Assembly: GCA_002270565.1 (NCBI GenBank)
Contig: NQMI01000098.1
Span: forward strand, 31,711 to 95,710
Length of the DNA stretch: 64,000 bases
DNA from: Stenocarpella maydis
Taxonomy: Eukaryota > Ascomycota > Sordariomycetes > Diaporthales > Diaporthaceae
Direction: 5' to 3'
The position numbers and the translations under genes were made by a program. The notes under the pieces are model-generated. The model searched no databases. It was not told the origin of the DNA and saw nothing but the letters and a program-made list of their open reading frames with translations. Shown in pieces: positions 1-64,000 of this stretch (position 1 is its first letter; each line of letters starts with the position of its first letter).

Positions 1-1178
1 ACCCTCGTCCCCTCCCACCCAAAAAAAAACCTCCAAAACCAACACTAGGAATAGCAGCATGCCATAGTAGTGGTACTACTACTTATCCCATTGCGACCAA
101 GGCCGGTCTAACCGCCCGCCTACAAGAAAAAGGATAACTAAAAAACACTAAAAAAGAGGGCGTCGGACACAGAGAACGTTAGAAACAGAGCAAGTTGCCA
201 GACGATAGCAACATATCTTCAGCTTCTCTCCTCCGCGTCATTAGTTTTAGATTGCCAAAGTTCCACTTTCTCTCTCACACACTCCTTGGCGGGGAACGGT
301 CCCTCGGAAGGAATGGGGGGCTTGGTTTGTGTCAGTCCCGGGCGCAAACTAAGTTGAGCGAATTGAAACCGCTCGACGGAAAGCTCGAGTTAGATTTCAC
401 GTACCGGATATGCCTATGTCATGACGCATTTTGCCGCCGTCATCTTGACTCTCCGTCGCATGAGCCCGTGAGTCCGTGAGCCCGTGAGTCCGTGAGCCCG
501 TAAGCCCGTGAGCCCCTCTGCCTGCCCATGCCATCGGCCAGTGCTGCTTTGTCCCTGACGGCGACGGCGCTACAACCAGTTGACAAACGCCGCCGCATCA
601 TCTGACCATCCTATCACAGTAAGCGCGAGTATGGACGTGAATGTGTAGTGTACAATACCGATCCCAAGGAGGCGAAACCCGACTCGAGTCGAAGGGAGAA
701 TTCTTTGATTTTGTCGCACCGTTTTCCTTTCTACAGAGATGGAGCTCCAGAATGCACTTTTGAGGCTTGTGTCTGCCCGATGCCCATTTTCGCTGAACCA
801 ACCCCAGATCCCCGTGACCCGCCAAATCGCTCCCTCCCTCACAATCGTCTACATCTCTAAACGGGGTAAGTAATCTAGAGTGCCAAAAAATACGTCTGTT
901 CCCTCCCCGACCTGTCCCATGTCTCGCTCAAAATGAAGTCATAATGTACATATACAGTAGTTTTCCAGCTCAGTATAGAGACATTCCCCGGGATTATAAT
1001 CGTTATATCGTTCGTAGAATAGATGGGAGCAGGTAGATGGCATCCCTTCAGACGTGGCCAGGCCAGACAACCCACACATCGGCGGGGGCGGCTCTGCATC
1101 GCTGTCGTTCAGGAGTGGCGATCGAATCCAACCAATCGATGGTGGCAGATAGGCCATGACTCGCGCTCAGCCGCAGCC
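1..1178. other. Left-edge intergenic region
   Basis: No open frame here shows a recognisable domain or splice-supported structure. The stretch would lie downstream of the GDS1-like gene on the minus strand. It contains an approximately 9-base tandem repeat of the type gagtccgtgagcccgt at about 466-515. It may include the 3' UTR of the neighbouring gene; nothing else is visible. Confidence 0.5.
466..515. repeat. Short tandem repeat (about 9-base unit)
   Basis: Successive copies of a unit close to GTGAGCCCG / GTGAGTCCG run for about 50 bases with only single-base differences between copies. It is non-coding and has no known role. Confidence 0.7.
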
Positions 1179-2649
1179 TCAGTAGTCGTCCAGCAGGCAT
1201 TCGAGCTCGTCGAGATCGATCGTCTCCGGGCTCCGGTCCCACTCCATGAGGCTGTCGAGCTTTGCCCAGCCGTCCATATCACCCTCCTTCTTGATGTTGA
1301 TAAAGAAGGTGGGGCGCATCGCCGGGCTGGCCACGAAGGCCATCGGCTGGGGGTGGCTGGTGGCGGTGGCGGCCTTGGGCTCGCCAAACAGGCTGTCGTC
1401 CCTCGCATGCTCGTCCAGCTCGGTGCTCTGGACGAGGAGCTCCGACTTGACGGGGAGCAGCTGGCCGCTGAGCTTGCGCTTCTGCAGGCCGTCCGCGGTC
1501 TGGGTGAACTCCTTCTCGTCCTTCTCCAGAGGTGGCGACGCGCCTCGCTGGCTCTGCACCGGCAGCGCGAGGGTCGGGATCGGGCGCCCAGAAAAGGACC
1601 CGACGGGCGTGGCGGGCATGGGCATGTCGTCGTCGACGTCGTCAAACTCGGGCGACGAGAGATCCACCTCGGGCGAGGGGCTGAGCTCTCTTCTCCGATC
1701 GTCATCGGCGTCGTCCGAGGCCGAGGTCGCGCTCGGGGTGATGAGTGTGCGCGCGTGGGCCGCGGCCAGGGCTGCCATGGTCGGCTCGGGTAGGGGACCG
1801 TGGGGGCATGTTGTGAGGTAGAAGTAGGTCCTGCGAGGGTGGACCGTCTCGAGCTCCTTGGCCATGGGGCAAGGGTTGTTCGCGTTCCAGCAGGGTCGCT
1901 TAAGGTATGTTGAGAGGCGCGAGGAGATGATTGCGGATGGATTTGCGGATCTGAGAGGGAGCAGTGTTAGTGACATGAGTGACGATGCGAGTCACGTGGG
2001 TGCGCGGCGCAGCGCAGTGCGGCGCAGCGCAGCGTAGATTGCGCGATGCGGAAGGAGCGACAAGGGGGGCATACTGCTGGACGATCTTGAGCTGCTGCAT
2101 CAGGACGGGGACGAGCTCCTTGACTATGTGGGGGCGGTTGCCGGCATTCTGGAGCTGGACGATAACTGCCTCGACGATCTCGTCGTTGACGGTGCTGAGG
2201 TCGACCATGGCGGATGGCGACAGGGCCGAGTCTGTGGCGTCCTTGGTGTCGACGGAGGAAGCCCTGGATCTCGGGGGAGACGGGGGCAGCATATTTGAAG
2301 AGGGCTGATGGCGCTTGGCTGCAGGAGTGTCGTCGCCGGCATGGGAGCGTTTTATCTTCCTTGAGGCATGGGTCTGAGCGTCCATGCTGGCGGGGCTAGA
2401 GGGGCTTCGTGGGGGGTTGGAGGAGGGCGAGTTCGTCATTGATGATGATGTCGAGGAGGACAAGGAGGTGGACGAGGTAGGCGAGGAGGTGGATGCGCTT
2501 TGGCTTTGGCTATGGCCGTGGGAGTGGCTAGGCAAGAGTCGACTTGCGGCGGCGGCAGCTCTGGCAGCGTCGCGTTCTGCCAGTGTGACTGGGACGTGGA
2601 TTCCCAGGGAGGGGAGGGAGAGCGACTTGCGACGGGTATTGTAGGGCAT
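1179..2649 (-). CDS. GDS1-like winged-helix regulator
   Basis: Two exons, 2649-2075 and 1950-1179, joined by a 124-nt intron (donor GTATGC, acceptor CTCTCAG), give 448 residues. The protein opens with MPYNTRRKSLSLPSLGIHVP, the N-terminus I associate with fungal GDS1 winged-helix proteins. A long Ser-rich low-complexity stretch follows (about 40-150). The helix-turn-helix region, about 150-255, is split by the intron and contains ...EAVIVQLQ... before the junction and ...SSRLSTYLKRPCW... after it. The splice is well supported because reading through the intron truncates the winged helix after about 17 odd residues. The acidic C-terminal tail ends in DLDELECLLDDY. Yeast GDS1 is linked genetically to nuclear-mitochondrial function, but the role in moulds is unclear. 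It probably acts in the nucleus. The very long upstream region would suit a developmentally regulated gene, which is inference. Confidence 0.8.
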
Positions 2650-2867
2650 CTTGATTTATGAGTGCGTGTGGTGTGGAGGAAGGTGTGTGGTTGCGAGTCG
2701 GGGTTCTACAACGTTCGAGGGTGTCTGTCTTTTTTTTCTTCTTCCTTTCTCAAACGCACGAGGGAACCCTGGGTGTCTAGTCGTTCCGTTTGTCTTGTCT
2801 CTTTTTTCAGGGCCGAGTATGGTCGGATGGATGATGCGAATGTATGCAGCGGCACAAAGTCGGGTCC

Positions 2868-2926
2868 GGCAATACAGTACGGTGCGGTACAGGGCGGTAC
2901 GGTACAATACAGTACAGTTACGGGAA
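2868..2926. repeat. GGTAC/GTAC-rich repeat
   Basis: Within about 60 bases the tetranucleotide GTAC and its variants recur (TACAGTAC, CGGTAC, GGTACGGTAC, TACAATACAGTACAG). This produces many small inverted repeats. It lies about 230 bases upstream of the start of the minus-strand GDS1-like gene. Confidence 0.6.
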
Positions 2927-5460
2927 GCTGGTAGGGAAGGGAAGTGAGATAGGAGATGGTTCCAGATGGGAAGTGTGAATGGATGGATGGTTCAGAGTTG
3001 GGTTGTGCAGCGCATATCAGTGCACCAACAGTGAAGGAGGACGAAGGGATGGGATGGGTCGGGGGCAGCGTACGATGGGTACGGTAGGCACGGGCAAAGG
3101 TCGTGGTTCACAGTAAGGTGAGGCAAGGAAGGCAAGGCAAGGCAAGGCTGGTCAAAAACAGGCAGGCGGGCAGGAGGGCAGGACGAGGAGGAGCTTGGGG
3201 GGGTTGGTTGTGGGGGGGGGGTCAGAGCTGGAAGCTGGGAAGCTTGGGGGGGTGGGAAGGGGGGTGGGCAAGAGCAGCAGGGGAGGAGGAAGGTACACAA
3301 TTGACAACGAATGTGGCGGGCAGTGCACACGCAAACGCACATACCGCACCACATACACTACGAGACCTGCTATGTACACTACATACGAAGTCGGACGAGC
3401 GTGTGAGTGACAAACTTTTAGTCGCACGTCTCCCTATTCGCTGGTCCTTCTCTGGTGTTTTTTTTTGGCCCCAGGGTTCGCACGGCACTACCAGCAGTAC
3501 CTGGCATGAACGGCAGAATCATGTGGCGGCTCCTTGTACTCGGTACCTTGGCTTGTAGCCAGGGCAGCCAGCCCAACCCAGCGGTTACATGGTAGGTTAG
3601 GTTAGGGTATAGAGAAAGGAACAAGACCCAGTGGGCCAGAGGGAGGAGGGAGGGGGTTGTCCAAGTGGTGAGACGGCACAAACGCCGGAGAGACACGGAC
3701 CTGTCGCGAAGAAAAACAAGTGCGGGAAAAAAAATTATACCTTAGGAAGAGGAAAAGTGGGTAGGAGTCGAAGGCAGTGCGGACCCGACAGGGGGGCCCT
3801 TCACAATCCATGACACTTGCATCAGCGCGCATGCAATATCCCTGTCGGGCCCGGTCAGATCGGGGGTCTCTGACCCACTCCCTTCCTAGAAAGGCTTGAC
3901 GCCGAACACGAAGGGGGAAAAGAGAAGAGGAAGAAAGGAACAGACCAAAAAAAAAAAAATTCGCTTGGTCTCCCCCCCCCGGCTGGTTTCTGTGACGATG
4001 TCTCGTCTCGGCTTGAAAAAGGCGGTAAGTCGATTCCGCCGGCAATATTGTTAATGTTTATCATGACAATCCATCGTCATCGTTCATGGTTGTCATCAGA
4101 ATATGTGTGGGTGTGGGATGGCCCCCGAGGGAGACCAGAGACATCCGTGGGACTGGCTGGCATCGAGGACGGAATTGATGGCGTCCTCATGGGTGGGATG
4201 GATGAATCAATCAGTCAGTCAGTCAATCAACTGCCGTCCTCCCTGCCTTGTCTAGTCCAGCTGCCCCAACTGGTTCGTGCTAGTCGTCCGTTTGCTTGTC
4301 AAGGACGGAGTATCTCCTTTCTCTCCCCGATATCCTGCCGCGCAACGACTGTGTATGGTACGTACCCTCTCACAGACACGCCAACACCACACACCACACA
4401 CCACACGCACTCCTCCTCTAACACGACCACCAACCACCAGATCGTACACATCACAGCGAGTAATGCGCCCAGGTGACATGCACCCTCCCCAGAGAGGCCC
4501 CTTCTCGCTAGCTTACTGACTGTGCAGCATATTAGACTCCGCGCAATTTCGACACGTCTTTGACCATCTTACTTGCATGTCTCACCCGCAGCATCATCAC
4601 AACATGGCCGCATTATCATCGCCGCAGCAACGTCGAGGATAGTGAGCGAGAATGAAGCACCTGTCAGTGTCTACCATGTGCCGTAGGTAATGAGATCAGA
4701 CATCACTGAGCATAAGCACACAGTAGGATATCATTCGTGGTGTACATTACGTACATCCACAGACCACTCTATTACATAGTGTGAACGAGGTAGCTCGGCT
4801 GTGCCACCCAGCCTTTGTTGTTGCAATCTCCCGACCTCCCGTGGCCAATTGGAGAGTCCGAGATTGATGGCCACCAAAATGGTGGGAAAATTAGCAACTG
4901 GGCGAGAAAAGAAAAAAGAAAAGAGGATAATCAAACGAGAAAAAGAAATCTGAGCACATTGACATGGACCTTGTGGCTACAATGTACCCAGGTACCTTCA
5001 ATAGGTGGTGACTGGCAAAATTCAAAAGCAGATGCGGATCCTGTGGCAATGGAAGTCTCGGCTCTACAGTATGCCAGTCCAGTCCCCCACCTACATAGTA
5101 GTGTAGTGTATCCAAAAGATGGATAGGAAAAATAGTACACTATAGTGGGGGGGGGATAAGAGACAGCACTTGAGATGATGATGGGGCTGCATCTGCAGTG
5201 ACATCAAGATTTATGGGTCCCAATGACCCCCTTGCTCTCTGCCCTCTGCGTGGCTCCAGATGTCTGGTCCTCTGCTCGCATCCAGAAGACCAGAGACGGG
5301 CCAATAAGTGGCCAGACATGATCGGGGGAACGGACCACCTTCGAGAAGAATTCCATGGGCCCCAGAACAGCCGTTGCTCATACCCTTGTTTTTTTTGGCA
5401 GCAACAGCAGCAAGCACTCTCCCTCGGGTCGTCGCCCAATTCGTCAATTGACCCTTACAA

Positions 5461-5504
<44 letters not shown>

Positions 5505-5505
5505 C
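5461..5505. repeat. (ACAG)n microsatellite
   Basis: Eleven near-perfect ACAG/ACAA units in a non-coding region. Confidence 0.8.
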
Positions 5506-8304
5506 CTGGTGTCTGGGTCTTAATTCCTTGCCGGCTGCCAGGTCAACTGAAGAAAAAAAAAAGATCATCACTAACGAAACAATTGGACCACCCGCCCCCG
5601 TTTTCTGCTCGTCACGCTCCTCCCTCGGCCCATCCAGTTTCGCCTCTCCTTATGCATGGCAGGTATTTCAGTGGGCCCTCCGGACTCGTCACTCGTCAAT
5701 CCTCAACCTCGACCCACGCGATTGGGTCACGATATATCCTGCTCCAGCACGACGTATCAGCGTCTCCAGTCTTGCCAATCCCCAAGGTCAGCCAGCCAGT
5801 CAACTCAATTGATCAGTCAACCAGTCAGTCAGTCACTCAGCCAGCCAGTCGGGGGCGGTAGTCAGTCGGTCGGTCAGCCCAAGCGTCTCCTTCTCGATAC
5901 CCTTCCTTCTCCATCCCGAGGGCTCATCCCCAGGTTTGATGTTTGTTTTTTAGGGGTCCCGCTCGTGCATGTCCCGAGGTTCTCGTTCGAACCGGGAGCA
6001 CTCAACCGACCTTCTCGACGCAGCATCCGGCCTGCCGACATGGCCCTTCCCCTGCCCCGTCGGACGGGCCATTGGGTGGCCACCCCTGGCCGCACCACCG
6101 CTCGGCTATCTCCATCAAGTTCCGGCTAGACCAGACCAAAACTCGCTCGTTTGCTCATGTCCCATCCGAGCCAGCCCAGCCAGCCCAGCCAGCGAGGCCC
6201 AGGCACAACGTCAGCCAGCCAGCCAGCCAGCCAGCCCTGCCCTGCTCCTTGTGTATCTATACTAACTACTACTGCAGGGTGCTGAACGCAGTAGTAAGGG
6301 GTGGAGGCATCGCGCTAACACCCCCAGCCATGACTTCATGATACGCGCTCAGTCGCCAGCTCGACACTGCCGGATCTGTAGGCGCCACCAGCTCGCAAGA
6401 CGAGAGAACAAGTGTTGGATCTCGCCCATTCCTGCCCTGCCCAGGCCGCCCCAGGCACAGTCTTCGGCCAACCGCCAACGTAGCTACTACTTGATGATCC
6501 GTCTCCATAACAAACGCCTCTGCCAGCAGTGAGCGAGGCGCACACCACCACGACGCCTTAACCATATTTGATGCACATCAACCCACACAAAATGCCACAC
6601 AATGGCGAACCCGTCTGGGGGCGCACGCGGGCAGCGGCAGCCACCAGCCGAAGGCGGTGACAGACCGTCAGTTTCGGCGGGCTGGCTGCTTCATCCTGGT
6701 TGCTTGCTCGCATGCTCGCATGCATTGAAGAGACGTCCCCTGGCTGGGCCCGGCCGGGCAGTCTCCCTCTGTCAACGGCGCGAGCCCAGGCGCTAACAAA
6801 GGCACACACAGATCCTGTCCTGTACGACGTCGCTTCTCTCTTGAGACGGCGCAATCTGCCTATAGCGCCTCACCAATATAGCCCACCCGCGTCGGAGTTT
6901 CTCTAGTATGTGCGGTGGGCAGGCACTGCTTGGTGTGGTTGTAGATCTGCTACTCCGTACCTTTATGGTGTTCCATTCCACCACCCGGCCGAGTTATGCC
7001 CAAAACGCATGCGCCAGGCGGTGTCGTCTCGCTCGCTTGCCCCCGTTTGCCTGGCGTTGAATACTATTACTATTGTATGTATACCGCCACTCACGTACGG
7101 ACTATGTGCATGCATTGTTCTTCTTGCAGGAACCCAGCTCAGAGGGACATGCCTGACCCGCCAGGCTAAACGCACTTCCGCGCCCGGCTGCTGCGTCGCC
7201 CATCCAGAGCTCCCACCGTGCTCGAGTCATTCAATTCCCTGGCTGACGCCTGACGTCCTTCCAGGTCTGGGAAGGGCATCAGATCAGATCAGATCAGGGC
7301 ACGAGTGTACAATGCGGTAGATACCCCGCACTCACACCACCCCCAGACAAGCAAACAAGACGAATCTCTGGCGATTGACGAGACCAAAGCTGATGACGCA
7401 CGTACGACAGAACGGCCCATTCCTGCTGCCGCCCTGGCTGGTTGTGGCGAAAAATAAAGTCTCCGGGTGGGGAGAGACGGGGGGGGGTTCCAAGACCCCG
7501 GGTGGTGGTGACCTATTACCATGGAGTGAGGTTGCTTCGGTTCGTCTGGGGGTGTGTCGAGGGGGAGTTGGACGGCGTTTCATCGAAACGACCAACCACG
7601 CGAAAATCCCCCGTGGGACGGGGGGACGAGCGCATCATCGCTTGATGACAAAGGACTGTGGTTCGTGGAGGACTGCGAATCATCTTGCCCTCTCGCGCCT
7701 ATCGAATGTGCCGTCGTCGTCGTCTTGGGGGTGAAGTAATGGTACCAGCAAAAAAAAGCAGCCCAGGCCAATGCGGCTGGAAGTCCAGGGGCTGTGATTG
7801 GCTGGATAGTTAGCTCAGCTCGTTTTCCTCGACGCCTTGGAGACGAGCGTCCAGCCCCCCCCTCCCCCTCATCTTTTTTCCACCCCTAACCCTCCTGACA
7901 TCCTGCTGCCCTTTGTGACAACCGCCGTCCATGACGACGGTCTTTTCTGTAGGACAATTGAAGAATATGGTATTTCTTTCTTTCTTCCTTTTGTTTTTGG
8001 CTGACATTTCCTTTGACATCTCTGTGGCTTCACATGATCCATTGGGGATGCAGGGGCCCCGGGCGTGGCCTTGAACCCCCCTCTCGGGGTCCTCCTGAAG
8101 CGTGCCAGAACTTGAAGCCCTAGGGGCACGATGACGATCATGCCAGATGCTTGTTTGACCACCCCTTTTTGTGTGTGTGTGTGTGTGCGTCATCTTGTTT
8201 GTGCGGGTGGGACTCCCTATTTCGTTTCAAGCTGAGCACGCTGAAGATTTGTCTTGCGTTGGGACACGAGGTGAGCGAGAGAGTCGGGAGGGGGAAGGAT
8301 GCAT

Positions 8305-8306
<2 letters not shown>

Positions 8307-8342
<36 letters not shown>
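8307..8342. repeat. (TG)n microsatellite
   Basis: About 18 uninterrupted TG units. A shorter TG run lies about 130 bases upstream. Confidence 0.9.
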
Positions 8343-8346
<4 letters not shown>

Positions 8347-9407
8347 TGCTGTTTTCTGTCATGTTCTAGTCTGGTCCTGAGTTGGGATTGGCAATAATGA
8401 GACCAGTAGTATAGAAACGCTGCGATAGGTGATGGCCTCGCAGATGACCTGCAGCCGGGGTCTATCAACCTGCTTAGGTGGGAAGGGCTGGCACTTGTGA
8501 GGCTTGGCCGCTGGCGGCTGCAGCAGTAGGGCGCCCTGGAGTGATTATACGCACAATTCCGTTACCATATCATAAAATGGAGAGGAAGTTAAATAAAATA
8601 AAAAAGGAGGCTCGGTTTCTTGCCGCAGGTCGGGTTGTAAAGCGCTAAGCTGCTTCTATACGGCGGCGGCCTTGGGGTAACCAGGACAAACGATTTGCTC
8701 GATGCCTAATAAGTACGTGATTTTGTCGTGCCTCGCGTTGCCCTGTCTCTCGCGGTACGCATCTCGGAATCATGTTGGACTCTACGAGCTCTAATACCTA
8801 ATAAATCCTACGCGGTCTCCTATCCCGGTTCCCTAACCATAGCTCGAGGGAGGCAGACAGGGAAGTTTGAGGCTGTGAGACCACCATGGGCGGCTACGTC
8901 CAGAAAACGATAACGTGCCCCGTATCTACCTAATCATGCGGGATCCTACTCCCGGTTGGATTTGTGAGCTACAACCACAGGGGGTCTACCCTTTGGGCTT
9001 TCTGAGTTGGGTCCACCCAGTGGGAATTACTTCCCGGCCTTAGCGGTAAGGAGGTTGAAAAATATCGTGTAAATATTAGTACGCCAGTGCCTGGGATTTC
9101 GCCTGTGCGATATTTGCTCATGAAGGGGCCTCGGTTGGGAGCTTGCTCGCACGCATTTGTGCGGGCGGATAATTAGCAACCCGAGTGCGTGAGGTTGACT
9201 GCCGGAGCACCTTCTGTCGGTCCATGATGATAGATATGATGGCGAGCTTTATGATACTGGAAATTGGTTATTAGTTTATGATTTTCGGAAAATGGCCCGA
9301 GATTCACGGCCTCTACACAAGAAAAAGTTGTGATATCTGAATAATTCTATTTTGCATAGGTACATTGAGCTGTTCCGCTGCTGATGCGTATTATTTTCTT
9401 GTTCATT

Positions 9408-9599
9408 TTATTTTCTTCTCTTTTTTCCTTTTAGCATTAGATGGAAAGTGAGTGATGTTGAGTCAGGCATCCATCGAACCTTCAAGCCTAGAATCACTAC
9501 AACGCAGCGGACAGCCAAAAAAAACATGATGGTGAGCGCCACTATAGCGAGAAATCCTATGGGGATCTCGTATGCAATACCTTGATCTTGTGTGCTCAT
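9408..9599 (-). CDS. Possible small single-pass membrane protein
   Basis: An ATG-initiated frame of 63 residues starts MSTQDQG. It contains one convincing hydrophobic helix (about residues 13-38, core FLAIVALTIMFFLAVRC) and ends in a very basic tail (KGKKRRK). The same frame extends upstream to a longer form of 131 residues with a second hydrophobic stretch. No homology is recognised. The gene could be real, a terminal exon of a larger gene, or chance. No promoter or splice signal clearly favours any of these. Confidence 0.25.
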   Translation of the reverse strand: MSTQDQGIAYEIPIGFLAIVALTIMFFLAVRCVVVILGLKVRWMPDSTSLTFHLMLKGKKRRK

Positions 9600-10802
9600 G
9601 AACCCAGAGAGAAAGGTGGAAGGGGAGGGGGAAGGAGAATATACACATCCAGAGATAACCCCAGAGAGTACAAGCAAGCTAGCCAGGAAGCAGCAGAGGC
9701 AAGGGCTAGATTTTGTGTGTAGGTGTGTAGCCCATCGGATGTCTTCTCTGTAACCTTGGAATTGCCCAGACTTCTTTTCAGTAGCCAGACATGCATTCTT
9801 CACATATATGATGCACGTGATGAAGCCACGCCTCTACTTGTATATGTCGTCTGTTCGTCGGCAACCAAGAAAAGGACCGAGCCTTGCTGGTGGCATTTAT
9901 GGTAATGCTTCAGTACGTCAAATTACATTCACACCGGCCCCCAGCGGTCGGTATGAATGCAGATCCCTCAGCATGGCACCCTTGGATACTACAGATTTTG
10001 AGGATAAGGCACCCAAGGAACGTTGCGGACCTCGTCATAAACTCCGTGTTCGAGCCAGCCGTCTCACCACTTTTGGCTGTTTTGTTATCCATGTGCCTTT
10101 TAGAGCTTCGTTCAGGTCCAAGTACGAGATAGTGTATATCTCGGATATGCTTGTCCTATTTCGGCTGCCCGAGAGGATACTGAGTGCGGATGGTCTTCAG
10201 TCTCTGCTGTACTTGGGAACAGACGTATTCGCAACTTCCAAGACGGCATCCTGCACGACCATTAAAGTTTCTCTCAGTGTCTCGGCGCTCGACCCGCTGA
10301 CCGCAGGGCGCAGCCGAAACTCTTGACCAGCCAACATATCGATCCCATATGCCGCAGAGCTTTCAGGGAAATTCATGGCCTTGGTTTCATCTTGCCCACA
10401 TATTGCGCGTTCCAGGGCTGCCCGTTGAGCTGGTGGCCTCACCGCTGCTCCCACGTGTACAAGATGCCCGGAGTATGTCATGCATTGCGGGAGCACAGAT
10501 GCGGCCGACTTTGGATGTTACGGGGACATGCAAGAACATCACATCAAGTAGCTGTAGGCTGTACGTTGTCGAAGGACATGACTCGGTGATAGCTGGAGAG
10601 ATCAGAACAGCCACGGCTGTCGGTGCCATGCGCCTGGTCAGCTTTCATATCACGGGGGCTTGGCGAAAGTGCCACTGCTAGGAGCAGTACCGTAGTTCAG
10701 TCTATATATATATACGTACAAATAGTTGCGAAAGCTGGTTCCCCGCAGGACTCGGGTTAAATGGGGTTGCTTCGGGTAGTCTCAGGGTCCGCTGACCACC
10801 CG
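9600..10802. other. Intergenic region with short unexplained minus-strand frames
   Basis: Two overlapping minus-strand frames (10629-10387 and 10496-10197) contain passages such as LQLLDVMFLHVPVTSKVGR. These faintly recall the C-terminal region of some Zn2Cys6 cluster regulators, but no DNA-binding half, start or consistent splicing could be found. This may be a decayed gene end or simply the 3' flank of the membrane-protein gene at 10803-12525. Confidence 0.3.
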
Positions 10803-12525
10803 CTATCCGCAACTGATTGTCTGAATCTTGTCGGAGTTGCCACCATCAACTTGAGGCTGTTGTACCACCGCTTTATCGTCCGTAGCCAACCTGGAGATGA
10901 GGCCAAAGTGTTGTGAGCGCCTCACGTGGGCATTTGCATAGACAGGTCTTTTGGACGCCGTGTGCTCGTTCGAGGTGAGCCAGTGCATTACGACGGCGGA
11001 AAACAGGACTGGTTATGAGACGAAAACGATCCATAAGCAGCTTGCGTGTGAAATTAAGGACGGAAGGACAGTCGACTTACTATCGGTGTTACAGCAAACC
11101 AGGCACAGCCAAGCCTCTTCCCCGTCGAGAGCCATCAATACGGTCAAGTTCCTGGGCTCGAAGCGTTAGTTACTGGTCCCAGATGTGGTGGTTGACATTA
11201 CATACGTGATGCTGCTGGTCAACGTGCAACAAGAGCCGATGAACGTCTTCCTTGCCAGTTTCTTCAGTCGTATATTGGCTGGGTTGCTTTGAAAATTTAC
11301 ACTTTGCAACACAGTCCCAAATGTCCCTGTCTTCCAGAAGTCGGACCACTTGATTGTTGGCAAGCCTTGAGGTGATTATTAGCAAGGCGAAGAATGCCGC
11401 GTTCCGGTCCCTTTACCTACTTGTTAATGGAACAAGGAAAGACAGAGTTAGGTATACCTAAAATCCTCTGTTAATTGGCATAGAGAAGAGAACAGGTGCT
11501 AAAAAAAAGTCTTCTTGGGCACTTGAATATGCATGACATACGTTGACAAGCGCATCAAATCCAATCAATGGTATGATGACAGGTTTCTGTAGCCCAATAA
11601 CACAGTGGCCCTTGTCGAACTCCGCAATATGCCTGGCGGTATGTTAGAGTATTGACGGCGTGACCTGTTCAGAGTTCTGACAAAGAGTTGCTTATCAGAC
11701 TGAGAGTATTGTCGGCGACTTACAATACGAAGTTCATAATAGTGATAATAATGTAAATCCCTTGACTACGATTAACTAGCACTCAAAACCAATTCCAGTA
11801 TCAGAATACGTACCAAGCATTCCAAAGGAGTTGAAAATGTAAAGTTTTGACTTCAGACGCGGCGTTTTTGAGCCTCGTACAATGTGCTGTCCGTACGTCA
11901 GAACGTAACCACCAAGGGGAATCGGGCCAGCGTACCGCTCTGTCAACCAGGAACAAATATATGAACTAGACGACTGTTAGATTGGCTCTCTGCGTGGAAT
12001 CGTTCAGTAATTGCACTTACAATCTGATACCTGGTCAGAGTCTCATCACAGTCGCCCCTTGAACCCAGTGGCACTTACCTTGCTCGTCACGTATGCGAAC
12101 AAACATAACCCCATAGCCGCCGTGCAAGCTTGTTCGTTGGCATTGGTCCCAACCCCGAATTGCAGCACAGCCGATCCGAAGACGAAGACAAAACTGAAGA
12201 AGTATACCGTGAGGACGACTGTCACCGACTTAGAATGGGCCACATCGAGGGCGGATAACGCGTTGGTGAATCGAACCTACGCCACATGGTATAAGGTAGC
12301 AGCCGCCAATCCCTCACCGCGAGCACTTTGCTCGCTGGACAACAGGGTACATGGTCAGCTAGACATGGACAAGCAGAAGGACAGTACCGGACGAATTGAT
12401 TTGTACGAACCTAACAGGAATGCAATCGTGCAGCCAGATACGAAGGCGATGGTGATGCTGAGCGTCCGGCCGTAGAGAGGAGGTTCATACCAGTCCACCG
12501 AGGACGGGCGCTGACCCGATGCCAT
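10803..12525 (-). CDS. Multi-pass fungal integral membrane protein (11 small exons)
   Basis: I assembled eleven exons: 12525-12411, 12334-12281, 12218-12079, 11965-11936, 11886-11814, 11760-11724, 11632-11542, 11457-11421, 11365-11206, 11151-11081 and 11008-10803. Together they give 337 residues with no internal stop, and nearly every junction has GT-AG and a CTAAT/CTGAC-like branch site. The product shows about seven hydrophobic segments. Its landmarks are LLPYTMWLVL, FIYLFLVDRAHIVRG, KSKLYIFNSFGMLG, IIPLIGFDALVNVYLT, TFIGSCCTLTSSITNLTVLM and WLCLVCCNTDILFS. They match a large uncharacterised family of fungal seven-helix-like plasma-membrane proteins that I know from other ascomycetes. The cytosolic tail is hydrophilic. 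The exon 3/4 intron could hide a 3-base micro-exon (ATT). Substrate or ligand is unknown. Its intact frame argues for a functional gene. Confidence 0.75.
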
Positions 12526-14036
12526 GACGCCTCGCGATGAGATCGTTGTTTTGTCGACCTACTGTGAGTCGCGGGTCTAAATCAAACATCCGGTTTGAAC
12601 AGATGCGGATGCTGATGACTGCGATCACGAGCGATGACCGCAACGCATGGTGTGTGGATGAATCTGGGAGAAACGGGATTTCAGGGAGAGCCAGGCAAGG
12701 TGTTCGCCCCCCCCCCCGACGAGCTCCGAGCTAATGTCCCGCCTGAGGCGCGCCATTGCTCGTTCGGTCGGCGGTGCAATGGAAAGCTTAAGCGTCGCAG
12801 TGCATATATGACCCTATCTGATCGATCCCGGCGGGAGTATTGCACCCGCCTACCACGAGTCTCACTGGGAACATTTTCGCAGGCTGACATTTGTATCGCC
12901 TGGGCATGCCACAGGAAGAGAGGAGGATCTACTGAGTGGTTCCGGCCGCCTTCTCTTGGGATATTGAGCTTCGGCAAGTCGTGCGATTTTACCTCAAACC
13001 GACCGCGTCGGCAGCTTCGGAGAAGAGGGCGAGACAATATCCCTAGGTAGGTAAACATCGGGAACTTAATGGATTTATTATCAAGACATGGGCCAGTAGA
13101 GGTTACCTTGACCGAAGCACGGTTTGTCGTGCTGAAGATGCTTTCCATGGGGTGGCCGGCCCCTCACCTGAACGTCGATCAACACGGCACTTGAAGAACG
13201 TGCTGTGTCTCGTCTAATACCACGCAACGCGTTTATAATGGCATAAATAAGATATCCCATGAAGAAAATTCCTTTAGCAAATGCTGAAGGGAGCCACTGA
13301 AGAAAGGAACTCAAAGGCTGGCCAAAACATACCCAACAACTGCAGGAGCGGCTTGGGGCATCTCATGGCCAGGGATTTGATCTCCAGATGTCAGCTAACA
13401 GCATCGACAGCAAACGGACGGAACTTGCCATTGTGCCCGTTTTGGGCATCATGCCGCCCGAGTGTAGCCACACGAATGGGCCGGAACGAGACTGACGGTG
13501 CACTAGGGTCAGATGCTGCATCGGTCCGGGTGACCAACAGACGCAAGGAGTAATGCATGTGGAGTGCCTCGCCGCAAGCAACGCAGGCTTCCACATGCCC
13601 GGGGGGAGGGCTCTCATATCTCTACAGAAAGGGCTTCCACATACCCAAGGGGAGGCCTCCACAAGGGCCCTTCACATACCCAGAGGAAAGGCCCTCCGCA
13701 TACCCAAAAGGGGGACCTCAATATACCTAGAGGAAGGGCCCCTAGATGCACATGTGGAGGGCCCCCCTTCCAAAGGCCCCCAGGCCCTCTAGGTCAGGGT
13801 TGTCACACAAACCAATCAGCATATGAACATTACCTGGCCTCTAATTGGTAGAATTCAGCGAACCGCCTAGGCGTGTGTGGTGTATCAAGACCACGTTCAC
13901 AGACTATTCAGGACGCATAGCAAATCCAATGGCTTTGTAGTTTTAGCAGTGGGAAGTGCGAGCCACCACGCAGGTGCCTGGCATCCTGATTAAACAGGTA
14001 TTGGATATCTCAGCGTAGTGACTTGGCTGAATACAA
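12526..14036. other. Intergenic region with GC-rich minisatellite
   Basis: No gene is supported. Minus-strand frames around 12681-13314 are open for up to 155 codons but lack family motifs. An imperfect GC-rich tandem repeat occupies about 13585-13795 and is listed separately. Confidence 0.45.
13585..13795. repeat. Imperfect minisatellite, unit about 24-30 bases
   Basis: Seven or so degenerate copies alternate a purine-rich half (AGAGGAAAGGCCC, AAGGGGAGGCC) with a CCACATACCCA-like half (CCACATGCCC, CCACATACCCA, TTCACATACCCA, CCGCATACCCA, AATATACCT). The copies diverge in length and sequence, so it is not a recent expansion. It is open in two forward frames, but the composition looks non-coding. 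Confidence 0.7.
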
Positions 14037-17000
14037 TCAGTTCGTCCCCGCAGATTTCCAAGTCGGCCTCCTAGCCCCACCACTCCCAGCACTATCAAAC
14101 CCAGTCGGAGACCGCACCCGGTTCAGGTCAGGAATCTCATAGGAGGCCATGGTCCTCTGCCGGCGCACCGTCGCCCAGAAGTCATAGCTCCGGTCCTTGC
14201 GCCTCCGCTCGCGCTCCTCCCTGTCCACGCGGGCCTTGCCCGCCCTCCGGCGCGCCTTGGCCTCCCGGCTGGCCTCGGGCTCGAGCGCCCGCGCGCCCTC
14301 CTTGGCCGCCTCCCAGGCCCGCTTGAGCCGCAGCCAGCCGGTGCCGAAGTAGATCTGCACGCGGGAGGAGAAGGCGGCGACGAGGGTGGCGAGGATCAGG
14401 AAGAAGGAGATGGGCAGGCTGACCTCGCCGATGAAGGCCATCGTCGGCAGCTGGTTGTCCCACTCCACCACGTTCATGCCGAAGAGGGACGTGAAGAACG
14501 AGAGCGGGAGGAAGATGACGGTGAAGATGGTGAAGATCATGACGGACAGGTTCTGCGAGCTGGCGAGCTCCGTCTGGAGGCGCGACCATCTTACGTCGTC
14601 TACCTGTGCCTGGCGCTGCGCCATCTCAAGGAGTTTCTCATACTATGCGCAAGGAAGAAATGTCAGTGGGTGCTAGCAAGGGATCGAGGCAAAGGTAGGC
14701 ACTCACGTCTCCCCTGGTGGCCGCGGCCCTGTCCAGCATCTCCGCCGTCTGGGTCTTGTACTCAGCCAGCCTCGCCAGCGCCTCATGAAGGTAGCCCTGC
14801 CCGTGGTACGTAATGTCCTTCAGGCCCTCGCCCGAGTAGATCTCCAGCATCCTGCTGAGCATGGTCGTCTGCGTCTCGAAGAGCTTCATCAGCGTCCTCA
14901 GCTCATCCTCCAGGTCCCGAAGCTCCATTAGCGCGGACGTGTTCTCTCGGTTCTCCCTTTCAGCCTGCTCGATCTCGCGCTTGTGCCGCTTCTTGATCGA
15001 CTTCGCGCTCGTCTCTGCGAGGTGCTCCTCTTCGGAGTCAACGTCCTTGAAGGTCTGCATGCGGAACTTCTTGAGATTCCATGTCATGCGTTCAGTCTAG
15101 CACAGGAAAATGTCAGTTTCGGAAACTCAGAAATCGGGGTTAGACGTTGAAAACATACCAAGATTCCGATGGCTTCCTCAAATATGCGGAATATTTCGAG
15201 GTCGGGATGTGATGACCGGTCGAGAAGGACTGTGACGGCGTGCAGAGCAACAAAAGCGGCAAGGTCCAGCGCATTCTCGCACCGCCCGGTGAGGTCACCA
15301 TTCAGCTCGTTATAGATGCTATTCCTCAGGTCTGCTTGTTGAAACAGCGCTCCCTCGGACGGGCGAGATTCCCGTTTCGGGAAGAAGGTCGTCAGAGTTG
15401 TGGTGTCAACAGCCCAGAGCCACAGTTGGTCTACCATGAGCAGGTTCCCATCACGAAGCAGCTCCTCGTGTTCGCTTTCGGATTCCGAGGCCGCGGCTTC
15501 CTTCTGATTTTCAATGGTCTCGTGCAAGAACTTGGTACCAGCTGAATATCTTTGTACCAGGGATCTGATCGACTGTTCGTCGCCCCAAGTGTGTCCGACG
15601 AAGGGGCGCCGTGGGTTGTCTTTCTTGGTAAGTTTATACAGCATCTGGTCGTCATCACGGGCATTGGTATCTCTGAGGGAAGGGTAGCCAAACTGATCCA
15701 ATGTCCGACGGCAGTTCAGAGGCGGGTCGTGGCCGAGATATTCCCACATGACGCGCAGTTCGAGCGACTCGAGATTAGCAATGTCCTCGGGCACGGGCCG
15801 AGAGCGACCACGGGCGAGCCGTCGCGCCATGATGCTCCTGCGTTTTATGATGTGCCTGTACGTGTCAAAATGGAGGTATGGGAGGTAGAGGTAAAGGTAG
15901 GCCGGGGCCGGGCGGCTGGCGGTGACCTGTGGGCTTGAGGGTGATAGTCGTGGAGATGGCGCCGAGTCGGGGGACAAGTAGTGCACGGCAGGCTTGACGA
16001 ACGACGGCTGAGACTGGGAGTGCCGGCCATTTACGTGCTTTGAAACCCAGTTCTCGTTGTTGAACGGCTTGCTGAAGTTGTGGCCGTGGGTCTCTGATAA
16101 CTTGTCAAAGATGTCCTGGGCAAACGCTGTTAGCTTCCCGAAAGATCTGTACATGTGATTTGCTTCTGGCCTGGCTCACCTTCACCCAAAGGGGATTCGT
16201 GAACGGCAGATGCATCCACATGAATTTCCTACCATCAGCATTCGGCCTAGAGAATCCGGCAGTCAAGTCCATGAGTGCAGACGTTCTGCTGAGCCTGTGG
16301 GCTCCATCCTTGGCCCCCTGGTCAAAACCCACGTGATCCGATGCTGCCCTTGTATGACTGTCGTGGGCGTCGATCCCTTCATGTGCCTCCACGGCCTCAT
16401 CCGGAGGTATCTCCCGATCTGTTGGATCCGACCTGGTGCTTGCTGTCACACCACTACCTCGGCTTCCAGGGCGCTGGAACCCAGGTGTGGACAATGATGG
16501 GAGTGTTAGACTATGTGGCCGCCTGCCGACTGGGGGAGGTGAGGAGCTTGCATCGCCCGTTGCCGGCCTCGCTGATGGACGTGTAACGACGATGTCGGGG
16601 GAGTCTGGCCGTCGCTGTTCCTGGGTCCCGGAAACAGTAGACTTCCAAAGGGTTTGCACGCCTGACAGGATGTTCAAGCCGCCGCCGCCCTGGTCTCTGC
16701 CATTCGACCCATCATCTGTAGCCTGAGTCCTATGCCGCCCTCCAGGTACACCGTGCCTCCGCGAGACCCGCCTCAGGCGCTCTTCCAAGCACCTCTCGGG
16801 CCCCTTCTGGAGGAATTCTGAAAGGTGGTACTTGGCAATATAGAGGCGAATATCAGACTCCTCCAGGCTGGCATCCGGATCATCATAAAACCCGATGAGC
16901 TCGACCTTAACATGCTCCTTGAGCTTCAAGGGCGTATGGATGGTTTGGCTGAGGGTCTCTGCTTTAGCGACGGCAGCTGCCAGATCCTGCAGGTACATGG

Positions 17001-18259
17001 CTAGGGTCCGAGGGTTGGTGACTCCAAAAGACGCACAGTGGGCGTGGTCACTCTCCAGGGAAGAGTAGATGGTCTCCTGCCTCACGTCGACAATGGCAGA
17101 TTTAATGGAGACGAGCGGGGCCGAGAACTGGACTTCATCCGCGTAGTCCAGGCCGGAGCCGGAGAGCTGTGAGTCTATGGTCTCGTATAAACTCCAGATC
17201 CTCATCTCGCTAACGATACTTTTAAAGCCCTCGTGCATCTTGATGAGGCTCTTGGTGCCCAATCGGATCTCCCTGACGAGGGACGGGGGCAGTGGCCGTT
17301 GCAGGTTAAGAAGCGACTGAATGCTATCCCTCAGGTTCCGCATAGACATATAGCTGGATCCGCGGTGTGGTGTCGCTGACAGAATTAGCTGCGGGTATAG
17401 TCCCGAGGACGCGGTTTCTCTTACCAAAGAATGTGATACCGTGACAGTTGTACAGAATTGGGCGGTACTTGTCACTGTTGTTTGCCATGAGCAGGGCCGT
17501 CTTGACTACCAGGCCACCGATGCTGTGGGCGATGAAGAATAGAGGGCGTGAGGCATGGTGTTCTTCTCGCCGTTGCAACACCCTCTCCAGCAAGTCCGTT
17601 GCAAGGCTCTCAAGCGTGGTGGTGTTGGTCAGCTCACGATGTCTGTACAGCATGACCCTCGCCGTGTTAGCGTATCGACGAATGCCCTGTCTGACCCACA
17701 GGTGGGCTGCCTTGGGGAAGTTTCCACCGATGCCAGGAGTCAGGATGGCATCACCAGCCAGCTGTTTGATCGTGGGATGAGAAGTTAGGTCATCCTGGTC
17801 CGGGTTGCCGAAGAAGTTGTCCGGGAGAGGGTCTCGGGTCCAGGTTTCAACAGGATCTGCTCCGGGACACGGCACGGTGACTATATCGACCGTGGTCTCG
17901 TTGTAGCCCACGCCGCCGACCTCTCCATCGACGTGGGCAAATCCCGGCTCAGGGTCCCAGTGGGACATGCTCGTCCTATTCGACGACTCATGCTCGTCGA
18001 CGCTGACCGCAACCAGCTTGCCCTTGGCCGAGCTCGGGCCGGTGGTCGACTGAGGCGTGTCGGACGACTGCGAGCTCGACTGTTGTCCCTCTGGGAACGT
18101 GGGTCTGGATGGGAGAGGATCAGATTGTACGCGCTCGGGTGAGTCCCTAAGCTCATCCTCGAGTCTCGAGTCATCGAGGGCATCCGCCACATCTGCAGGT
18201 ACAGACGCAGGCGCAGACGTCTCGGATTGGCCCTGTGAGACGAGGGGCCGGCGGTCCAT
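14037..18259 (-). CDS. SesB-like alpha/beta-hydrolase fused to CorA-like channel domain
   Basis: Five exons (18259-17425, 17375-16180, 16115-15159, 15096-14707 and 14642-14037) give 1,327 residues. The introns are short, and the first has a GCTAAT branch site. Residues 1-90 are disordered. About 95-400 form a DUF676/SesB-type hydrolase: nucleophile elbow FIAHSIGGLVV with Ser near 246, a conserved ATPHRGS strand-loop, and a likely catalytic DH near 388-389 (SDHAHCASF). About 500-640 are Pro/Ser-rich. MWMHLPFTNPLWVK and WVSKHVNGRHSQ mark the conserved entry to fungal CorA-like regions. A coiled-coil follows, then two membrane helices with the GMN signature near 1181-1183 and a basic tail. The usual VHG oxyanion segment reads VPCPG, so activity is not certain. 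SesB-like domains serve as effectors in fungal NLR proteins. Here a channel-like module replaces the NLR part, so a membrane-associated stress or incompatibility role is inference. Confidence 0.85.
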
Positions 18260-18539
18260 TTTCAAATGCTTGCAGCAGCTAAGCGCGCTTGTGGAAAACC
18301 GTGGGCTGTGTGTACGACTTCAAACATCTCTCCCGCCAACAACGACGCTCGTGGTTAGACAAGGCGGCGGGGAAAAGAAATGAATGAAAATAAAGAGAGG
18401 GCAAAAAAGGGACGAGCCCTACGCAGAGCCATGGAGCTGGAGGAAATACGATCAGACTCATTCTGACCTCACGCAGCCCACAGGCTGCAGGCTCCAATCT
18501 GACATACTGCGCCCCCGGGAGGGAGGGTCACGAAGCCAC

Positions 18540-18665
18540 AGGGCGCCAATCCATCAGCAGTAAAATGCCCAGGGCGTGCGTACCCAGCTACTCGGGAGCA
18601 GGCATGCAGGAGCTGAGCCTGCTGGGGGTACAGCAGCTGACCCGAGGGAACGATCCACACTAACG
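18540..18665 (+). ncRNA. Candidate structured RNA with 7SL/Alu-like motif
   Basis: Positions 18583-18598 read CCCAGCTACTCGGGAG, identical to the helix 3/4 core of the animal 7SL (SRP) RNA Alu domain. It is preceded by a GGCGTGC-like stretch as in 7SL. Nearby complementary segments support folding: TACCC 18581-18585 with GGGTA 18626-18630, GCAGGC 18598-18603 with GCCTGC 18617-18622, and CTCGGG 18591-18596 with CCCGAG 18641-18646. The last pairing crosses the first, a pseudoknot-like arrangement. I could not identify a convincing SRP54-binding helix 8 in the following 150 bases, so identity as SRP RNA is unproven. Chance similarity remains possible. Confidence 0.35.
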
Positions 18666-18913
18666 CCGATCGGCTTGGTCGTAAGGGGGAATCATCTGCG
18701 CCCCAAGAGATGCAGGTGGACGCTGCCGAGCTGCCGCGTTGGGGCGCCTGGAGCCAGTATCATCCGTCCATGTCACCGACCGTTGTACGCTGCAAACATT
18801 TTAATTACAAGTGACTAATAGCAGTCCACATGACCTTCGTGCCTAGGCAGACGTACAAAAGTTATACACATCTAGCTCTGCGTATTGCAATGTCATCCTG
18901 CCAATACTTGTTA

Positions 18914-19210
18914 CGTGTCGTACTCGGGTAGCTCGCAGAATATCATTTCCACTGGCGGCTGCTTCTGTAACATGTAAATCGAATCCTCCACATCATCGAG
19001 AACCTCCGCATCAGTAAGATGCAGGAGATGGACACCAGAACTCACCAATAGTGCTTGCCTGCTGACCCATATACCGGCCCCAGTCATCGCCCATGCTCCT
19101 TGCCGGACCTGTAGCAATCTGACCCGCCCCAGCTCGAATCTGGCTATCGGCCTGTCTGCCGGACCATCAGTTGGCCTATATATTTCAACTTGCCCTAGTA
19201 GGGTTTTTGG
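18914..19210 (-). pseudogene. Fragment of an unrecognised protein gene
   Basis: An open frame of about 98 codons without a usable ATG ends at TAA 18914-18916. It reads smoothly (GQVEIYRP..., WAMTGAGIWVSRQALLVSS, ...EMIFCELPEYDT) with a beta-rich, repeat-like hydrophobic pattern. It is bounded upstream by an in-frame stop, and the surrounding DNA is AT-rich. It looks like the 3' end of a decayed gene. The family is not recognised. Confidence 0.3.
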
Positions 19211-19878
19211 AATTTAAACATCAATATGAGCCTAGACTTTCATATACGTTCCAACAACTGTCAGTGAGATGGCTTTTAACCACGCTTTAAATGAGGATGT
19301 GGACGTCAGATTCTGTTATTTAAACTACGGCGATCCGTCTTAAAATACACCTCACTCTCAAGAAGCTGCTACATAGTGCTACTAGATCCACACGTCGCCA
19401 CCTTGGAGAGAAAGGCTTAGTTGTATAGCTATTTATGCTGTATAGCCGATACATTGCAAGTCTGTAACATGCTTGAATAAACAATTAGGCACATACACCA
19501 TATGCCTTGATACAGGGAGTAGTGCAATAACATGACAGTAATTGCGGCTTTCAAAATAGGGTGGAAGGAGAAAATCCCAAAACGGGTCATAGTTAATTAA
19601 TATACGGCCAAGATCTACCATACACTGGGCACTGAAGGGAGGAGCAGAATAAAATATTATATTTGCAGTCCCTCAAATTAATTGACCCAAGGATGTAGTC
19701 TGCATGTGTATCCTCAGGTGGTAATTATAACAGGTTTGGGTCGGATGGCATAAGCCGTGTTCGAACCCACGTCTTCTGCATCGCCATCACAGTGATCATG
19801 CATAATAGGCGTACGATGAGAATACTCTTCTAGAAAGAAGAGAAAATATGAAAAGAAAAAAAGAAAAAAGAACCAGAG

Positions 19879-20022
19879 GGTCTGGCCGGGGATTGAACCC
19901 GGGACTATTTCATTGTTAGATACTATGTTGACTTAGTGCAGAAGTGAATCGAACTTACCCTCGCGCAAACTGAGCATTAGGGTGAACCCTAAGCGCGAAT
20001 CATACCACTAGACCACCAGACC
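19879..20022 (-). tRNA. tRNA-Pro(AGG) with canonical intron plus a GT-AG insert
   Basis: The acceptor stem GGTCTGG (20022-20016) pairs perfectly with CCAGACC (19885-19879). The D arm GGTCTAGTGG, anticodon stem CGCGC/GCGCG and T arm CCGGG-TTCAATC-CCCGG are all present. The loop TTAGGG puts AGG at the anticodon. A 19-nt intron (19986-19968) sits after G37, with CCCTAA complementary to the anticodon region as in normal tRNA introns. The variable loop is then interrupted by 54 nt (19958-19905) that start GTAAGT, contain CTAAC 11 bases before the end and finish ATAG. Removing both leaves a 71-nt tRNA with the canonical variable loop AGGTC. Without removal of the second insert the gene would be a pseudogene. 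Whether it is spliced cannot be seen from DNA. Confidence 0.8.
19905..19958 (-). other. Spliceosomal-type 54-nt insert inside tRNA-Pro variable loop
   Basis: Begins GTAAGT and ends AATAG, with the branch-like element ATCTAACA in the expected place. Its length and signals match ordinary protein-gene introns elsewhere in this window. tRNA splicing endonuclease normally recognises only the 37/38 intron. Removal would therefore require the spliceosome or an unusual nuclease, or the gene is dead. Confidence 0.7.
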
Positions 20023-21962
20023 AAGGAATGATTGTTGAAAATCTTCATTTAGTTGGCTATATATAGCCTGTACGTAACTAACAACCGTGGGAATTCTCTG
20101 ATGAGAGATTAAACTATAGGAGTACAGTAGTGCGTGTTGTGGGAGTGGCCACCTAGCAGTAGGTGTGTAGTTATTTCAGTTGTGGTAGTAGGTCTTATGG
20201 GATTGGGTACTATGGGAGTGGATTCTGGATATATGGGACTGGGTTTTAGGTATCTTTCGAGTGGGTTCTGTGTGATTGGCGTCTTGGAGTAGGTGCTATA
20301 GAAGTGTGGTAATGGAAGTCTGGGGCTGGGTGTTATGGGGGTGGATGTTATGAGGCTGGGAGGGAGTGGGCGTTGGGCGTTGGGCGTTGGACAATGTAAT
20401 TGTGTACCTATACCCTCTACTGCCCCGTTAAAAATCTTAGAACTTCTACGTTACGACGGTTGTACAGGATTAGGTCTTCTTACAGAGTGCCATCCCACAG
20501 TTATCCTACAGGAGACTAAACTATATGAGACTAACCCACAGGAGGTTATCCTGAGAACCCACCCCATCATATACTTAAGTACCGAATCTCAATTGATGGA
20601 ACGATGGGAGAAGTAGCGTTTGGCACTCCGCTCCATCATTTATGGCTTGTTTCCATACCCAATCAGCGCATTTTCATAATGGAGCCAAGTTCAAGTTGGT
20701 TCATACTATTATCAAGTGATTGTAACCTGCAGGCAGGCAGGCAGGCAACCAGTCTCAATGCAAATCAGGCACCCTGGGTATGGACATCTCGAGGCTCCAG
20801 TCGGGGCGATTCTCAACATTTCTTTTGGTCTATTTCCTTCCAATAGCAATATTCATTCTTCTTTCCCATACCTTTCTCCGTTCTGGTAGTCTTAAGGACA
20901 CAATCACATTGACCAAGTCTCTCAAATGAGAGTCTCCACACGAGGCCAATCTTGATCTCAACCGATGCTTCACTTGATGTTTCATGGCCAGAACCGGTTC
21001 GTGCTTCACTTGAATATACACTGCGGTATTTGCAACTAGGTAAGGAGGCAGCGACTCCCAAGCCACTCTCTACTTATCCCTATGAACTGAATTCTTTAGC
21101 AACATGAAACTCTGCAAGCCAATGCTTAAAAGCCATAGAACCCCTCGACCTCTCCATAAGCTAATTTAGAGACATGCGATCATTGGCATCAGGATCTCGG
21201 TTCCTCAACCTGCCTTTGTAACAGCCTTTCAAGGTGCTGGGCCGAAACAACAATGTTCTGGCACCCTGTATATGGATAATATAGCAGGGGAAGCAGATAC
21301 TGAGCTCTGAATGAAGACACTACTTAGTAAGTACACTTATATTAGCTAGAGTATAGGTCCAACCATCAAGTATAATCCATAACAGCTAGACTGTCCTGAT
21401 CTAACGAGTTTGTTTCATAACCCGGTAATCTGCACTTGCTCGAGATCGCCTTCCTTAGGTGGTACTACGGCAATGAGTCGGTGACATGGGTGACGCATAC
21501 TTGATGTTTGATCTGGCTTGAAACCTGTCTCTGAGACAGTTGGAAATCAGCATCCTGTGACGAGTGCATACAGGAACACGCCCCTGGTCTCGCCGTCATC
21601 AATACATGCGCATGGGGTGTTTCCTCCTCGCGCCGTTTCACAACCACCAGAGACAACAGAACAGACGTAGGTTGTTAATAAACTTTGGAATTGTATCATT
21701 AGAATCTCCACACTACCCGTAGGTGGGGCCGTCCAAAAAACTCATCAGTACCAATCCATATCCGAGAGAGTGGCACTCATCATCTAAAAAGTCCCCAATT
21801 GTGGTGAAGACACCCCCTCCACCCCCATCAAAGTATTCCATACAAGTGGCTTAACCATGGCCACTCCACTAAACCCATCCGGACTCAAGCGGGCGGGATC
21901 CTATGGGAACCCATCTCCTCTAGTTTTTCTCGACCGCTCCCCTCAAGCCAAAGTGAGACGCC
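20023..21962. other. AT-rich island with G/T minisatellite
   Basis: No coding frame is supported. The 20,100-20,395 part is a degenerate G/T-rich repeat, listed separately. The remainder is AT-rich with many stops in all frames. It is consistent with an old, mutated repeat region, but I saw no transposase or reverse-transcriptase motif. Confidence 0.5.
20100..20395. repeat. Degenerate G/T-rich minisatellite
   Basis: Around fifteen variable copies (about 12-22 bases) of a unit resembling TGTTATGGGAGTGGGT, for example CTTATGGGATTGGG, ACTATGGGAGTGG, ATATGGGACTGGG and GTTATGGGGGTGG. The end is GGGCGTTGGGCGTTGG. The strand asymmetry is strong, with G and T on the plus strand and almost no C. Confidence 0.65.
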
Positions 21963-23201
21963 CTAGTGTAGACCGTCGGCATAGGCTGCGCGCGCGGCGT
22001 TGGCATTGGCAGTAGCCGCGCCCGTCGCCTTGGCCGCCTTTGCTGCTGCGGCCTTGGATGCCTTGGCCGCCTTTGCCGCCTTGCCCCTGAAGAGAAGAAG
22101 ATGAAATGTCAGCATTGTGTGTGTGAAGGCGCTTGCAGTGACGGAGTGCCCACATGGTGTGTTGTGGAGGGAGAGGGGTTGGAATCGAAGCCGTGTATAT
22201 GTGTTTGGGTGGGTATAGGGCGAACCAACTTACTTTGCCTTTGCCTTCTTGCCCTTGCCCTTGCCCTTCTTCTTGGGCTCGCGTGTCTCAAGCGTGTATT
22301 CGTCACGAGCCTCGAGCGTGTCCTCGTCACGAGCCTCGAGCGTGTCCTCGTCAAAGTCGTCACGAGCCTTCAGGTTGCCGAGGAGGCCGCTGAGGAGATT
22401 GCCGCCATCTGCGCCTTGGGCATCAGCACCCTTGGCCTGGCCGCCACCACCAGCGAGGCTGCAATTCGAATGTTAGAATACTGTGGGCTACGACCTCAAG
22501 TCGGACGGGACATCGGTGATCATGACTTACTCCTCAAGAAGCTGGGTGAGCTGGTTACCACCGTTGCCCTGGGCATTACCGCCAGCTGCCTGGGCGCCGG
22601 CGTCCTGGGCGCCGGCGTTCTGGCCGTTCTTGTCCTTCTTGCCATCCTTGTCTTTCTTCTTCTTGCCGTCGTCCGCACCAGCGGCTGCGGTACCGTTATT
22701 GGCAGCTGTGTCAATATTACGTTAGTATTTGGGTTCTCTGGATCATGATCCCAAGGCAATAAAGAGGCCCAGCGAGAGACCCCGGGGCTCAAATTGCGCA
22801 TCGCAGGATAGGCCTTTAGTGAACTTTAGTGAACTCACCATCAGCACCGGCGGCAGCGCCTCCCTTGTTCTTGTTCTTCTTGTCCTTCTTGGCGTCCTTA
22901 TCTTTCTTGCCCTTATCCTTCTTTCCTTTGCCAGCATCAGCACCGGCAGTTGCGTTGCCAGCAGCGGCTATGAGTAGGGGGTATCGTCAGTACTGAGTGG
23001 TGCTAGAGTATAGTAGGACCATAATAAGGTAAACGCACCACCCTTGTCCTTCTTGGGCTCCCTGGCGAGGATGCCATAGACGTCCTCGTACCCAACGGGG
23101 GCACGGATCTCGTTCTGCTGTTCGGCGCCGCCAGCGGGCAGGGATGCGACGTAGCCAGCTCCTGCGAGCAGCAGCAGGGCCAAGCTTCCAATGTTCTTCA
23201 T
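21963..23201 (-). CDS. Secreted Lys/Ala/Gly-rich disordered protein
   Basis: Five exons (23201-23039, 22967-22839, 22705-22531, 22458-22234 and 22086-21963) give 271 residues. All introns are GT-AG and all phases agree. Residues 1-20 are a clear signal peptide (MKNIGSLALLLLAGAGYVAS). The rest is low complexity: Lys/Asp runs such as KKDKGKKDKDAKKDKKNKNK, Asn/Gln/Gly stretches, a tandem LEARDEDT-type repeat near residues 195-220 and a Lys/Ala tail. Retention of the last intron would stop translation right after KAKAK, so a shorter product is possible. There are no cysteines or enzyme motifs. The protein is probably secreted or cell-wall associated; an effector or polyanion-binding role is speculation. 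I do not recognise the family. Confidence 0.7.
22286..22366 (-). repeat. 24-base coding tandem repeat
   Basis: Three consecutive 24-base copies inside exon 4 of the secreted protein encode variants of DEDTLEAR (DEDTLEAR, DEDTLEAR, DEYTLETR). The copies are nearly identical at the DNA level, which suggests recent unit duplication. Confidence 0.8.
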
Positions 23202-26200
23202 CTTGGCGAGTAGTTGAAAAGGATAGTGTGTTTGAAGAGAAGGTTGAGAGCACAGCTATGTGATTGTGTGAGTATGTAGAGCGGCAGCCACCGCAAGAGA
23301 AAGGAGGGGGCGGTGGTTCTCTCCTACGTGCGAGGGTCTATACGTACCTCAAGGGAATGAAAGGTATGGGATCGAGCCTGTATTACTTGCTAGAAGGAGG
23401 GTGGGCAAAAAGTACCAGATCCACTGGAACGGAAGAAGAAAGTGAGAATGAAGTTGATGCGAGAGATGCTTAACCAAGAGATAACCCTTCCTGATGGGAG
23501 AGGGAAGGATGAATAGTCTTATATCCATCTGGTGTCTCCATCTCAAGCACCCGAACCGCCTTCCATCCTGGTTTGGACGGCCTGGGGTTTTGGACGGGAT
23601 TTCGGGAGCCCGTCTAGCCAGGGACGAGGAGGAGGCTGCATCTTGCCATGACCTCGGCATGCTAGCGCCTGACGAAACATCAGCTAGAGCATCATCTCAT
23701 CTGAACGTCCCCAGGCCAAGGATGTCAGTCGGGTTCAAGGATGGGATGAGCAGGTAGAGGGCCCATACCGGGGGGAACAGCACTCGGGGTGGGTGGAGAC
23801 AGAACGCTGAGCTGGGCGGGAGAGCGCAAGCGACTTGGCAAGGAGATCACAGGCTTGGTGATGCACGCTTTTGTTACCCAGTCTGGCGGAAACCAAACAG
23901 TAGTGTAGTATAGTAATGGTGATATGTGCTAGGATCCGCGGCTTGTTTTGGCTTGGCGGAAGATCTGGAAATCATACAGGAGAAGTAAGGCCATCGAGGC
24001 AGTGCAAGGATCTTGAGAGCCCTGTGCGGTAGTTGAGATGCACGTCGGATGTGAAGTGAGAGCAGGGCTGAGCCAAACCGTGGATCAAACAAGCAGGATG
24101 CAAAGATAGAAATGAGTCCAACCTAATGAGGAAAAGCCCGACACGTCCCAGTGTCCAGGGCTTGAAGGTGTGAGACCGCAGCCATGTTCCAGAAAATTGG
24201 GGCACACGGAGAGGAGACTGTCGGCGATCGTGGGGGATTAAGCCTCGGACCCCTGACGCTCACTGCTCCAACCGTACCAGTTCTGCAGCATGTATATGAG
24301 ATGTCAGGCTAGCCCAACGCTATAGTTGAGCCTCAAAGGAGCTTGCATGTCCCTCGGAGCCTATGGGAGGACTTAAGGCGGGAAAAACCACAAAAGCCCA
24401 GTTATTATTACTTGCTCAACCAGAGATAGCATCCCCAAGACAAAGGCGAGCTCAAGCATCCCTCTGGCGGCCAATATGAACCAGGGGGCCATTTTCCCAG
24501 TTTTGACCGAGATAATCCAACCAAAACCTGCTTTCGTAATACCGTCTTGTGCCGCCGTTAACAGATGGTACAGCTCTCAAAGTTGCAACACCCAGCAAAT
24601 CCAAAGTCACTGAGTTTTGGTACCCCGATTGGCCCGAACACCCATGACAACACGGTATTGGTCCTCTTGCGGTCGCTAAAGGGATGAAACTTTGTCGATC
24701 CCCCATAATTTTGGCGGGTTCCCGAGGAAGCGAGGACCAGGAACGGCGCACAAGATAGTCAACCCATGGATGCGATGTTGGCCCAGAGAACAGCGCCGGA
24801 TCGAGGTGCTGTGCGAGCAACTGTGATGGATCATGAGTAGTGTTCTTGTTACTGTAGTTTCCGGATCAGCCCACGGTGTCATTGACTCGGTGTGTGAGAG
24901 ACATGTCGGAATTGCCTGGTTCCAACTGAGCTCTGCGATCGTGAGGAAGGCCACCAATCATGGGAAGCAAGGCGCAATCTAGGACATTCAATCAGGCGGC
25001 TGGCCATGACGGTAGCGAGGAGACGGGAAAAGTGTTGGAACAGTTAGCATCGAGTAGAGGACGCCATTGGCCAGGGCGTTTCCAGGCACGAGCGGAGCCT
25101 GTGGGAGATGCCCCGGCAACCTTGTTTTGGCACACATAATGTTTGATGGGAGCTTAACAGACAGAGCCTCATGGTCACCCCACCCCCGGTGCGGTGGGAT
25201 GTGGGATGTGGGATGTGGGCTAGAAGCATCGCATGTTTCAGAGCCAAGACTTTTGACGCGCAAAAAGTTGGGAACAGACGGCCGTTGAGGTAGCAGCTGC
25301 CCGGGCATCTGGAGATGGGTGGATCCAAGACGTGATGAACCCGAGGCAGTGTCTGTCAGAGAGCCGTGGGAGGTGCGCGTTGTCCGTCGAGTCGATGTCT
25401 GGTTATTTTTCCCCTTCTTATTCTTGGGTATCATCCGGACCACAGTTGACGTGCGAAGAGAATGGCAAGGCCACACCGACTCTCTGCGCCTCATCAGTTG
25501 TGTTGATCCGTCGGGGCTGGTGTATCCGTAGCCATATTGTGTTGATCACTTGGCCAGGAAACCGTGGCGACTTGCATGCCAGACGTCTTTCCAATGCACG
25601 CCCAAGCAGGCCAAGGTGGATCAATCGCCAAAGCCAAGTCTTGAGTTTGGCGATCTTTTCTGGGTACTGCAGTAATCTGCAGCCTGGGAGCGAAGCTTGT
25701 GAGTTTTCTTATTGTATGGATCCCTCTGAATATCGAAGTTCAACCCACGTGCTGCTCAGTTCTCAGGACAGCGTGACGGGATGAGGTGGAGCGCAGTGAA
25801 GGGCAAGGTGAGAGACATAACGACATGCAGAAATACGACCAAAAGAGGAGAGAGATTTCATCAGGAGACAGATGGCTCGTGGGATGGCTTGGGTGAGTGA
25901 GTGCTATGCCCACGGAGAAACAGGGACGATGTGATGAGGAGGGAGGGGGGGTAGCAAAGGCACAGAGGCAGAGGGTTCGGGGTGGACAGTCACAAGCAAA
26001 TTCAACCATCAGCACGGAGGCGGCTTGCGTCGGTACATTGAATGGGAAGAGGCAGGTGGGGAACAGCAAGGCAGGGCATTGGCCACTCAGACGAGTCCTG
26101 AACGGAATGACCAGCTAAATCTAAATCGGCAACTATAGCAAAAAGCCGACGTGCAGTGCGATCAATTGATGCGTCATTCCGCCCACCACCTCAAGTCGTC

Positions 26201-26410
26201 GACGACCTCAGCATCATATTTTCTCGCCCAATGACAACACCCCCGACAGTCGTGCAATTCCCGTCAGCTGCTGACGCCCATGCTCCAACAAGAACGGCCT
26301 CTTGATTTCCGCTGAAGAGCATATCCCCCGCCCAATGCCTCGAGTGCATTGACAAAAACCACGACAATCCGGCCATCCGCCACCACACTCCCAATACGAC
26401 GCCACACGTC
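23202..26410. other. Intergenic region, no supported gene
   Basis: About 3.2 kb. Several frames exceed 100 codons, the longest being 25494-24988 on the minus strand, but none has domains, good splice partners or coding-like composition. The part near 23,202-23,350 should include the promoter of the secreted protein. The part just before 26,411 should be the ETF-QO leader. Confidence 0.45.
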
Positions 26411-28512
26411 ATGTCTGCACCTGCGAGGATATCACGGCGCCTGGCCAGGCCAGCAACACCAATTCCCCGGGCCAGGCCACAGGCACAATGCCCACGAGCA
26501 GTCACGACATGCTTCCCTCGGAGGACAATTCTGCGCCAGTCTTATGCTGCCACGAGCAGGACCACCCAGGCCAGGCTGTTCTCCGTCAGCGCGTCACGGC
26601 CCGTGGCCACCCCGGATGACTCCTTCGACCCAGCCACGATAGAACGGGAGGCTGACCAGGTCGATGTGTGTATAGTAGGCGGAGGTGCGCCCCCAGTCTC
26701 CTGGAACCTTGCCCTCCCCCATCAGCTCTCTTGTTTGAGTTCAAGCCTGTCTAATCATGTCATTCCGATCCCACAGGCCCAGCAGGCCTCTCTGCCGCCA
26801 TCCGCCTCAAACAGCTCGCCAACCAAGCCGGAAATGAGGGCTTCCGCGTCCTGCTCCTCGAAAAGGCCGGCGAGCTCGGCGCCCATATCCTGTCCGGCGC
26901 TGTCATCCAGCCCAACGCCGTCGAGGAGCTCTTCCCCGACTGGCTGGCCGAGGACAACGAGTCGCGCTTCGACGGCGCCACTCCGGCCGGCCAAGACCAC
27001 ATGCGCTTCCTCACCAAGTCCATATCGCTGCCCCTCCCCGCCCCGCCTCAGATGCACAACAAGGGTAACTACATCCTAAGCCTGAACCAGTTCACAAAAT
27101 GGCTGGGCGACCGCGCCGAGGAGGTCGGCGTCGAGATCTACCCCGGCTTCAGCGCCAGCGAGGTGCTGTACAAGCCCGATGGGAGTGTCCTCGGTGTCGC
27201 CACCAACGACCTGGGCATCAACCGGAGCGGGAAGCCCAAGGACACTTTCGAGCGCGGCATGGAGTTCCACGCCCGCGTCACCATGTTCGGAGAAGGCTGC
27301 CACGGCAGCCTGAGCAAGCAGGTAATCAAGAAGTTTGACCTGCGCAGCAACTCGCAGCCACAGACGTACGGGCTGGGCATCAAGGAGGTCTGGGAGGTGC
27401 AGCCGGAGAAGTTCAAGAAGGGCGACATCACGCACTCGCTGGGCTACCCGCTCCCCTACGACACATACGGAGGTGGGTGGATGTACCACTTTGGTGACAA
27501 CCTCGTGTCCGTCGGCCTGGTCACGGCGCTTGACTACCCGAACCCGTGGATGAGCCCGTACCAGGAGTTCCAGAAGATGAAGAAGCACCCGCTATACGCA
27601 TCCGTGCTGGAGGGTGGGAAGTGCATCTCTTACGGCGCGCGCGCGCTGATCGAGGGTGGCTTCCAGTCCATCCCGAAGGTCGCCTTCCCAGGCGGCGCGC
27701 TCATCGGCGACTCGGCTGGCTTCGTCAACGTGCCCAAGATCAAGGGCACACACAACGCCATGAAGTCGGGTATGCTGGCCGCCGAGTCCGCGTGGACGGC
27801 GCTGAGCAACAACGCCGACGACGGCTCCGTCTTCCTGTACGACTACGAGGAAAGCCTGCGCGAGAGCTACATTTGGAAGGAGCTGAAGGAGGTCCGCAAC
27901 CTGCGGCCGTCGTTCCACTCGCCGCTGGGGCTGTACGGCGGCCTGATGTGGTCTGGGCTGGACACCTTCCTGCTCAAGGGCCGGGTGCCCTGGACCTTTA
28001 AACACAAGGCCGACCACGCGGCGACGAAGAAGGCCGACGAGTGCCCCAAGATCGAGTACGAGAAGCCTGACGGCAAGCTCAGCTTCGACATCCTCACCAG
28101 CGTCAGCCGCACGGGGACGAACCACGAGGAGGACCAGCCCGTGCACCTGCAGGTCAAGGACTGGGAGAAGCACACGGCCGAGACGTGGCCGCCCTACAAG
28201 GGCCTCGAGAACAGGTTCTGCCCCGCCGGGGTATACGAGTACGTCGAGGATGCGTCCAAGCCCGAGGGCGTGAGGTTCCAGATCAACGCGCAGAAGTGAG
28301 TGTCTTCTTTGTCGGGCAGTTTTACGCCACGTGTTAAGTGCACTGTTACTCCCCCATCCCTGACTCCCGCCGCATATTGAACCCGAACACTGACGCTGTT
28401 TCAACCACACAGCTGCATCCACTGCAAGACATGCGACATCAAGGCGCCAAACCAGGACATCAACTGGCAGGTGCCTCAGGGTGGTGAGGGTCCCAAGTAC
28501 TACATGACATAG
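26411..28512 (+). CDS. CIR2: Electron transfer flavoprotein-ubiquinone oxidoreductase
   Basis: Three exons (26411-26684, 26777-28295 and 28413-28512) give 630 residues, the expected size. ETF-QO takes electrons from reduced ETF, which collects them from fatty-acid and amino-acid dehydrogenases, and passes them to ubiquinone in the inner mitochondrial membrane. The N-terminal 65 residues are Arg/Ser-rich and suit a mitochondrial presequence. The FAD-binding motif [16 protein letters not shown] (about 85-100) is created by joining exons 1 and 2. The conserved core includes [40 protein letters not shown] and [22 protein letters not shown]. The C-terminal 4Fe-4S ferredoxin-like segment has CPAGVYEY and, from exon 3, [10 protein letters not shown]. 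All key cysteines are present. CIR2 is the yeast name. Confidence 0.96.
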
Positions 28513-29154
28513 ACAAAAGTGCACGACTTCCATAATCATGGGGATCTCGGAGACTGAATGGGCCATGGTCAGGGGCGCATACGGGGCAGACTTGAGATGT
28601 GTCTGCAAGAATTTTCCAAATGTATGATTGGGAAGTAGATCTCTTGGTGTACATATACCTCATATATTCAGACACGGTGCCTACCGGAGCAGGAGAGAAA
28701 GCAGACTTCACCTAGCTACACACCAGCATTTGCGTTCGTGCGTGCGGCCTGCCGGCCTTTTCTGCAGGTACATATCTGCCCGTGCCCCGGGAATCCCGAG
28801 CAGGAGAGTGCAAGCAGGCAAGATTGGATCTTTGGGACCGGACAGACGGGGAGAGATGATCTCTCTCTCTCTCTCCCCCTCTATCACCTCCCTCGGGTCA
28901 CGGGCGGCGTTTTCCAAGACACACTGAATAGCCCGCCCCGGGGAGACACTTTTTTCTTCTGGCACGTGGAAGACTCAGACCTGGAAACGAAATAGGTTTT
29001 GCAAGGAGGGGAGGAGGGAAGAAGGTTTTTTTTTAATTTTTTTTTTTTAAAAAAAATTGAGAGCGGTTTGAGACGACTCATGACCACCCCCGTTCGGGCG
29101 CGGTGAAATGCGCGAGCGCGACTTGGGGTTGGGAGGGGGGCCAAAGCGAGATAA

Positions 29155-29179
29155 GTAGGTAGGTAGGTAGGTAGGTAGG
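29155..29179. repeat. (GTAG)n microsatellite
   Basis: Six uninterrupted GTAG units, non-coding. Confidence 0.85.
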
Positions 29180-32100
29180 GCTTGAGCAGAGTTTCCCCCC
29201 CCCCTGCTTGTCCGGGAAGGTAGGATATTCAAGAGAGAGAAAGAGAGTCAGCTGCCGGCGCTGCCGGTTGGGGGCATCAGCAAGGTGCACGAACACCAAC
29301 GGAAGAGACGAAAAAACCCGCGCATGAGAGCCAAGAGGAGGGAGGGCAAGAAGAGGATGCAAAGAGAAGTGTGTGGGGGGGGGGGAAGGAGGAGAGCAAC
29401 CCATCCGTTCCGGACACGGAAGTGAAGCCTCAGGGGCGCCCGGCCGGCCCGGCCGGCCTTTGCCTGTCTTCTGGCCAGCCCTACTCTTTATCGGAAAATA
29501 TCCGGCGCGGGTGTTGTGGAGCCCGTCGGCCAATATGCACCATGTGTTAGAGGCGGCCAGTCTCGCGCGTGGGATATAGAATATGTAGTGAGTTTCTATG
29601 AGGGTTAATCACCCAGTAGTACACTAGTAGGGGCACCACCACTGCTGCTGGCCGGGTGGTTGACTGACCCGGCCATGGCAGTCGGTGCTTAGCCGCGCAT
29701 GAGAGAGTGCCACGGGGCGGTCCGGCTGCACGTAATGACGTGAGGGCGGCCAGCCTCGCGATCGATACAAGTCATGCAGGCCATGGAGTACGGTACGTAC
29801 GTGCGTACAAGACAAAGGACTGGCCAAGAAACATGTGCCTTTCGCTTTTCCAGCCCAAGGCCATAGGAATGTTCAGAAGTAATTCAGTACAAGCCTACTC
29901 CGTACTTTACTAGTCGCCGAGGCAATCAGAAGGCGTCAGCCAGAGACCAAAACCAGTGAACATGATTGATGGGCACGGACATTCACTTGACCTGGACAAT
30001 CCCGAGCGGCGGCAAGATCCACAACAAAGCCGAGTGAGTGGCGCAAAAGTACGTTGCGCCACAGTTCAGGAGGGGCCGTGATTGCAGGACGGAGAAGGCT
30101 AGGCTGGGCGGGCACGGCGTGAGGCGAGAGCGAGCGCGAGGCTCCCGGTGGATGATAATAAATGACAAACGGGGTGGAATGAGGTGGCTTGTGGGCAAAT
30201 GTATCAGCCTCGCGTTTGATGGGCCGGTACGCGCGTCCCTCCTCTTGTGTCAAGCCGAAAGAAGCCACCATCTCCCGTCGTCCCAACTTCTGTCACATGC
30301 GCTCTCGGTCTTATTTCAGCCCCGTGGCCGATCATGACGGGTTGTGTGTTGTTAGGTAATGGTCCGTATTCCCGTACATCTATACAGTACGGAGTAAGAC
30401 AGGCGGCTTCAGCACCCAGACGGGCCAGGGTGATAGGCAGGCAGCAAAGCACAGCGAGCGCAGACCCAGGCGATGTGGCCACTGGCCACCGTGGCCCGAT
30501 TCGCCATGATGGCGGAGAGAAAACAAAGACCCTGTCATATATATATTACTCGCCCCATATGCACAAGGTGGCCGTGCCATCGGGCCCGATGCAGTCCGAT
30601 GCTAGGAGAAGCGAGGGCCTCTCATTTCGATGCGGGAGGCCTTGATGTTGAGGCTCAACTGACTCGTCCCGTACACATCCTTATTACCAACCAAGAAAAA
30701 AGTTCAGGACAATGCCCACGGGGAGGCGGCACTTGCTATGGGGATGCAGTGAAGCTCCTGGGCTAATAAGAGGTAGAACTTTGATTTGTCTTTCAGGGTT
30801 CCCTTGATTTGTGCTGTGGGATTGGTCAAGGCAAAAAAAAGGAAGGGGTTCAAAGCTACCCAACACCATATTGTATGCCTGCCACTCGTGACGAATTTTT
30901 GACTGCCTATTAAATCTTGCCTATCGGCTCACTGTCGCGGACAGAGCGCGAAACCCTCGCACGCGTCTGGATGTGGGGTGCAGTATAACGTGCCTAGCGT
31001 GAGTAGGTAACAGCCGTGGTCGAACCACGCGGCTCTTTGACACGTCCAGGGTGCACCTTCTTTCTGGGCAAATCGCATGCGACCGTTGGAGGGGGAGGGC
31101 AAGAGATAGGGGGAGGGCAAGCATCTCCCCCTTTCGACTTGTCAGACTGACAGACTGATTGGTAGGTAGGACTGGCAATAGATGTGATTGATTGCAGGCT
31201 GCCAGGCGTGGGGACACAAGACCGTCTTTTCCATGGTCAGCAGCACCCTCTGATTGGCCTTGGGCGAAGGAATGGGCGCGGTGCAACCCTCGGAAATTGG
31301 CCCTCTGCAGGCCCCGAGGAGGAGGCAGAGGAATCAGATGCGGCCGATAAGGGTCGGACAGGGATGCACGAGGGTGAGACGGGCCCGGTGCAAGGAGCTT
31401 CTCTTGGTAGTTTTGGAGTTGCATTTGTTGCGCAGCCATTCCCCCCTCCGCACGGCTGGACCAAGGAGGGGGACGGGGACGGGGTGCTCTGTGGAGCATG
31501 GGCCTCCTTGGGGCCTCTCTAGAGCCGATCTCGTCGGTCCGCCAGCACCACCGACAGAATCATCGTCATCATCATCACCATCATCCCCAGGCTTCCTGTT
31601 ACGGAATGCCCCACAGCCAAGCGGAGTGCTCCGTGGTTTTTGTCTTCCTTTTTCTCCACAGCTGTGCCGAAACACGGGGCGGTGGCAACAGCAATGGGAT
31701 ACGAGAGACAAGAAGTGTTTTTCTTCCTTCTTTTCGTCCGTTCGTGGCGCCAAGCGCGCAGCACCACCGGGAAAGCAAAGCATCTCTGCATTGTTGCTTA
31801 TGGTGGTCAAATACGCCCGGGGGTGGGAGAGCGGGATGCTGCACCAAGCGAAAGTAGGGCCGGTTGCGACAAACAACCTGGAATGACTCATTTCCCAGGA
31901 TGGAGGACAAGGCTGGGCCGGCGCCGTCGCTGGTTGGCCAGTCCGTCCGGGCTTGGGTCGCGAGCGTGCGCGTGAGAAAGGAAGAAGAAAAAAGGGGCAC
32001 GGTCCATCCTCGCTCGCATCAGTTTGCGGACGGCCGCTGGGCCGCTGTCGCAGTGGCGGTGGTCCAGGGAGGGATACACAGGCGCGAAAAAGTGATGGGA

Positions 32101-34061
32101 AAAAAAATTCCTGGCTGGTCGCGGCCGGCTCCAGCTGGGGGCGTACCGGTACATGTCAGACTGGACCACCCACACTCTTGGTGTGCATACGACGCTCCCT
32201 CGCTCCATAGGCCCAAAGCCTGGGCCGGTGAAGCCACTAAAGTCGGAAACAAGCTGTTAAATCTGGGGCTTGTGCCCCCCCATTCTTCCCTGCTTTCCCA
32301 GCCGGGCCCATGCCCAGGGCCCAGCACAGGAGACAGGGGGAGCGAAGGCGCTGGAAATCAAGCGCTGCCGGTCGGTGCCTCGGGAAGGTGAAGGGATGGC
32401 AGACGCGCTCCAAGTTTGGCTTGGAGGATCAACTCACTCACCTCTGGCCCGCTGGCTCACGCACCCCTGATGATGCTGGCCGGACGTCATGATGAGACTG
32501 TCTTGTCGTCGTCATCTTTTGTTCCCGTCCTCACTGGCTCCAGAATAGTAATCGTGATGCATGGTGATTGAAAAACACGACAGCAGCGTCGAGCGCAGCA
32601 CCAGTCAGCAGAGACGGGCGAATATCGTTAGCCTGGAAGCGAGGTTGGCGAGTCGTTGTGCTTATTGAAATTGGGTTATGAGATATCAGCCAACAAGGCG
32701 TTGGCGAGGTTGCAGGGAGAAAGTGGTGAGCAGATTTTGCAGGAAGACGAGACCCCATATTAAGATTGGGATTGCCGGGTCGCGGATGCCTCAGGCCGCC
32801 GCCCTTGTTTCGTGGCCATTTTCGCACTCAGATTGGGCAACGGACCCGAAGCGGTGGTGATCAGCAAGTCCAGACCAGGACAAGGGAGACAGAAGCTTAT
32901 CTCCGGGGTTGTGCCAGCTGACCGGGGGGTTGTGCATGAACGAAGCCGATAGCGTCACACAGACGAGGGGCCCGAGAGGCTAGAGAGCCTGGAGTCTTGG
33001 GAGCCTAGGGCTGGAGGCCTGGAGCCTGCATTTGACGTTTTGTCGCCGCCGCCGCCGCCGCCCTGGCGGGCGGCATCAACGCTGCACGGGGTAGTAGTGC
33101 ACGATAGTCGTAGAATCTCCATATTCCTACTACAATATCTCCCTCCATTATCGTGACGGCGAGCGCGAGTCACGGGCAGTCGTGTCGCTGGCGGTTGGCC
33201 CTCACGATTCGGTCGCCGATGTTGCGTGTCAGAGCCGATTCGGGCGATGCGTACTATGTAGGCGATTCGTCGGCTGGGAGGGGATGCAGATCGTCCGGGG
33301 CAAAGCGTATCCGTCACATCGGCGGACATCGCGCAGCAGTGCTTGCTTGGACAGCCAGGCAGCACTCAGCCTCGTTGGATCATTTCTCTTGGGCGAGTCG
33401 AGGCGATATCGTTCGTTGTCGGGGTTCGTCCCGTGGCCTCTGGTTGTACGTTCATTTATTTGTTCGTTTACACATCGCTGGGTCGTTTCGGTGGAAGGGC
33501 TCGGTCCAGGTCGTGTGGTAAAAAAAGGCTACCGGTCTCCTTTTTCCCGGCGTGCCTCGCGTTCGCTCGACCCCTTTTGTTCGCTTTCGGATTTCGTGTT
33601 GTCTCAGGCGGGCTGCATGATGCTGGTGATGTTGATGGAAATGCATCCTCCTACTGTCAGCAGGCATGAAGGGCACGAGGTGGGCGTGTGATGACGATGA
33701 TGCATCCTCGTAGCTCCCGACGGAGTGGTTTGAGACGGGTGGATTTTGGATCAGGAGAAGGTGATTGATGTTGGATATGGTGTGTGTGTGTGTGGGTGGC
33801 GTGGTGGGAGGAGGCAGGCATGAAATTTAGGGGGTGGTTGATGAGGGTGCCATTGTTTCAGAGTTGTGATGGATTCTGCAGACCCAACGGATGCACGAAT
33901 GCGGGCTGGGGTGACCGGCAGCAGCAGAGAAGGCTACTCCGTAGATGAGGAGGGATGACGATGGCTGTGGGAATGAGACGCTTGAGCATAACTACTTTTA
34001 GTAGACTGGGCTGGAGTTCCGGGCGGGTGAGCGAGCGGGCAGGAAGAAGAGGAAGCCAAGC

Positions 34062-34085
34062 GGTTGGTTGGTTGGTTGGTTGGTT
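34062..34085. repeat. (TTGG)n microsatellite
   Basis: Six GGTT units, non-coding. Confidence 0.85.
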
Positions 34086-34560
34086 CGAGCTGGCTCGCTG
34101 GCTACCACTGCTCCTCCTGCTCCTGCTGCTGCGGCTGTTGCTGCTGGTTGGGTTGGTGGGTTGGTCGGTGGTTTGTTGCTGGGCCACTGGACAGCAAGAT
34201 GCAGTCTGTGCCACCCAGGAGAAGCAGGCAAGAACAAGGCAAGGAAGGCCATGAAAGTACCGGTACATGGACACGAAGGAGGGGGGCGGGACTGCAAGTT
34301 CAACACATTTCCAGGGATAATGCCAATGGAATTCATGCCCATCTGGAGGCGGCCCACTTAACCTGGCCTGCCTGCGGGGTCTGATTGGGTGCAGCCTCTT
34401 GCCAGGGTGGCGCTACTTGCAGCCGAAAAAGTGTGAAATCGGGGTGCCACAAGCTGCAATTCCTTGCTGATTCCTGCCTGAGGTTGCCACTGCTGCTTCT
34501 ATAAAGAGGCCAGCACCCCCCAACACCGCCCGATTGCCCATCCTTTTGGAGAGGAAGCCC

Positions 34561-35819
34561 CGACCGGCCCTACGTATCCCTACATTTAACGTTTGGCCTT
34601 GAACCAACTTTTTCCTCGCTCCACACCACACCACACACACACCCACCTACCAACAACAACCTACAGCTTGCGCGCGCTCGCTCGCTCGCTCACCTGCCTC
34701 ATCGTCGAGAGCCTCAACTTGGTTTCCCCCCAAACCGACCTCGGCGACATTACAGTCAGGCAGAACTGTGTGGTTTACATCGACGAAAACAGTCCTTCCT
34801 TTCATCTCCCCTAACCCTGGTCGCGCCTGTGTGTGTGCGCTGCACCATCATCTCCATCACCACCCGCCCTATTCTCTTTTTCTCTCCCTCCTAATCCGTC
34901 CTTGGCCATAAAGGAGTCCCTCCCATACAGGTTGACCTTTGTTGCCTTGCCGACCTAATAAGGCTTCGCCACCCCACTGTTCTCTCGAGAGACCCAGTCC
35001 GCCCCCGAGTCAAGGCCCAAGGACCTGCTGCCGCACAGTGCACAGTGCTCTCTGTACTTGAGGAGATTCGAGAAGACAGAAAGAAGAGAATAAAAAACCT
35101 CATTACCATACCTGAAAAACCCAGTCCCAGCCAGACCAAAAAACAAATCGCGCAGAAGCGATTCCGAGTCGTTGGTATTACGTCATACACAAAACCGCTC
35201 ACCTGCACCGTCGAGTCGAGTCGCGTCGCATCGCATCGCATCGCGTCTTCGTCGCCGTCAAGTCTAGTCACTTCGATTCACTCGACCGACGAAGCTATCA
35301 AGCGCCTTGCACCGCATCGCACCGCCTCGCTCCGCAGACGCAGTCCCGTGGACACGTACCGACTTCCAAGAATCCGCTTGCCGCCGTGCACCTCGTGTCG
35401 TCGTTGTCGTGAGCAGTCGCTGTAGGGGAGACATTCACTTGTTCTTCTCCCACATTTGGTACGTCACCGCGTCTTCCCTGAGGACCGTTGTGAGGCAGCC
35501 CCTTCCATCTGGGAGACGAGGAGCGTGTCAGTCACCTCACTGGCTGGTGCTGCTCATCGAGTCGCCCGGCCCCATGCACGCCTGCCGTCCTGTCACGGCC
35601 GCCACAACCGCCTTGCCATCGTAGAAAAAAGAGACAAGTGGCCATCTCTCCATTCGCCTCTTTTCCACACTGTTCTGCATGTGTCATATGTTCACTTCCA
35701 GAATGACATCAGTTGCTTAAACTGGTCAACCTTTATACTAACTTGCTTGCACCGTCTCAGATCTGCTCGATCATCTTGTCGGCATCTACTCCGTTGACAG
35801 AACGCAACAACAATCAACC
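34561..35819 (+). promoter_or_regulatory. Probable promoter and long leader of the TBP gene
   Basis: The 1.2 kb before the TBP start is rich in CA/CT tracts typical of fungal core promoters and 5' leaders, such as CACACCACACACACACCC around 34622 and CTCTCCCTCCTAATCC around 34883. It contains several short upstream ATG frames. The exact transcription start and any leader introns cannot be fixed from sequence alone. Confidence 0.4.
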
Positions 35820-36766
35820 ATGGAGGCTATTCAAACCCACCCAGGCAATGCCAACCAGGCCAAGAACTTCATGTCTCCCGGCTCGCTGTCATTCCCTACC
35901 GGCCACAACGAGTTGACGCCCCCTGGCGATGCTGGTCACAAGGCCTCGCAAAATGGCGCTCCTGCTGGTTCTCCGCTGGCAAACGGCAACGTAGTTGCGC
36001 CTGCCACGCCTGCTGCCACCCCTGGTGCTCAGCAGACTGGCAGCGGCCTGACCCCAACTCTGCAGTAAGCTTATGCTTCCCTGTCCTGTTGGCGAATGAT
36101 CTTCGTGGTGCTTATGCTATAACCTCCAGGAACATCGTTGCAACCGTCAACCTGGACTGCCGTCTGGATCTCAAGACGATTGCTCTTCACGCCCGCAACG
36201 CTGAGTACAGTGAGTATATCCGGAGTCTGTTTGCTCCGCAGGGTTTTATTCACACTGAAGATAGACCCCAAGCGATTCGCCGCTGTCATCATGCGTATTC
36301 GTGAGCCCAAGACGACGGCCCTGATTTTCGCCAGCGGAAAGATGGTCGTAACTGGCGCCAAGTCCGAGGATGACTCCAAGCTTGCCAGCCGCAAGTATGC
36401 CCGGATCATCCAGAAGCTGGGTAAGAAATGGCTTGCTCTGACGCGCAAAAGGAAGAGACAATGTCGCTGACACTCACGCAAGGCTTCAATGCCAAGTTCA
36501 CGGACTTCAAGATCCAGAACATCGTCGGGTCTTGCGACATCAAGTTCCCCATCCGCCTGGAGGGTCTGGCGTCTCGCCACCACAACTTCAGCTCCTACGA
36601 GCCTGAGTTGTTCCCGGGCCTCATCTACCGTATGGTCAAGCCCAAGATCGTGCTCCTGATCTTTGTGAGCGGCAAGATTGTCCTCACCGGTGCCAAGGTC
36701 CGAGATGAGATCTACCACGCCTTTGAGCTCATCTACCCTGTCTTGCAAGATTTCCGCAAGGTCTAG
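35820..36766 (+). CDS. SPT15: TATA-binding protein
   Basis: Four exons (35820-36064, 36130-36209, 36265-36420 and 36483-36766) give 254 residues. The N-terminal 80 residues are variable and Pro/Ala/Asn-rich. The C-terminal saddle of about 175 residues holds the two direct repeats: repeat 1 includes [30 protein letters not shown] assembled over the first two junctions, and repeat 2 starts near [17 protein letters not shown] and ends [12 protein letters not shown] nucleates pre-initiation complexes for RNA polymerases I, II and III in the nucleus. All conserved DNA-contact features that I can read are intact. The introns are short (54-65 nt). SPT15 is the yeast name; moulds usually call it tbp. 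Confidence 0.97.
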
Positions 36767-37714
36767 GCGATCTCGACACCTACCATCCTACTGAACTGCC
36801 TCATCTGTAAGATTACGCGCATTCATGATTTCACGACGCATACCCCAGACAGGCAAACCCTGCTGCTGCGCTCTCGCCCACCGAGGCAGCACGACACTAA
36901 GGTGCCTGTTTGTTGTACCACTTTTTCTCGATTTTGCTTTCCCTGCTACAGCATTGCATCGGCGTTACGACAAGGAAGGTTACAGTCGGCACGGACTTAC
37001 ACTACGAGGACTGCGAAGGAAAAACAAAAAATTGGCCCACCTATTCCCCAACCCCCCTTTCTTTTTCTACTACAATCCGAAGACGATAGATCGCACCTGG
37101 AGCAAGGTGCGAGCGCGCGGGCGAAGAGAAGCCTGCACGCACAACGCGGAAGTAACATAATTATGATGCGGTCCTGGAACGGTCGCAGCGGAAGTTGCTC
37201 ACGTGGGAGTTCCCGAGCGAAGTTTGAGTGGACGGGAGAGCGTATACCAGTCGTCACCCATCGGTATTCGGTAAAAGGTTACCCGATGACAAGCTCTCAC
37301 ATCTGCATGTGGAAAAGGAAAGGAGATTGGTTTTTGACAGCGCTGTGGCATTCCTCAGAGGAAAACCCATGGAATGAGGGTGTTGGTACTGGCTTTTGGA
37401 ACCCTTTATTGACGGGGGTTTGCCAAGTACATGAGTTTGGCACTTTACTGAACATCTGTCCGCTCTTGGCTCTCGACAGGATGTCCTGGTGGACCTCCAA
37501 GACTGGGCTTCAACGCCTTAGTTGGCGGCAAGTGCTCACTATATTTTTGAGTGTCTTATTACTCTCCCCGCCTTGGTCTTCTGGACATCTCGTTAGTCGA
37601 TGATAGATGGCCACCCATGGTCAATGCCATAACAGTTGCACTCTCAAAGCTTCTCGTCTTCACCGCACGTACCTTGTGTGAAATGTCCCTCTAGTCTCCT
37701 TCTTGCCCGTAGCA
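36767..37714. other. Convergent intergenic region
   Basis: Lies between the 3' ends of the TBP (+) and flavoenzyme (-) genes, so it should contain both 3' UTRs. A forward frame of about 230 codons (36902-37603) is open but lacks any motif and overlaps the expected UTR. It is not called. Confidence 0.5.
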
Positions 37715-39251
37715 TTACAGACGTGACGTCCTCTTGCCCGTATCCTTCCTCTCCATCTCCTCCCGCAAGATCAACCCAGGCACGCCGCCGCGGCTGCCGT
37801 CCTCGGTGATGACCTTGTCCCACGCGGGTGCCATCTCGGACCCGCCCTTGCGGAACGCCCACTTGGACCTGAAGGCCTCTGGGCACCTCCCGAACATGGC
37901 GGCGGCGACGCGGTCCCCGATGACGGGCAGGAACTTGAAGGCGTGGCCGCTGCCGCCGGTAGCGAGGAAGAGCGACCCGCGGCGGTAGGCCGGGTGGTGG
38001 TCGATGATGAAGTCGCCGTCGGCCGTGTCAGTGTACCAGCAGAGCCTCGTCTCGCGGAAGGGCCTGTCGCGCAGCGCCGGGAGGCAGGGGACCATCTCGA
38101 GCATTGCGGCGCGGAGGGCGCGCTCGTCCGACGGGGGGATGGAGGACTGCGGGGGGTTGGTGAGGTGGGTTGCCGGGGATGAGACGATGGCGGGCGGCGA
38201 TGGCGACGAGGTGATGGCGGCGGCGGTAGGGTTCAGGTACCCGTACGAGTGCCGCGCGACCTTGAGGGTGTTGTTGGCGGGCGTGATGATGAAGTACCCC
38301 GTCGAGAGGTTCAGCAGCGTCGGCGCCCCCGCCAGGCGCGCCTGCTCCTCGTCCGTGAGGTCTACGTACGCGACGACCTGGCCTGTGGCGACGGCCCGCC
38401 GGGAGAGGTCCACCAGCCCGGGCGTCCACGCCCCGGCCGCGAGGACCGTCAGGTCCGCCCGCACCTCTGACCCGCCGCCGCCGCCCCCCCCTTCGAGCCT
38501 CACGCCGAGCACCCGCGGGCGACGGTCTTGCGTCGTGCTGTCGCCGGCGCTGGAGACCAGCAGCTCGGCCGCCGTGCCGTTGATGAACCTCACGCGGCCC
38601 GTGTCCCGGACCGCCGCGTGCAGCCAGTCCATGCACGCCGCGGCGTCGGCCCAGCCCGACCGCCGGTTGATGTAGCCCCAGGACCCGGACCCGCCGCCGG
38701 TGCCGTAGGCGGCGCGGATGGCGGCCGGTGAGGGGAGCTCCTCGATGCTGGAGGCGAGGGCCGGGTCGCCCGCCGCGAGGGCGCGGACGTTGTCCCACGA
38801 GGAGCGGGCGTAGTCGACCCCACCACTGCCGCGCGAGCCCTTACGGGTGGTGCCGTCGTTGTCGTCGGTGGTGATGATGAGCCCCGTCTCGCTGTAGCGG
38901 CCCCCGCCGCCGGGCCCGCCGGGCAGCCTCCAGAGCTCCTGGGCCTCCGCGGCAAGGGCGGCGTAGGCCGGGTCGGCGTAGTCGGCGCGGATGATGCGGG
39001 ACGTGTCGACCGAGGAGGCGTCGCGGCTGGGGAAGACGCCGGGCTGCGGGGAGCGGTCGAGGACGGTGATGGTTGTCGACTGGGGCAGGTCCGCGCCGCG
39101 GGCCAGGGAGAGGGCGGTGCTCAGCCCGAAGACGCCCGCCCCCACGATGAGGATGCTCGAGGGGGGGAGCTCGGGGCTGCTGCCGCCATCGTCGCTGCTT
39201 GTCGGGGGCGAGGGGGGCCTCGCGGTTGGGCTGGAGGGGGTTGGGGAGGGC
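37715..39251 (-). CDS. FAD-dependent sarcosine/pipecolate oxidase-like protein (5' end unresolved)
   Basis: About 512 residues are readable. The dinucleotide fold starts ILIVGAGVFGLSTALSLAR. Monomeric sarcosine-oxidase-family hallmarks follow: the SSVDTSRIIRADY substrate-side segment, and RLCWYTDTADGDFIIDHHP, whose Cys matches the residue that binds FAD covalently in that family. The last hallmark is LFLATGGSGHAFKFLPVIG. Such enzymes oxidise secondary amino acids or N-methyl amines with O2, giving H2O2, and are often peroxisomal. The C-terminus ends RTSRL, close to but not a textbook PTS1. No in-frame ATG lies before the FAD motif. A plausible acceptor CTTCCCACAG ends at 39252, so a first exon must lie upstream, possibly starting at ATG 39487 (MSAPEL...), but I found no good donor. 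Exact substrate unknown. Confidence 0.82.
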
Positions 39252-42200
39252 CTGTGGGAAGAGGAGGGGGACGGTTAGGAGTGTTTGCGGAGAGGAGGAG
39301 GATGGATGTGGGAATTGTAGACGGGAGAGAGAAGTGAGAAGGGTTGAGGATTTGGAGCTGGCGGAGGGGAGGTAAGGTGGGTGGGTGGATGGGTGGATGG
39401 GTGGATGGACGGAGGAGGGTGGGAGGAGAGGAAGGGGGGAGGAGGCTGGATGATGAAAAGAGAAGAAAGAAGCTCGGGGGCTGACATTATCTCGGCTGTG
39501 AGGGGGGTTTGTTAAAAGACTGCTGCGTAGTAATTGGCCCGGTGGCCGACCAAACTAAAACTACTCCGTAACTCAATGTCAGCCAGAGCCACCAGCCCAG
39601 ACCAAGGCGTGTGCCGTGCTCTGCTGCTCTGGTCCTCGCCCCTCTCGTGTGTTTTTTTTCTTCTTCTCTCGCCCGGCTGGCTCGTGCTATTCCACTGTCT
39701 CAGTGGCCTGGGGGGATTGAGTGAGTTGTGCCCGGTTGGCCGGCCGAGGTCAGGATTCTGGTCCGGCCTGGGCTGTCTGGCTCATAACCGAGCGGCCCGT
39801 TTCACTGGGTGTCTTGTTTCCCAGATTGTGATGTCTCAGTGGTGGAATGTGAATTGTTAAGCCCGAGGGCATGAAACAGTCATCTCGTGCAGCCAGTCTG
39901 GCCCGGGCTGTATGTGTATGTGTCGTTTGAACTGCCGTGAGAGGATTGTGAGTAAGTGTGTGTGTGTGTGTGTGAGTATGCACATTTTATGGTGAATTCC
40001 CCATGCCGTAGTCGGAGCCGGGGAGAGATAACGCAATGCAACAAGGGTTGCATGCATGCTCCGACTCATACTTTGTTCTCGCAGCTCACGACTCTGCTCG
40101 GCCTTGGGATGCGCGGCCGCGCAGCCGGCGTTTGCCCCACGATGAGGCCACCATCCCCGCCTCTCCATGTCTGATGATAAATTTGAGCACGTCGGGCTGG
40201 GCCGAACGGCAGCTTGAGCAGACAAAGCCCACGGTGGCCTCTCTGGAGCTGGCAATGCAATGTCTTCCATCTACCAGAGGAGATGTGAAAATAATGGGTT
40301 TGCTCCTGAGTCATTCAGCATGGTGGGCACCGGACCGTGTGCCTGCCTGCCTGCCTGCCTGCTGGCTGGTTCGATCGCTATCCAGTAGGCCCCCCCCCTG
40401 CGATGTCACCAGAAGCCGTGACGGTCAGCAAGCTGCTGCGACGGATCATCTTGGACGCTGGGGCTGTGACTGGGAGTGGTCTAGGAGCTGGCCACCGAGG
40501 TCTAGGAGCTGGCCACCGAGGCCTCAGTATGAGTGAGGCGTGGCAGGGAACACTGTGCCTTGTCAGCGGCTGACTGTCCCTGTTTCCACAACATGTCGCT
40601 GCTCAGATTGCACAGCACTCGCATACCATAGCAGGCCTACACATTCCCAAGGCCGGGGGCACCTTGATCTAGAATACACACTAGACCTCAGCCATAAATA
40701 ATGAAGGTTATGAGAGTCGCCCGGGCATTATTAGTCGGCAGAAGAGCCTACAGTCCAACACTTGCTCTCCCGACTAGTTGGCGCGTATCAACTTTTCTGC
40801 AGGTTTAACATTTGCTGTGCTTGGAAGTCCTCTGCCTTGCTGGGTCGACGAGTATAGTCCTAGATACATGTCAGAAAGTGCCGCCGGTCAAGTAACTGCG
40901 GTGGCTAAAGGAGAGCCACGTTAGCGCACTTGATGACGTGGTGAAGCTCTGTGGAAGGTCTGAGTGCATAGAACACTTCCCCCCCATGTGCAAGTCACAT
41001 GCCGTAAATATCGGAGAGCACACCAAAACCCCGGGGTACCTCCCAGCCGCCGCCTTTGAGTCCGGTGAGCCAGTCGTGGAAAGGGCCCCGCCACCGCGGC
41101 AAAGTGCCGGCAGAAGACTTGATTTCGGAAAGTTTGCCCTCTAATACCAGCTTCCAATACCGCCCCCACTGTATCTGTAAAGAAGGAGGGTGAGCTACCA
41201 ATATATGCCCGTGGCTGGCGCGGACTGCTGAGCATTCCTACTCGACTCCCGTCCTTTTTTCCAGGGGGGATGTGCCCTAGTTACCGATCATTCACGTTGC
41301 CTGAATCATTGTATATATATGATTCAATGCGTTGGCAATACCCAGCAACAAGCTAACTCACAGGTGAACAAGGCAAACCTCTGTAGGGTGGGTTGGTGGG
41401 ACGCCTGGTACCACCAGTTGACAGTCCTCGACTCACGTCGGCCACTTGCCGACACCTCCCCAGTCTAGTCGACTGAGATCAACTGGTTGGTTACAAGAGT
41501 GCGAGACTCCGTAGACTCTCTGAATCCTCGAGCCTCACCTGCCATCCTCCACAATTCTAGTATCGATCTCGTAAGTCTCAAGGCCGTGGAGTGCCGAGGT
41601 AAAATAGCCAAGATTAATGCCGTCCAAAGTGCGCAAGTACCTTGCGTCATGCCCAGCGCCTGAGACTTTGCCCTGGCGTGGAAGATAGCTCTGTGCTCAA
41701 GTACCTCGAGGATGCAGGACCAGAGTGGGTCGGCACACCGTCTGAAGCCGGTCCCCTAGCGTCCGGTCCGCATGTTGATGTCGGCAGTAGCCTTCGACCT
41801 GTCTTCCGGGTATATGAAGCCAACCATGGAGCATGCTTCATGCTCCGGGACAAGACACTTCAGAGTGGAAATCCATGATCTTGTCCTGATATATACATTT
41901 GGCTTCTGAACGTGACTTTTCCAGAAATTCCTACCCTCTCCAGATCGGTGGCGATGGCCTAAGATCGCCCTCGGGGCTGCGGCCTCGCGGATGGCCGGCC
42001 TCATTACGTGGGATGCTCGCGGAAATTCCAGGATTCAGAGTTGCAGTCAAGGATATTTTCCACGTCAGCGGAAGACCCCTTCTCATGGTTGGGTGACAAG
42101 ATTGAAGAGAAAGGTATCCGCGAGGTTGGTAGTCAAGTCCTTGGGCTTAGTAATCACATTCTGGTCCAACACCAGAAGACATCAGCATTGAATGGCGGCT

Positions 42201-42450
42201 GAGCAGGGATCAGCTCCGGCGTCCCGCTCCACCCTGGCCTCGCATGTCAGTAACATTTGAAATGCCGGCCTCGCTTCGCGCCAGCCAGCCGCGCCTCGCT
42301 CTTCCTTCGACTGCTGCTCGACAACTCGAGATGCACAGCTTTCTGACGTTCCATTCGGGCTGATCGACCCACGAGATTCCACGCTCCCTCACTTTGAAAT
42401 TGGATCAGGTTTTATGCCCTTGATGTTGATCATGATAGTGACCGCCCGCC
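39252..42450. other. Intergenic region with possible gene relics
   Basis: The first 250 bases should hold exon 1 and the promoter of the flavoenzyme. A TG run lies at 39958-39974. Between about 40,900 and 42,400 several minus-strand frames have coding-like wording, for example KCLVPEHEACSMVGFIYPEDRSKA near 41,900 and GPFHDWLTGLKGGG near 41,050. They are broken by stops and frame changes, and I could not join them into one gene. The end of the region is the U2SURP-like gene's promoter. Confidence 0.4.
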
Positions 42451-44940
42451 ATGTCCGTTCCTAACAAGATCGCCGAGTTCCCGGACGTCGAGGCCAAGCT
42501 CCAGAAGCCCACCAAACAGTCCGCCTTCGAGCGCCAGAAGGCCGAGGCCGAGGCCAAGCGGCTACGGGAAGCCGCAGAGACCGCCGCAGTCTACGAGGAC
42601 TTTGTCAAGAGCTTCGATGCCGACGCCGACGATGACGACCACAGCCAAACCGACCGGGGCCCGGGCGCCTTTGGACGCCCGCCGCAGCCAAGGGGTGGTG
42701 CCTTTGGAGGGGCAGGAGGAGGGCGAAGACACTTTGGCGCGCCTGCAGGATCGGGCGGCATGAAGGCCAGCGGGCCAGGATCCCTCGGCCCCGTACAGCC
42801 GCCCATGAGCCTTGCGAAGAAGAGGACCTACGATGGTTTCCAGTCCAACAGCGACAGGAGGAGGGACCACTCAGCGACCGGGCCGGGGCGGTTTGGTGGC
42901 GGTGGTGCGTTCGACGACAAGGAGCCTGGCTCAAAACCCCTCGCCAAGGCTTTTGATGCGAGCGACGACGACGAGGAGGAGCATACAGGCCTGGGACGCT
43001 CCGAGGAGAAGGCTGTGGCACGACCGACGCTACGGCTTGCAAATCTGCCTCCCGCGACGTCTCCTGCGGCAATAAAAGCACTGATCCCTACAAACCTGGC
43101 GGTCGAAGCTGTCAAGATCCTCCCTCACACCACACCGGGGGTTGCAGGCACGGATCGCAGGTCGATTGCCGCCATTGTGACATTGTCGCAAGAGACTGCG
43201 GCATCCGACATCGATGCTGCTGTCAGCGCCCTGCAGAACCGCTACCTTGGCTTCGGCTACTACTTGTCCCTGCACCGCCACCTATCCTCAGCTGCTATTG
43301 CGGCGGGCTCCATAACAAACGTGACAGCCTCGGCGACGACGGGACACCCGTTCGGCGCAAAGCCAGTGGCCCAGCCTGGACTACCAAGTGGGCCAGATAC
43401 GCGAGGCCGCTTCGCGCCTCCGACTTCCTATAATCTGACGGGCGCCGTCAACCGCGGCGTCTTACTGCATGTCCCTGTGCAGCCGCCAACGGACATCAAA
43501 CAACTACGCATGATCCACAAGGTCGTGGAGTCGGTGCTCGAGCATGGGCCCGAGTTCGAGGCATTACTGATGTCCCGACCTGATGTACAAAAGGAGGAGA
43601 AGTGGGCTTGGATCTGGGATGCCAGGTCTCAAGGTGGCATATGGTACCGCTGGCGCCTGTGGGAGATTCTGACCGGAGGCGGACGATCAAGAAAAGAACG
43701 CGGCAAGTATCTCCCTCTCTTTGATGGAGGCTCCGCCTGGAAGGTGCCTGAGAAACAACTTGCGTACGAGTACACCACGGGTGTGGACGGCTTCGTATCC
43801 GAGTCCGAGTACGATTCGGAATTTGATGACGAGGACGAGGACGAGCCTAAGATCACTACCGAGGGGACCAAGGAGCCGGACGAGGTGTTCCTCAACCCGA
43901 TCGAGAAGGCCAAGCTGGTCCACCTGCTGTCTCGGCTGCCGACGACACTCAGCAAGATACGCAAGGGCGACATAGCAAGGATAACCGCGTTTGCCATAAT
44001 GCATGCGAACCGCGGTGCCGACGAGGTGGTCGACCTGATTGTCACAAACCTCGAGAAGCCGCTGTCATTCAGCTCCGCAAACCCAGACCACGGCGATGCC
44101 GGCCTGGATCAGCACGGCGACCACTCGCGAGACACGTCACCGGCACCCAAGGACCCCGACCCAGCATCCCGCGACACGTCGGGCGCCAAGCTCGTCGCCC
44201 TCTACGTAATCAGCGACATCCTCTCGTCCTCCTCGACGAGCGGCGTCCGCCACGCCTGGCGGTACCGGCAGCTGCTGGAGGCGGCGCTCAAGGCGAGACG
44301 GTCATTCGAGGGGCTGGGCCAGCTCCCGGAACGCCTCAGCTGGGGCCGGCTCCGCGCCGAGAAGTGGCGGCGCAGCATCGGGCTCGTCCTGAGCCTGTGG
44401 GACGGGTGGTGCGTGTTCCCCAACGACTCGCAGGAGCTGTTCGTGCGGAGCTTCGAGAACCCGCCCAGCCTGCGGAAGGATGGCGACGATGCCGAGGAGC
44501 TCAAGGCCGAGGCCAAGAGGGCCGGCGGCGGCGGAGGCCGCTGGAAGACGGTGGACGCCACTGCTGCTGCTGCTGTGGCGGAGGCACCCGCGGCCGAGGA
44601 CGGGCAGCCGCCGGCAGACGGGGCGGGCTCTGACGGGAGCTACGACGAGTACACGGACGACGAGGAGGCCGACAACGAGCTGCTTGCGCGCTACCACATC
44701 GACGGGGAGCCGCTGCTTGATGTCGACATTGTCGGACTGGCCATCGACGGCGGGGGGGATGTGCAGATGGGGGAAGACGGCGGCGGGGGGCCCGCGCCTG
44801 GTGTCAGGAGGGGGCAAGAAGAGCACCCCCCTGACGCCGCAGCCCGCGGCCCGGCCAAGGAGTCCTCGTCGTTGGGCCCCGGGGGCAAGCGCAAGCGGGT
44901 CACCGCTGCGGACATGTTTGCGGATTCAGACTCGGACTAG
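42451..44940 (+). CDS. U2 snRNP-associated SURP-domain protein (U2SURP/SR140-like)
   Basis: A single exon of 829 residues. Order of parts: N-terminal charged region with FERQKAEAEAKRLREA; Gly/Arg-rich segment (80-150); RRM-like fold about 195-285 (TLRLANLPPATSPAAIKALI, YLGFGYYLSLHRHL); SURP module about 350-405 (MIHKVVESVLEHGPEFEALL followed by WIWD and WYRWRLWEIL); and a CID domain about 475-665 (FLNPIEKAKLVHLLSRLP, IMHANRGADEVVDLI). The C-terminus is acidic and low complexity, ending in a basic KRKR patch and ADMFADSDSD. This order is that of SR140/U2SURP, which associates with U2 snRNP in the nucleus and may link splicing to the polymerase II tail through its CID. The fungal RRM is degenerate. 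The lack of introns in a splicing factor gene is mildly notable. Confidence 0.9.
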   Translation: MSVPNKIAEFPDVEAKLQKPTKQSAFERQKAEAEAKRLREAAETAAVYEDFVKSFDADADDDDHSQTDRGPGAFGRPPQPRGGAFGGAGGGRRHFGAPAGSGGMKASGPGSLGPVQPPMSLAKKRTYDGFQSNSDRRRDHSATGPGRFGGGGAFDDKEPGSKPLAKAFDASDDDEEEHTGLGRSEEKAVARPTLRLANLPPATSPAAIKALIPTNLAVEAVKILPHTTPGVAGTDRRSIAAIVTLSQETAASDIDAAVSALQNRYLGFGYYLSLHRHLSSAAIAAGSITNVTASATTGHPFGAKPVAQPGLPSGPDTRGRFAPPTSYNLTGAVNRGVLLHVPVQPPTDIKQLRMIHKVVESVLEHGPEFEALLMSRPDVQKEEKWAWIWDARSQGGIWYRWRLWEILTGGGRSRKERGKYLPLFDGGSAWKVPEKQLAYEYTTGVDGFVSESEYDSEFDDEDEDEPKITTEGTKEPDEVFLNPIEKAKLVHLLSRLPTTLSKIRKGDIARITAFAIMHANRGADEVVDLIVTNLEKPLSFSSANPDHGDAGLDQHGDHSRDTSPAPKDPDPASRDTSGAKLVALYVISDILSSSSTSGVRHAWRYRQLLEAALKARRSFEGLGQLPERLSWGRLRAEKWRRSIGLVLSLWDGWCVFPNDSQELFVRSFENPPSLRKDGDDAEELKAEAKRAGGGGGRWKTVDATAAAAVAEAPAAEDGQPPADGAGSDGSYDEYTDDEEADNELLARYHIDGEPLLDVDIVGLAIDGGGDVQMGEDGGGGPAPGVRRGQEEHPPDAAARGPAKESSSLGPGGKRKRVTAADMFADSDSD

Positions 44941-46388
44941 TCTGAGCGGAGATATCGCCCTGTAATAAATAACAATACCTCTGTCGACATTACCCGGGTG
45001 TTTATCACGCGTGTTGAAGTGATACATTTGCCCGGTACGGCCCGCTGCTAAGCAGCCAGGCACACATTTCATCCGGGGACGGCCGGAGCTGTGTGGCCTG
45101 GCCCACGCCGTAAGATCAATGAGGGCTCGTGGGAGAGGCAGTGCAGATTGGAATTGACGGGGGTAACTCGTAGTGTACATGCCAGACATGACATGGTAGT
45201 CGGACCAACAAGGTGCGGGCCGGGCGAGGTTGCTCACGCGCGTTGCCATAGATAGCAATGAAGGAGCGAGCACAGACGCGGCCCAGGAGGAGGAGGAGGG
45301 CTGGGTGGGCTGCAGGAGTTGGGGGCGACCAACAAGCGAGGTTTTTAGTTTACCGTGTGCCCGGTCCTCGGGTCGGGAAGCTGGTGTACGGGGTGTACGT
45401 ACGGTATATTTACTCTGCACAACACCCAGCAGTTGGTATACGCGAGCTGACATATGCACGTGAAAGACGTACTGCGTAATCTCCGACATGCTAAGCACCC
45501 AGGTATCTATATGCCAGCGAAGGCAAGCGAGTGGGATGGCGGGGGAGGGCACAAGGTACATGTGTCGGCGTTTGCGCCTGGTGTAGTAACCCCCCCCCCA
45601 ACCCTCCCGTTATGCCAGGGTCCGAGCCTGACCCGTGCATGTGGAGGGGCTGAGGGGCAGGTGGATTCACGCCAAAACCTGCTCTCGCTTGCTGCTGCTG
45701 CAGGTGCTGGTGGTAGTACATGTAGAGCATGCAAAAGCGCAAGTCGGTAGCCCAACCGCCGTCGCATTCCGATCCATTCTCCCGTTGCGAATCCCAGCCC
45801 ACCGCATCCGTCAACCGCGACGACCTCAGACCCACGGCATTTGTCCAGCCAGCGCTATGCGAACTGACCACTATACGTGCTCGCATATCCGGGACCACAC
45901 CAGAGACTGGCTGACCATCACGCACCAGCACATGTCTCTGCTCACAGCCGCATCCCGTCCCATCGCCTCGCAGCGCCCGCATTAATAAGCCCGCCACGAG
46001 AAACGCACTTCAAATCCGAAACTTGAAACACTTCACATCTCTAGCGGTTGATTCTAGGCTCGACACGGACCCATCTCGCCTCATATCGCCGCCGCCCACC
46101 TCGCACATCATCGCACCGCAACCCCGGGTCCGTCGCCGACCTCTGATCTCCCTCCCCCCTTTCTCATCTGCCGCCAGCTGCTCACAGGCCCCGCTGCCCA
46201 GACCGATAACACCATCAAAACAATAAACCCTCGACAAGGCCACGCCCGCCCGCCGCCGACGCATCCCCGGCATCCTCGCGTCGCAATCCGACCCGACCCG
46301 GCCCAACCCAACCCAGCCAACTTGCTTCTTTTCTGTCTCTTCCTCTCCCACCTGGACCGAGCCCGCCAAGGCTCGGACCGCCGGCAAC
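44941..46388. other. Intergenic region upstream of the copper-fist gene
   Basis: No supported gene. The last 450 bases are CT/CCG-rich and probably serve as promoter and leader of the copper-fist gene. Minus-strand frames of up to 211 codons (45561-44926, 45997-45491) show no motifs. Confidence 0.45.
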
Positions 46389-48103
46389 ATGGCGATATGG
46401 GTCGGGAAACAAAAGATGTCATGGTGAGTCCCCCCCTCCTTCTTTCGCCTTTCACCTTGTCCCCTTCTCATCCGTCTTCCCCGCCCTATTCGACAACGGT
46501 CTGTACCACGTTGGACCACGAGGCCGGCCAAGGTGTGCCCTGCCTTGCTACTGTCGCGGGCGTGCAGGTGCTCACAGTCGGCCCATTCAAATGTGACGCC
46601 CGAGATTTCCTGACAGCACTTGGTGGTAACACTGCGCATCACTCCGTGATCCACTTTCTGTCTCACTCGCCCTCATTCCCACCAGGGACTGGTCCCTGCT
46701 GGATCGGCTAGCTGCAGCAAGCAATGCTTCTGCCGGCTGTCGCTGATGTTGCTCCCTCCTTCATCAACACCACAACACCCCCTCGGCCCTCGCGCCGTGC
46801 CATACCCCCACCCCGGCCCTGGCGTCCCGGCGCGCGAACCACGACTGACTTGAGCGATAGCCGGTCTTGCATCAAGGGCCACCGTTCCTCAACGTGCAAT
46901 CACCTCGGCGGGCCCCTATGGGCGGTGCGCCCGGCTGGCAGGCCAAACAAGGCCTGTGTCCACGGGCCAGGCGACCTCTGCCTCTGCGCACACTATTTTC
47001 CTCTGACATGGCTCAAGGCTGCCGTCCCGCGGAACAAGAAGTGCTCTTGCCAGGGGCAGGGGAGCGCCGGCAAGAAGTGCATGTGCGGCCATGGCAAGGG
47101 CGCAGCCGCATCGACCGCAGACGAGGACACCCAGCCCATCTTCTTCCAGGACCTCGTTGCCCGGGGCCTGCAGGTGACGACCGAGCCTGTTGATATCGAT
47201 ATGGCCCAGCAGCAGCAGCAGCAGCAGCAGCCTGCTCCATCAGCCTGCTGCTCAGGACCAAAACCAGCACCAGAGCCCGCGCCGGCGACGTCTTCTTGTT
47301 GCTCAAAGCCCACCACCTCAGCTGCGCCCGTGGCCCCTGTCGCAGCTCCAGCACCGCCACAGCCACCACCCTCCTGCTGCTGCTCTCAGCCTGTCAAACC
47401 CGAAGCCCCGACTCACGCGCCCTTCACGAACGGGAATGGGAACGGTCACACGAAGACCGAGTCGATCTCTACGGCCAATTTTGCAAATGCGGCACCAGCA
47501 CCGGCACCGCACTTCCAACCCACCCCGGACTTCAAGGTACTCGCAATGAACGCAGCTCAGGCGGCCCATCCCAACCAAGGCGACCACCTGTGCGAGTGTG
47601 GTCCTACCTGCAACTGCGTTCTCTGCATAGACCACCCTTACAACACCGCCACGATGAACCACATTGCCTCGGAGTTCGGACACATGATGACCACCGGCGA
47701 CTCGACGATATCACCGACCATTGGCCCTCATAACGGCGCTGCTGCTCCCTTTAGCCAGGGTTGGCCGTCGAGCAGCGGAGCCATGGCCAACAGCATGATG
47801 GCGCCCGCACAGCCCTTCGGCGAGGCCATGATGCCACATCAGTCACCACCGCAGCAGCCCACCGACATATTCCTGAACCCGGCCGACTTCCAGATGTTCA
47901 ACTTTGCGTTCCCCCTCGACAATATCAACCAGTACGACCCACAGCCAGACTTCAGCTTTGGGTTGATGCCGCCCGACCTCGACATGAGCGGCCTATGCGG
48001 TGGAATGCCCGAGGGCTGTCCCTGTGGCGATGACTGCGCCTGTATAGGGTGCCTGGTCCACGGCAAGCCCAGTAACGGGGAGCCGACAGCGAATTGGGCC
48101 TAG
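46389..48103 (+). CDS. Copper-fist transcription factor, Mac1/GRISEA type
   Basis: Two exons (46389-46423 and 46861-48103) give 425 residues. The 12-residue first exon is needed to complete the fist: MAIWVGKQKMSC joins RSCIKGHRSSTCNH, giving the K-x-x-C-x-x-C-I-x-G-H-R start and zinc-ligand pattern (CxxC...C...H), followed by RPAGRPNKAC and CLC. The intron of 437 nt (GTGAGT...CTGACTTGAGCGATAG) is unusually long here. Two C-terminal Cys-rich motifs, CECGPTCNCVLCIDH (about 313-327) and CPCGDDCACIGCLVH (about 398-412), fit CxCxxxCxCxxCxxH, the copper-sensing repeats of Mac1, GRISEA and Cuf1. These factors turn on copper uptake genes when copper is low and are silenced by Cu(I) binding. A further CSCQGQG...KKCMCGHG lies near the fist. 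A poly-Gln run follows (about 128-136). Confidence 0.9.
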
Positions 48104-48946
48104 CCCCTGGGGGTGGGAACTATGAGACAAACCATTGCGGTCTTGATGGCGCGCAGAGGTGGGATGTGTGAGTGGGCGACGAATCGGACGTCAGATGATT
48201 TCTGCGGAAGAGATTGTACATATTCTTGATACCCTGGGAAAATACGGGCACGGAGGAGGGTCGGCAAACATTTGTGGAAGCATACCAGCCAGCATGGAGT
48301 CCTTTTTGAGTTCTGGATTTGTGTGGTTGCAGTGCATACAATGCGTTGTGCTGAATCATGACGAGCATGGGAACATTTTATAGCATGATATTCACGTTGA
48401 ATGGCAATATGTTCAGTCAGATTATATGTTGAGCAGCTCTGCCTGCATGTAGTATATATACAAATATGAGCATTGTAAGGCACATGCTAGATGGAACTAC
48501 AGGACCAAGGCCCGATAAGATACAGATGGACGGACCACTTGAGCAGCGGAAGCCCCCTGAAGCGGGCCACGCTAGGGACACTGGCCGCCTGGAGATCAAC
48601 GCTACCAATCCCTGCCAGGCCCAGCTCCTAGTGGGGGAGTCGGTCCTCTGCGCCCGTGATCTTCAGCAGGGCAGGCGAGCCGAGGGCTGTCTGCCAAGCA
48701 ACGTTTCTCCCAAATCTCAACCAGCGGATTTTGATTTCTCACCCAAAAACACGTGCCTGCGTCGAAACATTCGTCAAACAATCGGTCTCTACTAAAACGC
48801 CGCTTGAATACCGGCTTGAAGCACGCCACCCCAGCCTGCTGTTTCTACCAGGCGACTCTTGGCCTAGCATCTGAAGGGGCATCCAGAGTAGCGCATCAAG
48901 GCGCTGTTTGACGTGGCCGGTCGTGGCCAGCCAGGCCCGAGAGAGA
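48104..48946. other. Intergenic region
   Basis: About 840 bases holding the 3' UTR of the copper-fist gene and the leader of the next gene. No additional gene is visible. Confidence 0.5.
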
Positions 48947-50251
48947 ATGCCGCGCGACCGCAGGGACGAGCTGGGTGAAGCTTCAAGAGATGCCCCAGGG
49001 GGCGGGAGGGAAGGGAGCCATGGCCACCGGGGAGGAGACAGCGTCGGTACTCGGAGGAGGTCGAGGTCGAGGTCGAGGTCCCCGAGGAGAAGGCCCGCCG
49101 CCCACGACTTCTACCGAGAGAGGACGCCGGAACCTCGCGATGGGGGGCACAGCCACAGCCCCCGCGACCGGCACACAAGACACGACCGACACCACTCGCG
49201 AGACGTAGCCAGCCGGTCCCCAGCGCCAGAAGACCAAGACCGAAAACGACACCACCATCATCACCACCGGCACCACCGGACCAAACCCGCCGCCGCCGCA
49301 CGAGAGCCCCCCCGCGAGCTCCCCTTCAGCGCGCGACCGCTCTCCTACAAGCACGACCTCGACGCCTTCACGCCGCTGTTCGCGTACTACCTGGACGTGC
49401 AGAAGAACCTCGACCTGTACGAGCTGGACGCGCAGCTGGCGCGGGGCCGGTGGAAGAGCTTTGCCAACAAGTGGAACCGCGGGGAGCTCGCCGAGGGCTG
49501 GTACGACCCGGAGCTGTTTGAGCGGGTCGCGCGCAAGGCCGGGCCTGCGCCCCCTGACGATGCGAGTGCGGGTGCTACGCGGCGGCGGGGGGGCGAGCTG
49601 GGAGGGGGGGAGGGGGAGGGGGAGAGGGGGCACTCCACGGCGGCAGCGTCGGATGGCGCCCGCGACCCCGGCACCGACGACGGCGAGCGGCGAGAAGCGC
49701 ACCACCGACACGACAACAACAACAACGAAGACTCGGACTCGGACTACGGCCCGCCGCCGCCGCCCCCAGGCGGCGCGCGCAAGGGGCCCGGGATCCCCAG
49801 GCTCTCGGACCTAGCCCTGCAGCGCGAGTCGGCCGCCGAGGAGCGCGAGTCCCGGCTGCACGACCTCCGGCAGGCGCGGAGGGCCGACCGGGCGCAGCAG
49901 AAGGAGCGGCTCGAGGAGCTGGCCCCGCGCGCGGAGCCGGGCACGCGCGAGCGCAGGCTGGAGAAGAGGGCAGCCGTCAACGAGAAGATGAGGGGCTTCC
50001 GCGAGGGCGGGGACGCCATGGAGGAGGTGGGCGACGGGGAGCTGATGGGGGGCGGGGGGGAGGACTCGCTGGCGGAGCTGAGGAGGGCCAAGGCCGCGGT
50101 GCAGAGGAAAAAGACGGAGAGGGAGCTGCGGCGGGAGGCGGAGGCCAGGGCGCGCGAGGAGGAGAGGCTCGAGAGGCTCCGGGAGTGGAGGGAGAGGGAG
50201 GAGGAGAAGCTCAGGGGGCTGAGGGAGCTTGCGAGGGCGAGGTTCGGGTAG
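48947..50251 (+). CDS. RS/His-rich coiled-coil protein, probable RNA-processing factor
   Basis: A single exon of 434 residues starting MPRDRRDELG. An RS-rich region (RRRSRSRSRSPRRR, about 36-50) and a His run (about 106-115) precede the only globular-looking part, about 125-200. That part has PRELPFSARPLSYKHDLDAF, YYLDVQKNLDLYELD and GRWKSFANKWNRGELAEGWYDP. The second half is a long charged coiled coil of Arg/Glu repeats to the end. I recall the central block as conserved in uncharacterised ascomycete proteins, but I cannot name the family. RS repeats suggest nuclear location and contact with the splicing machinery, which is inference. Extreme GC content and low complexity inflate neighbouring frames. 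Confidence 0.75.
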   Translation: MPRDRRDELGEASRDAPGGGREGSHGHRGGDSVGTRRRSRSRSRSPRRRPAAHDFYRERTPEPRDGGHSHSPRDRHTRHDRHHSRDVASRSPAPEDQDRKRHHHHHHRHHRTKPAAAAREPPRELPFSARPLSYKHDLDAFTPLFAYYLDVQKNLDLYELDAQLARGRWKSFANKWNRGELAEGWYDPELFERVARKAGPAPPDDASAGATRRRGGELGGGEGEGERGHSTAAASDGARDPGTDDGERREAHHRHDNNNNEDSDSDYGPPPPPPGGARKGPGIPRLSDLALQRESAAEERESRLHDLRQARRADRAQQKERLEELAPRAEPGTRERRLEKRAAVNEKMRGFREGGDAMEEVGDGELMGGGGEDSLAELRRAKAAVQRKKTERELRREAEARAREEERLERLREWREREEEKLRGLRELARARFG

Positions 50252-50957
50252 GGCGGGCGTGTGTCTTTTGGGCCTGGGGCTGGGTCTGTGGTGCTCTTGA
50301 GGGAGGACCTGAGAGCACTCGGTCTACTTGACCGTGGGTGCATTTGTGTCCCCCATGGGCCAGGCATGTAGCCTTGCTGCAACAGCAGCATTTTTTTTTT
50401 TTATATTTATTTTTGAGCGTCGGTGTTGGTGTGGCATTACAGGTTATCGGATTCACTTGACATTACAAAATAGCTACAGCCTGTGAATCACTGGGCCAGT
50501 TATCCGGCATTCCTCCCCAGGGAATGCCTATTACGTTGGTGAGGACCTCATGTTCAGCCTCTGGGATGGGTGTGGTGAGTAAGGGTGGTCACATGACGGC
50601 GAGCCGGGCCAATTTTTTAGGGGGCCAATTTTCGACATTGCCGTTTCTCAGTGTCACATTTTAGAATGTCAGTGGTGGCCTGGTGATATCTCATCAATTT
50701 ATATCGCACTAGAGGTAGAGGGCAAATCTATACATTTTTTTTCTTCTCCGTTTGAGATACCCTTATATGGCCACATATTCTCCTCACTTCTACCAGCCCT
50801 CGGCAACAGCTCTCACGCACCCGATCAAACTTTTCACCTGGGCATCACTACCACACTCACTCACTTGCCAGCCATAGTCAGCGACAAACACGCACAACCA
50901 ACACACACAGACACATAGTCACACAGACACGCACAGCACAGCCCAGCCCATCCCAGG
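50252..50957. other. Intergenic region
   Basis: About 700 bases. It contains a T-rich stretch at 50,390-50,415, likely the 3' end signal of the preceding gene. CA-rich sequence just before 50,958 resembles a fungal leader. No gene is seen. Confidence 0.5.
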
Positions 50958-51834
50958 ATGCCAGACAGCGAGGCGTCGTCGTCCCCGCCCGCGAGCCCGG
51001 GCATCTTCGCCGAGCCGGAGGGCTTCTACCCGCCCTCGCCAAAGCCCACGCGGCAGACCTTCACCACGCGGGGCGGCGACGTCGTCGGGCTCAACCTGGT
51101 GGGCTACTCCCCGACCGAGGCGCACCACCTCTGGAACGGGGCCCGCGTCGCGGCCGAGTTCTTCGAGTCCGACCCGGCGGGGACGGTGCGGGGGCGCACG
51201 GTGCTGGAGCTGGGCGCGGGGGGCGGGCCTGCCGTCGCTGGTGGCGGCGGGCCTGGGCGCGAGGAGGGTCGTCATGACGGACTTCCCCGACGCGGACATA
51301 CTGCGGACGATGCAGAGGAACATCGACGAGTGCGGCATCATACCACCCCCCGCCGGGGCCCGAGGGGGGGGGGCCGCGGGGAGGACCACCACCAAGGCGG
51401 ACGTGATCGTGGCGAGGGGCTTCGTGTGGGGCTTCGACGCGCGGCCCCTCCTCGCCGAGCTGCCGGCGGGCGATGCAGGCCGCCCCGGGGCCGCCGGGTT
51501 CGACGTCCTCATCCTGGCGGACCTCCTGTTCCGGCACTCGGAGCACGGCAAGCTCCTCGACACCATCCGGGACACGATGGCGCCCGGGCCGCACTCCAAG
51601 GCGTACGTGTTCTTCACGAGCTACCGGCCGTGGCTGCGCCACAAGGACATGGCCTTCTTCGACCTCGCGCGCGAGAGGGGGTTCGCGGTCGACAAGGTCC
51701 TCGAGAGGAAGATGGAGAGGCCGCTGTTCGAGGACGACCCGGGCGACGTGGACGTGCTCAGGACGTGCACGGGGTGGGTCGTGAGGTGGCCTCGGGAGGG
51801 GGAGGAGGTGGTGGCCGCCGGCGGCGGGGCCTGA
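50958..51834 (+). CDS. EFM7: EFM7/NNT1-type protein methyltransferase, apparent frameshift
   Basis: The start MPDSEASSS..., the segment FYPPSPKPTRQTF, the VGYSPTEAHHLWNGARVAA block and the SAM motif I match Efm7-type methyltransferases, which modify the N-terminus and nearby lysine of elongation factor eEF1A. SAM motif I (VLELGAG) ends in frame one. The expected continuation GLPSLVAAGLGARRVVMTDFPD lies in the next frame. The break is at a run of six G around 51219-51224, where five would keep the frame. Downstream the rest of the domain is intact: DVLILADLLFRHSEHGKLL, VFFTSYRPWLRHKDMAFFDLA and the end CTGWVVRW. The corrected length (about 290) is normal. There is no intron signal at the break. 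The cause is either an assembly error in a G run or a recent inactivating insertion. Confidence 0.85.
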
Positions 51835-53118
51835 TGATTGCGTGGTGGTTTATTGTTTGTGTTGGCGGAGAGGTGTCTGGCTTTTTGCCTCTTGAGGGTC
51901 TTGCCCCGCGGGTTGTATATTTGACGGCCCCTCTCCCGATGCGCATCGGGCAACGAGCTCTCCCCGGGGGGGACTGCACACGGCGGAGGGCGAGCGCTGC
52001 ACGGACGCGAATGGCATGGGGGCAACCTCCCACCGGCAGATATGACTCCGCGGTATCGGGAAGGCCCAGGCCGAGCCGCCCATCCGGTACCTCTTATCAG
52101 AGCACGTAGACGATATTGTGTGTGTGTGTGTGTGGGGGNNNNNNNNNNNNNNNNNNNNTGCAAGGACCAGAACCCACATTTCCCCGGCGCCCTTGGGTCG
52201 CCGGCAGGCTGTGAATCCATCAAAGGGCAATAGTTCCATGATGGGCGCTTTGGGGGCAAAGGCCTGGGGCATCCGTTTGGGCAGTCTCGAGTGCGGCAAA
52301 AGGTCTCCCGGAATTTGTCGACTGCTATGCTGGACGGGCCTCTTGCAGGGCCAGGCCGATGTAGCAGGGAGTTGGGGGCTCGACAGGCACGGGACCCGCA
52401 GGATCAGAAGCAAGCAATCGCGGAAATGCAATGCGGTGGCGCTGCAGCCGGCTGGAATCCAGAGGTATGTTTGCCTCAGACGAGGCCTATGCTATGGTGC
52501 CCGGCCCTTGGGCTGCCCTCCCGCACAAAACAGGTATTTGCATGGAGATTGTCGGCCGCTCTCACATTATTACACATTATGCCCCGGACCGCCCGAGCCT
52601 ACGCCATCGTTGCAAAAACCAAGCCCCTGTGGGAAACCCCTTCTATGTGAATACTCACCACCAGGGAGGCTGTTGCGTGCCGATCTCCCGCGGAATCACC
52701 ACCCGTGGGCGCCCCCCCCCCCGGGCCAGGGAAGTTTACTAGAATACAATCCCTTGTATAGACAGTCGTACCGGCCGCTTTTGCCGCGGCGGTGCCTCTC
52801 ATCGCTGCGTGAAATGTCGTCTCTCGTAGTAGCCTCGCAACCACCAACCCGCGATGTCGCGATCCGTCTCGCACCAACCGACTGTGCTAGATCCGGGGAG
52901 CGAGATGCGATGTGGATACGGACGGCCAGGACGGCCCGGCCCAGGACCACTTCATGCCGTGCCGGCGTCGCACCCGGGACGGCGGTCCCGGCTTTCGCAA
53001 GTCACACCGTGTGCACAACGCAAACCGAGCGGGGGGGGGGGTTTAAAAAAAAAATAACAAGGTCCTGGAGCACACTGCTCATGGCTCTCTCACCCCGTGC
53101 CCCCCCCCCCCCCCCCGC
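51835..53118. other. Intergenic region containing an assembly gap
   Basis: The region between two convergent genes. A TG run leads into a G run and 20 unknown bases (52139-52158). Frames crossing the gap are artefacts. A G run at 53030-53043 and a C run at 53101-53116 flank the end of the next gene. No gene is supported. Confidence 0.5.
52139..52158. other. Assembly gap (20 N)
   Basis: Twenty undetermined bases directly after a (TG)n and poly-G run, a typical point of sequencing failure. The true gap size is unknown. Confidence 0.99.
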
Positions 53119-54626
53119 TCAGGGCGCCGGCCCGCCGCCAGGCAGCCCCAGCCCGGCGTCGTACTTGACAGTCTCGTGGTACAGGCTCCCGGGCCTGCTG
53201 GAGTAGCCCCCCTCCCCTGGCCCCCGCCAGCCACCGGGGGGGCGGAACCCGTCGGTGACGACGAAGGCGCCGGCGTCAAAGGACGAGCTCGTCGAGGTGG
53301 ACCACCTCCTGGGCGGGGGCTGCGCCGCGTCCCCGGGCCCGGTGAGCGGCGGCGGCGGGAGGGAGCCGCCCGACGCGACCGAGTCGGTGTCCGGGAGGGA
53401 TATTCCCGAGCGGATGGAGTCGCCGTCGTCGCCGTCGCCGCTGGCGAGGGTGGTGGCGTCCCACGAGGAGCAGCGGCTGGCGCGGGCGGTGGAGGACGCC
53501 GACCGCACCGCAGCGGGCCGGCGCCGCTGCTGCTGCTGCTGTGGGGCAGGTCGTCCTGCAGGGGCGGCGCCCATCCCCACCGTGGCGGCTGCGCGCGGGG
53601 TCCCCTGCTGTGGTAGGACGGGGCGGCGGATCGGATGCTGGACCCCGGGGATGGGGACCTCGACGGGCCGTAATAACCCCTGCGGCCGCCGCCGGGCCAG
53701 TACGGACGACGGTCTGCTCGAGGGGCGCCGGCGGCCGGCGTGCGCGCCCGCGTGGCCGAGCTTCTCGTCGTCCACGGCAGCGCATGTGCCGTGCTGCTGG
53801 AGGTAGAGCACCGACAGCAGGATGGAGAAGGTGTAGGAGAAGCTGTTCCCGGGGTGTCAGCATCAGGCGGCCAGTGAGGAAATTGTTTCACAGGGCCTGT
53901 TCGGTCTTACATCGCAACCACGGAGAGGCCGTAGACGGTCCTGGGGAATGTGCAGAGCCCGTCGAGCTCGCCCGCGACCCCGTTCGTCATGGACCCGAAG
54001 CGGATGGTTGTGAAGCCAGCAGCCGGCTGGCGGACGAGGTCACTGCCATCGTCTGGCGGGCGTGTCAGTTGCGTACTACCTGGGGGGCGTGGCTAGGCAG
54101 TTGCAGCCCCAATGGCATATGATGGGGTGGTAATTGGACTTACAGTTGTCCCTGGTGAGGCCGTGGCAGTCGGCCGGGAGGCCGGAGTAGCTCAGGATTG
54201 TGATCTTTGCCAGGTTGATGCCCATTATGGTCAGGTCGGCGGGCACCGACATGATGGCAAAGATGCGCCACGTCCGGAGGCCGAGGGTCTTGAGGACATG
54301 GACACAGCACACGACTATTGTTGAGTAGGCGAGGGAAACGAGGCCCTAGAGATGGGGGCAGACCGGGTAAGCAGGGAGGGACGTCACGAAGGGAGGGGGC
54401 CACGGGCAAAAAAGAAAGAACAAAACAACACGGCGAGGCATACCAGGACCTGGACCCCCCGCATGCGGTCGTTCTCGCCGAGCCTGTTCTTCTGGATGTG
54501 TTCATACAAGAGGCTGAAGGAGCCATAGACGAAGAAGGACGAGGACCACTGCCATATCCGGATGGCAGTCAGAGAGAAGCCCACGGCGCTGAACCTCGTG
54601 GGCGGGGGAACCGGCTTCTCGTCCAT
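53119..54626 (-). CDS. Four-helix membrane protein, uncharacterised
   Basis: Four exons (54626-54444, 54345-54144, 54052-53911 and 53842-53119) give 416 residues with consistent phases. Four hydrophobic segments are visible: AIRIWQWSSSFFVYGSFSLL (about 20-40), GLVSLAYSTIVVCCVHVL (62-80), FAIMSVPADLTIMGINLAKI (about 88-108), and the exon 3/4 junction segment VYGLSVVAIFSYTFSILLSVLYL. The loop between the third and fourth carries the conserved-looking Cys pair CHGLTRDNC and another Cys. The C-terminal 230 residues are low complexity with Gln and Pro runs and face the cytosol in a four-helix model. The layout resembles MARVEL-type fungal membrane proteins, but I assign no function. A second gene of similar design ends this window (62528-63998). 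Confidence 0.75.
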
Positions 54627-55569
54627 GGTTGGTCCAGGCGTGTGTCCACGACGCGATTGCGTAGGCCTCTGGGAGGTCGCTTGTGAGCGGTGGGCCCCGG
54701 ACGAGCAGGCAGAGAGATCCCGAGTTGAAAGGACCAGTCTCGGGGCGGGAGGCGAACGGTGGGGGAGGAGGAGGAGGAGGTGGTGGTGGTGGTTCACGGC
54801 TGGACGACGGGCCGGAGGCAGCGGAGGAGGAGGACGAGGACGAGGAGGACTGGCCCTTGCGGAAAGGAAAGGTGAGCGAGGGGTGGGTGGCCCCGTCTGC
54901 CGGTCAGCAGAGGCGAATACCACAACCAAGTTGCATTGATCGAGACACTAGGCTATCAATCAATCAATGGGTGGATGTGATGCGATGCTGTGCAATGCAG
55001 GCGACAGGCCCAGAGACTCGGGAGCCAGGAAGAGACCAGGCTGGCCTGATGCGTGAGGTGTCCAGAAACCAGGTTCTGTTGCAGTGCGGACCAGACAAGC
55101 CAGCCAGCTCAGCCTCACTGCTCGTCGTCGTCGTTGTCGTCGTCACGCAATCTTTTGCGGGGGGGGGGGGAGGGGGGGTGGGGGAAGGCTTACTCCGTAT
55201 CGCCCGTTCGTGTCAGAAACGCTGCTGCCTGTGCCGTCAAGCCATTGCGTCTCGGGCGGGCCAATCACAACGGTCATGCACCGTCTAAGCCACCGTCGAG
55301 GGATGCCCCGGCGACAGGGATGCCCGCTCACTGCTGCTGCAGCCAATGACATGCAACACTTCCTGTCTCGCCATCTACACGTGTATCTTCTCAGCTCATC
55401 ATATTGTGCCATGCCAGACCCAGACAGACACCCTGGTCAGCTGGTGCGTACCTCGTAATAAATCCTGGATTCGATAGTATATACACTAGAATTATACATA
55501 TGATCTTGGTTTCTATCTGCGGGCGCCATTGCTCTGGACCTACCCGCCATCCCTCCCACATCGCGAGCC
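54627..55569. other. Intergenic region
   Basis: Upstream of the membrane-protein gene and downstream of the peptidase gene, both minus strand. It has a G run at 55159-55188, one copy of TACTCCGTA at 55191-55199 and no supported gene. Confidence 0.5.
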
Positions 55570-58177
55570 CTACGGCAGGCTCATGAAGTACGCCAACATC
55601 TTTGGGAAGTTGGGCGTCCCCAGCCCCGTCACCGGGTCCCAGCCCTCCACCGCGTAGAACCCCCCCTCGCCGCACGCCGGGTTGGTGCCGTTGGTGATGT
55701 CGTTCAGCATCTCCGGGTGCGCGTACAGCGCCGGGTTCAGGAACCCCACGGGCCCCTTGCCCGCCGCGATGCGCTCCTCGTTGATGCGGTTGATGACGCC
55801 GGCGAAGATGGGCGTGGCCGCGCTCGTGCCCCCCGAGAGGCCCGCCTCGCCGCCCACGAAGACGGCGATGTTGTCGCCGTTGGCCGCCACGTCCGGGATC
55901 CCGCGCCCGCCGCGGTTGTAGATGCCCCCCGTGGCCCCCGCCAGCCGCGTGACGTTGGGGAGCGCGTAGAGGTCGGCCGGGTCGGCCTGCGCGAACCCGC
56001 TGTAGTGGGGGTACCCCGGGTCGTGGCGGGCAAAGTAGGCCGCCACCGCCGACGCCTGGTAGTCCGGCACCGGGTAGACGTTGCTGAACCCGCCGCCCGA
56101 GCTGTAGTTGACGGCGTAGGGGTGCCCCGCCGGGTCGTACACGGCGCTCTCGGGCTCCCAGACCGTCCGCCCCGGGTACACCTTTGTCGCGCCCACGTTG
56201 GTCACGTATGGGCAGTTGTTGGGCCACGTCGGGTTGAAGATGTTGTGCTCCGGGCCCAGGCAGCCGGTGGGGCCGTCGTCGCCGTACGGCTCCGGGTAGT
56301 TGCCCACGCCCGAGTCGCCCGACGCGAAGAGGAACGAGACGCCCTGCAGCCCGAGCTTGAGGTACTCGTTGCACTGGCGCTTCTGGTAGGCGATGGGCGC
56401 GTCGGCCTCCTGCCCGCCGTACGAGATGGAGAAGACGTTGGTCGGCTTGAAGACGCCGCACTGGAGGGTGCCGTTATAGCCGCCCGGGCCCGGATCAGGA
56501 TACGTCGGGTCCACATTTGCCTGGGGTGAGGTTTATTAGCCACGGCTGCCCGGCATCTGGGCATTGTTTAGACGACATACCAAGTCACCAGTCTCTCCAT
56601 ACGCCGAGTATGTGCAGTACGATCCATCAATGGCGTCGAGCAGCGTATTGAAGCCCCAGCTGTACGTATCATTTGGCCAGGTCTGGTAGTAAATGTCGTC
56701 CACATTCCACACCGTGATCGTCTGGGGGTACACGATGGGGTACGCAAGCTGTCGCATCGTCAGCTCTCACGCCCGCGGTTGCTGAGGGAATCATGGCGTC
56801 CCAGCTTACCTCGAGATCCAGCATCGACTCACCACCTGCCTCGGACACATTCGCCGTCTGCGCCACGCCGCCGTCGACATTGCGATCAATCGGGTGCGTG
56901 CCACTCGGGATCCCGTGCGTGAGGTTCGCAAAGAACATGTCGAGATCAACCTGATCCCAGTACTGCAGCTCAGACTCAAAGATCCCCATCGAGTTGCTCG
57001 GGTCCACCGCCTTGGGCGCCGGCGGGATCTGGTACAGCGCCGCCACGCACGCCGGCGTGATGGCGACATCACACGTGCTCAGGTCCGACTGGTTGTGGGC
57101 GGCCCCCGGCGCCGAGAGGATCTGCCCCGCGGGGGACGGGCGCCACTTCGTCGCGGCCTTCTTGGGCGTGCCGCCGCGCCTCTTCAGGAGCCGCCGGCCC
57201 TGCTCCGTGAGCTCGTCGGTGGGCGCGAGGAGCTTGATGCCCGGCGTGATGTAGTCGATCAGGGGCTGGACGTCCCTGGGGACGTGGTATGCGCTGCAGG
57301 CGGGCATCACGCCGCCCGTGCGCCGGTCCTGGTACTCATAGTACTCGGCGTGCAGGAGCTTCTCGACCCTGCTGGTTGGGGCGTTGAATGCTAGCCACTT
57401 GGTGACAAGTCAGCACGGTCTCCGCCAAGGCGTGGTGGGCCCTTGGTGTATTGCAAAGCGACGCCTCAGCTCGGGGTAAACATCCTCGTCAATCCGATGT
57501 CTCTGCCGGAGAAAGGTCGGACTGATACCTCTGCGTGCTCTCAGGCCCCCCCCCCGGTTCCATGCTAATTCGGAGACAAAGGAAAATCGCAATCAGTCAG
57601 AGCCGTGCGATCCAGATGCCGTTCCTGCTTCTGACGAGCAAGAACTTTTTTTCATCATACACCTGTAGCATGGGAATATGGCACCGAGTGCGTTCGGTGA
57701 TTTCTAGAATCACGTCTCCGCAGCAGAGGCATCATAATTGGCATGGTACCATGAGTTACGACGCCACTTTGCAATACGCCAACTCCTCACGTTTCGAGTC
57801 ATGCTTACCGCTTTGTTATCTGAAAGAGTAATGGTCTCGGCAGGAATCCCAGACCCCACGAGCCAGTCCCGGACCACTTCAACGTCTGCATCGTCCGGCT
57901 TGAACGCCTCGACCACTTGCTCGGCAGTCCAGTGCTTCCCATAATTGGGAGACTGAGGATGGCTGACGTCCATGAGGTACTCATGGCCCTTGTCGAGATT
58001 GTTCTGCGCCAGAGCGATCCGTACTGGCAGGACTGCTTGAGGCCTCACACGGCCCAGCCTCGTCCACCGGGAGGAGTAAACATCGCGTTGCTCGTGGACG
58101 ACGTGCGTGGAGGGGACTAGTACCGCCGCGGTTGTCGACAGGACTGCCGATATAGACACGAACGAGGACCACTTCAT
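55570..58177 (-). CDS. Secreted tripeptidyl peptidase, sedolisin family (S53)
   Basis: Four exons (58177-57809, 57397-56810, 56748-56581 and 56520-55570) give 691 residues. Residues 1-20 form a signal peptide and about 25-200 the S53 propeptide (HPQSPNYGKHWTAEQV, WLAFNAPTSRVEKLLHAEYY). The mature enzyme starts after the basic GRRLLKRRGG segment, a likely processing site. Catalytic features: the Glu and Asp in GGESMLDLE, Asp in the oxyanion motif FASGDSGVGNYPEPYG, and the nucleophile Ser in GLSGGTSAATPIFAG. The C-terminal GWDPVTGLGTPNF holds the calcium-site Asp. All are intact. These acid peptidases release tripeptides from proteins outside the cell and aid nitrogen nutrition or host-tissue breakdown. 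The first intron is about 411 nt, much longer than the others. It ends in CACCAAG, a less common acceptor. Confidence 0.93.
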
Positions 58178-58949
58178 GGTCGCTAATAACGGAGAGCCAA
58201 TGCATTGAGGTCAGTCGAGGGGGGAGCGTTGTGGGTGACAGTCTTGGCACGCCATTTATAAGTCTCTAATGGGCAATTAAGCCTTTTTGCGAGTGGGTAC
58301 GACAGCGGGTACGGCTTACTCGACTTGTGCTGAAGCCTGGGTAATTGGTGCATGACTGAAGACACCTTCCGCATTGAGCGACGGCCTAGGCGATACAGGG
58401 AAGGGGATGCGGCTATTCGGCATTGTCGGTGAGCTTGTATTCATCGTTTCTATCTCTTATCTCCACACTTCGCTCGGATACGATATTCGCTGAGAGAGAC
58501 AGAGAGGATTGAGGGAGAGAGACATCGTGCGTGTGTGCAGGGTAGGCCGTACGACAAAGTGTTGACCCCCCTTTTTTGTATATATATATATCAGAGTATA
58601 AAGTGTTCAGACCAATTGAATAGCTGAGATGCTCCGAGACTCAATTTCCCTCTAAAACTTAGTTGAATCAATACATATAAATAAAGTTACACCTCCTCCT
58701 TTTCTCATATACGAGCAGGTGATTCTTTTTAAAACCAATCTAATGCGCTTAGACAGCGGGAATAATAAGAGAGCCCCTCGCTAACGGCTCAGAAGTCACG
58801 AAGTGATAAAAAACAGGCCAACAGCCTGTGTAGTTTGACCCCTCAAATGGTATATCTGATTGCTCAACTACACTTCAGCAGCTTTAATCTTGTTAGCTCG
58901 GCACAAGGTGGATGCGTGTAGAGAAGTAGAGATCATTAAGTTTGCCTTT
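58178..58949. other. Upstream region of the peptidase gene, AT-rich
   Basis: AT-rich DNA with a TA run at 58577-58592 and many stops. The first 200 bases are probably the peptidase promoter. No gene is seen. Confidence 0.5.
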
Positions 58950-60460
58950 AAACTCTATGGCCAGAGAGGCTCCGTGACTTATTCTTTATAATCATCTGAT
59001 GAAAAACAGGGTATTTCAAAGGGTCAGCCAGGCAGGCGACCCAACCCAAGATAATAATAGCGAATGTGGGTTCCAAACCCGAGCTAACAAAATTAAAGCT
59101 GGTGAAAGCATATGCCACGAGCCTGTCGCCCGTCAGGTGGCGCGCCGACAGCATAATCGTGCCGAGCATGACATGCCCCTGACCCCTGCCTCCCTCGAGC
59201 TGTCCCAGCAGGCTCCTGCCGTCGAGAGAGCGCGGCCATTCCGCCTGGTCCTCCCCGGCCATGCCCAGAGATGTGGGCGCGAGATCTAGGTGTGCCCTCC
59301 CAGGGCCCGCGGCTTGAGATTAGCGGGTGCCGCCGGGGCCTACGTACGACGAAGGGTACGTTCAAATGTTGGTGCTCTCGGCACAAGGTAGGGCCTCTCA
59401 GTCTAGGGCGCGGTGCGTGCCGATGTGGTGGCCGTTGTCGGGAGTGGAGATGTTTTGGGTGTTCTCAAGTTGGCCGCTGGGGCCGAGCAGCGTCATCACA
59501 TCTTTTAGAAGCTCGTCTAGGCCCTGAAGCTACCGGGCGCGTGCTCTGGATTGCTTATCGTCGTAGGCGATTTGGGTGACGTTCGTGGAGGGCAAGGTGC
59601 CGACCGGGTTGCTCCGAGACGCCTGGATGGCATCGGGTGGATTTATATTTGGGGGTCGGGCCGCCGTGGCGTTGGGAATATAGTCGAGGTGCCGAGAAAG
59701 TGGGACCGGATTGCCGATAGCAGCATCACCTTGTTGGGCTACGTGGGGTGCTGTGGGTGCGATTGATTTCGAGGAAGAAGGGCTGGTGTTTGTCGGATTC
59801 ATTAAGTAGTTGGAGGTGAGGTAGTCGAGGCCTGCCAGCGCTTTCGCTGGGATGATGTCCGGCTGATGATGGGCAGAGTATAGGACCGGTCGCTCCCTAT
59901 TCTGCCATATGACTACGGCGTTATAGGCGTATGTGTACGGACCGACTAGGCCGTCGATATGGGCCCATTCTTTTGAGGTTGTGTTGTAGTTCAGGACAGT
60001 ATATAGATTAGGTACCTTTCCAACATCTTGAAAAAAAATCGAAAGGCATCAAGTTAGTCGCATGGTAAGCCATCGACATTTGCATCGTGTACTTGGTGTG
60101 TGCTTCATGGGCTTCAGGCTCGAGACTCACATTCAACATGGTACCCGGCCAGCTTAAGCCAGAATGGTGACATACCCAGGCGCCTGGACGTGGGTAACGT
60201 TTGTGCTGTGAGCAGCCTGATCTCGGAAGAGTGTGGTTCGACTGGGACAACACTAGGCAACGGTGACATGATGGCTGATGGATTCACTGTCTTTTGGCAA
60301 TCAACACTCGCCGCAATACGACCTGGAATTCGGTAGAACCGAGCCGTCTATCCCGGTCATTAGATAGTAGTAGGATAATATTTGGCCGAGTGGTTGCGAT
60401 TAATACATGCAGGGCAACGGTTGCGTAACATTGAAACCGGTCAAGAGTATTGTTGACGCT
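58950..60460 (-). pseudogene. Decayed secreted arylsulfatase
   Basis: Reading down the minus strand, sulfatase landmarks appear in order. RPNIILLLSNDRDRRLGS lies near 60390. CCPSRTTLFRDQAAHSTNVTHVQ (60252 onward) holds the C-x-P-S-R site whose Cys becomes formylglycine. WLKLAGYHVE and YVGKVPNLYTVLNYN are joined by a good 104-nt intron (60130-60027). These are followed by GLVGPYTYAYNAV, IAPTAPHVAQ, TPDNGHHIGTHR and finally LAGEDQAEWPRSLDGRSLL. Damage: an in-frame TAG at 60255-60253 just before CCPSR, where relatives have Gln (CAG to TAG, a C-to-T change); a frame change between VLIAKRQ and the active site; a frame change before IAPTAPH near 59,780; and further breaks near 59,400. Family knowledge supplies the comparison. 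The locus cannot make a working enzyme as written. Confidence 0.85.
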
Positions 60461-62527
60461 TAGAATTTGGCTGAGGCGCAGCAAGAAAATGGACCAATGT
60501 ACATATATTGCTGTTGCAGGCTGATTTTGGGCAGCCAGAGAGTGTATGGGACAAGCACAAGCACCACCATTGCAGAAGCCACTGCAACATCGACTACTGG
60601 TTCTATTTTCTGCCCAGGTGCCTGGTGCTGGTAGTTGCACGACAATCTCGCTGAAGTCACCTATTATAGCCAATCCGCAAGATGTTCCTACAGGAAAACC
60701 CTTGCCACCACCTCCTCCACAGCCAACTCTATTCTATCATTATCAGTACTTCTATAATAAGAGCTATCCATAAGGACTCGTTGACACGGCTGCTTATTGG
60801 GCCGAGGTATGCGTCCACATCTGGGTTCCATCCATTATCATAGAATCATCCGAGAGGCTTTTTCCGACTGCCATAGGCCCAAACCTCTTCCGGCACAACC
60901 CAAGTTACTGACATCCGACATGTTAGGATCGGATATTTGGTGGCGTTGTTCTTTTTGACCGTAGGGAATCCGACACGGAATGCAGGGCCGTTTACCCTTC
61001 ACTCGGGCTGGAGACTGGAGACAGCGCGGGTGTGGAAGCTACTCGACCACCAGACGGGGGCGCTTCTAGGCTTTCTCAAAGCTGAAAATCTCAGCGGAAG
61101 CAACGGCGCACGGGTGTCGTGCCCGTTACCTTTGTCCTGTGAGAGGATAAGCCGCCTGCGGGTGGATGAATGGGATGCCATGGCTGCCAAACACATCTAC
61201 CGCGACCCGTGGGAACGCTGGGTGCCTGAGGTTTGGCTTGGCTGGCTGTAATCTGGATAGGAACTCACATGTATCTCATGCGAGGTGCGAGACGTGCCAT
61301 TCGAGACAAACCAAACCCGCGTGCTTGCACCGCCTACCTGTTTCTATTTTGAGCTTGGGGGCTGTTGGCTGTGCGAGACTACTTGTGGCCTGTCAATTTC
61401 CATATATTATGGAGGGGCATTGAGACATGACAAAAAGCCTCGCTCAAATAGGAATTCCCAAGCGCCGCGAAAGCAGCTCAGAAATATGGCCTGAAGAATG
61501 ATTTGAGGGTGCGGATCCGCTTGCTTGTTCCGGCGAACCCCCTTTGTGCCCCCATCATAGTTAGGGGTTAGGGCTGGGTGACCTAGTCTACTTAAGTACC
61601 TACGTATCTATCACAGGCTTTTTCCTAATTAGGAAGAGGTTCGGTATATCCACTGGTTTGCGGGACCCCCGGAGAGCTTGAATTCTTCAAGCCATTTATC
61701 TGGGCGCCGTTCCTCCAGCTCACGAGGCCGTCACGAGCAAGAGCTTGCACATCACAGGCTGTGCTCCAAGTCCGGATTACCCCCAAATCAGCACTGGCGC
61801 GCTGATCCTGGTCTTATCCAACCACGGCGTGGGGCCAGCCGCTACACCTGCAGCGTACGGCCCCCGAACACGGCTCTGGACCCGAGAGGCGTCTCCTCGT
61901 GCCGGAGTCTCGGTCTGTTGGCTGCAGTAGCCCTGGGGCTAGCTGTCACGCATGGGGACGGCACTGATTGCAGATACCAGGCCTTCAGCTCTTCACCAAA
62001 CACAGATGGAGACCGGGGTAGGTACCGGTAGGTCCAAGATGGGGACTGCGCTTTCTATACATCACCAGGTGGTATTATGCATATACAGCCGCCCACCTAC
62101 CTGGCTGCGGACTGCAGACCGCATTCCAGCCTATCTGGCGCAGGCTAGCCCAGCCCCAGTCCTTTGGTGACCGAGAGGAGGAGCACAGCAGCACACAGCC
62201 CCGGGATCGCCTCTTACCTGCATATCACCTCACCCCAGCTCCTCCCAGCTGGCTTTCATGTAACACACGGCGGTCTTACTAGTCCTTGCGATGGTCAAAT
62301 CCGTCAAAACCCTCCCTGCGTCCCCGTCCGGTCTGTGTGTCTTCTTACACGCCATCCTCTGCCGTTCTACCCCGTATCTCCCGCTTGTTTTATCCCTTGA
62401 CTGCCCCCCCCCCCAAACCCCTCGGTGCTTGTCTGCCTCAAGTGCTATTACCTTAATTACCCTCCTTGTCTTCAAGGCCGCCTCAACAACCAGTCCATGT
62501 CCTTTAGCTCCGTATAACGTCTTCACA
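60461..62527. other. Intergenic region with minor relics
   Basis: A forward frame (60937-61251, about 104 codons, containing WKLLDHQTGALLGFLKAENL and RDPWERWVPEVW) is open. It has a coding-like tone but no recognised domain or clear start, so I regard it as a possible relic. A short telomere-like TTAGGGGTTAGGG occurs at 61561-61573. The last 300 bases are CT-rich and probably the promoter of the terminal gene. Confidence 0.4.
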
Positions 62528-63998
62528 ATGGGCTGGGGGCTCACGCGATGGATAGTCTCGGTGCGAGCGGTGCAGCTCATAGGGTCCTTCATCCCGGGCG
62601 CACTCAACGGTTGGCTGCTTTACTACATTTACACCAAGGAGCTCGGCTTGGCGCAGACCATGGTCATTCTACAGATACTAGTATGTTGTCTCGACAGGCT
62701 CCTGATCACCAGTCTTCAACATGGCATCCCTTCCTTCTGGCGACCGGCCTCATTAGCTGTGAATACGCCGAATTCTGGAGGGCATCCTGTTCCTGACCGA
62801 TGCCATAGATCACTCTCGTTTTCTTTTACACATTACTGTCACTCCTCGTGATGAACGGTTACAAGGGCTCCAAACAAGCCGCATGGGTAACTGGCAACAT
62901 ATGCTTTGACATCGCCTTCTGCTTTTTCGCCGTGGCCATCACTTCCATACTGGCTTACACAGGTGTCCCGATGAACTGTAGTGGGCTGTCAAAAGCAATT
63001 ACTGGTATGCCTCTATTCTGCCTATTAACCAAGCACTTGTTAACAGGGGCACCTTGAATTTAGTGGACCTTGATGAGGCAAGTTTACTTGGGAGGAAAGG
63101 ATTCACCACGACCGGCTTCAGCAATAACCCGGGCCAAAACAAGGGCACGCTGGACCAATACTGTGGAATGGAGCGCGCCTTCTACTTCATTGCCCTCTGT
63201 ATCATGTGCGTGTCCCATAGTCCCCATTGAGCTTCTCGCAACTGGTACATCCTACTGACACCATGTAGCCTGAGCTATATCATCACAATCATACTGTCGG
63301 TCATCGGCGTATGCCAGCTGCGGATGCACACCGAGGACGCGCGTCAAAAGCGGCTCAAGAAGGAGCATGAGGAGACGATGCAACATAAAATCCAGGACGA
63401 GGAGGCGTCCGCGTCGCCGACCCCGGCGCAAAGCACCTCGCCGGTCATGCCGCAGAGCAATCGAGAACTCCTTTCAGCAACGAGCATCCGCTCCAGCACT
63501 CACCACAGCCCGACGTCACGGCCAACGTACCACACCACACCACCGACATCAGGTAGGCCCACCCGCCCAGGCCTGAGATACGCCGACTCGATGCCGGTCC
63601 CATCCTCGTCCTCAGCATCGTCATCATCCGCACACCGCCCACGGCAGCCCCCGCCCCTCGAGCCGGTCTCCCCGCTCTCGCCAGACTCACCGCTCTCCTC
63701 CTCCTCCTCCGCCGAAGGGCCTCTCCCGCACGACCGGGGTTTCATCCTGTCCCCCACGGACGTGAGCGCCAACCTGGCCATGGTGGCCGACGGCTCGCGG
63801 TACACCCCGTATCATCATCATCACCACCGGCAGGGCGGCGCCGATAACAACAGCAACGGGGGCCTGCCGCCGTACTCGCCGGGAAACAACATGCGGGCGA
63901 TGAGGGGCCACGGCTCAGAGAGTAATGATATCCGGCTGAGTGAGTATGTGAAGGGGGCGACCGCTGCGCAGGATATGAAGGATTCGAATGGGTTCTGA
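62528..63998 (+). CDS. MARVEL-like four-helix membrane protein with long Ser/Pro tail
   Basis: Four exons (62528-62680, 62809-63004, 63064-63205 and 63269-63998) give 406 residues ending in a TGA two bases before the window edge. Hydrophobic segments: about 10-32 (VQLIGSFIPGALNGWLLYYI), about 43-65 crossing the first junction (MVILQILITLVFFYTLLSLL), about 78-102 (FDIAFCFFAVAITSILAYTG), and about 160-182 crossing the last junction (AFYFIALCIILSYIITIIL). Cys residues lie in the loop before helix 4. The cytosolic tail begins with a charged helix (ARQKRLKKEHEETMQHKIQDE) and continues as about 200 residues of Ser/Pro-rich disorder with a His run. MARVEL-like proteins organise membrane domains or vesicle traffic. 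The specific role here is unknown. Confidence 0.82.
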
Positions 63999-64000
63999 GG

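Follow-up and report, generated by a model that had tools for sequence, protein, structure and literature searches.

Candidate spliceosomal introns in tRNA-Pro(AGG) and other tRNA genes of the fungus Stenocarpella maydis

Results

A tRNA-Pro(AGG) gene interrupted by two introns

The DNA analysed here (hereafter the window) is a stretch of 64,000 nucleotides from Stenocarpella maydis (contig C310, positions 31711-95710), and on its minus strand, at 20022..19879, lies a tRNA-Pro(AGG) gene of 144 nt with two introns, as established from the sequence and by ARAGORN on the joined form. Exon 1 (19987..20022, on the minus strand like every feature of this gene) comprises tRNA positions 1-37, that is, the 5' strand of the acceptor stem, the D arm and the anticodon stem and loop up to G37, and is the same in the other AGG loci; it holds TGGTCTAGTGG (20005..20015), which we take, by its consensus, to be the A box of the internal RNA polymerase III (Pol III) promoter. 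An ordinary tRNA intron of 19 nt follows position 37 (19986..19968, a 37/38 intron), and pairing is possible between its CCCTAA and the TTAGGG in the anticodon loop; of the four distinct AGG sequences described below, three allow this pairing. Exon 2, TGCGCGAGG (19959..19967), supplies positions 38-46 and is followed, in the variable loop at 46/47, by an insert of 54 nt (19958..19905) that has the layout of an mRNA-type (U2-type) intron: a 5' splice site GTAAGT (19953..19958), a branch-site sequence CTAAC (19915..19919) whose branch A at 19916 lies 11 nt before the intron end, and a 3' splice site TAG (19905..19907; the last bases of the insert are ATAG). Exon 3, TCCCGGGTTCAATCCCCGGCCAGACC (19879..19904), contributes the T arm and the 3' strand of the acceptor stem and includes GGTTCAATCCC (19889..19899), presumably the B box, again by its consensus. 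A run of TTTTTT at 19864..19869 is a likely Pol III terminator.

The acceptor (GGTCTGG/CCAGACC), anticodon (CGCGC/GCGCG) and T (CCGGG/CCCGG) stems of this gene are perfect, and when the 54-nt insert is taken out exactly from GT to AG the variable loop reads AGGTC, which places the insertion at 46/47. In the joined form ARAGORN recognises a tRNA-Pro(AGG) whose intron measures 19 nt; in the unspliced form it finds no tRNA. The original prediction, which had described a Pro(AGG) gene with perfect stems, the usual intron after G37, a second insert of 54 nt running from GTAAGT through a branch motif 11 bases from its end to ATAG, and an AGGTC loop restored by its exact removal, is thereby confirmed to the base, CTAAC being the branch motif. 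Scans of the whole window with Rfam at its gathering cut-off and with ARAGORN called no tRNA, which we put down to the introns: the Rfam tRNA model extends its alignment into the insert and so gives the gene only 22 bits, below its cut-off of 29. The insert contains a B-box-like sequence, GTTCGATTC, to which the Rfam alignment runs and which could suggest a second T arm, but this sequence is absent from the other Pro inserts and was treated as chance. Downstream of the gene, at 19744-19788 on the minus strand, there is a tRNA-like remnant in which a T-arm-like GGTTCGAAC is set between GATGGC and GCCATC.

All Pro(AGG) and Pro(CGG) copies found carry a variable-loop insert

We searched the genome (53,543,916 bases in 312 contigs) with the 5' half of the Pro gene at up to three mismatches and obtained seven matches, namely five AGG loci, one CGG locus and one TGG locus. 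A variable-loop insert is present, besides the ordinary 37/38 intron, in all five AGG loci and in the CGG locus, and the TGG locus has none. Two of the AGG loci (L003 on contig C56 and L005 on C100) are identical across the full 3029-base stretch compared, reflecting either a recent duplication or redundant assembly; counting this pair once leaves four distinct AGG sequences and five distinct Pro inserts of 53, 56, 57, 54 and 57 nt, all of which the search with the 5' half had recovered without recourse to any insert motif. Each of the five begins with GTAAG and ends with AG, and in each the A of CTAAC is located exactly 11 nt from the insert end. When both introns are removed, the four AGG sequences yield one identical tRNA, even though the insert of L004 sits 2 nt further 3', at 48/49 (AGGTC-insert-CCGGG versus AGG-insert-TCCCGGG), a shift that leaves the product unchanged. 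The CGG gene keeps its acceptor stem paired by changes on both strands (GGCCTGG/CCAGGCC versus GGTCTGG/CCAGACC in AGG), runs of at least six T follow all five distinct Pro genes, and neither exon decay nor stem decay, the marks by which tRNA pseudogenes are told, was found in the four AGG sequences or the CGG copy.

A BLAST search of the joined 71-mer against the genome returned six loci only, each aligned over 37-39 nt, and hence no uninterrupted gene in the assembly; several intact Pro(AGG) copies, the outcome named beforehand as telling against a functional gene, were not found there. The cores of the Pro inserts, with their signals left out, resemble one another about as much as shuffled sequences do (z of 0.1-1.9 over 10 pairs, with 7-93 of 200 shuffles matching the real score). 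Since the AGG exons are identical beside cores that have diverged to about this level, the exons are under selection.

Inserts in tRNA-Ser(GCT) and tRNA-Lys(CTT) genes

The one tRNA-Ser(GCT) locus found carries a 60-nt insert at 32/33, and BLAST with the joined Ser(GCT) sequence returned this locus alone, split into 1-32 and 33-81, a search in which one candidate was scored and a diverged intact gene could be missed. For tRNA-Lys(CTT), a search with the 5' half of the gene recovered six copies, of which five (L059, L060, L105, L106 and L121) have an insert in the anticodon region, with junctions at 34/35, 35/36 (three copies) and 36/37. Four of these, once joined, read CTCTTA followed by an ordinary intron of 20-22 nt and are called Lys(CTT) by ARAGORN; unspliced, three of the four are called Gln or His. 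The Lys inserts are mutually related (z of 5.2-9.7 in six pairs). The sole copy without an mRNA-type insert, L054 (C292:210633-210771), has an unusually long anticodon-loop intron of 66 nt.

The remaining interrupted copy, L121 (C44:53600-53850), has in addition a second insert of 63 nt (GTGAG...CTAAC...CAG) at 53/54 in the T arm, where it splits the B box, and its T loop is one C shorter than that of the other Lys copies. This T-arm insert suggests intron gain in progress, and the copy itself may be dead. In total, 12 distinct inserts of 53-63 nt occupy seven positions in 11 distinct tRNA genes (12 loci, one of them a duplicate).

Among the 63 of 1343 candidates scored, the Rfam tRNA model gave 57 hits, which fall to 42 nuclear ones when the 15 on C312, assumed by us to be the mitochondrial contig, are set aside. 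In the 38 of these 42 that were fetched, the GT...CTAAC...AG set occurs in L059 and L060 only, and L052, L062 and L064 show looser forms of the motif with CTGAC, CTAAT or CTGAT. Further tRNA families may be affected, above all those with other B boxes or branch sites. Three other places are recorded as observations: L113 (C236:44960-45190), a possible further interrupted gene, has a tRNA-like 3' end, GTAGGTTCGAACCCTACACTTGGCA, followed by a T run; L112 (C37:67970-68200) is tRNA-like with an insertion of ~60-70 nt in the anticodon region, for which GT-AG ends are possible and CTAAC lies too near the end; and L020 and L021 (C14:6926-7150) form a diverged pair of tRNA-Asn(GTT) genes, separated by 77 nt and inverted relative to each other.

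Splice signals and pattern searches

All 12 inserts start with GTNNG and end with AG, the start being GTRNG in 11 and GTAAG in eight (L060 has GTTAG), and in all 12 the A of CTAAC lies 9-13 nt from the end. These features together (GTNNG, AG and CTAAC at that distance) occurred in none of 199,992 base-shuffled inserts versus 12 of 12 real ones, an excess that is partly by construction, in that the Ser, L105 and L106 inserts had been found by patterns holding CTAAC and the other nine had not. None of the 12 contains a T run longer than four. Joined sequences from 10 loci, among them four of the five interrupted Lys copies (L059, L060, L105 and L106), were all called Pro(AGG), Pro(CGG), Ser(GCT) or Lys(CTT) by ARAGORN.

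A genome search for GTAAG, CTAAC and a B box in succession gave seven matches, all of them tRNA genes (six Pro and Ser(GCT)), versus none in the reversed control. A wider pattern of CTAAC and a B box matched 22 places versus 21 in its control; these 22 comprise 11 intron-bearing tRNA genes, eight in which CTAAC is part of the mature tRNA and three others. The eight, five loci read as tRNA-Val(AAC) (L107-L111) and three Glu loci, were accordingly rejected as intron-bearing, and of the other three L112 and L113 are the tRNA-like loci above and L114 is apparently unrelated. With CTAAC set 69-129 nt before the B box there were 15 matches, fewer than the 23 of the control; two of the 15 belong to intron-bearing loci already described (C200 and C258), and the others, inspected by eye in 80-letter stretches, revealed no new intron-bearing tRNA.

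In the window itself, a loose scan for intron motifs did not exceed shuffled sequence (eight with CTAAC, the window insert included, versus a mean of 10.9; 19 with CTGAC versus 19.0), nor did a test for joined open reading frames exceed its control (7 versus 8). These two tests thus lend no support to a likeness between the inserts and the mRNA introns of this genome. One mRNA intron in the window is supported by homology: it lies between 26686 and 26776 in an ETF-QO gene (matched stretches 26411-28509), whose long exon is 95% identical to a Diaporthe vaccinii protein and one unnamed protein, the next-best being Gnomoniopsis, Cytospora and Pleurostoma proteins at 86-89%, and at ~89 nt it is longer than the inserts. 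By this one gene, the fungus most probably belongs in or near Diaporthe (Sordariomycetes, Ascomycota). In other collections, the Pro insert pattern gave three bacterial matches in GTDB genomes, which we took as chance, and viral contigs gave no match to this pattern or to the 5' halves of the Pro and Lys genes. A generic pattern of intron and B box matched at least 119 stretches in the viral contigs; such a pattern alone is unspecific in a very large collection.

mRNA-type introns in U6 genes of the same genome

The original prediction had pointed to mRNA-type introns in the U6 genes of some fungi, and such introns can be read in U6 genes of this genome as well. With the Rfam U6 model, six matches, two of them over the cut-off, were obtained among the 47 of 2976 candidates scored. 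L116 (C167:53947-54101), over the cut-off, is read as a U6 gene with an mRNA-type intron. L123 (C21:61380-61620; the locus also listed as L117, just under the cut-off) is read as a U6 gene interrupted by two of them, in the order GGCATTT, gtaag...ttag, GGTCAATTTGAAACGATACAG, gtaca...cagcag, AGAAGATTAGC. L118 (C301) and the truncated L122 (C68) look like decayed U6 copies with such introns, and L115 (over the cut-off) and L119 resemble U6 and have no interruption. A B-box-like sequence lies within three of the U6 introns, those of L116, L122 and L123. The U6 genes thus bring into this genome the known fungal precedent for the splicing of Pol III transcripts.

Discussion

We consider it very probable that the 54-nt insert is an ordinary U2-type spliceosomal intron in a functional tRNA gene transcribed by Pol III. 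This reading rests on the anatomy of the gene, on splice signals at every interrupted copy, on the identical tRNA restored from junctions 1-2 nt apart, on identical AGG exons beside diverged insert cores, on the failure of the searches to find an intact copy of either Pro(AGG) or Pro(CGG) and on the lack of a bulge-helix-bulge in the 10 inserts tested (see below). We infer that it extends to the recovered Pro genes with AGG or CGG, to Ser(GCT) and to most Lys(CTT) genes. Of the two possibilities that the original prediction had offered, processing by the spliceosome is now strongly favoured on sequence grounds, all AGG copies found having their own insert with its signals intact.

The other possibility, that introns landed in these genes and silenced them, would make the interrupted genes pseudogenes and leave proline codons to be read by tRNA-Pro(TGG) genes alone. 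Pro(TGG) genes free of such inserts are present (L008 and L028), L121 with its T-arm insert looks damaged, and, in the part of PMC4090602 available, short insertions in the arms of eukaryotic tRNAs are mostly reported from one of many synonymous genes and supposed to mark pseudogenes. Here, however, all the AGG and CGG copies found are interrupted and not one among many, the assembly holds no uninterrupted copy, the splice signals are intact, and each Pro junction restores the tRNA. Moreover, the codons in question are in use, CCC and CCT accounting for 74 and CCG for 49 of the 138 Pro codons in three open reading frames of the window. The identity of the exons in four AGG sequences whose insert cores are at about shuffle level is equally at odds with silencing, since genes dead for that long would show exon decay; nor does the divergence of these cores fit the 'recent' landing that had been envisaged for the Pro inserts. 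We therefore regard silencing as unlikely, perhaps with the exception of L121, and its account of the set as a whole has little chance of being correct.

Even less probable is that the inserts are non-canonical tRNA introns of the kind found in Cyanidioschyzon and archaea and are removed by the tRNA splicing endonuclease. The bulge-helix-bulge consists of a 4-bp helix, formed by the start of the intron with the start of the next exon, and of 3-nt bulges at the cut sites; across all product-equivalent cut positions, the central helix has only 0-2 pairs in each of the 10 inserts tested, those outside L121. Furthermore, this class of enzyme needs no GTNNG, CTAAC or AG, all of which the inserts possess. 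Introns at non-canonical sites, several per gene, are indeed known from archaea, red algae and nucleomorphs (PMC4090602, in the part available), but the yeast enzyme is described as cutting strictly at 37/38 in the accessible portion of PMC4033280.

We give similarly slight credence to the idea that the inserts are copies of a recently spread mobile intron family (introners) without bearing on function. The clear relatedness of the Lys inserts and the absence of the second L121 insert from the other five Lys copies would be in keeping with such a spread, but the likeness among Lys inserts is explained by duplication of whole genes, and the Pro inserts share little beyond their signals. In addition, a BLAST search of the genome with the 12 joined inserts gave 12 matches, all at their own tRNA loci, and thus neither source copies nor an introner family elsewhere, so that the introner origin raised in the original prediction is without support. 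A self-splicing group I or II intron was rejected, since the catalytic core of these introns needs more than 53-63 nt and a scan of window positions 19000-21000 with Rfam at E values up to 5 matched the tRNA model only, with no ribozyme.

If the inserts are spliceosomal introns, Pol III would use the internal A and B boxes to transcribe the pre-tRNA, both introns included, as far as the T run, and the spliceosome would recognise GTAAG and CTAAC, excise the 54-nt variable-loop intron and join G46 to U47. The restored tRNA body could then fold, whereupon tRNA endonuclease and ligase would remove the 37/38 intron. That the spliceosome acts first is likely for Pro, since the endonuclease takes the mature tRNA body as its point of measurement, and for Lys, since the full anticodon is absent before the first splice; in the majority of Lys(CTT) genes the spliceosomal splice would create the anticodon itself.

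Textbook splicing of eukaryotic tRNAs relies on protein enzymes, an endonuclease and a ligase, acting at 37/38. Canonical introns of this kind are present in the same Pro and Lys genes, but the inserts differ from them in their positions (46/47, 48/49, 32/33, 34/35 to 36/37 and 53/54), in their GT-AG ends and branch signals and in having no bulge-helix-bulge where tested. The U6 introns of fungi (S. pombe and others) resemble the inserts in being U2-type introns in a Pol III gene for a small structured RNA. U6, however, is a component of the spliceosome, which makes reverse splicing into U6 readily conceivable, whereas a tRNA is no such component, and the Pro and Lys genes described here additionally have a 37/38 intron, whose removal calls for another splicing system. 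According to the part of PMC10484740 available, fission yeast has mRNA-type introns in U6, and in 2017 U3 and U6 were given as the only small structured RNAs then known to be often interrupted by introns (PMC5832005, accessible text). The same text describes fungal U3 snoRNA introns, which likewise have canonical splice and branch signals within a small structured RNA and whose presence may differ between paralogues (PMC5832005); their host, unlike that of the inserts, is U3 and not a tRNA. The tRNA introns of archaea, Cyanidioschyzon and nucleomorphs are comparable in occurring several per gene and at non-canonical positions, including 45/46 in archaea (PMC4090602, in the part available), but they either form a bulge-helix-bulge or are short (in Guillardia 3-24 nt), whereas those described here measure 53-63 nt and have spliceosomal signals. 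Eukaryotic tRNAs are not known as substrates of the spliceosome in the available part of PMC13149111, and in the accessible open-access literature we found no account of tRNA genes with mRNA-type introns, subscription journals and preprints lying outside this search and an earlier report being possible. The type of intron, mRNA-type in genes for small structured RNAs, is known; the host, a tRNA gene, is new.

Overall, the sequences make it likely that the decoding of CCC/CCU and CCG proline codons, and probably of AGC/AGU serine codons, depends on the spliceosome, with the pre-tRNAs passing through the spliceosome first and those that have a 37/38 intron going on to the endonuclease, and that the anticodons of most Lys(CTT) tRNAs are assembled by the spliceosome. 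The introns would be old in Pro, able to slide by 1-2 nt without change to the product and still being gained, as in the T arm of one Lys copy, which would make tRNA genes live targets of intron gain that tRNA finders do not see. Given the 10 genes in unspliced form, ARAGORN reported nothing for two and a wrong anticodon for six, and tRNAscan-SE 2.0, in the part of its description available (PMC8450103), is presented as searching for non-canonical introns in archaea, eukaryotic tRNA genes being said there to be limited to one intron.

If these introns are spliced, the function of the spliceosome would be directly coupled to translation in this fungus. The spliceosome would be able to handle Pol III transcripts that are compact and highly structured and that leave only ~25 nt of tRNA after the intron, and spliceosomal introns could be gained in tRNA genes. 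This would be a kind of tRNA maturation of which we found no description in the open-access literature as far as it was accessible. Since tRNA finders can miss or misread such genes, other fungi that apparently lack an isoacceptor may conceal genes of the same kind.
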